64,000 bases of DNA. It comes from Haliclystus octoradiatus (lineage: Eukaryota; Cnidaria; Staurozoa; Stauromedusae; Haliclystidae). The notes beneath the pieces are model-generated. The model searched no databases and was not told the origin of the DNA. It saw only the letters and a list, made by a program, of their open reading frames with translations. Location of the stretch: the NCBI GenBank assembly GCA_916610825.1, contig OU744450.1, positions 14,454,489 through 14,518,488 on the forward strand, in the 5' to 3' direction. The position numbers were made by a program, and so were the translations under genes. Of this stretch, positions 1 through 64,000 are shown piece after piece; the first letter of the stretch is position 1; each line of letters starts with the position of its first letter.

Positions 1-158
1 TGTATAAAAATGGCTGATTGCTAAGCTGAACTATTATGGTTAAGCCAATCATAATTTGGTACTAGGGCTGAAATCTAATTTGAATACTATATAGACAATA
101 ATTACAGTTAACATCTATAAGATGGGAGGAAATACAGTGCACTATTTCAAAAATGTTT

Positions 159-1004
159 TTATTTGATTTTACCTTCTACTCCTCTTTCCATTTCTTCATT
201 GGGCTGACAGGAATCAAGCAAACCGGGTGGTGAGGTAGATGGCCTATCAGCTAATACATTGTTCATATTCTCAAAGTATTTCCAAGGCTTCCCAACTCCT
301 GCTCCACTTTTCCGCCCTTTATCAACTTCAGTCTTATATTTTTGCCTCAATTTCTTCATTTTATTTACTATTGTTTCGAGCTTGAATGTGAACTTCTTTA
401 CCTGCATTTTGACCTGTAACGGAAAATTTATAACTAAAATGAACATCTTGAAATAACAAAATAGAATCAGCAAGATAGTATGGGTATCAAATTTTACAAC
501 CATGGTTTGAATATCTCAAATAAAGATGCAAGCAAAGGCACGTCCTGGTCTGCGTTAGTAAATAAAATAATCTGAACTTGAAATTTGGTCAGTATAAAGA
601 TTCACCTCAATTTAGAATGATATCTATCTTGTATAATTATATAGTACTACTGATGATCAAAAATCATTATGAACATGGAGCTTACCCTAGACTTCAATAT
701 ACATTAGCATTTTGTGTACGGTATATGTGTAAATAGTAATTCCATTTCATATTTTAAGCAGTAAACTATAACACCATTGAAGCCCTTGTGAAAAACATCA
801 TGAGAATATAAGCAATGCTTTGCCGATTGTGTGATTTCATACCTGTATTGAGCGATAAACTTCTCGCATTTCCTTTGTCGATTTCGAACAACCCAAAGCC
901 AATTGCACTGTCTCGTCTCCCGATAAATCGATTAAGAGCTTGATACTTCTTTCGCACCAAAGCACACCTCGATTTTTTTTAGGTAACTTTTTTGTTGGAG
1001 TCAT
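159..1004 (-). CDS. Myb/SANT-like DNA-binding domain protein, two exons
   Basis: Two minus-strand exons join in phase: 843–1004 (54 codons, from an ATG at 1004) and 159–413 (84 codons plus stop), with a GTATGA donor and a TTACAG acceptor. The 138-aa product is basic at its N-terminus. It carries the pattern of Myb/SANT-like domains: a Trp near residue 16, an LIDL helix, VQLALG, then a VYRSI helix, and a KYKTE...GKPWKYF segment. That family binds DNA and often derives from Harbinger-type transposon accessory proteins. The frame ends at a TAA, but a possible donor (GGTAAAAT) lies just before it, so a further exon beyond the window cannot be excluded. No transposase partner is visible nearby. 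The family call rests on motif pattern only. Confidence 0.6.
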
Positions 1005-2138
1005 GGTATAGTAGTTTCAGAAATATGTCTATACCAAAAAGTTGATCCTTGCAGTGAGATGGAAATCCAATTATGATTATAATAACCAGGCAAGTAAGGG
1101 ATCTGTCTTACTCAATCCCTTCATTTATCTTTCCTGAGGAATATCATACAAAGTTGCATAGGTATAAAGTCACATTGATCGGATGTATTAAAGGTCACAA
1201 TCTATTAATCTGTTCCTGTTTTTTAATGAATAATTTCCAGACAAACAAACATTGGTGACACAATACAATTTAACAAATGCTTTCAGAATGTTTCAACATT
1301 ACAACATTTCAGAACGGAAATATCATTGCAGAGACAATCATGTACAATCAGAAATGTCATTTAAATATATCATTTATAGATCATTCATAAATCATTTATG
1401 GCACATTAAAATTTTCAGTAATGAAAACTAGCAGAAAATTATATCTTTATTATCTATAATATACACCGTTAGAAACGATAAGTAGTCTTTCAATTACTGA
1501 ACATACTAATATGGCAGTACAGTCGAACTCTGTTAATATCCCCTCTTTTAATATCCCATCTTGCTTAATATCCCCACATAAAATATGATTTATATTTTCC
1601 ATTCTCCATACAAACTCTAATAATCCTACCTCGCTTAATATCCCACCTCGTTTAATGTCCCGCTTTTCATCTGTACCAGAAGGGGGATATTAAGCAAGTT
1701 TGACTGTATCGATAAACTCTTGTTTGGCCTGTTTAAAATCTAAATTTTCGATCGTACGCATACTAAAAACATTATATATCATACATTAAATATAAACGTT
1801 GTACTATCGAAACTCCATCAATTTTCACGTAAAATCAGAATATATGCATATATTAAGCTGATCTGAGGATTGCTAAGCTTTATTATGTGACTGATTTCAT
1901 CAGAAGAGCTCAGAATTCCACTGTAAAGAGACGCAACTTTTACGATGACGTCAGCTTTACTGCAAAACAGCATGGTACCCACTTTTTGAACGGGCCGAGA
2001 TTACCTCGAGAAATGATCTTAGCCTGCTTAAAATAATAGGCACGGTGCCACTATTCAATGTCTGAAAAAGCTGTTTAGGCAACGCTTATTGCTTGGCCCG
2101 TGCTCAAAACCACTTGACACCTTCACACCTTTGACTTG
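1005..2138. other. Non-coding stretch with one MITE
   Basis: Apart from the MITE at 1520–1706, no exon with a convincing protein pattern or RNA gene was seen here. It is AT-rich intergenic or intronic sequence. Confidence 0.5.
1520..1706. mobile_element. pogo/Tigger-like MITE
   Basis: The element starts CAGTCGAACTCTG and ends GAAGTTTGACTG-like, with inverted ends (CAGTCRAAC/GTTTGACTG) flanked on both sides by TA. Inside are repeated phrases such as TTAATATCCC. A related end is at 53405–53564. TA duplications and CAGT ends are typical of pogo/Tigger elements. No coding is present. Confidence 0.55.
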
Positions 2139-2868
2139 TTAATTGACGAGTATCGTGCCTGTTTTGTTGAAGTGTAAATGGCCCTTTGTATGATAGATGA
2201 TATAATGCATGGAATTAAAATCGAAAAATCGTCCCTGGATCATGTGGGCACATTTTAGTTGCAAATTCACTAAACTATTCATAGTTGTAGAAAATGATTC
2301 AAGTCTATGTCTATGAGAATGTCTATGAGATCTATTATGTGATATATGATATATCAACTCGCTTGTTGTATATGTGAACAAATATTAAATCTTCCTAGAA
2401 AATCGAATAAGGCTGATTTTGATTCATTTGATTTGTAATAGTCTATGTTGAAATTACCAACTACTACAAAAGTTATTTTCTTCAATATTATAGTTTTTAA
2501 CGACCGTGCAATTGTGTCAACTGGTTCACTGTACAAGTTATGGCGTGGATTATAACCGTTTATGATATATATTGATTAGCTATCTGAGCTTGAGTACACT
2601 TTGATTGCTATCCATCTTTACAGTAAAAGCAAATACCCCCTTGCCTATTTATTCCATAATTTCTTAATAAGGAGTATCCAGTTAAGTCTATGTAACAGGA
2701 AGCAGGAGTAAACCATGTTTCTTGTTTAGCGAAAATGTCAACAGTATGATTCTCTGCAAACAGTTCTAATTCTACTAATTTTTCTTTTGACGATGATTGT
2801 GTATTAATTGTTACATAATTTGATTTATAATTTGTCGTCAATGTCTGAGTTACATTGTATTGTTGCAT
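2139..2868 (-). pseudogene. Decayed LINE endonuclease fragment
   Basis: Broken minus-strand frames resemble the exonuclease-endonuclease-phosphatase domain of non-LTR retrotransposons. 2608–2868 has INTQSSSKEK..., DIFAKQETWF and a GY.LLR...GG.CFY.K pattern. 2354–2536 has VVVGNFNIDYY, the GDFN motif with Gly-Asp changed to Gly-Asn. Frames shift between the two pieces and no reverse transcriptase follows directly. It is a dead, 5'-derived fragment of a CR1/L2/RTE-like LINE; the exact clade is not determinable by eye. Confidence 0.7.
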
Positions 2869-3474
2869 GTGATGAAGTCAATCATTTGTAGGTTGAGATC
2901 GCAATGATTTAATTGTAGCAGGGTGAAATTTCTGACCACCTATCTGTCTGGATCTGATGGATTAGAAATGTGTTCATTCCTTCGTTTGTTTCAGCTCTTA
3001 GTTTAGCTAGTAATTTTTGTTTTTGTATTGTGTATTTGTGCTTTCATTTACAGCAATGACATCTTGCTTAGCAAGTAGTAAATGAAATGCAGCTAGTGTA
3101 TTACATATAGCACTACGAATTTAAAAGACTGAAAACTTACTGAAAACTACCGAATTCGAGGCTACTGAAACGGGCCGATTTCAGTACCTACTAGAAACAA
3201 ACTGAAAACCTACTGGGAATAGTACAGGAATTCTAAAGAAATTTATACTGAAAACCTACTGAAATCTCATGATAAGACTTAAATGCTTCTGAAAAGATAC
3301 TGAAAGGGAGGGTTACTTGTTACTGAGAATCAGCTTGATTTTCTTGTCTTTCATTTTTTTCTCAACCTTGATGCAATTTGATTAGTAATCAATTGCGTTC
3401 GGAAGTTTAAATATAAGATTTTGATGAGAAAGACTTTTCAACAAAGACATATCAAGTTTATTATGATGGATTTA
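2869..3474. other. Non-coding, short ACTGAAAACCTACTGAAA-like repeats
   Basis: Between about 3125 and 3310 the phrase TACTGAAAACCTACTG recurs loosely several times. Nothing else was recognised. Confidence 0.4.
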
Positions 3475-4356
3475 TTAAATACATAAAAATTTACATGTCA
3501 ATTCTTTTTTTTTAAATATTTCACATTTTGGTTTAATTATTTTAGTTTTCTTTTTCCACCAGAGGAATTGTTCGTTGTTAATCTAAAGTAAAGTAAAGAA
3601 TAAAAAACTTAATTAGAATTTATATTAATTTACTGAGAATAGTAATCAAACATATTTTATTTACCTTAAGGTTTTCAAAGGTAAGTGCCCCGTTACAAGT
3701 TACTTGTGGTAGTGGGTGATCTGTGTCATCCAGATCTCTAGTGACTTTTGATTTTAATGCTAGTTTAGCAAATAAATCTATTAAAGGAAAAAATGCATAG
3801 AATAGTTTAACAATCATAGTTAAATATCCAAAATATTTCTGTTAGACTTCCAAATGTTACCGTTATGATCGGAGCAATACACTGCCCTGCCCTGCCCAGC
3901 TCATATACGTCATCCGTGATAAATGTCTCAATGCCAATCATCGTACTGAAAAATAAAATCATTATAGGTTTTTTATTATCTTTCCCAAGCGTTTTAAAAG
4001 ATTATTAATAAAAAATGCAGATTTTAACAGTTTTGAATGCCATCAGTCGGTGGTTAACACATTGAATACCCATCGCTTTTTGAATTGCTAATATCTGCTG
4101 TTTGTGTACTATAAAATAAAACTTAATTGTGACACAGATCAGTAAGAATAAGATAAATTAATGATAAATAATATCTACTTTATATTAAACTTACGTTTCC
4201 TTTTCCAATGCTTCATGATTTCGTTCTCTTTCTTCCTTCTGTAAAATTTCAAATGAATTAATTATTGTCTCGATGACGGTTTAAGGTACTTACAATGTTT
4301 ACAATACGTGTTTTCAAGTCACTGCTTTCTGTTTGATGAATTGAGGGTGGATTCAT
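3475..4356 (-). CDS. Unidentified small spliced gene, candidate
   Basis: A chain of minus-strand exons with good splice sites: 4294–4356 (starts MNPPSIHQTES, donor GTAAGT), 4195–4238 (KEERERNHEALEKE, donor GTAAGT), 3861 or 3881–3945 (TTMIGIETFITDDVYELG), 3665–3777 (LALKSKVTRDLDDTDHPLPQ), 3475–3582 (last exon; AATAAA overlaps the stop region). Exons 1–3 join in phase. The third exon holds a GGGCA pentamer repeated three times. With the obvious donor (GTAACA, after 3861) the next exon is out of frame; a weaker donor (GTATTG, after 3881) keeps frame. I do not recognise the protein. In-frame stops lie just upstream of the ATG in the same exon, so this start is plausible. It could instead be a decayed gene. 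Confidence 0.35.
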
Positions 4357-4372
4357 CTACATTTTACTCATC

Positions 4373-4918
4373 TTAAAATGCTCTCTTATCGTAATCTGTA
4401 TAAAACATTATTAAAATAACCAATAAATGACAGAATTAACACCTCAATTATTATACCAACTCTGATGTATTTGTGTTCCATTGGAGTCAATTGGTGCTCA
4501 CTGGATGTTGAATAATTGTTATTGTCTTTTGAACCTGGAAGTCAATCGAAACCTCATGAGCAATCTATAATTAGAACACTTTCAAATGTGATTTGATATA
4601 ACAGTAATATATTTGATTTATGATATTATTGGAAATATAAACTATAGTATACTCGTATCAAACTCTTTTTCTTGTTGTGGTACGATAGTGAAATCTAAGT
4701 TATAAAAAGTGATTGCATTTACTCAATATACAATACTAATATGTATTGCATTTCATTTAATGATATTATATTATGTAATGATATACAGAAAATATATAGA
4801 ATATCAAAAAGGAAGAATATCTAGATCATGCATTAATCTAGTGTACTTACCTTCTAATAAATCTTCATCAGAAGGAAATTCTTCATACACATCCATATCA
4901 ATATTGTATTCACAAAAA
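4373..4918 (-). CDS. Unidentified gene, 3' exons only, candidate
   Basis: Three minus-strand exons join in phase: 4851–4918 (NIDMDVYEEFPSDEDLLE, donor GTAAGT), 4457–4534 (SKDNNNYSTSSEHQLTPMEH, donor GTATAA) and 4373–4395 (DYDKRAF then TAA). The acidic then Ser/Asn-rich C-terminal sequence reads as real protein but matches no family I know. Its stop lies only 16 bases before the ATG of the next candidate gene, inside what looks like one exon. Upstream exons were not linked. Confidence 0.3.
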
Positions 4919-5041
4919 CTACAAAAATGTAAACAATTCAACTAATTACTGCTAAAGTTCTGGCTAAAGTGTCTAAAGTCGTTACTATAAAGGCAACTGT
5001 ACAATCCAGCTCAAACAATATATTATATGTATATTATATTT

Positions 5042-5400
5042 TTATCTCTCCTGTTCTTTTTCGCTGTCAACATTCTTAATTTCATTTTTCAAATTAATTT
5101 CCAAAGCTATTGGAAAGTTAAATTTATCAATATATAAAGGATTATCCTTCAATAGCAGTAAATCCTCCCAACAAGTTATCTACAGAAACAGAGAGAAATC
5201 ACAGTTGAATGTAAACTAATACTTCATTTCATTAATATTTTAATTTCATTAGATTAATTGCTTATCATTTCTTCGTTACATCTTTGTTCAACAATAGAAT
5301 TATCCCCAAACTTCTTCAAAAAATTTGAAAACCTTTCCATTTTCTTCGCTTTACAAGGGATTTTATCATATTCAAACAAATCGCTTAAAGTGTGAACATT
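5042..5400 (-). CDS. Unidentified coding exons, candidate
   Basis: Two open minus-strand blocks. 5254–5400 reads SDLFEYDKIPCKAKKMERF... and ends in a stop at about 5254. 5042–5179 follows a CTGTAG acceptor and reads ITCWEDLLLLKDNPLYIDK... through 45 codons to TAA. Amino-acid composition and length make chance frames unlikely in such AT-rich DNA. I could not join the two in phase with confidence. They may belong to a gene that also uses 5656–5889, or to an old transposon. No family is recognised. Confidence 0.3.
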
Positions 5401-5655
5401 TGAACGTGTGATTTCTTTTCATTGTCGTCTTGACAAAAACAATCGATTTTCAAAAAGCACTATTTATTTTCAAAGCAAACATGGATTAGGCGTTGAAAAA
5501 TGAACAGAACAATAGTTCATAACTTTCTTGGGTAATTTGTACTGCATTTTATTCTGGTCCCGCCAATATAGGATTTCCTACTGCATCCACCGTATTGGGT
5601 ATAACAGTGAAAGTGGTGCTACTTGCTGGAAAATTGACATTAGATTGCCCACTTG

Positions 5656-5926
5656 TTATATTAGGTGTGCAATTTTGGTATTCGTCTGCTGCAGAACAGT
5701 TTCCCATGGTGGTCGTGGCTGATTCAGGTTGTAAAAAGAACCTTGATTTCTTAATACAGATTCGTTTGCATTTCCCAAAGGGGGAGCAGGGACTGGGCCT
5801 TGATAGGAACCAAAGTGTGGTACCTTTCGAATTGCAACATTCTCAGTGTATTGACTTTGAGGATTATAACACTGGTTTGAGCTTAACATCCTACTTTAAG
5901 AGCTTAACATCCTACCATCCTGCTTA
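5656..5926 (-). CDS. Unidentified coding exon, candidate
   Basis: The minus-strand frame contains NPQSQYTENVAIRKVPHFGS and GPVPAPPLGN, a Pro/Asn-rich sequence more protein-like than its surroundings. Flanking splice signals are not clear. Another open block at 6429–6532 (LKFKYLSSSLDTSEGE, acidic and Ser-rich, donor GTGAAA) may be an upstream exon of the same gene. Confidence 0.3.
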
Positions 5927-6505
5927 ACAACAACATCCTCTATTTTTGCTACTTGAAGGTTAATGTGTTCTGTACGTCTGAATTGATTTCATCTGTAGCA
6001 GTAGACGAGGCATTGGTTCCTTTATGATGATAGCAGTATTTCTGGTAAATTAGTCCGGATGAATTAGTATGCAGGGCTTGTATATACCCTCGAAGCTAAC
6101 TTCTCTCGAGCAATCTCAACTTCTATGCAGCAACTTCTTGTACCTAAAACATTAAACTTTCTTGAAAATTAACTGACAGACACCTTCTATTTAATACACA
6201 AATACACAATTGTCATATCAGAGAAGTAATACATATTCATTTACCCTTCATCTACTATGCTTTTTCCTTTGAATATTGCCTAAATAAACCTGTAGCAGGC
6301 CATTCTCGTGTACAAACTCCTCCGTTGTATTATCGTCTTCATCAACTTCCTCCGCCGGCGTTTATCTTTTTAAGTACAATTCATTTTTTTCACCTCTAAT
6401 ATATTTGAGCGGGTATCTGAGACATCAGAACTCTCACCTTCTGAAGTGTCTAATGAGCTGCTTAAATATTTAAATTTAAGGTTTCTGGCTGTTGGTGCAG
6501 TAGTG

Positions 6506-6590
6506 GCTTTAGTAGATTCGACTCAGGTGAAAGTTGGAGTAAGGCCGAGAAAAATACTCCAACTTTTGCCCGAGTCAAACCTACTAAAGC
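6506..6590. repeat. Inverted repeat, arms of about 36 bp
   Basis: GCTTTAGTAGATTCGACTC... at 6506–6541 is mirrored by ...GAGTCAAACCTACTAAAGC ending at 6590, with a 13-base loop. It would fold as a strong hairpin and is probably a short fold-back element. Confidence 0.7.
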
Positions 6591-6779
6591 AATGAGATGG
6601 AAACAATCATCAGAAGAGAATGAACTGCCTAATTTACGAGATGTTGTTTATTAGTGAAATCAAACCGTCCCTAAACAGGCAATCCGATTTCATCAAAGCA
6701 AAACTATTTCAAGTATTTATTTTAATAAAAAGCTTTTATAATTGTAAGTTTTCACCCTGTAAACAAACAGAACTTAATT

Positions 6780-6835
6780 TTTGTAAACCATAACTTGAAA
6801 ATGGCTAATGAATGTAGCCGAAACGTTGTTAAAAA
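6780..6835 (+). repeat. Penelope-like element tail motif, decayed
   Basis: TTGAAAATGGCTAATGAA then TGTAGCCGAAACGTTGTT is close to the CTGAAGA...GAAAC end found on many Penelope-like elements, with GGCT/AGCC as the middle stem. The first box is mutated (TTGAAAA), so it should not cleave. Confidence 0.35.
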
Positions 6836-6929
6836 TAAAAATTTACTATTGCCACTGACGTTTTTGATCAAATGTTTTACCAAGAAGCTTTTCTTCAAAA
6901 TTGACTATCAAAATAAGTAAGTAGAGTTC

Positions 6930-7335
6930 TTGATGTTAAACAATTGGACATCCAATGCAGTTCTTTGTTACAAACCATAATATGATTGCTTCTGCAATAA
7001 AATTTTATGTGAGACAGTATCGAACGCTTTCTTTAATTCCAAAAAGATTGTTGAATTTATTGTTCAAAAACTTAAGAATGCAATAAACCGTTTCATAACA
7101 TGTACGGAATCCAACTGAAAAGGACTTAAAAGGATTCAAAATATGTGTAGATTTGATTGTATGCAACTCTTTCTAATATTTTTGAAAACGAATTCAACAA
7201 GGAAATAGGCCTATAGTTGTTAAACTTGTGCACATTTGTATAAATCAGGTATGAAACCTGTTTGAAGAGAGAGAGATTAATTAAATATGTCAATGGAGCA
7301 ATAAATTCAGCTTTGATTGACTTAAGCAAATGTGG
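6930..7335 (-). pseudogene. LINE reverse-transcriptase fragment
   Basis: Minus-strand translation gives APLTYLINLSLF, then NNYRPISLL..SKILERV..QI. After a frame break it gives ELKKAFDTVSHKILLQK. These are the thumb-side motifs of non-LTR reverse transcriptases. In-frame stops occur and the YxDD box is absent. It may be from the same LINE family as 2139–2868, but the two are not contiguous. Confidence 0.8.
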
Positions 7336-7518
7336 GAATACTGTCTAGTCCATGACTGGATTAAGGTTTTAGGTTGTTAATAATTTTCAGAACAGAGGTC
7401 TGCGATACACATTTAAACGTGAAAAAATGATTTGCATTCGCATCTGCATTTCATTTGCATTGCAGATACCCGTATCCGAGTGCTCTATTCGCTTTTGATG
7501 TAATGTTTGTTAATATAT

Positions 7519-8470
7519 CTAATGGCATGCCATATGCAGCATCTTTGAAATCAAGATTTTTAGCAGAAAATTTACTTTTAATGCCAGTAAGCAAATGCTT
7601 AATGAAGGGAATGACCTTGTTGATGCATATGTAATAAGAGCATATAGAGTCTGCACGAGCATGTTTCTGTTTTGCTGAGATTCTACAGATCTTGGCTTAG
7701 ACAGTTCAACTCCAATTCTACAAGCAATTTGTTTAGCTCTATTGAACAATAACAAATGACGGGCTTCAACATTGCATCTCATGTTTTGAACAGCCAAAAT
7801 CAAAGTAGTTACTTTTTCTTAGCAGCAATGGAATCGTATGTTATAAGCATATTGTAAATGCTCAGTCAAGAATCTTGGGACTTTCAAACATTTAAAAAAA
7901 TTCTTTAGGAAGGAGCTGCAAATTGAAATAATTTGATTTTGATTAGTTTTTGACCGATATGTATTAGCAGGCATAGAAAAACAGAATCACTTCCAACACA
8001 TCTTGAAGCAAACTTTCAACACCCCGGAGAAATATATTTTTGCTACCACATAAGAGTATGGCATCAATAAATGACCTACCTTTTGGCCTAGCCTGGCTTT
8101 AATTTTTACAAATTTTGTTTTGCAGTACAGTTTAATTCCACTCTAATTCCAATGTGCTTCTGTTCAATTCACCTTTCAAATTCAATAGCACGCACAGTGG
8201 CAGTAATGTGAATCGGAGACTTCAAAGCATATTCTTCAAACTTATTTTCCAGTTTTTGAAAGTTGCAGACAAAAGCTGATCAAAATAACTTCTGTTGTGT
8301 GCGTAATCGCTGCGATTTCCAAAAAAAGACAGTTGATGCAAAATTCACCATCAACAATAGAACTGAAATATATAAAAAAAGAATTGAACCTTATATAACG
8401 GTAACGCCTTTGTTGCACGTTCAATGGGATATCAATGGGACATTCAATGGGACATTTTCTTCTGGTTTCT
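7519..8470 (-). pseudogene. hAT-like (ZMYM1/DUF4371 type) transposase remnant
   Basis: Minus-strand fragments line up in order with this family. An FIYFSSIVDGEFCINC segment lies near 8350, then AVRAIEFER. VIDAILLCGSKNIFLRG is near 8050, matching the family's FLxRQGLPLRG motif. ELSKPRSVESQQNRN is near 7690, matching the KKPRxxxRQxxR motif. The last block (7519–7803) ends with KVNFLLKILISKMLHMACH. Many stops and shifts show it is dead. Confidence 0.65.
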
Positions 8471-8575
8471 AGTGGTCAACAAAGCATATCATAGTTCATC
8501 ATCGGAAAAATTAGATTTAGTACTGCTTAATACAAGCCTTGGCCTAAGAAATGATGCATTGTGATCTAAAACCAC

Positions 8576-8743
8576 ATGAGGAGGACAGCATTGTCCAAGA
8601 GATTTAACAGACTGTCCTGTGATATGGTTATATCTACTGCTACTGAAACAAGAAGGAGAGAACTGCGGGATAAACTAATTGAAAGTATACCCAATACTGT
8701 TTCGCCAAGCATGCCTGATGTTCAACATAAGTGTACAAAATGA
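8576..8743 (+). CDS. Short basic ORF, unassigned
   Basis: A 55-codon plus-strand frame with SKRFNRLSCD and TETRRRELRDKLIESIPN. It reads like part of a protein (basic helix), but no splice partner was found and it abuts a hAT remnant. It could be transposon-derived or chance. Confidence 0.15.
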   Translation: MRRTALSKRFNRLSCDMVISTATETRRRELRDKLIESIPNTVSPSMPDVQHKCTK

Positions 8744-8977
8744 TTTTTTGGTTGGGAATTTTTAAGGATTATATATAATCAAATGATATTGCAGCACACA
8801 ATTGAATTTGTGTTTGAATAAAAATATGTTTTGGACAGATGAGATTTGATGACAAAATCAACATAATTCATATCAAGCAAAGTTGGACACAATACTAATC
8901 AGATTACTGTGGTAATTAGACTTTCATAGCTTACATATTTTCAATCTTTATATGAATATTTATGCATATTAAATTCA

Positions 8978-9505
8978 TGTTTGAACATCTTCTTCTTGAT
9001 ACAAGACTTCTCGTTTCTTCGATAGCAGTCGTGGTAGGAATGTGACAAGCTGCGGGACTGATGTTTGACGATGTGTTAATTGTTTCCGTGCAAGTTTTCT
9101 TTGTCTCTCTAAATAATTTCAGTAAAAATAGCTACTTGCATTTATAGTTACTAAGGTTTTACTGTATATCATTGAACCACAAAATTGTTATATGACGTTA
9201 CATTTCTAGAATTCTCTTCCCGATAGGATCATAGGAATTATCAAACTATGTTTAATTTATTTTCCTCTTTGCCCAAATCAATTTGTGTTTTATGTGTCCG
9301 TTCACTGTTGCAATAGTATTAATTCAAAGTATATCTTATATCCATATAGTGCCCTCATCACTGTGCTGATAAAATTCTTTTGTCTTTTTGCAACATGCTC
9401 AAAACTTCTAAACGTTGACTGGATGATGGGATACTGTGAACCTAACTTGCCATGAATGAGATGGCTAAGACCTCTATAATATGGTGGAGGGCTGGGATTA
9501 TAGTT
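8978..9505 (-). CDS. Unidentified minus-strand exons, candidate
   Basis: Two minus-strand open blocks. One, at roughly 9340–9505 after a TTGTTCAG acceptor, reads SEENYNPSPPPYYRGLSH and later FEHVAKRQKNFIS. The other, 8978–9125 after ATTATTTAG, reads RQRKLARKQLTHRQ...VPQLVTFLPRLLSKK and ends VQT with a stop. They look coding but the phases of the obvious splice sites do not match, so a small exon may be missing or one block may be unrelated. No family is recognised. Confidence 0.35.
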
Positions 9506-9750
9506 TTCCTCAGAATCATCTGAACAATAATTATCATCAGCCGACCAGAATTAGCACTCCTTGAAATTTCAAAATAGCTAATAGCCTCAGAAATGAATGA
9601 AATTTAAACCTGTAATAGCAACTCACTAGAGTTTTTAATTGCATTTATGTAATTGTAATCAGTCCCATTTGTTCCAATGGACATGTGAACTACGTGGGCT
9701 TATGTAACCGGCCAATTTAAATTTAAGTAATTTGTATCCATTGTTTTCAG

Positions 9751-12700
9751 GGATAACAAAAACATACAACCTCAGTGTTCAGGATTGTGAAAGACTGCAA
9801 GCTGTCTTTGAAAGAGAATGCCATCCTAATGTGATTGTTGCACCAGCTAAGTAAGATGTTTATTTGATGCATTATTTGATAGAACTGTCTGATGTATAGC
9901 AACTTACATTTTGACAAAAGGCAAATTGACCATTGAATGAGAAGATACAGTCAATATCATTTAGAATTAACCGCTCCTCCACCAATCAAATTGTTGGATT
10001 TTTTATTGCCTTGTTGGCTGATGAGTAAATAGCTATTTTTGTTCTAGCCCATATTCATGTATGTTCATTAATTTAATTTTCAAAATAGCGCTAGCCTGGG
10101 AAGACTGAGAGCTGCATGCTCCTTTGTCCAGTATTTTTATGCACAACTTTTCAGCTAACAAATTCAATAGCCCTGTGCTTTGAAGTTGATATTGTGGGTT
10201 GCACCTGTGGCAAATGAATAGAAAAAAATGAGTATACTAGGCTCACTCTTTTGCACGTTCTCAGTAGGAAGATGGTCCGGTAGCCACAGGGAAATACAAA
10301 AGGCGTTGACCTTTGCTGAAATTTATTTAAACATGAAAAATATCTGCTTATCGATTTTAAAACTATGCAATTGCAAACAAATTGGAGCTGGTAATTGTTA
10401 CACCCATTTTGTATTTCATTATGAATCATTGTCTCATTCCATGTGTTTCTTTCTTACCAGAATTCATTTCTTTGAGAGAATTGTAGGAGCCATTAGGGAT
10501 AAATACAAAATAAAGATGTGATTTACCATACTGTTTGGTTTAATATTTTTCAGAACCCTATTAGATTCTGTCGGCAATTTTCCAAACAATTGTGATGAGA
10601 TCTCAGTTGTTGTTAATCCAAATGGTGTTCTTTTTAAAAATTACACAGAGGATGAAAAAGGTATGGGAAGCCCTCAAACTGACTTTGGCCTTTGAAACTT
10701 TCATCAGGTTCATGTATGGTAGGCTATATGAGGCTTCTCAACAGTACACAAGGTTCGAACAATCACATTTGATCACAGGGGCTATAGCTAAACTAGTAAT
10801 AGGTCTCCTGCTTTGCTGGATCAAGGTGGGCTCAGTTAAGAAATTGACGAGATTGTACAGGTACCCGGAATTTTGTCATGATGTTAATCTGATCTTGAAA
10901 ACCTTGAAAGCAGTGTCAGAAAAATATCAGTTCTGAAATTTTGAATAAAATTTGAATACATTAATACCTTTTTAAAATGGTAAGCTACCTGTATAAACTG
11001 TAGTAGAAACAGGTAAATCGTGCTGCCACGCATTCATTTACTTATTTGGATCACCAACACTATTCAGTCCCAAAGCTATCATTGTATTTATAAGAAGTTG
11101 AAATACAATGATATACTATACTATGTACTATATACTATATTAAGGCCATTTAGGACTGTGTTTTTAACAAGAAAGTCTCTCTCGATACCGGGAAATTAAT
11201 CTATTTCAACAATTACCCATTGTTAGCTTCTAGCTGGGAGAATGCTGTCAGTTAACTGGTTCATAAAGAAATCACAAATTAATGTGATTCTCTGGCTAGT
11301 CTACTCTAATGTCTTTTAGATCCAGCCAAAGTTGTGCAAACCGAAATGACACTTGTTCCAGATGAATTTGATCGCTACGAAATCGGTATTGATTGTGAGG
11401 TTACATTTTGTTTAAAAGAATTACGAGTAAGTTCCTTATTTGTAATCAAGAATGGTTGTGATAGATAAAGACTTTCATACCATAAATTATCATTTAACAA
11501 TTAACTTGTAAAATACGTTTCATTCTCTTCTTCATGAAATATTTTGCTGTAAGGGAATATTATTAACGGTGTGATTCTATCATGGTATTGTTATCTATTT
11601 TTAAATCTAGTTTTGGTCCGCCCAGCTGTTTGTACCCTCATCACAAGTTTATTTACTGGGTCTATAAATACTTTGTAAAGAAAGTGGTGAATGAAACGAT
11701 ACACACTTGATCTGTCATACTCTATGCTCTAGAATGTTACTGTTTTTGATTTAATCTAAATCACAATACACAATCTGATTCTAATTATCGAAAATATAAA
11801 AAAACTGTCTTATGATCATTTTCTTTATCAAACAATGTTATCTGGAATCTGACTTGAAAACAGAGTCTGCTTGTATGTGATGAAGATTCAAAACCACTAT
11901 TCTCATTCTTATTGACGTAGCTGTCATTAAGATATTATATGTTATTTATTATGTTCTACTCTGCTTTCTTCAGGCGGTTCTTGCATTTTCAGAATTTGCT
12001 AACCAACCATTAAAATTGAGTTTTGAAAGTGGTGGAAAGTGAGTTTTCTCTTTTACTTGCTTTTCATTATCAATACATGACAATTGTTTGTAATAGTTAT
12101 GTGTCTATCATTCAGGCCAATTGTGTTCTCATTAGACGGAGATGCTTCATACACAGCTGATCTTGTTCTGGCTACATTAGTCGATGACAATGTATCGCAA
12201 GCCCCATCGCAACAAAGACCAACAAATAAGTTAGTTTATTATTAGTTAAATTAAACTTTTAGCTCACTGAGATATTTTCCGATATCTACTTGTTTAGTTG
12301 GGCTAAATTGTAAAAGTTTTGAATTTTGTTTAGAATGTGATTTGTCAAAACTTTTGAAATTCAACACAGCATTCAAACAAAATACCTTCTCGCACTGTCA
12401 TGAAATAGATACTTTGAATTATTAATACAACATTATAATCTAATGGAAATGTGCCTAAAAAGGCTCAAAAGCTGAATTCTGAAACATTTGTCTTGTCTTA
12501 CACATCTCTCATGCATTAAATTCTAACTAAAAAGTCAAGTATTTCATTGCACTCAAGCGAATGCTTAGTAAATAGCTAACAGTAATTTTAGTACCACTAG
12601 GGGGGCACTTGGCGCCAACGGGTGACTTGACATAGTACCTCAACTTAATTTTATTACAGTGACCAGGATGAAGGTAAGTAATTTAGACGGTAACGCCCTA

Positions 12701-15700
12701 CCAAAGGCACCCATACTTCTCCTCTATTTCTAGAGGAGTGGCTTCTTTTGCTGAGAGCAATGATGTTAAACGCTCTTTATTGATCTCAGCTGTGACACTG
12801 CAGATCAATTTCAACAGATTTCATGGCAAATAGGTCTCAATTGTCAATGCGTAACGATGCACTAACTCACAATGCAATTCTCTCTTGACCATTCCATCCG
12901 CCATCCTCAGATGGTACTCATTTGATGTTTTTAGATAAAGTCAAGGCTGAGTTGACCTTCGGGGGATTTGAACCACAGTCGATCAGATATGACCCGATCT
13001 GAAGTTCCGTTGCTTTGCCATCTGAGCTAATCCTCCCTAAGTGACCAGGATGTTAGTAATAATATTATTGTGCATAGTTCTCCCATTGCTCTTTTAATGA
13101 TTTTATGATTGTACATTACAATAACCTTGTAATGTATCGGCCTAAGAAATGTACCAACTTTAATATCACGAAAAAGGTTTTCTTCATCTTTGCTAGAATT
13201 TAATTGACACTAGCAATTTGCCGGAGTGTACTGATTACCAGATGAGACCTGTATCATTTTTAAGTCAAATGTAATTGACTTCATTTTTTATTTTGATTCA
13301 AAACAGCTCAGTTCAAGCTTCACAATCATCGTTTGTTGTAAATGATTGTGAAAGTCAAACAAATGGTACCTTGGCAACTGATAAAGATCATCCAATTAAT
13401 GGGTAAGAGTATCATAATACTGCATTGATGTATGCATTTAATCTCAACCATTATTTGTGTTCTTTTGAACACGTGCCACCAACCCTTCTAAAACTAGATA
13501 TTAATTTAGGATAGACCTATCAAATACCACAGTAATATCGTGTACTAATAATAAAGTATTAATACCAAATGTTCAAAATATGGTTGGGTGTAGACCTATT
13601 TTTAATACCACAGCATAACAGTTGTGTGTTTACAATTGAGTGCAATGAGATGGCTAACAATTTTGTTTTGTTTTTGCTGGCAACCTCAAAGCAACTGACT
13701 TTTCATAGCCAGTCATTTCAAATCAAAGCTTTTGCTAAAATGCAAAACTCTTTATACAATATCGTTTATTATCTTTTACATTTTCCACATAAGTTTTCTA
13801 GACTTGTATTTATTCAAAATAAAGTCCATTAGTTAAGCCTCTGCCTCACGGTAGTTGCATATTTTCAGACATAGTGATGGGAGAGATTTGAATTGTATTA
13901 TGAATTCTTTCCCTTGATTTTTTATGAATTAAAAATGATATTTTATAGGCAAGCAAACAATGACGATTTCTACACTGATTCATTTCCATATAAGGGTAAA
14001 TCATGTTTAAGTTCTTTTATATTTTCTGTTATCTTGATTATTCTTGTGTATCTTTGTATTCTTAATTTATTTATTTATCATGTAGAGCTATTTGCTGGTT
14101 CAACTTCACACCCTGGAAGCAGCTCAACTATACTGTATCATTTTCTATTTATTTTGCTAATGTTAATTTGAACAAACAACAACAGACATGCCCCAATCAA
14201 ACACAGTCCATTCAACAGCCTCATTTTCCTGAATTGTTCATGATCTCATATTGCCTTTTTGAAGGAGAAAGATTAAGATATTTTGTCCCCTCAACAAATG
14301 GATTCATTTTTATGAAATTGACACTATAAATACCCAGCATTAACCAGCAACCTTTTAAAAAGTGAACTTCTCGACAAATTGAACGCACACTTATAGTTTT
14401 GTTAAATACCTGTGTACTGCATAGGAAAATATCTTCTTCGACAGATGTTCGTAATTATCTGCTTCTAGTTTACACACCATTTTTCATTGGATTTGACTGT
14501 AGAATTTATCTAGATTAACAATGTAAGCTTGATAATATTTTATGAACTTTTTGTTATAATTCTTCCTTGATAATTGTCATAGTGAAAAGGAGAACCAAAA
14601 TTTAAACACTGCATCACCACAGATTGGTGCTGGTGTATCCACTCCAAACGTGAGTTTCGCATTACATAATGATCTCTATTGTCACGCCACTGATTGTGTA
14701 ATTGCTTGATTAATGAGATATTTATGTTTCAGTACCGTGGTAACCAATCAAGACAGATTGGCTCTGACTATGATGATGATCATGATGCTGTTGTTGGAAC
14801 GCCGCCAATTAAAAAGGTCAGTAGGTTGAGCTACTATCGGTTTGGAGAAACAGTTTACAATGTCTGTAACTTGCATACTCGCGTACCTGCGTACTTTCGT
14901 TATGAAATTTTTGCTTTGCCGATTGCGAAGCCTTAGAATATTGAATGCATGCTATTATCTGTTAAACTATAGTACACAACTTCCTTTTTGTAAGAGTCTG
15001 ATTATTGTAGTTAATTGGACAGTTCTTATGTTATAACATAATTTATATCGTAAACTGTGATTCAAATAATTACCTGGCTGAATATTATTAAATCCTCACT
15101 ATTTTGTTAAACTAAAATCACTGCAAAATAATAACTGCTCAATCAAGTAGACCATTCAGAGTCTTACAAAAGAAAATTGTGTACTGTATATTCACAATCT
15201 GATGTTGGAAATTGAATAAGCATATTTAAATAACACTTTCACCGATTGTTGGCTTGACACAAATTTCAATCATTTAACACTTGGTGATCAGCAATGGTTA
15301 TTATGTCATTGAGAAATTAAGTCATAGGACACACTTACACTTTTTGTTTTTGTATTAATCCGAGCCAATGTAGACCATCTCTAAAAAAGCTGGAGAAAAA
15401 CATCTTGATGTATAATCAAAAGAGGAAAATTAGTCAATATTTTACGGAAGATAGATCATAGGAATATTTTATAGGTCTGTTAATTGCATATTTAGTACTA
15501 TGCGTAGTCAGTTTTATACTTTGTTTATATTTCAGTTCAAATCTATTTTCTTTGAGGATAATGCTGCTACACCTAGGGTAAGTTTATCATTTTTATTTAC
15601 TAGCTACATTGTTGATTTATGAAGAATGTAAAATATCTTTGTTTCAAATATTAAAGACAGGTGAAGACAAATAAATGATTGCACTATATTAGTATTTTAA

Positions 15701-16271
15701 GTTAACAGCTACAAGAGGGAAAGGGTTCCTCTGAAGAGCTGATTTTCCTGTCTTTACCTTTTTTAAAACAAAGCAAAGCTCAATAAGTAAGATTTCAAGT
15801 GGGTTGCCTCTCTTTTGTCTGACCTTGAATCTTATGCACATGAGTTAAGATACATTGAAGTTTCAATCTTTCAGCTAATTACATTATTGTTGTTATGACA
15901 GATACAGTTGTTGTGTCTGACAAAAGATTTTTCTTGAAAGAAGTTTCATTTTGATTTTTTATTGAGGTTTGGCTTGTAAATCAAAAAATTATCAAGTTTC
16001 TTCTGAATTTGCTCTTGCCTCCCGGATATTGGATCCCTACTTTTGTCGGACCCTGGATACAGTATGTACTGTTTGAATGAAACTTGAATAAGTTAAATTG
16101 GTTGAGTTCATGAACTGTTCATGTTCACACCTCAATTATGAACAGTTTGTGAAATTAGGCCATTTAACATTCATGAACTGTTTCACAGGGTTTCTTGTTT
16201 TGTGATTTCAGGGGAATGTCGAAGTGCTTGCCCCTAATACTGATGACGAAGAAGACACTATTGGTGACTGA
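9751..16271 (+). CDS. RAD9: RAD9 checkpoint clamp subunit, 5' exons missing
   Basis: Twelve exons join in phase: 9751–9850, 10554–10660, 11320–11426, 11974–12038, 12116–12229, 13307–13402, 13949–13995, 14086–14134, 14583–14649, 14733–14816, 15536–15577, 16212–16271. They give 311 aa and a stop. RAD9 is the PCNA-like subunit of the 9-1-1 ring (RAD9–HUS1–RAD1) that loads at damaged DNA and activates ATR through TopBP1. Diagnostic blocks are [52 protein letters not shown], and the tail motif [17 protein letters not shown], which parallels vertebrate GTPPPKKFRSLFF. The acidic, disordered tail ends EEDTIGD. About 130 N-terminal residues are missing; I found no matching exons upstream. A SINE sits in the intron after exon 5. 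Exon 8 is the least certain. Confidence 0.93.
12671..13039 (-). mobile_element. tRNA-derived SINE copy 1
   Basis: Read on the minus strand, it begins with a tRNA-like head: A box TTAGCTCAGATGGC near 13030 and B box GGTTCAAATCC near 12970. A body and a short A/T-rich tail follow. A 13-bp direct duplication (AGTGACCAGGATG) flanks it at 12658–12670 and 13040–13052. It lies within an intron of RAD9. Copies 2 and 3 are at 33285 and 61585. Confidence 0.85.
16090..16198. repeat. TTCATGAA-palindrome repeat, partial
   Basis: Contains TTCATGAACTGTTCATG and the end CTGTTTCACAGGG shared with the fuller copies at 25015 and 35864. Confidence 0.5.
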
Positions 16272-16527
16272 GTACACATTGATAACAATGATGATTGAGC
16301 ACACTGTCATATTTTATCTTGTCTGAACTGATTATAGGATAAAGAGAACATTAATACCTTGTATATACAATTATATATGATGATGATGATATAGACAATG
16401 TAAGTATTATTTTCTAAAAATTTTGTTTTAGTGTTGATATTATATTTTTATTTATAGGAAAGGTACAGTTGAACTCACACTGTTTTCATTATTTGAAATA
16501 TTATTGTATACATGACTAGCATTTATC

Positions 16528-16926
16528 AAAAAGTGACATTTCCCAACTGACATATAACGGGACTGAAAATGATCTAGAATCAATCAGTAACTAACTTGGA
16601 CCCAATCCCAAGAAAAAATTATGAAAAAGTGCGCACCTGAACTAGTCCCAGGCCCTTTTGTCAAAACTAAGTAGGTCATCTAGAAACACAGACGTGTAAA
16701 TTCTGTTTCAATCGATTTTCAAAATTCTTTTTGCATCTGGTACCTTGATACATTAGCTAAAGAGTGTTTCTAGATGACCTATTTAGTTTTGACAAAAGGG
16801 CCTTGCACTAGTTCAGGTGCGCACTTTTTCATAATTTTTTTCATGGGATTGGGTCTAAGTTAGTTACTGACTGATTCTAGGATGTTTCCAGTCCTGTTAT
16901 GTACCAGTTGAAAAATGTCACTTTTT
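16528..16926. repeat. Fold-back element, arms of about 165 bp
   Basis: The left arm, 16528–16690, is repeated in inverted orientation at 16758–16926. For example, AAAAGTGCGCACCTGAACTA on the left pairs with TAGTTCAGGTGCGCACTTTT on the right, and both arms share GACAAAAGGGCC-type and TAGATGACCTA blocks. Only a few mismatches are seen. No coding is present. It is a fold-back/MITE downstream of RAD9. Confidence 0.85.
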
Positions 16927-16996
16927 GGGTAAAAGATTTGACGACAATGATCAAAATGAGAATGAATGGATTGACCCATAAATTAAAGAGTTTCGG

Positions 16997-17889
16997 ATGA
17001 CCAGCAGCCTTTGCTTTGTTTTGTTGTCTTGATTACAAGAAACGAGGCTAGTCCTCTGGAAAGTGACGTCAGCGCTCACGTCAGAGGATTGTCCTCGTGG
17101 CTGTTGCTACGGAAAGACACGACAGAAAGCTCAAGAAATAAGCAGAATGGGAGTGACAGTCCGATAATATATGTCTGAGAAGTTTGACGCAAATCAAAAC
17201 AACTTAGAAAAAATGTACTTTCAAATCAACACTAAATAAATTCATATGATTCTAAATTTTACAATTTACGTGCATAAATACTGCAGGTAAACAATGCAAT
17301 ATAAAACATACATAGGTATGTAACTAACTATTTGTAGACGAAGCCTACGTGTTTACAAACATAATTTGGAGTCAATGATCAAACAAAGTATCCGTATTAA
17401 AAATCGAATTCACCTGGTGTTATAATTAACTTCATTTTGTTTTGGCGATAAATTTCGATTTTGAATGCTAACAAATCTCTTCCCGTTCTTTCAATCCCTA
17501 ATATTCTTGTATCAAGTAAGCACCAACATGAAATTCTGAATCAGTCGAGTTTAGTTGTAGCTTTCAATGTTTCAACTCTGTCTACCTTCCTCAGTTAGTA
17601 TGACGCTAGTAGCAAGTGAATTGATTTCGTGGTACACACTTTTATTCAAACGTCAAAAGCCCTTACGACGTCCACCTCTATTGCTCTTACAACTTTCCAA
17701 AAATTCCAAACCAGTTCGTTGATAAACAACTTAGCAGAATGCTTCAATGTTCGTTTTACGAAATGTTTTTGCAAAATCGCGTGTGTGTCCAAAGGAAACA
17801 CAAAGGCGGGCCGTGTATCATGAAAACGAGTGATTGAAATCTGGGTCCAGATTTCAAAAAGACAAAAATATGCAAAGGCTGCTGGTCAT
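16997..17889. mobile_element. Non-autonomous element with 18-bp terminal inverted repeats
   Basis: ATGACCAGCAGCCTTTGC at 16997–17014 is exactly mirrored by GCAAAGGCTGCTGGTCAT at 17872–17889. The 893-bp body has no coding. Near 17065–17090 it has a palindrome made of two TGACGTCA-like halves (GTGACGTCAGCGCTCACGTC). Superfamily unknown; no clear target duplication. Confidence 0.65.
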
Positions 17890-18628
17890 TTTATGGTCTT
17901 TAAGCTAGTACAGAGACATAGTATACTATTCAAGCTTTTATGTACTTTATTGATATCAAGTTACTGGTGCCTTTGCTATGAGAATCAGTTTCTTAATTAG
18001 AACATATCTACATTCAATTTTACTTTCAGCTGTTACATTTTTTTTGTTTCATTACAATATATTGCTACATTCTGTATTCTCTTTTTCGTTGTGCTGCAAG
18101 ATAAATTAGGAGTTTAATAAACAATTTTCAGTCATCGACCAAGATTAATATGAAAATCAAGCAATTCGATTGGCCAAACAATGTCAATCCTGAAGCTGTA
18201 TCCACCACTCCTTGTTTTCTTCTCTAACCGTTAAAAATATAGTATAATCTCCCTAGCCAAGATTTTGTGCCCAGCAAGCCATTCTCCATTAAAAACATTT
18301 ACGTTTTTATTGTGATAAAATTTTAATAATAATTACACTGTACTTATGTATGACTGGTTTGAATACACAAATAAATCTATATGATCAAAAATAAGTATAC
18401 TCTACCCTATACAATAATAATAGAAAATAAATTAATTGCAAATTACACAGAAGATTAATTTAAAATAAATTTATTTCACTGTAGCTGTAATCGATCAAAG
18501 GTTTTATAATTTGTAATTGGCCTTCATGAAAGGATATGTTCCATTAATCAGCACTGATTTAATTTCCACATTAAACATCCTCTGCATTTTATCAGAAATT
18601 CTATTGTACGACAAGTAAAACAATCAAA
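17890..18628. other. Intergenic, RAD9–TRPA-like
   Basis: AT-rich sequence between the convergent 3' ends of RAD9 and the TRPA-like gene. It would include the 3' UTR of the latter. No further gene was seen. Confidence 0.5.
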
Positions 18629-26859
<8,231 letters not shown>

Positions 26860-27116
26860 CGTAGCAAGTCAATATTTTTTGGAAATACATACATAGATAG
26901 TAATTAAACAACTAATCCCACTTTCAAGGCAAACCGAAACCGCAACAAAAAGGAATTTGAAATGTTCAAACTAATATGCATCTTCATAATATGTTGTCAA
27001 TATTGTTGGATGATCATTTTGGAAAAACGAACACTTACGTTGCCTGGTGACAGGACTGTGCAAGGTGAATGATTCTTTGCACGTGGTGCAGAACGAGGAT
27101 AGGATACAGTTTGAAA
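26860..27116. promoter_or_regulatory. Putative bidirectional promoter TRPA-like/BUD23
   Basis: The start codons of the TRPA-like gene (−, 26859) and BUD23 (+, 27117) are 257 bases apart, facing away. The interval must hold both 5' UTRs and core promoters. No TATA box is obvious. The claim rests on spacing only. Confidence 0.5.
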
Positions 27117-30100
27117 ATGGCTTCCAAGAGACCCGAAAGACAGGCTCCGGCTGATATCGTAAGTACTTTATCTCATCTAAATCGCATTTATGAAGAGATC
27201 CAGGAATAAAATAAAATTTTATATTCCCATATTGATATGTTTTTCAAGTTAAAAGCCTGGCCAATCTTTTCTAACCACGCTTCGCCCTTAAAATTAGCTA
27301 TTTGCTCCATGTTGGAAAGCAGCCATCTTGAATTTTTTATGTGAATCTATATCTTGTTCTGTATTATATGGATGGCTCTATGTTGGAAGGTGTAACATGC
27401 TAACATGCATGCAAACTTGTGTTAAAGTATTGTCGTGTTCAGCTGACTACCAACATAATGATAGCAGATTTTGTTATGCACATTTCTCAAAATTCTATAA
27501 TTCTTCATATAGATGAAATTTAAAAGTGGGTCCTAATCCTTTTTTAATTGGACCAAGGATTTCCTATTAAATATTATCCAAAACAAAAAAATGTTTTTCT
27601 CTTGTGCATTCCAATCGTTGTGTACGAACAAAGAGCACACATTTTTTGCTTGTAATTCGTAACGTTTTTGATATTAGGCTACAACATAATTTAAACATCA
27701 CAAACCTTGAGTGACCTGTTTCAATTATATATTCACCAAAAAGATGATTTTGATTTTGTTATGTAAGGATGCTGACATGCACCATTTTACAATTGAGATT
27801 ACAAAATCTTTATTTTGTACGAGTTTATAATATAGGCCTACATCGACAAACCAATTCAATCTCTACTACTATATAAAAATGACCTTAAAAATTTTGTACG
27901 CGCTAATCTCAAAAACCATGCAAAGAAACCCTGAACACCATACATCATTCAAAAGCTCTCTTTCGTGGCCTGAACATAGGCTATATTGAATTTGAAAAAT
28001 CAACTGAATTTGTTGTAAAATTGAAAAATCAAGTTTTCCGTAAAAGATCAAAGCCGCCGCCGTCCAGAGCAATATGACTATGTGTTTTGAAATCTCGAAC
28101 AAAACCAAAAACATTAATTGGGATCTTCGTAAAGGTTTACTTGACATGAATTTCATGATGGTATATGCGATAAAAAACACACAATAATTGGCGCAACAGT
28201 TTCAATTTAATCTAAAATCATCTTCAGGCAATATGAAAAGAGAGAGTTAAAAAGTTACATGAATATTTATATAAAAATCTAATTAATTTGTCTATTGAAT
28301 TTATCGGAACGGTATTATACTTTTTAACAATGGCAAACAATAATTACAGGAGAGATATTTTAGCACAAGAATTTTAGCACATATTTTAGTTCTTGTGCTA
28401 AATTATCTCTCCTGTAATTATTGTTTGCCATTGTTAAAAAGTATAATACCGTTCCGATAAATTCAATAGACAAATTAATTAGATTTCTATATAAATATTC
28501 ATGTAACTTTTTAACTCTCTCTTTTCACATTGCCTGAAGATGATTTTAGATTAAATCGAAACTGTTGCGCCAATTATTGTGTGTTTTTTATCGCATATAC
28601 CATCATAAAATTAATTGGGATGGTGACAAAAACTACTTTCAGCTTTTGTGATTATTTATGTTTAATTAACTGTGAGTTAAATTCTACTTTTCCAGGCGTA
28701 GCTCTCAGCTTAAAATCATTTAGAAATTTCATTACAGAGAGTGCTGTGTTTACGAAATTCAAAAAAAACTTTGAATTTTAAACAATATTTGGTTTCAACC
28801 GTTTAAATTGTAAAAACATCCCCAATCATCCGCCATATCAAAATATCTATCAACAGTATTTGAGTAACAGCGACAAGGAAAATCATAATGAAATATAGAC
28901 ATAAGTAAATCTCAAATCTCTAAAGGCTCCTGCATGGTCCCACGGATAATTCCAACATTTATTCAAAATATAATTCAAGCCAACAATCAGACAAAAGTGC
29001 AACGAAGGCGTAGCGTGGACCGTCGTAGGATTCTAGTAAACCACGGTCCACGCAATAGTATTAGGTTAGGATTAGGGTTAGTCCGACAATGTCTCTGCTT
29101 TGACATTCATCAGCCAGCTTTTAAATTAAAAGCCTATTCAAAAAGTCATAACCGAAATGTTTTCCTTTCTATCTTTCTTGCTATGTTCTATTGACTATGG
29201 ATTTATTAATGTCAAACTGCAGTTGGAACACTTGAAAAACGTTTGGCAAAATCTTACTTTAATTAATACTTTTAAATCATGAAATATTATTAGTATATGC
29301 AGGACTGGTATGGAAGGATTAAGACATTATAATTAACACGCTTTCATTAGCATTTAATAATTACGTCTCAAAATTCTTTACGACATTTTATGGATTTTTA
29401 TTGCGATTGTAAAGCTGATTCAAAAGCTATTACAAGCAGAGAGGCGCGACACAAAAACAACATGGCAAGGAAATTAATTCAACAAACAACAAACACTTTA
29501 GTTCAGCCGCAGTATTTAATGGCTATAGAAAAGAAGCTATTGTTGAGCCACTGTTTTACGTCGTCTTCTTATTTTCATTATGATTACTCTATATTTGCTT
29601 CGTTCGTTCGACAAAATAAGTGAAGTCTATCATGCGGCTAATTCAAATTCGTAGCGGCTCGAGTTTAATTCCGATGAAGCATGAATTAATGCAGTAGACC
29701 ATTTGATCATTACTGATGTTAAAGTCGAATTTCAGATTTATTGAAAACTAGATTTCTTCCCTAAATTTAATTGTGAAATACTAACTGTAAATGAGTTTCA
29801 AGTAAATTAATAATAATATGGTTGGAGTCGTTGGTCTTTTTCTGGGCTTGACTTTCGTGGCCAAGCATTCTTAACGAAAGCGAGGCAACCAACTTCCACG
29901 CCCTGTGCTGATTCAGCAAAGGCAAGCTTTTGTCCTCGAGTTAGCAGACTCTACTGTTTACCAAGTTTACATTTTGACAGTGAGTCTGCGAGCAGGCTAC
30001 ACCACCGACAAGAGCTGATGAAACTAACCATAAATGGGTTGGTTATCAAGTGATCGCACCTTAAACCTAACCCTAACCCTGGGACGAGTGAAGCATGTGA

Positions 30101-33100
30101 TCGAGTGAATGACGTAATTGACTGTCTGCGCACGCGCAGTTGAATCCATAAGGGGGACTGGCGGTCAAATAGACACTTCGTTATGGATAAGAAAATATAT
30201 ATACTTTGCATATAAATCAATCAATCTTTAAAATCCTCCGCTATTCAATACAGAATTTTTACTGAATTGCTTCAAAATTTGCTATCAATTTTTACCACTT
30301 TCATATAAATACCGGTATGTGTTTTGTTTGTTTACATTTGTTTACAAATTTGATAACATTCTGATCCAAATCATTTTCCAATAATAATTTCTGATCAATC
30401 ATTATACAATTCCAACTAAAGATAAGATAATAACACATCTTATTATTTTCCCTTTCATATAAATATATGTGTTTTTGTTTGTTTACGTTTGAAATTCATT
30501 CTGAGAATACACAAGTTATCTTTGCAGTCACAAAACAAAGGATCGTGTTGTTTTGTATTTACGGGACAATAGAAATTCAATCAAGTACGAACTATTTAAT
30601 TAGCGCTTCAGTCTGAGACATGATTGTTGTTGAAAAAGGTAACAGTTTCCATTGGTATTTCTTAACTTAGATGTATTTATTTAAAAAATAAAGCCGGCCA
30701 AGTACCCCTCTAGTTAATGATGAATCTATTGATGTGTGTTTCAATATGTTTCAAGTATATTTCATCTAATACGGCACCGTGAATCCCCGCCTCACATACA
30801 TACACACATACCGGTACGGTACAAATGAAAATAGCCTAAATTTAGAAGTAGATGAATAATATTTGTGAAGTATAATACCTTAAGAACATGATGAGAATGA
30901 TTCTATTCTTCTTCATGCCAACACTTCGCAGAAATCTACAAATGTTAATCTCCAATTAGCAAAATGGCAAGCGTCCATGTCAGTCAGACACGGACCTTAA
31001 ACTTGCTGTAATTTATTTATATTTTGAGTTATAGTGAATATTTTCACTTTATGAGATTCTTTTTGCCACTCTTTATTTGTAAAAAATAATAATTGATCAA
31101 ATTTTGCGTGGATGTTGATGCCCTATTCGAAAATATCTTCCGATGTGTCAGTCAGACACGATAGAATCACCCATTTACCATATAAAGCTTTAAAGGGTCA
31201 GCATTGACCAGCTGCCGTTACAAGCTTAATTTTGAAGCAGGATTAGCGGATTTCAATGTCAATCATGGCTTCAAATTTCAAGTTTCAGACAAAGAAACAA
31301 TACAAACAACAACCACAATGTAAACATACACAAAATATTCTAAACATGTACCGGTAACCCCACCTGTCATTTTTGCCTCTTCAAAGTACACATGGCACCA
31401 ACAAATTTTAACATAGATTCGTATAGCGGAAGTTACATGATTGAGAATGGTGACAATGATTTCATAACTAGGAGACGTATAAGTGGAGATATTTAATGTA
31501 CCTGAATTCGACCAGAAACTGACCCGATCAGATTTCGAATCAGATTCAGATTCACTTTGGGATTAGATTGGCTGACATTTCGTGAAATTTGACATTCGGT
31601 CAGATTTTGAGACTATTTTTATATTGTTTTGCAGTTTTCATTGGTTGTAATAACATTGATTATTAGATTTAATCAAATAATGCCATGGTCATTCTGATGA
31701 TTAAAAACTGTAACTAATAGCAGTACTAGTATTAATCACTTTGATAACAGTCAAATTTCAACAAGAAAAATCTTTTTATCATGCTGCAGAGTATTTTTTT
31801 ATTTTTTGTTGTTGTTGATAATAGTAATGATAGTTAATATTCACTTGAAAACAGTGTGATAATGATTGGCTGATTTTTATTGAGGCTAAAAAAATTCAGA
31901 TCGGATTCGGATTGCATAGGCCTACCGATGGTCAATTTTTGGAAAATCCGATCCGACACACAACTCTAGTTGAAACTACAACTATTTTTGAAATTAAGAA
32001 CCTCTCAATTTATACAATATTAATTTGGCTAGATAAATTAAATCTTGCTATTGTGTTTAATTCAATTGACTTCAAAATATGTTGTTTGTGTTTCTACCCA
32101 ACAGTTTTACAATGAAGAGGAAGCCCAGAAATACACCACAAAGTAAGACTTCTTGATTAGAGCTCACCTGTAGGCTACCTAATAGTTCCCAATTAAATTT
32201 GCAAGTTCTGTAGTCCACATATCAGTATGAGGAATTGAGGATTATAAACTTCATTTCTCTATTTGGTCGCTCTCCCGTGAATACAAAGCGTTTTGCCGCT
32301 GTTTAGATACTCAACACCTTGTTCCATGACATGCATTGATCCAGTATTTTAACACTTTTTGGACAGAAAATCTCCATTGCGATCTAATAAAACCTTTCTA
32401 AACTCTACAATTCACATTCAATTTGAGTCATATATGGCCAACAAGGTGTCCCAAAGATACAGGCATATCTGTTCTAGAAAATGGACAATTTCTGTTTCGC
32501 AAGAAAAAAGTTGCGATTTTTTGAAGTCTAGACTTTTTTTTTCCATAGTGGGCTCTCTTGTCATTTCTCCATGAGTTTCGACTTTCGAAGGAACACTATT
32601 TCTGAAATATGGTAATTTCAGCATTAAATAACTCAGCTTATAAGAGTCCAACTTGAAAAATTATGGTTGCCATTCCTATTTATTTTGCATGTGCTACTCA
32701 ATTCTGAAAAACAAATTTGGTGTCATGTGCAATTTAATGTTATGTAGGTTTATATCATCCAAGATTTTGACATTTTGAACTCTTTGCTTGTCCTCGTAAT
32801 AACTAGGGCCAAGAAAAATTTGTCACATCAAAGCAAATCTAGAAAACAGTTGATCTTTTGCTTGAAAGCAATTCAAATTAGCAGATTAGACAATTTACTA
32901 ATAATCAAACTACTGTATCAAAATCTCAATGGGTAAAAGGTAACTCAGAAATTGACAGTTTTATTGAATGATCAATTCATTTGTTTATTCTTGAAAGATG
33001 CTTGTAATGATTTATTACCTTCTTTGGATGAATCAGCAAAGAGAAGTAGGGGAAGATTTACACTTTGATGTTGAATGTTTGGTGTTCTTTTGTCTGATGC

Positions 33101-36100
33101 CTTATGCGTATCTTATGGCATACCATTGGTTATACTTCAAAGAGCTTAATTAATAAGTAATTGTACAATATAACTTGTATATATTATAGCAGCCAGCTAT
33201 GTGAGGTACATAAATTTAACACTATATATAGGTGATCTTTATATACAGGGATGATTCAATAGAGAATACTATTTTAGACATACCAATAAAAAAAGTAATG
33301 TAGACGGTGTCGCCCTACCGAAGGCACCCGTACCACTCCTCTATTTCTAGATGAGTGGCTTTTTTCGCTGAGAGCAATGATTTTAAACGCTCTTTGTTGA
33401 TCTCAGCCGCGACACTGCAGATCAATTTCAACAGATTTCATGGCAGATAGGTCTCGATTGTCAATGCGCAACGATGCGCCGCAGCTACTCACAATGCAAT
33501 TCCCTCTGGACCATTCCATCCGCCATCCTCAGATGGTACTCATTTGATGTTTCAGATAAAGTCAAGGCTGAGTTGCCCTTAGGGGGATTTGAACCACGGT
33601 CGATCAGATATGATCCGATCTGAAGTTCGGTTGCTCTGCCATCTGAGTTAATCCTCCTAGACATACCGGTACCAATGAGTGACAACTATAGACAGGTGGC
33701 AGATGGATAGAGGTGAGTGTTATAACAGGATTGACTGTATATTAAAATAATGGTATGTAATATTATTCTAATGTTTAGCTCAAGGATTATGGAGATCCAA
33801 TCCAAAATGACAGAACGCGCTCTTGAGCTTCTCAATTTACCCAAAGACGAACCAGCGTTTCTCTTGGATGTAGGGTATGTTGATTCGATTCTGTTTTCTT
33901 CCCTCATTTTCTTTGAATTTGTTTGAGTCTGATTGTTTTAATCTTCATTGCATTACAGGTGTGGATCCGGACTTAGCGGTGATACAATAACAGAACACGG
34001 ACATTACTGGATTGGCTTTGATCTCAGTCAGTCAATGCTTGGTATGATATGTTATCCTTTGTTCATTTCCAACTTCATTGTCTGGAAGGGTTCATAAGTT
34101 TTATAATAAGAAACTGTCATAATTCCTCATTAAAATCAGATTACCAATCTCAATAGCAAGGCCTTTGATGCATTTCATTTATGTCACAAAGTTTGAGCGA
34201 TTTTTATAGGGATTTTTACATTTTAACATATATTTCATGTTATTTCAACAGAGATTGTTTCGGAGGATATTAGCCCACAAACAACCCTATCAACTCAAAC
34301 TTGAACTCAGTATTTTAAACTGGATCTTTCAAGACAAGGTGTGATCATGGAAGTTTTTTTTATAGAGATTGATCAATCTCTATTTTTCATTCAGATATTA
34401 AGGCAAGCTGCCTCTCATCACACGAAAAGAATAGGCTAAATATAAGTTGCCCAGTAATTTAGACTGATTAATTCAAAAACATTAAATCTTGGCATCAAAA
34501 CAGAATTAATGAAAAATGCAAGACTGATTTCAACAAGGCAAGCAATAGATTTTATGATTCATTCTACATGTGATTGATTTTGAATGTCATTATTTCAGAT
34601 GTCGCAGTTGAACGTGAAGTTGAAGGTGATGTTTTTGTGCAGGATGCTGGCCAAGGAATTATGTTTCGCCCGGGCACATTTGATGGCTGTATAAGGTATG
34701 TTCAGTCATAGAAAGTATTTTGATCTTCATTAAACTGCCGTAGTAGTAACATTGCTATATCGATCAGTTCAGATGGCAGAGCACCCATACTCCAAACACT
34801 ATGAGATTTGAAAGTACTGAATTTCAGGAAGTTTAAATTAGTTTAAAGAAGTTTAAATTCACAGCGCGTCATAATAGAATCGCTCAATCAATGTGTCAAT
34901 ACAATGATGTAATCTCTGGTTTGTTTGTGTATCGTTTATTTTCAGCATTTCAGCTCTGCAGTGGTTGTGTAATGCTGATAAAAGCTGGCACAACCCTATA
35001 AAACGCCTTAGGTGTTTCTTTACTTCCCTCTTTAGTTCATTGGTAAGTTTATTATGATTGACTTTACTTTTATTTTATTTCCAACATAAACCCACATTGC
35101 ATTATATTGTTGCTATCTTCTCTTTCGAAGGCACGGGGATGTCGCGCTGTGTTACAATTCTACCCAGATTCTCCAGACCAAGTGAGTGAATCACATACCA
35201 GTAAAATGATTGACATACAATGATTTTCATTACTGGGTTAGATTTGGGTAAAGATGAGATGTTTTATTGGTTTTCTTCAGATAGAACTTATCACATCACA
35301 AGCAATGAGGGCTGGCTTTACAGGTGGTGTTGTTGTTGACTATCCAAACAGTACTAGAGCCAAAAAGTAACCAATACAATTGTTTTTATTCCCTAATTAC
35401 ATTTAAGAACACTTTTGTTACATTTCATACTTGTTTCAATGTTCAAATCAGGATGTTCCTGTGTCTATTTGCTGGAGTGCAGATGGGAACCCTACCAAAG
35501 GTAATATACAAAGATACTATTGTTGGGATCTTTGTTGGGGGAATGTATGTAAGGGTATCAAATCAAATTCCTCTAATATTGAAATCCGATATACAAATTT
35601 TAGGAATCTGAATTTAAAGTTTCAATGTAAAATATGATCTGATACTTCAAATTCAAAATAAACCGGGTTTTGGTTGAGTTGAACTGGAATGTAAGGACAC
35701 CTATATAGTGTATATATCTTATATCTTAAAAAATGTAATCATCAAATTCAATGCTTTGTAAAGATGCTAGAAACATTGAAATTATTATCCCATAAAGAAA
35801 ATACCATTCATGTAGTAAACAGTTTTCGTTTATAAGTAAAACATTTCATTTCTTTGATGAAACCTACCCCTGCAAAAAATTAGTTGAGTTCATGAACTCC
35901 TCATGTACTGCTCATGCACATCTGATAAACAGTTCATGAACGTTAAGTGGCCAAATTATCATGAACAGATCATCCAAATTAGGCCAATAATATTCATGAA
36001 CTGTTTTCACAGGGGTAGCCATGAGATTGATCTTCGGTTGTTTTGATTATAAGTCGAAGCAACATAGTGTTTGGTGATAAATTTTGGCCTCTAAGGAAAC

Positions 36101-38853
36101 GTAACTGACTTGAAAATTATAAATTATTTGATATTTATTGATTTCACAGCTATGATAAGGTGTAGGCAATATTTAATACCAAGATATAATCTCATTTACA
36201 GGGTCTGGGAACAGGAGATGAAGATGAAGAGGCATCAGGAATTGCATATAGTGGCACAAGGTAATAGAACCCATAATATGTGGTGGTTTTAAACTATAAT
36301 TTTTAAAACAGTGACACTATTTGTTTCTATACCATCCAACCTTTTTTCGCGACAAGACTTTATTTTAAAAGTATGCAAATGCATTTCACATGTTTATGGT
36401 ATATTGTTGTGTTAAAGTTTATTATTGACAAGCCTTCGGCTTGCGGCCTGCACCAAGGGCCAGTCAGTCTTCGGCTTCCTCAAAGAGGTCGCTACTCTTC
36501 CTTTAGTAGCCTGCAGTAAACTTGTCAAAGAGAATGTTAATAAAACTAAAGATGTGTGCAGTGTGGACAGCAAGTGAACTGCTGGCACAGAATGGTGACA
36601 CAGTAAATCCTTTCTTCCAACGATGAGTTAATAACAAAGTTAGCTATCAGGGATTATGATAGTTAAAAGAAAACCAGAAGTAACGATTACCATCAGAGTC
36701 CTGTAAGCCCTCAACAGGGTAAAACCACGGATTTGACTGGGAAAAATGACTTCGACAGACTTTACATAAAGCATTCAAACATTTAAATTGTAAAAAACTT
36801 ACCGAGAATTGTGTCTTCTGTTTGTGATGTAAAATTGTTGGATCTGACAGTACCTCTTCTCCTTCTAGGCATATTGAAATACTTTGCACATAAAATGTTT
36901 GCAAAAATAAAACACATGCACGTCTTAATCAGCAAGGTGTGATGGGAGGATCCTTCAATACAATAGAAATTTCTTCAACACAAAAGAAAGAGAACAGAGG
37001 CAACGCAGTTTATTTTCACTTCAAATTACATGATTTCTATTTAATTCCAATTTATGAGCAATTTATTGCATTTTAAGCGGTAAAAATTAGATCTGTAGTT
37101 AGTTGAAGGCCTGTAGATACCCCAGAAACGTATAAGAAGTTTTGAAAGTGCACCGCTGAGAAGGAGTTTGAGTCTCAAGAAACAATGGTGGTTTGGTCAC
37201 CGACATGGTTTGTGTATTATTATAATAAATACATCTCATGATCATTCACTGGTATCCAAACTCAGAACGACAGTCGGAATGACAAGAAGGCTTACTATAG
37301 GAAAATGGTGAAGTCGGAATTATAAATATTTGTATCACCTTTTGCGCAAAATCAATAGAGTTTATTAAGAGTTTTCATTTGTTGAATTTACCTTTTTCTG
37401 TCAAAAATGTGTCAATCATCCTGCGGTCTGGACTACATGCACTTGGTGTTTTACGTACACATCACCTCCATTGTGTGACATGAGTTTGTCAAGTATTGAG
37501 TTGCTACAGAAAAACGTTATTTCAACTACTAAATGGCCTTGTGTCTCATGTGTTTCTCGGTTAAATGAACTTGTCTCAAGCAGGTGTGGGCATAGCTGAC
37601 TTGGACGATGGAAACTTTAGATTCCATTTGATTAGAGCATGTCGAATCAAAAAATTATTTTCACTACTCTTAATCATTTAGTTTCGACTACCCGAGTCTG
37701 AGCTACATTTTTTTGCTGTCATGTGCACTTTAAAAAGCATCTCATGAACTGCAGGGAAACAGGGAAATGCAGTGCCAAATGCATCTTGACGTGATCTCAA
37801 AACGATCAAATCTATTTAAAACTTTATTAACATCCATGTCTGTATCAATGTATATTATTTGGCTTTTGGTGCTTGGTTAGTAACACGGCTAGCGGCTGAT
37901 CATAATCAAGGCTAGGCTACCTTAGACACCAGACATATCATCACCACAATCAAGCACCAGTCACACTGCTATGTCAGTGGAATACCTAATATACTTACCT
38001 AACCTGATCAAGGGGAAGGGAGGGTGTGGACACAATTGATCAGCTCAATTGCAACATCGATTACAGTTCTAGCATTGCAACTGTCATTGTTTGATGTTTC
38101 TGTTGTTGTAATTATCACAGACAAAGATCTGGCCGACCTATTCGTGGACAATCTGTTAAAAAGAGCAAACAATGGATCAAAGACAAAAAAGAGAGACAGA
38201 AACGCCAAGGAAAAAAGTAAGATAATTCTGCAATTTATCATTTCTTGATGGACTTACCTAATCTTCTTTGGTATGAATGATTGAGTTCCTAACACAGCGC
38301 TCAATAGAACAAAGATCACTGGGACCACCAGTTGTAGACATATTTTGAGAAAAGTAATGTGCACACACAACTTTGAAATTGAACAGATCCAAGCATTGAG
38401 GATAAGTATCTTAGATTTGGGTATGCATGTTACATATCTAAACATATTCTAATCAATATAGCATCCCAAATATGATGTCTTTAGTCAAGTGAGATATTTG
38501 AAAAAGTTCAAAATGCTTACAAAAAGAAAACTTTGGTCACCGACACACATCTATTGTGTAGACCCATCCTTGGATATGTCTCTTAGATATGCTCCTTCTG
38601 TTAAGTTGCAAACGCTACCAACTAACCAACGTTTGTATCCACATTCTAAATCCTTGTCAATGCTTCTTCTTCAATGACATGCTTACACTGGATGTGAATT
38701 TGAATTTGAATTTGTTTGCTAACACCTTTACATGTTGAATGTTGATGAATGATTGTAATCTATGATCATGATCAGAATGTTTGTTTCGTATCGTGTTTCA
38801 GAGTCAAGGAAGATTCAAAGTATAGTGGAAGGAAAAGGAAAGTAAAATTCTGA
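27117..38853 (+). CDS. BUD23: 18S rRNA (guanine-N7)-methyltransferase BUD23
   Basis: Twelve exons: 27117–27158, 32105–32142, 33779–33874, 33959–34041, 34599–34695, 34946–35042, 35131–35181, 35281–35366, 35452–35500, 36202–36260, 38121–38216, 38802–38853. They total 846 bases, 281 aa plus stop, the same length as human BUD23 (WBSCR22). The enzyme, with its TRMT112 partner, methylates one guanine of 18S rRNA during small-subunit maturation. Visible marks are [14 protein letters not shown] at the start, [14 protein letters not shown] motif I LDVGCGSG (residues 56–63), [37 protein letters not shown] and [10 protein letters not shown] basic tail (233–281) ends [10 protein letters not shown]. Introns 1 and 2 together hold over 6 kb of repeats, including a SINE and a Penelope-like palindrome. 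Confidence 0.97.
28155..28608. repeat. Long palindrome with Penelope-like tail motif
   Basis: The left arm, 28155–28373, is mirrored by 28385–28608 with very few differences, around a loop of about 11 bases. Each arm read outwards has CTGAAGATGATTTTAGATTA then AATCGAAACTG, the box-stem-GAAA order of Penelope-like ends. The helix after GAAA does not close well, so cleavage is doubtful. It lies in BUD23 intron 1. Confidence 0.75.
29060..30085. other. Intron 1 stretch with short telomere-like runs
   Basis: GGTTAGGATTAGGGTTAG occurs at about 29064–29081, and AACCTAACCCTAACCCT at about 30064–30080. These are two to three TTAGGG-like units in opposite orientation. Nothing coding was recognised between them. 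Confidence 0.4.
31380..31966. repeat. Mixed repeat remnants in BUD23 intron 1
   Basis: 31385–31500 resembles 41575–41681 (AAAGT.CACATG.CACCAA... and GTATAAGTGGAGATAT). 31510–31966 carries GATCGGATTCGGATT and ends CCGATCCGACACACAACTC, as in the element at 57660. Both are old copies without coding. Confidence 0.5.
33285..33657 (-). mobile_element. tRNA-derived SINE copy 2
   Basis: Same family and orientation as the copy at 12671. The head near 33650 carries the A and B boxes. Flanked by a 10-bp duplication TAGACATACC (33275–33284 and 33658–33667). It lies in BUD23 intron 2. Confidence 0.85.
35864..36018. repeat. TTCATGAA-palindrome MITE, complete
   Basis: Bounded by CTACCCCTGCAAAAAA and TTTTCACAGGGGTAG, an inverted end pair, with TTCATGAAC palindromes inside. 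It lies in BUD23 intron 9. Confidence 0.8.
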
Positions 38854-40316
38854 GATGAAACTTTGTTCAGATCAAGGGATATTTTCAACAGAAGACAGTC
38901 AATTTCATCAAAGGTTATCTTTTTGATAAAATTTATTATCATTTTGGAGTATTTTATGCAGAAAGTAAACAAACTAGCTATCTCGTACCATCCAACATTT
39001 GTAAATAGAAATATTCTCTGCATGTATGGATTAATGACAAATATTTTATTTATGTGCAATTTAATAAGCTGCAATTGATCACTGTTGTCATATTATGGAA
39101 AAATCATAAATAAGATTTAAATTTTTAATATGTTCAATCAAACTTTGGATTGTTTTTTTGTTATAAAACTTTGTTATAAAAGGACCAGTGCTAGTATCAA
39201 TCATCATATACTATTAAACAATTGGCGCACAGTTTCCTACCTATGAGCTATTGATCTTTGGCACACGGGAGGGCACGGGAGGAGAAAACGAGAAGGCACC
39301 AGAAAATCACTATCCGCGAGGCGAGTGATTTTCGCCTTTGAGTTTTCTCCTCAAGTGCACCAAATATCAATAACTCATAGGAAACTGTGTGCCAATTGCT
39401 TTCTATTATATGTAGCACAACTTTGACAAGCATTTACATGACTTTCTTGCTCATAAAGTGTTTTTGAAAACTCCTGATCAAATTGGAAATTCTCATTTGT
39501 GATATCAAGTTCGAATTGTAATTGTGATTGTGTTTTCGAACCTAGTTTGCTATGGTAATTTGGCGTCAAACTCTACACCAATCAGATTGATTGAATCCTT
39601 TTTGTTATAATACAAACGACCTTTCTTTATTATTTATTCCCAACTCCAGCAGAGCAAAAAGTGAGAAGTACATGAAAGAATCCGAACTTGATTGGATTGG
39701 ATCGGATTCGCATTGATATTTATAGTGGCCTTGATTGACTCAAGTTATTTTGAATTTACTAAATATTTTCTCTTTGTAGTAATTGATGTTTTCTAGCTTC
39801 CTCTCAACTGAAAATAAAGTTTATTGATGTAACTACTCATTGTTAGTCATCAGTACATCATTCATCAAAAATTCAAAATTAATGTCTCATGGTCTCCTCC
39901 ACAGTACAGTGATATGCATTATGCGGCTTATGCCATATTTAGTCATTTACTATTGTTGTTGTATGAGTGTTTATGAGTGTGGTAGTTCTTGTATTATTTT
40001 GCGACAAGATAATATAATGAGAATAATCCAACTAAATTGTATCAAGAGGGCTCTGATCACAAGCGTTCAAATTGCCAAGGAAAACGTGCTGTTTGAGATT
40101 CCAGGAGTGTTTTCTCATACCCTCTTGGCTTTAATGAGTGAATGGGTGGTGTTTATGAAATAAAACATGAACAATTTTAATTTTGTTTGATTGTCCAATT
40201 GTCATTAAATTAAGATAATGTGATATATATGTATTATATACGAAGAATAGACAATGAGATATCTAGAAGCCATAAAATAGTTCTCTATGCAGTCAAATCA
40301 CAAGCTAGTAATTATG
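38854..40316. other. Intergenic, BUD23–HSD17B4 convergent ends
   Basis: Holds both 3' UTRs and one fold-back element (39219–39398). ATAAATAAG near 39107 could serve BUD23 polyadenylation. No other gene was seen. Confidence 0.5.
39219..39398. repeat. Fold-back MITE
   Basis: CAATTGGCGCACAGTTTCCT at the left is mirrored by AGGAAACTGTGTGCCAATTG at the right, with further pairing (GAGCTATTGAT/ATCAATAACTC) and an inner GCGAGGCGAGTG-type core. No coding. Confidence 0.8.
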
Positions 40317-43300
40317 TTATAATTTTGAGTATTGTCTGAATAATTGTCCAATTTTCATCAATAACATGACATTTCCTTTTGCCTTGAGTTTACCAGATGC
40401 AAATGCCTGCTGTGGATTCAGTTGGTTCAAAGCCACTTTAATCAGGTCCTCATCATCCATGGTAACGATTGCATCAGCTTTCGTTTTTGATTTACCCTGA
40501 TGGACGACTGGCGGGGAAGATTTGAAATCAAGAGTCCAAACATCTAGAAATCAGATAAAATAGCTAAGCATTAAAACCCCAAGTGCTCGTATGATGGATG
40601 AGAGATTAGCTTCTATTAAAAACAACAAAACACTTCAAACAGTTGCAAATTCCTACCAAAAGGGAGGAAAACCCTTGAAAACTTATTAAAACAAGAGATT
40701 AGCTAGATTGATGTTTTCTTTGTTTTGGAACTGATTGGAAAAGAGGAATTCTGCTGATCAGAGGAAATTTCTCATGCCAGTTTCAAGGAACTTTATCATG
40801 CCTGCCATATCATTAATATTCTCGGTATGTTGTGAAATTGGTATTGAATGCCAAGTTGGCACTGAACAAATGTAGAAACAGAGAAACAGACAATAATTTG
40901 TGCCTCATAATCTACAGATTATTTGATTGGTAAGTAGGCTTACCTGCTAATGTTCCATTCTTGGTGATATTCCATTGAAAAATTGCTTTAACCTTCTTGA
41001 TCAAACTAGGATCTGATCTCAGGCGTTGGTCTAGTTCTTCAAAGAAGACACTGCTTTTGATGGTTGCTTCTGATTGTTGAAGCTATAATACAACCGTAAT
41101 TACAAGGTCAATATACAAGAACACAATCTGAGTGGCCTACTCTACTTTCCATAAAATAATAACTAAATAAGAAATAGTGTCTACTGCTCACTGACCTTAT
41201 CAACAGGGCTTGCAGTTGGTTGTTTGGGTATATCTAGCTCAACATATCCACCACTCAATACCTCAATACCACTTTCTTTCACTTGGGTTGAAAAATGAAC
41301 ACATGTCCCTTCTCGCCACATTTGAGTTACTAATGTCTGGCCTGGTAAGACTGGCTTCATAAACCGTGTCTTTATTTTCTTGAAACAATTTGGATTTCCT
41401 GGTGCATACTTGGATAGGACATGACGAGCAGAATAACCCAATGAACAAAGGCCATGAAGAATTGGACGTGAAAAACCTTATAAAAATAATAACAATAACA
41501 ACAACACTAAATACAAGTTTGGAATGAATAAAGTAAAATATTTAATTTCATAATACTGGCGTAAAATTAAAGTGCACATGACACCAAAAGATGTTAACAC
41601 AGATTTGGGCTGAAGTTAAATCAGGAAGATTGATGACAATGATTTTCTTAATCAATTTGGACTCGTATAAGTGGAGATATGCAGTGTTGTAAATACTCGT
41701 TACTAAAGTAACGCGTTACTCGTTACTCGTTACTTTTGGAGTAATTTTAGGAGTAATTAGTTACTTTTTTGAGAAAAGTAACAAGTAATCTAATTGATTA
41801 CTTTTTGAAGTAACGAGTATTATTTGAGAGAAAGTAATTGACGTTACTTTTCAAATTACTTTTATGATTACAAAATATTTGCTTTGTTGTCTTGTGATAA
41901 TTTTCACTGGCGCTGCTGTCACTAAGTTCCGCTTTTTATTGTTCTGTCTGCGATGTAATCTCACATTATTTGCAGCTTTCACGAGAGCTATTCAAACCAG
42001 GTGAATTGTGTGATATATTACCAATAAACCCTATCCCATAACCTATTCTTCTCTGTTCTGTTGATCAATAGATTCCATAGTTTTTCACTTTTTATTTGAG
42101 TGAGTTTCGAATATTGAAAAGATGATGTAAAATTTATGGCTATATGAATAGATTGATAAGACAAAAATAAACCATTTTGATAAATCAAATGAAACCATTT
42201 ATTTGTCAACTTTATTAAAAAGTTTTCAACGTCAATTTATCTTCTGCTGAAGTCACCAGTATTAAATAAATATTATCAAATCGATCGTTCCCCTTCGTAA
42301 AAAAACAAGATGGCCGCCATGATTGTCAAAACGAGACATGTCTTTATCGAAAGGGAGGCAATATCTTTTGTTTCACAAGTTAAAGTAATCATGAAGTAAT
42401 TAGTAATTAATTACTTTTTTTGGTAAAGTAATTAGTAATTGTAATCAATTACTTTTTAGGCTGAAGTAATTAGTAATGTAATTAGTTACTTTTGAGGAAA
42501 AGTAATTTGTAATGTAATTTATTACTTTTCAAAAGTAATTCTCACATCACTGGAGATATGTAATGTTAAAACTACGGTATTTTCGATAATTCATTTTTCA
42601 AAACTCAGAACGACAGTCGCAGTTGGGACAATAAGAGGGCTTACTATAAGAATTAAACTCAGGAAACAAATCAAATATTCCACATTCGTAGTGCTTCACA
42701 TTGGAAATCAAGCAAGTGCGGGATTAAATATGAATTTTGCAAGAACACTAATGCCTGAATCATATTGCATCAAGCCACTGGAGTCACATCCCATTTCTGT
42801 TAAATATAAATTCAATGTGAATGTTGCAGTGATCTGATCAATTGTATAATGAATCAACAACAAAAGTGTCTCCCCTGATTCAAAGTTGCTCTGGGGGAGT
42901 ATTACAAGTCTATGTATAAAAATACTTTAATATGCAATACATTAAATTTGTACATCTAAGTTTGGAGTAGGCTATTAATGTGTGCTCTGATACCTGTTTT
43001 AAATAATTACACGCCCTGCAACAATTCAATGCATTTAGTACAAATTTTCAACTAAAGAAAAAAGTGTTATGTTGGCACAGTTGCACATTTCAATTCAAAT
43101 TTTAATTCAGTTTACTAGCAATGGGTAATGTCATCCCGCCATATGAAAGCCTAACAGTTGTTACAATTGTTAATTAATATGCCAATCAGAGGATATGAAA
43201 ATTGAGCACAACATCAGTTCAGTTATAATCAAATTATTTATCATCAATTAGAAATGATTGAATGTGAATATAAGCATCATAAATAAACCAAAATTCAGTT

Positions 43301-44883
43301 AGGAAATAATATCTTACCACCAAGAGCAGCGAAATCAGGGTCAATGTGTAGTGGATTATTGTCACCATTTAAACGATACAGAGCAGCTTGACTAGTAGAA
43401 ACAACTTCTTCAACAGTGACATCAGGTTTTCTATTTGGTTTGCTCACAATTGGTTTATCCTTATCACTCCTTTGTTTTCCTCCAAAATTACCAGAGCCTC
43501 GCAAATAGATTGAGAATTGATTGTGGCAGAGCAGGACACCATTGCTATCTTTAGTATAAATATCAGCAATAACTAAAGCCCCTTTGCCTTTGTCGCATAC
43601 ATCAGATATTTCACCTGAAAGTGTCAGTGTCCCTTCTGTTGGCATCGGCTTAAACCATTCAATGTATTGTTCACCATGCAACAGCTTAAAATTAAAAATA
43701 ATACAGGTATATTTACAATGGTAACTACAACGCAAAAAGTATTTAGGGCAAAATATATTCTTGTCCCCTATATTTTGGTAAAGAATCTGTCTTTAAATAT
43801 TTGTACACTAATAAGTCTAGTACTACCAATCATGCATTTGTATAACTCCATTTCTCAGTAGATTATCAAATGGCACTTCACAATATGAAGACACTTATCG
43901 CTAAGCCACCATACACACTGGGAAGCCAGTAGTGAATTTATTAGCAAATCTAGTTAGTAAAGCGCATTTTCAAGCTTCCAATTTTGGTGAGCAGTTTACG
44001 CTAGAATGAAGTGTTACTCTATGTAATTAAACAATAGAATATTTTATACCAAAAATCTTTCCGTTCCTAATTTCATAATCAAAACATGAAAACTACAACC
44101 GACTAGTAAATAGCTAAATAAATGTCTGTCAATCATCGAAAGCCCACTTTCCAAAAGCCCATAGACTCTACAAGATTTTTAACAGAAATAATGTCAAGGT
44201 ATCTTACAGCTGCATGGCCAATGTCCAAACTATAATTAGAAGCGATAACAATGAAGTCCTAAGTAACAATAGCAGCATTAAACCTAAAAAGACTTGCAAC
44301 TGCCGAAACAAAGACAATTGCCCATTGGATAACAAGTGCCTATCCTCAAGTCTCATTTACAAGGCCAACGTCACAACGGCACAGGACAGCATAGGTCAAA
44401 ACTACATCGGTTTAACTGAATGCACCTTTTAAAGAGAAACATGCCAATTACAAAATAAAATGGTCAATACTAGCCACATCGGCTGCCTACAGGAATAAAA
44501 CTAAAAAATGTAATCTATGTTTAACAGAGAAATTCCACATCATTTATTATAAACATGACAATTTATTATATATATTAGATATTATCTAATAGCAAAAAAT
44601 AGTGGTCAATATCATTTGAGTTGACAGAGCTAAATATAATAAAAGGAGTCAAAGACTACACATTCATAATTGTTACTAATAGTTTCATGCTTGCACAATC
44701 ATCAGATAAATAAACTAAATCTTTAGAATATTTGTCTGATGATTGCGTAAGCATGAAACTATTAGTAGCAATTATAAATGTGTAGTACTTGACTCCTTTT
44801 ATTACATATATATATATATATATATATACATAAGGCACTATCACATCTGACGATAGATAAATCTATCTTTATTATTATATTAT

Positions 44884-44943
<60 letters not shown>

Positions 44944-47900
44944 ATAAAGATAGATTTATCTATCGTCAGATGTGATAGTGCTCAATACCGATTAAACATT
45001 GGCAGAGCTGTAATACATAAGGATGGTGACTGAGTCAAAGAAAACACATTCTTAATTTCTGTTACTATAGTTTCACCCAGTGTGCGATCATCAGACAGTT
45101 GATACTCAATGAAAAATATACATGGTGACTCCTATTACATGCTATCATAAGTGCCGCAGCGCGTTATTGTTTTAATACAATAGTTGTCTTAACATACAAT
45201 GGTGCTATTGTTCCGTTTTGGTAATTAAGGCGTTAGGTAAATGAAATTGTTTCCTATTACAGCAGTTAAGTTAAATTATGTTTTAGTTTCTTTAAAATTA
45301 GATAAATAAAATTTATTCTCGTGACGGCATTTTGAGATTAGTTCAGATTTTTTATTAAGTAATGGCTCTTTTGAGCATATAATACAATATTTTTCCAATA
45401 AACATAGATGACATTTTTTAGATATATTATTGTATGGCTTTGCATTTGCAATAGTTGACCATTTGATTTTGTACTGGCTGTTGCTGTCTTTTAAGTCCCA
45501 AATATGCTTTGACAATTGCATGCTGCTGCTGTATTTTCTATATAGGTTTCTTAATACGTTTTAACCATATAGAAAACCCAACGACACACCATTATACATT
45601 AACACACAGTCTAACCACCCACCAACTATACTAAAACAAGTTTCAATAAACCAAAGAATTTCAGATTTATCTTCTAACAACACAATGTTTTTGAAAAGCA
45701 AACAAACATACGCTGATGCATTAAGAGCAAGCGGCCATGAAGCAAATCTTTCTTACCAACCACGCACTACAACATCAAACAGTAACAGAAGAAAAAGAAC
45801 CAGAAAAATCATATGGTTCAATCCGCCTTACAATAAGAGCGCTAAAATAAACATTGGCCGATCATTTTTAAATTTAGTCAAAAAACATTTTCCTAAATCA
45901 AATAAACTGAGCAAGATATTTAACCATAACACAATCAAAGTGAGTTATAGCTGTACTAACAACATGGACAAGATTCTCAAAAGTCATAACAACAAAATAA
46001 CCAATTATGAAAATAAAGCCACAGCCACACCTTGCAATTGCAGGGATAGAGATACTTGCCCACTCGAAAATAGGTGCCAATTAAAAGGTATCATCTACAA
46101 GGCTACAGTGACAACACCAGCCGACGAAGAGGGAAAGAGCTATATTGGTTTGACAGAAGACACATTCAAAGCATGTTACACATGAAGACACATGTTCAAA
46201 GCGAGTTTATTTGATTTAGGAAAATGTTTTTTGACTAAATTTAAAAATGATCGGCCAATGTTTATTTTAGCGCTCTTATTGTAAGGCGGATTGAACCATA
46301 TGATTTTTCTGGTTCTTTTTCTTCTGTTACTGTTTGATGTTGTAGTGCGTGGTTGGTAAGAAAGATTTGCTTCATGGCCGCTTGCTCTTAATGCATCAGC
46401 GTATGTTTGTTTGCTTTTCAAAAACATTGTGTTGTTAGAAGATAAATCTGAAATTCTTTGGTTTATTGAAACTTGTTTTAGTATAGTTGGTGGGTGGTTA
46501 GACTGTGTGTTAATGTATAATGGTGTGTCGTTGGGTTTTCTATATGGTTAAAACGTATTAAGAAACCTATATAGAAAATACAGCAGCAGCATGCAATTGT
46601 CAAAGCATATTTGGGACTTAAAAGACAGCAACAGCCAGTACAAAATCAAATGGTCAACTATTGCAAATGCAAAGCCATACAATAATATATCTAAAAAATG
46701 TCATCTATGTTTATTGGAAAAATATTGTATTATATGCTCAAAAGAGCCATTACTTAATAAAAAATCTGAACTAATCTCAAAATGCCGTCACGAGAATAAA
46801 TTTTATTTATCTAATTTTAAAGAAACTAAAACATAATTTAACTTAACTGCTGTAATAGGAAACAATTTCATTTACCTAACGCCTTAATTACCAAAACGGA
46901 ACAATAGCACCATTGTATGTTAAGGTCACTCTCTAGTCTAATTTTGGGAAAAAATAAAATTTTGTTGAGTTTGAGCTTTTCTTGTTTTTAGTAAGTATAA
47001 TTATTAAGGAACATGATTCTGAATTTTTTTTACTACAAAACGAACGAAAAACTACAAAATAATACATTTTCAAAGATCATACCTAGCATTTCTTGTTGTT
47101 TTCATGCTTTTTTGGTCCATTTCGTGCAAAACATTGCAAATTTGGAAAAAAATGGTAAATTTTGGTCATTTTTAGGCATAAGACATTCATTTTGTTGGTA
47201 ATTTATCGCTGTTTCCAATTTTTCAGGCCATTTTGTTGTAGCCTCTGCCATTAAATCGATATTGGCTTCTAAATGAGACCTTGACCAACACCCTATCAGA
47301 CAATGGAATTTCTAAACATCAAGTCGCTCCAATATTCCAAACAAAAGGTTTTTTTTATATTGTCCAATAGAAGTGCTGTATTGAAGCTACTTCCACACTG
47401 CATTCAAAAGGGTTCAAAAGTGATAGTTTTTCACGAATGTAATCGTTTTGAAGTAGTTTTTATTGCTTTCAACTGTGTATCCGAAGCCTTGAAATATTTA
47501 TTGATTTCTTTTTCGTGTTTATAATGTCTTCTGGTGATTCATCAAATGTTAGAAGGAAATTTTCTGTCAAAAGGAGGTGTAAAAGGAAGTTATTTCCAGC
47601 TAAAAAATCCCTCAACGAGAAACAACAGGAATCAGCTGATTTTGATGAGCAACCTGGAGCAAGCTCGAAAAAACTGAAGTTATCAGAAAAAGATATTATA
47701 ATTGAGGATAAATGTCATGGATTCAGGCTTGTCAATTTAAAACTACTTGAATTATTGATCAATGAAGCTTCGATTTGTAAATCATGCAAACAAGGGAGAC
47801 TATGTTTACAAGAAGATTCATCAAGAAAAATGGGTTTGTCTTCCATGATTATGCTAACCTGTGAATCATGTTCAGCTATCACTGAATCATACACTTCCCC

Positions 47901-50035
47901 TATAGCTGAAGGATCTAGAGGTTATGAGATCAACAGAAGAGCTGTATTTGGAATGTCAGAAATTGGTGGTGGCAAAACTTCACTCGAAAAGTTATGTGCA
48001 ATTCTGAATATGCCCGAAGCAATGACTGAAACCTCCTACATAGACAATTTGAACATTGTGAAAGAGTCTCTTGAACAATGCGCATCATCCAGTATGCTAA
48101 ATGCAGCTAAAGAGGAGCATAACTTGCAGGATGTACAGCAAAGAAAAATTGCTGACTGTAAAGCTATGTTCGATGGGTCATGGCGCAAACGGGGCTTCTC
48201 CTCCCTGCAAGGAGTTGTCACAGCTATATCGGTTGAATCAGGCAAAGTTCTAGACTACGAAAGCATGAACAAATTGTGTTCTTCTTGTTCACGTTGGGGC
48301 TCAAAACCTGAAAGTTTAAAAAAACAATCCTGGAATGCAAATCATATATGCCCAGTAAACTATGATGGGTCTGCCCCTTCCATGGAGCCGGAAGGTATAA
48401 AGCGAATGTATGAAAGATCGGTAAAGGATAAGAAACTCAGATATACGGGATATATTGGTGATGGAGATAGTAAGTCGTTCTCCAATATAAAAGAAAGTAT
48501 GCCTTATGGGAATAAAATTGACATTAAAAAGCATGAATGCGTCGGACATGTTCAAAAGCGCATGGGCAACGCTTTGCGAAAATTGAAAACACAATGGGGA
48601 AAGAAAAAATTGCCTGATGGTAAAACTATTGGTGGACGTGGTAGGCTGACAAAAGACCTTATAGGTAAGCTGCAAATATATTATGGTCTGGCTATTAGAA
48701 GAAATAAATATAACTTAGAAGCAATGAGAAAAGAGGTTTGGGCTGGTCTATATCACACAGCTTCGACAGATGATAAACCACAGCACCAGAACTGTCCAAC
48801 TGGGAAAGAATCATGGTGCAAATACCAAAAAGCTGTTGCCAATAAAGAAACGTACTCCCATGTTAAAACTATACCTGAGTCAATTGTAGCTGTCCTGAAA
48901 CCTACATATGAAAGATTGGGCAAAGACGAAATACTCGAAGGATGTCTTGGTGGCTATACGCAAAATTCTTGTGAGGCGCTGAATCATCTTATCTGGTCTA
49001 GATGTCCTAAAGGTGTGTCATCTGGGAGAGCTCACCTCGATGCTGCTTGTGCTAGTGCAGTCACTGTATTCAATGATGGAACCTCAGCCTTAAATAATGT
49101 GTTAGTGGCCATGGGAGTAGCACCAGGACAATTCATGTTGGCGCAAACACGTAAGATTGACCAGAAAAGAATTCGTGAAAGTGATAGAAATGCATCAACC
49201 ATCCAAAAAAAAATCAGACAAGCACAGAGACAGTCGAAAAAAGCAGTAGAGGATGAGGTATTAGAGGAAGAAGGAGTTGCTTATGAAGCAGGTGGTTTTT
49301 AATCCAATTACAACTAAAATATAGACAGATAAACATAAACTTTGACTTTGACCGCGATTTTCTCAATTTATGATTTAGAGCGATTTTCAATGACCTTGAC
49401 GGATGTAGCAAACTCATTTGTAAAGCTATTGCTTTCAAATTTGGATTATTTATTTATTACTGTATTATCCATGCAACTATAGTAACAGAATTTTTATAAC
49501 ATATCTAAATATTTTTTAATAAATTTTTTTTGAAACAATCGATTTACAAATTTCGTGACGTCAAGTTACAAATCTGTTTTTTTTTTTATAACTTGCTAAT
49601 TAAAAAATCTAATTCTATAGTTGCATAATGCAACTCTTAAGGAATACTTGTACTGAATTTGGGGTCCAAAGCTACTTCCCCTGAACCTGGATCCTTGTCA
49701 GGCCAAAGGCTATATTTCGTGCGTTTTACACCAGAGAAGCTATTTTTAGACCAAAATTTTTAGATCCAGCTCAATTTTGATGGGACACAAACTGATTTGC
49801 CACAAAATAACAATTTTAGTGACTTTGGAAATGGTAGAAAAATGTTAGACTAGAGAGTGACCTTAAGACAACTATTGTATTAAAACAATAACGCGCTGCG
49901 GCACTTATGATAGCATGTAATAGGAGTCACCATGTATATTTTTCATTGAGTATCAACTGTCTGATGATCGCACACTGCGTGAAACTATAGTAACAGAAAT
50001 TAAGAATGTGTTTTCTTTGACTCAGTCACCATCCT

Positions 50036-50073
<38 letters not shown>

Positions 50074-50310
50074 AATAGTAGATCAAAGATCACGAGTTTA
50101 TTCCGTTACTCTGAGTTTCGCGTAAAGACGCTCTTCAGACGGTTTTATTAAATCAAACCGTCTGAAGAGCGTCTTTACGCGAAACTCAGAGTAACGGAAT
50201 AAACTCGTGATCTTTGATCTACTACTCGTGATCTTTGATCTACTATTTATATCGCTCTACTTTTAGCATTGAGCACTCAAATTGATGTTTTGCCCACACA
50301 ATTACTTTAT

Positions 50311-50356
<46 letters not shown>

Positions 50357-52526
50357 ATCTTCCAATAAATACATATATATATTCATAACAATTGAATGGG
50401 GAAATAGAGGAGGAAGTAGTAGGTTATTCAGTTCAGCGTAAACTCAAAATATAAAACAATTATCAAAAACGTTGGCACAAAATTGTGTTTGATATCTATC
50501 TGTCTCTGTCCCAATTCAAAAATCCCAGTCAATTTCTGTTTTTCAATTCCCAATTGCAATTAAACACCGTAATTAAAACCTCCTTTTTTTAGGTTGTTTG
50601 TAACTGACAAACACATGAGCATTTTCCTATTTTCTTCAAAAATAGAGAAATTCCATATTATCTGAAGTTCTATGTCATTGGATCTCTTATGCATAAGAAT
50701 ATTCTAGAAACAATGTGATACCTGAGAAAGATCCACAGACGGTTCAACTCTTGAGAAAAGACCAGTCATTTGACTGAAGAGAAACTCCTAAATAAAATAC
50801 AATAATAAAATACAGTAGGGTTAACATTCAGCATTGTTTGAATGACAATATGTAGGCCTAGACTATATTAATTGAAAGTGTGGGGATTTAAAATATTGAT
50901 TGAGGTTATGTAGCTCATCATGGCAAGGAACAAAATCATATAATAATGACTGTTTCTCAATCAATACTCGAACGTCGGCCGAATCAAAACAACATTTATA
51001 AATTATGTGTAGGCTATCAATCATCAATCAGATTTTGATCGTCCAGATATGTAGGCTACAGTGTAACCCGCTTACATTTTAAAATTAACAATTTCTATTG
51101 CATTTACTGGTATCAGAATTTGCGCTTATCCAAAATTGTTTAGCAAACATTTGACCAGAAACTAGTTTTTAGGGTTTCAGATTCAGGTTGTACTAGATAA
51201 GCGCAACTTTCAAATTTTCTGGCACTTAAGTGGGTTACAATGTATATGTGTCATTGACTAACAGGTCAATACAAAATTCAAGAAATTCAATTGGTCGAAC
51301 AGCGGTCAATTCTAAGCTGTATTGACTGCTTCGTGTTTTCTTACAATTATGGCGTAAAGATGCATTGCACTATATATAGTTGAACTATATTTAATTACCT
51401 GAGCAGGAATTACAGCAAATGTTGGAAACGCAGAGAACTCTGAGCTTCCCTCATATAGATACTGCAGGGGGCTTTCAAGTTGACTGTTGCTATTGACACC
51501 AATCCCAAGTGAGTATAGTATAATATCCTTGTGATCATAGCTAACTGTACCATCAATCATTTTCTGGCCAATTAAATCACCCATTTTCAAACGACTCTGT
51601 TCATTGTCTTTGGGTGTATGTGGGTTGTTTATCATTTCCATAACAGACATTAAATCTTCGCCACTGGCTTGAGGATAAACAGAACTGTTATAGTCGCTTA
51701 TCTTAGCCCAGTTAGCGCTGACATTCTCTGGGGTCAGGCAGTCTTGTGTGTTACCAATATAAGCACCAAGTGCTCTTTGCAGTCTAACTTTACCACCCCA
51801 TCCGCCAGCAGCCTCGACGACTGCACCATTTTCACTGGAAGATTCATGACACAGATATAGAACAAATGGTGTGACATGTTCAGGCTTCAGACGGTCAAAT
51901 ACATCTTCAGGCATGACACTTTCGGTGAGACGTGATCCAGCCAAAGGGGCAATTGTGTTGCAGTGGATATTGTACTTGGCCCCTTCCTTAGACAATGTAT
52001 TCGAGAGACCAACAAGCCCCATTTTAGCAGCTGAATAGTTGGCTTGACCAAAGTTCCCATACAAGCCAGCATTAGATGTAGTCATAATGATTTTACCATA
52101 CTTCTGGGACTTCATGTGCCTCCATGCTGCATTTGTTGTTTTAAACGCCCCATAAAGATGGACCCTGTGGACCAATTGCCATTCATTGTCACTCATGTTA
52201 GTGAATGATTTATCGCGCAATATACCAGCATTATTAACAAGCACGTCAACCCTGCCATACGTATTTATAGCGGTATTAATAATTTTATCACCATCTTCAA
52301 CAGAGTTATAATCAGCCACTGCTTCTCCTTTCATTGATCTGATCTCTGAAACTACAACATCCGCAGATTTTGTACTTTGAGATGACCCATCTTGGGTACA
52401 TCCAAGATCATTTACTACAACCTTGGCACCACGTCTTGCAAACTCGTGTGCATATTGTCTCCCAAGACCTCCACCAGCACCAGTGACTACAACTACTTTA
52501 TCATCAAATCGCAGCTGTTCTGTCAT
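40317..52526 (-). CDS. HSD17B4: Peroxisomal multifunctional enzyme type 2 (HSD17B4)
   Basis: Six minus-strand exons: 51399–52526, 50722–50787, 43318–43684, 41196–41476, 40944–41082, 40317–40543. They total 2208 bases, 735 aa plus stop, one residue shorter than human. It performs the hydratase and D-specific dehydrogenase steps of peroxisomal beta-oxidation. Residues 1–376 are the short-chain dehydrogenase domain: TGAGGGLG at 15–22, NNAG at 98–101, catalytic S151, Y164 and K168. The 2-enoyl-CoA hydratase-2 domain follows, with YRLNGDNNPLHIDP at about 501–514. Residues 615–735 form an SCP2 sterol-carrier domain. The protein ends SKL, a classic PTS1 peroxisomal import signal. The whole dehydrogenase part is a single exon. 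Intron 2 (7 kb) is packed with retroelements. Confidence 0.98.
41682..42552. mobile_element. hAT-type MITE with 8-bp target duplication
   Basis: The 871-bp element begins CAGTGTTGTAAATACTCGTT and ends TCTCACATCACTG. GAGATATG is duplicated on both sides (41674–41681, 42553–42560). CAGTG ends and 8-bp duplications define hAT. The interior consists of imperfect AAAGTAATTAGTAATTA repeats and has no transposase. It interrupts an older repeat (41575–41681 plus 42553–42660). It lies in HSD17B4 intron 3. Confidence 0.88.
44214..44560 (+). pseudogene. Penelope-like element GIY-YIG fragment A
   Basis: The plus-strand frame shows CNCRNKDNCPLDNKC, then LIYKANVTT and NYIGLTE, the Cys-rich knuckle and GIY-YIG nuclease motif of Penelope-like retroelements. 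A frameshift follows, then KKCNLCLTEKFHI. There is no reverse transcriptase domain. It lies in HSD17B4 intron 2. Confidence 0.85.
44731..44772 (+). ncRNA. Hammerhead ribozyme, Penelope-type
   Basis: Boxes CTGATGA (44736–44742) and GAAA (44755–44758) enclose a TGC/GCA stem with GTAA loop. Helix III is AC/GT with loop TATTA, and the cleavage base is A67. Helix I pairs TTGT with GCAA, with one G·U pair. An inverted copy at 44660–44706 forms the other arm of a palindrome. Confidence 0.65.
44827..44990. repeat. AT microsatellite inside an inverted repeat
   Basis: CTATCACATCTGACGATAGA... is mirrored by ...TCTATCGTCAGATGTGATAG about 120 bases on, with a (TA)n run between. Together they form a near-perfect cruciform-prone sequence. 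Confidence 0.85.
45058..45102 (-). ncRNA. Hammerhead ribozyme motif, left arm copy
   Basis: Minus-strand CTGATGA...GAAACTATAGTA as in the right-arm copy at 49955, but the middle stem has GGG instead of GCG, which weakens helix II. Probably less active or inactive. Confidence 0.5.
45276..45521 (-). pseudogene. Penelope-like C-terminal fragment, left arm
   Basis: An 81-codon minus-strand frame, MQLSKHIWDLKDSN... to KCHLCLLEKYCI and LLNKKSELISKCRHENKF. This is the conserved end of Penelope-like GIY-YIG endonucleases. It is identical to the frame at 46591–46836 in the other arm. Only the C-terminus is present. Confidence 0.85.
45685..46185 (+). pseudogene. Penelope-like RT–endonuclease linker and GIY-YIG fragment
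   Basis: A 166-codon plus-strand frame. It has RKRTRKIIWFNPPYNKSAK, the NIGRSFLNLVKKHFPK block, KIFNHNTIKVSYSCTNNM, the knuckle CNCRDRDTCPLENRC, and IYKATVTT...SYIGLTEDTFK. This is the stretch between the reverse transcriptase and the endonuclease plus the start of GIY-YIG. It breaks at the palindrome centre. The RT core is missing, so the copy cannot move on its own. Confidence 0.88.
46204..46427 (-). pseudogene. Penelope-like internal fragment, right arm
   Basis: An inverted duplicate of 45685–45907 (MFLKSKQTYADALRAS... to KKHFPKSNK), truncated where the palindrome ends. Confidence 0.85.
46591..46836 (+). pseudogene. Penelope-like C-terminal fragment, right arm
   Basis: An 81-codon frame identical in protein to the minus-strand frame at 45276–45521. 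It is followed by the tail interrupted by the transposon at 46924. Confidence 0.85.
46924..49862 (+). mobile_element. TTAA-targeting DNA transposon, apparently intact
   Basis: A 2939-bp element bounded by GGTCACTCTCTAGTCTAA and its exact inverse, 18-bp ends, with TTAA on each side (46920–46923, 49863–49866). It carries one long transposase frame. The unoccupied TTAA is preserved in the opposite palindrome arm at 45189–45192, confirming the borders. TTAA duplication fits Kolobok-type (or piggyBac-type) elements; the transposase is not piggyBac-like. Confidence 0.9.
47515..49302 (+). CDS. Mutator-like-domain transposase, full-length frame
   Basis: A 595-codon uninterrupted frame inside the TTAA element. 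The basic N-terminus has a bipartite-like nuclear signal (KRRCKRKLFPAKK). Next come Cys pairs (CKSCKQGRLC, CESC), then the core: DGSWRKRGFSSLQGVVTAIS, LCSSCSRWG, GDGDSKSF, HECVGHVQKRMG, RGRLTKDLIGKLQIYYG and GGYTQNSCEALNHLIW. These match the animal family usually annotated as Mutator-like transposase domain proteins. The Asp of DGSW, the Asp of GDGDS and the Glu of SCEALN are candidate DDE residues by inference. The C-terminus is a basic then acidic helix. A second ATG is at codon 4. The intact frame and matching ends suggest recent activity. Confidence 0.87.
   Translation: MFIMSSGDSSNVRRKFSVKRRCKRKLFPAKKSLNEKQQESADFDEQPGASSKKLKLSEKDIIIEDKCHGFRLVNLKLLELLINEASICKSCKQGRLCLQEDSSRKMGLSSMIMLTCESCSAITESYTSPIAEGSRGYEINRRAVFGMSEIGGGKTSLEKLCAILNMPEAMTETSYIDNLNIVKESLEQCASSSMLNAAKEEHNLQDVQQRKIADCKAMFDGSWRKRGFSSLQGVVTAISVESGKVLDYESMNKLCSSCSRWGSKPESLKKQSWNANHICPVNYDGSAPSMEPEGIKRMYERSVKDKKLRYTGYIGDGDSKSFSNIKESMPYGNKIDIKKHECVGHVQKRMGNALRKLKTQWGKKKLPDGKTIGGRGRLTKDLIGKLQIYYGLAIRRNKYNLEAMRKEVWAGLYHTASTDDKPQHQNCPTGKESWCKYQKAVANKETYSHVKTIPESIVAVLKPTYERLGKDEILEGCLGGYTQNSCEALNHLIWSRCPKGVSSGRAHLDAACASAVTVFNDGTSALNNVLVAMGVAPGQFMLAQTRKIDQKRIRESDRNASTIQKKIRQAQRQSKKAVEDEVLEEEGVAYEAGGF
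49955..49998 (+). ncRNA. Hammerhead ribozyme, Penelope tail
   Basis: CTGATGA at 49961–49967, middle stem CGC/GCG with loop ACACT, GAAA at 49981–49984, helix III AC/GT with loop TATA, scissile A at 49992. Helix I pairs CTGT (49957–49960) with ACAG (49993–49996). All core positions are present; a U·U mismatch sits at the base of helix II. Confidence 0.72.
50101..50199. ncRNA. Pair of hammerhead ribozymes in a palindrome
   Basis: On the plus strand (50156–50199): CTGAAGA at 50162–50168, stem GCGT/ACGC with loop CTTT, GAAA at 50181–50184, helix III ACT/AGT with loop CAG, scissile A at 50193, helix I CCGT/ACGG. All are fully paired. The left half (50101–50144) is its exact inverse, so the same ribozyme is encoded on the minus strand. 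AT microsatellites flank both sides. It lies in HSD17B4 intron 2. Confidence 0.78.
51059..51242. mobile_element. pogo/Tigger-like MITE
   Basis: Starts CAGTGTAACCCGCTTACATT and ends GTGGGTTACAATG, with TA on both sides. It shares GCGCTTATCC and GCACTTAAGTGGGTTAC phrases with 59630–60210. It lies in HSD17B4 intron 1. Confidence 0.7.
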
Positions 52527-52696
52527 CTTTATTTTATGTCTTGCTCTAGAGTTTCAATTATTATTTCTCAATCCATTGTCAGACCACTGTGTCAAAGACA
52601 AGAAAAACCAAAAGTGCAAAGGTCGACATTTTACTAAAGCGAGACAAGATGCATAACATGTGCCTCAGTTTCAGTTTTGAAACATTATTTTAGAAA
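52527..52696. promoter_or_regulatory. Putative bidirectional promoter HSD17B4/NSRP1
   Basis: 170 bases separate the divergent start codons (HSD17B4 at 52526 −, NSRP1 at 52697 +). Both 5' UTRs and promoters must fit here. No TATA box or other site is recognised with confidence. Confidence 0.5.
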
Positions 52697-54630
52697 ATGG
52701 CGGACGATATCAAGGGAAAGTAAGTTTGAGATTTTTACTTATTTGTTGTAATTTGTTTAGCTAATATGGATAAAAGATTGATTTTATTATTGATATGCGT
52801 GTATCAGGGTGAATTCTTGGTTTTAGTGATCAGACTAACTGTGGGCCTAAACGTAACTTTGGCAGGCTGCAAGGTAGGCTACTCTTTCAGTTCAGTCAAC
52901 TCAGAGGAATCAGACTCACGTTTTAGCATGATTAATCTACTAAAGATGTCTACAGTGAAAATTGTTTTCAATGCAGTATTATGATGTTCATAAATCTATG
53001 AAATCATAAGACGATCATATGACGATTCTCCATGCGGAAAAACAATATTCTATAGATGAATGTATGTAATGAATGTAAGTAATGTTAATACTCTTTATTA
53101 TGATAATGGTAGGCCGTGTCTGCTGACATTACAGGGAGAGATGCTAAGGGCTACTATGGCCGTTAGTCAGAGCTCTTTGATACAACAGACACGACCGTAC
53201 AGTAAGACAACAAGAGGTAAAAGAAGACGTTTACGTGATACAGTTTACACACCTATAGATTTACAGGAAATGATTAACAATAGACAAATATGCGATGACG
53301 TGAATACAATATAAAACCACTACAAATACGGTTCCAGGAATGATGAAAATATTATCTCGAGGGCAGCTCTGTCGTACTGTGCAAACTGGAAGATTCTGAG
53401 TTGTGATCGACTGGCATACTGGGACATTAACGAGATGGGATATTAAGCGATGAAGGCATGTGAAAGTTTTTATGGAAAATGGAGAATAGAGATCAGTTTT
53501 ATGTGAGGACATTTTAAAGCAAGGTGGGACATTGAAAAGGGAATAATAACCGAGTTTGACTGTATTTTGGATCTGTAAAATTATAATAGGGTTGCCATGG
53601 TTGATATATATATATATATATATATATAGAGTATAAAACAGAGACGAGGCAAAGCCTTTTCCGTAACTCGGAGTTTCACGCTTTTATTGCGATCTTCAGA
53701 CGGTGATACTAAAAAATTAAAAACATACGATTACTCCTAAACATACATACATGAGTGCGATATCTAGCTATTGTTATCTACAATGGGTTACTGATAAATT
53801 AATATTTTTATTGTTTGTTTACAAAGGCATATTGTTGTAAATTTCTTAATGTCTACGATTTACCGGATTTAAAATTTCCAAGGTAAAATTTGTTCTCATG
53901 CCGGCATTTGGAAATAAGTTCTGATCTTTTGTTGAGTAGGTTAGGCGAACGTGATGTTATAATGTGAAATTTCTCCGTAAGGCATAGGTTACATTTATTT
54001 GAGATGTTAGTGTATGCGCTAGCAGTAGCTAATATAGACCAATTAATTTTAAATTCTGCGTCACTGAGCTATCAAAATTAATATGGAATCTCAAAGAAAG
54101 TAACGCAGAATTTAAAATTAATTGGTCTATATTAGCTACTGCTAGCGCATACACTAACATCTCAAATAAATGTAACCTATGCCTTACGGAGAAATTTCAC
54201 ATTATAACATCACGTTCGCCTAACCTACTCAACAAAAGATCAGAACTTATTTCCAAATGCCGGCATGAGAACAAATTTTACCTTAGAAATTTTAAATCCG
54301 GTAAATCGTAGACATTAAGAAATTTACAACAATATGCCTTTGTAAACAAACAATAAAAATATTAATTTATCAGTAACCCATTGTAGATAACAATAGCTAG
54401 ATATCGCACTCATGTATGTATGTTTAGGAGTAATCGTATGTTTTTAATTTTTTAGTATCACCGTCTGAAGATAGCAATAAAAGCGTGAAACTCCGAGTTA
54501 CGGAAAAGGCTTTGCCTCGTCTCTGTTTTATACTCTATATTATGCTCTGTCCTAAAAAACATTGAGCACTTTCATATACATGTGTGTATAAGAGTTCACA
54601 CTCAATACAATTAATTTTTTAATTAATTAT

Positions 54631-54696
<66 letters not shown>

Positions 54697-57600
54697 CAGC
54701 AGACAAGTACATGTTTCTGGCCATTAGCCTTCATCAGTACTGCTCAGTGAGCGAACAAGGAACTGACTTCAGTATACACCTAAGTCAAGATGAGTCATAA
54801 ATGTGGTGAAAAAATTCATCACATGAAAAAAACATCTGTGCCATACCAGAGTGCTCAAACTACCGAAGTAGTGGGCAATGCATAATGCAAATAGTATAGA
54901 CACATCCCGAGTCGATAGTGCTCAAAATTGCGCATGCGCAATTGAGACATACATAGCAGCAGACAAGTACATGTTTCTGGCCATTAGCCTTCATCAGTAC
55001 TGCTCAGTGAGCGAACAAGGAACTGACTTCAGTATACACCTAAGTCAAGATGAGTCATAAATGTGGTGAAAAAATTCATCACATGAAAAAAACATCTGTG
55101 CCATACCAGAGTGCTCAAACTACCGAAGTAGTGGGCAATGCATAATGCAAATAGTATAGACACATCCCGAGTCGATAGTGCTCAAAATTGCGCATGCGCA
55201 ATTGAGACATACATAGCAGCAGACAAGTACATGTTTCTGGCCATTAGCCTTCATCAGTACTGCTCAGTGAGCGAACAAGGAACTGACTTCAGTATACACC
55301 TAAGTCAAGATGAGTCATAAATGTGGTGAAAAAATTCATCACATGAAAAAAACATCTGTGCCATACCAGAGTGCTCAAACTACCGAAGTAGTGGGCAATG
55401 CATAATGCAAATAGTATAGACACATCCCGAGTCGATAGTGCTCAAAATTGCGCATGCGCAATTGAGACATACATAGCAGCAGACAAGTACATGTTTCTGG
55501 CCATTAGCCTTCATCAGTACTGCTCAGTGAGCGAACAAGGAACTGACTTCAGTATACACCTAAGTCAAGATGAGTCATAAATGTGGTGAAAAAATTCATC
55601 ACATGAAAAAAACATCTGTGCCATACCAGAGTGCTCAAACTACCGAAGTAGTGGGCAATGCATAATGCAAATAGTATAGACACATCCCGAGTCGATAGTG
55701 CTCAAAATTGCGCATGCGCAATTGAGACATACATAGCAGCAGACAAGTACATGTTTCTGGCCATTAGCCTTCATCAGTACTGCTCAGTGAGCGAACAAGG
55801 AACTGACTTCAGTATACACCTAAGTCAAGATGAGTCATAAATGTGGTGAAAAAATTCATCACATGAAAAAAACATCTGTGCCATACCAGAGTGCTCAAAC
55901 TACCGAAGTAGTGGGCAATGCATAATGCAAATAGTATAGACACATCCCGAGTCGATAGTGCTCAAAATTGCGCATGCGCAATTGAGACATACATAGCAGC
56001 AGACAAGTACATGTTTCTGGCCATTAGCCTTCATCAGTACTGCTCAGTGAGCGAACAAGGAACTGACTTCAGTATACACCTAAGTCAAGATGAGTCATAA
56101 ATGTGGTGAAAAAATTCATCACATGAAAAAAACATCTGTGCCATACCAGAGTGCTCAAACTACCGAAGTAGTGGGCAATGCATAATGCAAATAGTATAGA
56201 CACATCCCGAGTCGATAGTGCTCAAAATTGCGCATGCGCAATTGAGACATACATAGCAGCAGACAAGTACATGTTTCTGGCCATTAGCCTTCATCAGTAC
56301 TGCTCAGTGAGCGAACAAGGAACTGACTTCAGTATACACCTAAGTCAAGATGAGTCATAAATGTGGTGAAAAAATTCATCACATGAAAAAAACATCTGTG
56401 CCATACCAGAGTGCTCAAACTACCGAAGTAGTGGGCAATGCATAATTCAAATAGTATAGACACATCCCGAGTCGATAGTGCTCAAAATTGCGCATGCGCA
56501 ATTGAGACATACATAGCAGCAGACAAGTACATGTTTCTGGCCATTAGCCTTCATCAGTACTGCTCAGTGAGCGAACAAGGAACTGACTTCAGTATACACC
56601 TAAGTCAAGATGAGTCATAAATGTGGTGAAAAAATTCATCACATGAAAAAAACATCTGTGCCATACCAGAGTGCTCAAACTACCGAAGTAGTGGGCAATG
56701 CATAATGCAAATAGTATAGACACATCCCGAGTCGATAGTGCTCAAAATTGCGCATGCGCAATTGAGACATACATAGCAGCAGACAAGTACATGTTTCTGG
56801 CCATTAGCCTTCATCAGTACTGCTCAGTGAGCGAACAAGGAACTGACTTCAGTATACACCTAAGTCAAGATGAGTCATAAATGTGGTGAAAAAATTCATC
56901 ACATGAAAAAAACATCTGTGCCATACAATGAAATATATATATTTCATTCGGTTGTACTATAAATAAAAATATACAACAAGGTATGCAGACATGGTTTGAT
57001 AAAATTGGGGGAATCTGGGACTGAGAGTCCCGGAAGGCTAGCACAAGTTCAGAACCCGGGTTCAGAAGGAAGCAGAAGAAGTAGTTGTATTCAAGTTTTT
57101 TTTTAATCTGAAGAAAAATCAGTTGCTTACATTTCTTGTACAGAGAAGTAAAACTGTGCAGGTTTCATCATATGCTTTATGACAATAACCATAAAATAAA
57201 AAGATGTGAAAACATAAACTTGCATGATGAAATCACAAGAAAAAGTTTGGAAGGAAAAATTGGAATCCCGGAAGGAAAAATATTTTATCGGACGCTGTAT
57301 GCATGCAGGGTTCCTAAAAAGTAGGCATTCAATTGCTGCAACCAAAAACTAAAATTAAATTGAAAGGAGTAAGCTTGAGAAAACTAAAATCTAAGATTGA
57401 AAACTAAAGATAAAAAGACAACTGTCACTCATTCGTGTCACTCAGCCTATTCAAGTTTCATGTCATTTTTATCTTATCTTAATATAGTACCATGAACATT
57501 TGTAACCTAATTACTAGATAAATAACAAATGTTCACTAAATTAAAAACTTGCAGTATGTCATCCAAATAAACAAGCACTTGTGCTTACGGATAACTACAA

Positions 57601-60600
57601 CCATGTAGGCTACATATTTTCTAAATTGATATATGGTTGAGTTACATACATACATACTAGAGATGTGCGAATCCAACCCGAATCCGATCCGATCTGATCG
57701 GATCGGGTCGGATTCGGGTTGATATTTTTGGTCTTCGGATCGGATCGGATTTGTAGTGATATTTTTTGTTCGGATTATTTCGGATTTCGAAATCAGACTG
57801 AGTATTTGTCTTTTGTAGTAATTGATATGTTCTAGCTTCCTTTCAACACAGAAAATAAATATTTGCAATGTAAATATAGCGGCTACGTTAATATGCCGTT
57901 ATGTGATCATTTTTACAATTGGTTCGATTGACTCGATTGATGTGAAATGAATTTTACGAAGGAAATGATTAAGATGTCTTAATTAATCGTACATCATTTC
58001 AATGTGTGCTGTTTCTCATGTTCTCCTCCGCTGTCCACCCTCAGTATTATCATAGTTTATAATATAACTATATATAACGATAGACAGCTTAGTATGTCAA
58101 GCATCGTATTTTATTGCAGTAGTAGTGACTTGAAACTTTTAGCCCAACGTAGAATGTCCATCAGCCCAGCTTGAAAAGAAAAGATTTTCTAATTGAAGAA
58201 AATTCTTGACGTGCACCTCAGTGAGACTGTAAACAAGCGTCGATAGATTTAAATAAAATATAGCCTAAGTACAACTGTGTCAAATTATGTTGGCTAAATG
58301 TACGTCTATTCGGAAGTTTACATGTTTTACATCTCTTTGATGCCCTATGGAATTCGGATTTCATGCAAAAAGTTTCGGATTAGTTCGGATTAATTTAGAA
58401 ATTTTAGTTTAGGATCGGATCGGATTATGTTTATGATTATTGCTTCGGATCGGATCGGATTTGGATCAGTATCACATTCGTAACTGTAATCAATTTTCTG
58501 TAAATCCGATCCGACGCACACCTTTAATACATACATACATACATTTTCAGGTCAAGAGGATTATTTATATATTAAAAAAAGTATTTACTGTATAGTAAAT
58601 ATCTACATGATTATAAATTTGGATATTTTCATATTTTGCCATCATAACAAATACAATGAATTAATATTATCCTGATATTTACATATAACATAATTACTTC
58701 ATGTAACTCATTACAACCCCTAGATTGTAACTCATGTCTTACTCTTACTTCAGATTCAAATATACACTTCTGTTGTCCACACGTTCACCCTTTACTCTTG
58801 AGTTTAATCAATTACATATACACTACTCTGATAATACTACAGGTATAAAATAATACTGTACAACAAAGAAAATACATTATTTAGCTCTCTCATTTCGATG
58901 GGCTCAAAATAGAAGCCAAAATAGGATTAATCATCAATGCTGTCTACCTGTAATGTAGAATGCCTACAGGGAGGGGGATATTATTGTATTGTCGTGTATA
59001 TTTCAACCATTTTGAATAATCTCATTCAAACTTCAACTGTTCACTTCCAGATATGGGTTGATTATACGCAAGGACACCTCATCATCTCGCACTAGAAAGC
59101 TGAAAGTTGCTTCTGCCTTTGATGATGATTCAAGTGATGATGACACATTGGTAAGCTGCCTACTGTGAATCTCTTCAATTATTATGTTCCGGCCAAAATG
59201 AGGACTGTATAATGTTGAGTAATGCTGCAATTTTACAAAATTTCGTGGTTGTTTATTATTTATTATTATTAAAATTTTGGATTTTATAATTTTTATAGGA
59301 AGTTAATGTAATCAAACTTTCAAGGCTTTTATGACTTTCCTTCAGAATTATTTAGAGTCATTTGCGTGGCTTTTTCTTCTGAAGTTCCAAAGATAATTTA
59401 ATGTGAGCGATCATTCAGGGTTCGTTTGTCTGTGATGACGCTGGAGAACAATACAATGGTTTCAAAACAATTGTATGCATGAATGGTTTGATGTAGTTTA
59501 AAGCCTACATGATCAAATTACGTTGAGTTCTTTTGTTTGCTCGAGTGTGAAATGTCAACACATTACTGCGAATGTCAAAAAATTGTGAGCAGTTTGAATG
59601 AAATACAGTTCTACAGAAATACAGAAATACAGTGAAACCTGCTTAAGTGCAAAGCGACTTTGCATCCGATTTTAGTTGCACTTTTCCGAAAGTGCGCTTA
59701 TCCGGAGTTCACTAAAACAATAGAAAATTGAGAACAACGGAAAAAATGGTAAACAAGAGGACAACAAACTAGATTCGATTTTGAACATAATATATATAAA
59801 GTATATTTATTATTTAAAACCTTTACATTAGTAATGGATATCAATTGAAATAAATAATGCTACAGTATATAATATAAATGGTTACATCACATAAGGGTTG
59901 CCACAGAAATCTGTTGTTTTATAAATGAAGGATGTAACAAACACAAACACATACAAGTGAAATCATTTGAAACCATCATAATATATTTCTCACAACTATT
60001 GAAATTAACAAAATATTTGCACATAAGCAGGTTTTGAACAAATAAATAAAAGAAATTGTTTGCAGATAAGCGGAAATTGCACTTAACCAAATTGCAGTTA
60101 TCCGAAATTTATTAGCAAAGTTTGTATGGAAATAATTCGATGTCCAAGAGATTAATTGCACATAACCGGGATTTGCGCTTATCCGAATTGCACTTAAATG
60201 GGTTACACTGTTTACATAAAGCGGGCAATACTTGACCAACACAGAGAGAATGTTTTCGACCACAATAAATACAAAGGTTGGCTGTGTTTCATCCAAAATC
60301 CCAGAAGGCTAGAAACTTTGTGACACCCTGCACATGACATAAAAAATTTTTATTACAGTATCGCGTAGCTGAAGCCAAATGACGAAGAATGGCGCGCAAA
60401 ATCAGAAGTTTTCAACGTCAAAGTCAGCTATGCCCAGTGCCCACCAGAGCCATCTATTTATAATGATAATAATAATAGATGGCTCTGATGCCCACTGCTT
60501 TGGGGTTCCTTTATGCTTTTATGCCACACTTTGAAATGCTTTTATACCACATTTAAGACAATAGGGCGGAATACACTGTGGAGTGTGGAGGTCATCATCA

Positions 60601-63600
60601 TCTGAGTTGTCAAGTTTTTTTCAAATCAAATTGGCTAATTAAATTTTCGGGCAATTTCACGTTCATGAACTCATGAACTTTTTTCGCAGTGGATATAGGC
60701 CTACCGTTAATTAAACTTTTCTATAGATTAAGGGAAATTTAGTTACGATAATGAAGTAGTTTCTGTCTCAGAATTGTTTTGTTTTTACTTTTACTTCATT
60801 TTCGTACTTCTAGTTATCCTCACATTCTATCTAAAACCAGAATTTTTGTAAGTTTATGTTTAATGTTCTAAATCAGTTCTTCTCCACAAAAAATGGTTCT
60901 TCTCCGAAGGTATTGTAGTCACTACCTTTTAACATGTCATTTTTCTCCTGGCATCTAGGCCAAAGCAAAACTATCTGTGAACCAAACAATCCTTCAAGAA
61001 AATGCCAAAAAGAAAGTTTCAAAACAGGTTGGTTTATTTTGTGATATCTAGTTTGTTGAAATTTATTATATAATATTTATATTTTTATTTATTTCAATCA
61101 TAGTTGGTATAGACTGATAGAATTACCAATACAGAATAGAATTGACTAAGGCCTGGTTTTCATTTTCCATTTAGAAAAACGAAAGTCGAACACACACAAA
61201 ACGAATCAAACGCATTGATAGCCGGTCCTCTCCCAAAAATCAGACATGTCTGATATTCGAGAGATGACTGGTGACTGTCGCCGGCCCTAAATGAAGACCA
61301 TGCTTAATCCATCACATTTATAATTGTTGATATTTTGCTTTTAGACACAGATAGAAATCGAGAAAGCAATATCTGAAGACCCAACGGTATATGAATATGA
61401 TGCTGTCTATGATTCAATGGAGAGTAAAAAGAATGATATATTTGTAAAGAAAAAAGAAGACAGTAGAAAGGTATGTTATTGGTAGTTCCTCTTCAATGCT
61501 TGGGTGTACAGTCAAGCCTTTTATAATGGCCACCTCTATGCAGTAGTCACTCGTTCATTGTCTAAAATATTATTTTCTAATATTAAAAAGTAATGTAGAC
61601 GGTGTCTTTCTAGATGAGTGGCTTTTTTCGCTGAGAGCAATGATTTTAAACGCTCTTTGTTGATCTCAGCTGCGACACTGCAGATCAATTTCAACAGATT
61701 TCATGGTAGATAAGTCTTGATTGTCAATGCGCAACGATGCGCCGCAGCTACTCACAATGCAATTCCCTCTGGACCATTCCATCCGCCATCCTCAGATGGT
61801 ACTCATTTGATGTTTCAGATAAAGTCAAGGCTGAGTTGACCTTAGGAGGATTTGAACCACAGTCGATCAGATATGATCCGATCTGAAGTTCGGTTTCTCT
61901 GCCATCTGAGCTAATCCTCCCCTCATTGAATCTCTGTATATTAAGATTACCTGCATATAGTGGTCAATGTATCTACCTCTCATAGCTTACTGTATTGATG
62001 CGCATATAAATTGACAGTGCGTTTAAAACGACCCCTATTTTTACAAGTGCCCAATACGGTACTGCTAGCTGCTATATACAGGTTCCATAGCATGTGTAAA
62101 TAAGATATTTTTCTAACTGGTTCAAATTTTATACACATCCTCTTTCTTCTAAGTAGGACTGCATATTGCATATGTGTGCTGTTGAACCAATTATGATCTT
62201 GTTTTGAAATATGATTACGAGTTATTTCTAGTTTTAGAGGATGGGTATTCTTTCATTTTACATTTTTTGTTCACAATAATGAATAAATTTCCGTTTAAAA
62301 TTACCGGTATTACAGTATCTAGATCTATTTTCTGGCATATGAAAATAACATATTGAATACTGCTTACAATTACAATGATGGCATGTTTCCCTTGAACTAC
62401 ACCTCTGCTGTTGTTGCATTGCATTGCAAGTGGCTCTGAGTGATTACTTGTCTTTTTCAGCCAAAGTATATCAACAATTTACTGAAATCAGCTGAGAATC
62501 GAAAGCAGGAACAGGAACGGCGAGTGGAGAGAAAGATCCAAAAAGAACGAGAAGCTGAGGGGGATGAATTTGCTGATAAAGAAGCTTTTGTTACTGATGC
62601 GTATCCTTTGACCTTTCTTCATAAATTTACTATTTCAGTTGATGTATAATCTGATTAGATTGTGATTAATAAATTTAATCATTAGCATGATACTATTTTA
62701 TTAATTCAGTTTTGGTATTTCAAAATGCAAGTGAGTTCCTTAGCGTATTTGTTTAGATACCGTAAGAAGATGCTTGAAAGAGAGGCAGAAGAAGAGAAGC
62801 TAAAAGAGAAAGAACGTCTTGAAGGTAAACCTGCAGTAGCACTGAATTATCTTATTTATATGTTATTTACAAATATGATCAATTAAGATCACAATGGCTC
62901 ATGTTGGGCATCTATTGTTATTGTTTTTAGCTTTAAATGAAGTAACAAAGCAAAACGACCTTGGTCATTTCTACCGTAATCTTATGACCCACAATGTTGC
63001 AATGGGTGGAAGAGATGATACATCCAAGCAAGAGAAATCGTCAAAAGTTGAAGAAAAGACTGAACATAAGGAATCTGCCAATACAGCAAATACTCATGTT
63101 CGACAAGATAGTTATGAAGAAACAGATCCACGCCATTCAGCCTCCGAATCAAATAGAGATGACAATGCCAGGAAAAGTAATATTGAGCGTCCCAGCAAAG
63201 AAAAAGAATCAAAAAAGAGGAGTCATAGACATCGTAGAAGCTCGTCTATTGATGAAGAACGAGACAGAAATGTTAGAAATCACAAAGAGAAATATGAGGA
63301 CACTAGACGTCATAGCCACAAAGATGACAGAAAGGAACATCGTAGGAGAAGGTCACCATCACATTCATCGCCATCTGATGTTGAAGATCAGAGAAACAAT
63401 AGAAATCGAAAATCAAGACGTCGACCTTTATCAGATGAGGCAGAAAGACATCATAAACGTCATACATCTGCAAAGCGTGAATCTTCCAAGGGAGACCAAG
63501 TCCAGATGAGCGTTGAGTCGTCGTATAAAAGAAGACGAGATGATGACCACGGCAGAAAAGGAGAGAAATCAAAGGAAACCCGTCAGAGAACAACACTCCC

Positions 63601-63865
63601 CATTGCAAAAGATGATGGTACTGACAATATTCCTGCACATGGCAATGACTTATCTGATTCAAATGAAGACGAAGTACAATATAGTAATGTGAATAGTAAA
63701 ATAAAGAAAGATGATAAAAAGACTATTAAATCAAATGGAGATACAGCCACTGACTTTTATTCCATGAGAACAGACAGTAACAGCATTGCCTCAGCTAGAG
63801 AACGCTATCTGATGCGGAAAGGAGGTCGTGGAAATGTCGCTGCTTCTTCCGATTCTGAAGATTGA
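52697..63865 (+). CDS. NSRP1: Nuclear speckle splicing regulatory protein 1 (NSRP1)
   Basis: Seven exons: 52697–52719, 59051–59150, 60959–61027, 61345–61470, 62461–62600, 62757–62824, 62931–63865. They total 1461 bases, 486 aa plus stop, in phase throughout. NSRP1 (CCDC55) is a nuclear-speckle protein that affects alternative splice-site choice. Conserved blocks are KYGLIIRK near the start, EDPTVYEYDAVYDSM, KPKYINNLLKSAENRK, the coiled-coil ERKIQKEREAEGDEFADKE, FVTDAYRKKM, ALNEVTKQNDLGHFYRNL and the ending ARERYLMRKG. The last exon encodes a long Arg/Lys/Ser/His-rich tail, disordered and RS-like as in the family. Intron 1 is 6.3 kb and carries Penelope-like tails and the hammerhead tandem array; intron 4 has a SINE. 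Confidence 0.95.
53405..53564. mobile_element. pogo/Tigger-like MITE, truncated
   Basis: The right end CGAGTTTGACTGTA and internal GGGATATTAAGCGA/GGTGGGACATT phrases match the MITE at 1520–1706 in inverted order. The left end is degenerate. Confidence 0.5.
53661..53704 (-). ncRNA. Hammerhead ribozyme, palindrome B left arm
   Basis: Minus strand: CCGT, CTGAAGA, stem CGC/GCG with loop AATAAAA, GAAA, helix III ACT/AGT, scissile T, then ACGG closing helix I. All helices pair. Confidence 0.68.
54461..54504 (+). ncRNA. Hammerhead ribozyme motif, palindrome B right arm
   Basis: Same layout as the left-arm copy, but the middle stem has AGC opposite GCG after one base change, so helix II is weakened. 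Confidence 0.5.
54694..56926 (-). repeat. 260-bp tandem array with a hammerhead in every unit
   Basis: A 260-base unit is repeated 8.6 times, head to tail. Units are essentially identical; the one difference I saw is G to T near 56447. The array follows a (TA)n run and stops at CCATAC before AATGAAATATATATATTTC. Each unit carries a minus-strand hammerhead core, a perfect TTGCGCATGCGCAA palindrome, and a short frame (MHNANSIDTSRVDSAQN...) that is probably fortuitous. It lies in NSRP1 intron 1, antisense to that gene. The architecture matches metazoan retrozyme-type satellites. Confidence 0.95.
54696..54743 (-). ncRNA. Hammerhead ribozyme, first of nine tandem copies
   Basis: Minus strand 5'→3': GCAGTA (helix I), CTGATGA (54731–54737), helix II GGC/GCC, GAAA (54714–54717), helix III ACA/TGT with loop TGTACT, then the canonical GTC cleavage triplet with scissile C at 54702. 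TGCTGC closes six pairs of helix I, one of them G·U. An A·A mismatch sits at the base of helix II. Identical copies begin at 54956, 55216, 55476, 55736, 55996, 56256, 56516 and 56776. Confidence 0.8.
56927..57659. other. NSRP1 intron 1, no recognised feature
   Basis: AT-rich intron sequence after the tandem array. No coding pattern or repeat family was recognised. Confidence 0.5.
57660..58528. mobile_element. Non-autonomous element, GATCGGATTCGG family
   Basis: Starts TAGAGATGTGCGAATCC and ends CCGATCCGACGCACACCTTTA, imperfect inverted ends. Blocks of GATCGGATCGGAT alternate with other sequence. Both flanks are (CATA)n, so the target duplication cannot be read. Related pieces are at 31510–31966 and near 39680. 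The end sequence is hAT-like but not diagnostic. Confidence 0.6.
59630..60210. mobile_element. pogo/Tigger-like MITE, long copy
   Basis: The left end CAGTGAAACCTGCTTAAGTG is mirrored by CACTTAAATGGGTTACACTG at the right. Sub-terminal phrases CTTATCCGGA/TTATCCGAAAT repeat. No transposase. It lies in NSRP1 intron 2. Confidence 0.75.
60430..60493. repeat. Small perfect hairpin
   Basis: AGAGCCATCTATTTATAATG... is closely mirrored by ...AATAATAGATGGCTCT within about 60 bases. Flanking TGCCCA(C) occurs on both sides. Confidence 0.7.
60640..60700. repeat. TTCATGAA-palindrome repeat, fragment
   Basis: ACGTTCATGAACTCATGAAC, then TTTTTTCGCAGTGGATA. It is a truncated right end of the family seen at 25015 and 35864. 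Confidence 0.45.
61585..61922 (-). mobile_element. tRNA-derived SINE copy 3
   Basis: Same family as the copies at 12671 and 33285, with A and B boxes near 61910 and 61855. It has a deletion near its 3' tail (GGTGTCTTTCTAGATGAG). No clear target duplication. It lies in NSRP1 intron 4. Confidence 0.8.
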
Positions 63866-64000
63866 TCATCAATTGCACATTTATTTTCTCATTTAAATTT
63901 ACGATATATAGCATTGTAGATATTATGGTAATTTGGTCCACACTGGCAGATCAATCAGTTTCAAAGTAAAATTGAATCGCAAGAATATTATATTTCTATT
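63866..64000. other. NSRP1 3' UTR start
   Basis: AT-rich sequence after the NSRP1 stop. No canonical AATAAA appears before the window ends. Confidence 0.4.

Follow-up and report, generated by a model that had tools for sequence, protein, structure and literature searches.

The window analysed here, a stretch of 64,000 nucleotides from Haliclystus octoradiatus (contig OU744450.1), contains a tandem array of 260-bp units, each with a hammerhead-shaped motif, next to a TA microsatellite. The question raised by this locus is how such an array came to be written there: by which enzyme, from which template and from which starting base. Metazoan retrozymes and a proposed link between them and Penelope-like elements (PLEs) are already known (PMC7229834; PMC7761336), and expression of their circular RNAs has been shown (PMC7229834). 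As far as these accounts go, the mobilising element was deduced from co-existence and shared features (PMC7229834), and no motif reveals the partner of a retrozyme (PMC7761336). Our reading, to which we give a probability of roughly two in three, is that the array represents a single insertion from a retrozyme family of the non-autonomous, non-LTR type that is mobilised by a Penelope-like element, probably via circular RNA. The genome-wide anatomy of the insertions (junctions, targets and a two-part signal) supports this reading, and with it the proposal of the initial annotation that the array is retrozyme-like and linked to PLEs. The features of the array are as follows.

54696–56926, minus strand: retrozyme array, 8.6 units of 260 bp; the RNA 3′ end (left end in the window) adjoins a (TA)n tract.
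54634–54695, no strand: (TA)31 microsatellite, which served as target where the fixed 3′ end is joined; 44 of 58 insertions have a similar flank.
54695–54745, minus strand: hammerhead-shaped motif of the RNA-3′-most unit, predicted cut between 54702 and 54701.
56775–56825, minus strand: last of the hammerhead-shaped motifs, which recur every 260 bp and total nine in the motif scan.

Tandem Repeats Finder places the repeat at 54689–56926, with a period of 260, 8.6 copies and 99% matches. The eight complete units are on average 0.25 changes apart, and the array is thus homogeneous, in agreement with the earlier description of a 260-bp unit repeated 8.6 times and hardly diverged. The unit is 41.5% in GC, and the ORF scan identified no frame of 150 aa or more within the array. 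A recent expansion of the array had also been suggested; its homogeneity stands, but expansion is one option, and other histories fit equally: a circle may have been reverse-transcribed in one long run, or units may have been exchanged unequally afterwards.

On the minus strand, each unit reads CTGATGA, helix II, GAAA, helix III (short) and GTC, with helix I as the closing stem. The motif scan, which demands helix I, CTGANGA, helix II, GAAA, helix III, NUH and helix I, identified the nine array motifs and no others on both strands of the window, and 0 of 20,000 dinucleotide-shuffled units contain a hammerhead-shaped motif. CTGATGAAGGCTAATGGCCAGAAAC has exactly nine minus-strand copies in the window, compared to a mean of 0.00 in 100 shuffles. 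The nine minus-strand motifs of the initial annotation were therefore all recovered; its six-pair helix I needs correction, as we count seven pairs, one of them G-U. In helix II, a basal A.A mismatch precedes three pairs, and helix III is composed of three pairs and a near-palindromic loop. Through this near-palindromic helix III, two copies of the motif could pair with a computed energy of −9.0 kcal/mol, an arrangement that would be compatible with a dimeric active form, as described for amphibian retrozymes (PMC7229834).

The covariance-model check suggested with the annotation went against it: Rfam hammerhead families gave no match to the array, neither at the gathering score nor at E ≤ 10, and the Rfam matches near the array are low-complexity TA and one weak snoRNA match only. 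As the hammerhead shape is present but Rfam does not match it, we treat the motif as a putative ribozyme, whose catalysis we infer from sequence. The hammerhead-like motif of one PLE locus (L055) is also far below the cut-off of Rfam family HH9, thus the Rfam hammerhead models may be insensitive here. Among the 127 copies of the motif found in the genome, 92 are identical. Compared to the rest of the unit, the ribozyme core displays no clear deficit of substitutions (0.31 versus 0.42 variant loci per site, 29 loci). Covariation within the ribozyme is unusable as evidence, as the copies are too alike, and excess RNA structure was rejected as evidence, with z values of −0.5 for the predicted circle and 0.33 for the isolated motif relative to shuffles. 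A search of viral contigs for the ribozyme core gave no exact match.

The initial annotation had proposed comparing the unit with the rest of the genome (262 Mb in 33 contigs), and this comparison located dispersed copies. With up to two mismatches, a 17-nt piece across the cut site (the ribozyme 3′ segment) has 981 genome matches, compared to 22 for the reversed control; the full-unit similarity search gave at least 113 matches, with the best 40 of 1095 candidates scored. The element is dispersed and mobile, on many contigs. For the analysis of junctions we used three sets of loci from this one genome: 38 high-scoring loci by full-unit similarity plus the window; 20 loci on contig C1, taken in the order of the exact-match list; and 13 loci, some near the end of C1 and others near the beginning of contig C2. 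Three of these 13 had only the 5′ side read and do not enter the 3′ junction count, for which insertions were counted one per locus (n = 69). Two kinds of variant were observed: locus L041 (G000:C7:11943348-11946378) is an array of 11.7 unit lengths with mixed variants of 247–260 bp, unlike the homogeneous arrays elsewhere, and in L014 and L023 every complete unit is 261 bp, a possible subfamily.

The 3′ junction is fixed. Read in the RNA sense, 65 of the 69 insertions end after GTCTGCTG followed by C or A, 6 nt past the predicted cut; the stop sequence is CTTGTC-TGCTGC, with a TGCTGA variant in L042. The same stop was found in 36 of 39 loci from the full-unit similarity set and in 29 of 30 exact-17-mer loci; since the 17-mer itself ends in TGCTGC, the latter loci could end later but never earlier. 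Among the four exceptions, L029 is 2 nt short, L034 and L044 end elsewhere in the unit, and L089 was not read to the end. In L038, seven further bases past the stop also agree with the unit. Kept outside this count are the separate first block in L025, whose end lies at another position, and the opposite-strand matches in L010, L013, L028, L043 and L044. The sequence at the stop is repeated inside the array.

54949–54955, minus strand: TATGTAT of the first internal unit, the initiation site of reverse transcription, which lies 6 nt beyond the predicted cut on its 3′ side; it is present in each complete unit and marks the fixed 3′ junction.

Beyond the stop the next bases are TA in 53 of 55 insertions with a fixed stop, and in 44 of 58 insertions the first 12 bases of the 3′ flank consist of TA/TAA microsatellite, compared to 0.5–0.6% of window positions. 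The microsatellite stands on both sides at many loci and is missing at the 3′ junction of L015, L085, L088, L096 and L127; it is therefore the target and not a tail. Direct repeats of at least 9 nt in the flanks were observed in 42 of 58 insertions, whereas 200 swaps of the flanks gave 34% on average and 47% at most; many of the flank repeats are simple repeats. Where the target has an irregular base (L033, L046, L080 and L081) or is non-simple (L088), the target duplications are 12–14 bp in length. These junctions are those of target-primed reverse transcription that starts at one fixed position within the unit. The window also contains, at 22143–22417, 275 bp of perfect (TTA)n, which is the kind of sequence into which these elements insert.

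Several PLE features are located at lower window coordinates than the array.

45685–46185, plus strand: frame taken, from its motif, as a shortened GIY-YIG endonuclease of a PLE family A copy.
44936–45281, minus strand: PLE family A 3′ pseudo-LTR copy, which ends at initiation site 2 and is joined to (TA)n.
44969–45020, minus strand: PLE family A tail hairpin, with initiation site 1 (TATGTAT) directly 5′ of it.
49863–50042, plus strand: PLE family A copy, which ends at initiation site 1 and is joined to (TA)n.
54532–54578, plus strand: tail hairpin of Penelope type, immediately outside the (TA)n tract in which the array lies.

We take the frame at 45685–46185 to be GIY-YIG Penelope-like from its motif; a Pfam search of this frame gave no match. 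Used as a query, it gave at least 151 genome matches (the best 150 of 1744 candidates scored), with identity groups near 98%, 79% and 70%. The open frame of the window copy is 206 codons, compared to up to 947 in other copies. As it is shortened, the helper would have to be a different copy, either of this family or of a related one: mobilisation by the PLE machinery next door, as first suggested, holds for the link to PLEs, which the insertion anatomy supports, but not for the window copy as the literal donor. Other observations in the neighbourhood are a second Penelope-like GIY-YIG fragment of a different family at 44295–44430 (CNCRNKDNCPLDNKC ... YIGLTE), a 595-codon open frame at 47515–49302 that matches a Mutator-like transposase (PF20700, E = 8.6e-82), and, at 53800–54350 and near a Penelope-type tail hairpin, a long near-perfect inverted repeat with arms of ∼250 bp by eye; a degenerate hammerhead-like sequence, also judged by eye, lies near that repeat at ∼54461–54503. 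At 50203–50285, two repeated copies of ACTCGTGATCTTTGATCTACT stand in front of a Penelope-type tail hairpin; a similar sequence lies beside retrozyme L038 and PLE copy L069 and is possibly another non-autonomous family on the same signal. A host gene was also compared with solved structures, which identify it as an HSD17B4-type enzyme, and a protein search listed fungal and unnamed matches.

Like the retrozyme, PLE family A ends at fixed internal positions. Counting distinct alignments at 95% identity that are not cut by the end of the locus, 23 of 26 have their 3′ ends at two internal sites, 11 at site 1 and 12 at site 2; of the remaining three, two extend as far as the reference does and the third, L073, is rearranged. 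A TA/TAA microsatellite is joined to 17 of these 23 ends. For families B and C, ten stretches were compared: seven terminate immediately 5′ of the same tail element, two extend beyond it, and the last gave no information. Hammerhead-like motifs were identified in PLE tails at 4 of 30 loci by scan, and by eye in families A to C; that of family A has a helix III too small to pass the scan. Rfam gave one weak HH9 match on six PLE loci (L055, 22 versus 52 bits) and many sub-threshold miRNA matches, taken to be inverted pseudo-LTR palindromes. Our own ribozyme model R1 matched none of 22 PLE loci.

The start site itself is part of a likely signal, found in the retrozyme and in the tail of PLE family A.

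54914–54955, minus strand: two-part signal TATGTAT-N24-TGAGCACTATC, also present in the PLE family A tail with a spacer of 28.

PLE A site 1 reads TATGTAT-N28-TGAGCACTATC, and the spaced pattern has 397 genome matches and 0 in the reversed control; among the about 100 matches listed, every one is PLE A or retrozyme. Because the signal was itself found by comparing retrozyme and PLE sequences, the tests on it are post hoc. The longest word common to both is 12 nt, at offsets of 30 and 34 nt, and this length was reached in 1 of 5000 shuffles, offset disregarded. A PWM from 22 PLE-type tail clusters, built without the retrozyme, finds its best retrozyme site at that place, above 1992 of 2000 shuffles, in a test that is post hoc in that the tails had been gathered with a word from the comparison. 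A PLE-type tail lies within 150 nt of 14 of 58 retrozyme insertions, compared to 8 of 637 background windows. Among the PLE families seen, A shares the retrozyme signal best.

In most of ten folded examples, the PLE tail is composed of GCUC, an inner stem, a loop, a 2-nt bulge and GAGCACU. The outer GCTC/GAGC pairs were demanded by the tail search, and the inner pairs alone count as evidence. The inner stem co-varies over the 22 tail clusters, with a mean of 3.55 contiguous pairs compared to 2.61 (maximum 3.36 of 5000) when the 3′ sides are re-dealt; the alignment covariation score (3 of 500 shuffles) agrees. Judged from these alignments, the co-varying hairpin 3′ of the initiation site, found in many otherwise different tails, may be a protein-binding element of PLE RNA. 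The retrozyme folds to the same hairpin shape at the same place, with a 5′ arm of UCUCAA versus the strongly conserved GCUCUG of PLEs. The covariance model R2, built from PLEs only (21 tail hairpins, that is the 22 tails minus L063, a probable chance match), gave no retrozyme match in the window at E ≤ 10; with filters off it placed nothing at the expected position, its best score being 7.6 bits elsewhere. In sequence, the landing site and the 3′ arm are common to retrozyme and PLE tails, the 5′ arm is not.

The position of the start site limits the possible templates. Since reverse transcription starts 6 nt 3′ of the cut, a cut linear monomer would yield 6 nt only, an insertion that would be invisible to the searches used. 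The observed insertions pass the cut, and their template was therefore a closed circle or an uncut multimer. Their 5′ ends are scattered from 17 to 500 nt upstream in 33 loci (three of which show just the first unit of longer arrays; longer loci already in the other sets are not part of these 33), with no wall at 260, and insertions in the high-scoring set reach 11.7 unit lengths. Units within an array differ by 1.87 changes (17 arrays), compared to 4.90 on label permutation (minimum 3.65 of 1000). Such likeness is as expected if one circle is copied repeatedly; later exchange gives the same result. The L041 array is heterogeneous inside, with a mean of 8.6 changes.

On C1 and part of C2, 40 insertions reach the start site again after a full unit. 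Sixteen stop near it, in the stretch that extends from the start site to slightly beyond the cut (the loose script rule is +6 to −11); L089 stops ∼11 nt past the cut by eye, and 23 continue for at least 25 nt. Read loci supplied 32 of the 40, of which 31 were classified by script, the sequence of L130 being truncated at that point; the other eight, L130 and the extra L010 array were taken from match lists. Between 1.3 and 19.2 Mb of C1, 12 of 28 insertions reach 260 nt, which corresponds to an end rate of 4.1% per 12 nt. At this general rate, 1.6 of 40 would stop near the start, compared to the 16 observed. On a circle, the enzyme is expected to be blocked when it meets its start point again after one round; on a linear multimer, a similar stop could come from bound protein or from RNA structure. 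Arrays of about eight units or more are found in the window, at L024, at C1:29911695 and at L041, and four arrays this long may exceed what a constant drop-off rate yields. We do not claim 5′ ends exactly at the cut as proof of cleavage in vivo, because L107, L108, L109 and L114 end ∼3 nt upstream by eye, and several other 5′ ends lie at the initiation site.

Taken together, we propose that in minus-strand transcripts the hammerhead would cut after GUC and ligation would give circles of 260 nt. A PLE protein would recognise the RNA through the hairpin ending in GAGCACUAUC, both the enzyme and the recognition being putative, and would nick TA-rich DNA, whose 3′ TA end could pair with the UAUGUAU beside the hairpin. 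Reverse transcription would then begin at UAUGUAU, the fixed start seen in the junctions. A cut linear monomer would be a dead template, so a closed circle or an uncut multimer would be needed; drop-off of the enzyme anywhere would leave fragments, and more than one round would write tandem arrays.

The same PLE machinery could instead copy a linear, uncut multimer transcribed from an existing array, with a ribozyme motif that is weak or irrelevant to insertion. No circle is needed in this case, the A.A mismatch of helix II and the absent Rfam match allow a weak ribozyme, and in the Anolis PLE assay hammerhead-dead RNA still inserts (PMC11167929). However, the gathering of 5′ ends at the start site after a single round (16 of 40) then requires an extra cause, such as bound protein or RNA structure, and the identity of the motif in 92 of 127 copies also speaks against it; we consider a linear template unlikely. 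Far less probable still is a classical satellite that spreads as DNA, through unequal exchange or through circular DNA that enters microsatellites. Tandem, homogeneous units in long arrays suit a satellite, and microsatellite flanks could recombine, but one end of the insertions is fixed while the other is random, many copies are far under one unit (17–240 nt), and target duplications and dispersal over many contigs do not fit.

A further alternative is a SINE-like element moved by a LINE with a simple-repeat 3′ end. A fixed 3′ end at a simple repeat, 5′ truncation and duplications of similar length are LINE-like in general, and all three are present here. However, the microsatellite is target rather than tail, as judged from its presence on both sides at many loci and its absence from the five junctions named above, and PLE A has the same target type and the same likely signal. 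We therefore hold movement by a LINE to be quite improbable, and retain the retrozyme mobilised by a PLE as the preferred reading.

Compared to the metazoan non-LTR retrozymes as presented in PMC7229834, the element is similar in its 260-bp tandem repeats, putative type I hammerhead topology (core and three helices, yet no Rfam match), weak helix III, GC content below 50%, absence of a long ORF and PLEs in the same genome; the repeat length also lies within their range of about 150–450 bp, dispersed pieces extend from sub-unit size to multimers, and the duplications of 12–14 bp agree with their target duplications of more than 4 bp. The base of helix II is an A.A mismatch here, versus U.U in HHR_Amex2 (PMC7229834). 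Different from that account, as far as it goes, the junctions give a fixed start 6 nt past the predicted cut, together with a likely sequence signal shared with a PLE. The Anolis element Poseidon provides the closest comparison for the PLEs. In PLEs, reverse transcription is initiated at internal sites, with a preference for AT-rich DNA (PMC11167929); like Poseidon, PLE A is of GIY-YIG type with two fixed internal 3′ ends (the 'tail') and AT-rich targets, and hammerhead-like motifs are found in PLE tails (PMC11167929). The two-site behaviour of Poseidon was shown in vitro (PMC11167929), whereas the PLE A sites come from genomic junctions. Unlike PLEs such as Poseidon (PMC11167929), the retrozyme has no long ORF, and its start lies 6 nt from the cut, versus a few tens of nt further in PLE A by eye. 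The conserved hairpin just 3′ of the start site is absent from the Poseidon account in the part available (PMC11167929).

Plant LTR retrozymes are likewise non-autonomous and hammerhead-bearing, with a proposed circular RNA intermediate (PMC4918200); they differ in their type III hammerheads, LTRs, circles of 600–800 nt, 4-bp target duplications and Gypsy partner (PMC7229834; PMC7761336). The Schistosoma W-elements are also satellite-like repeats with hammerhead motifs and suspected mobility (PMC8490949), but, within the available part of that source, duplication is shown for one exemplary element and no partner element is named (PMC8490949). A literature search of titles and abstracts, with subscription papers mostly outside its coverage, found no case in which the partner was derived from insertion junctions. 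The retrozyme kind is thus already known, and the junction evidence bears on the open question of the partner.

From the junctions of a single genome, the start site, the target, the likely signal and a candidate partner family are obtained. A wider proposition, for which we see the balance as even, is that metazoan retrozymes are SINE-like parasites of PLEs. They would carry a copied initiation signal, placed 6 nt downstream of the cut and made up of a TA-rich landing site and a hairpin that has a 2-nt bulge and ends in GAGCACUAUC. Self-cleavage would destroy the linear monomer as template, and only ligated circles would insert; the PLE enzyme, rolling round the circle, would write arrays and hesitate at the start point after a turn. 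If true, this would explain how hammerhead satellites turn into tandem arrays, and would give the reason for a ribozyme in such elements, namely that circles are the sole productive template. PLEs are a class of retrotransposons whose mechanism became accessible in vitro only recently (PMC11167929), and the proposed hairpin would provide a cis element for them.
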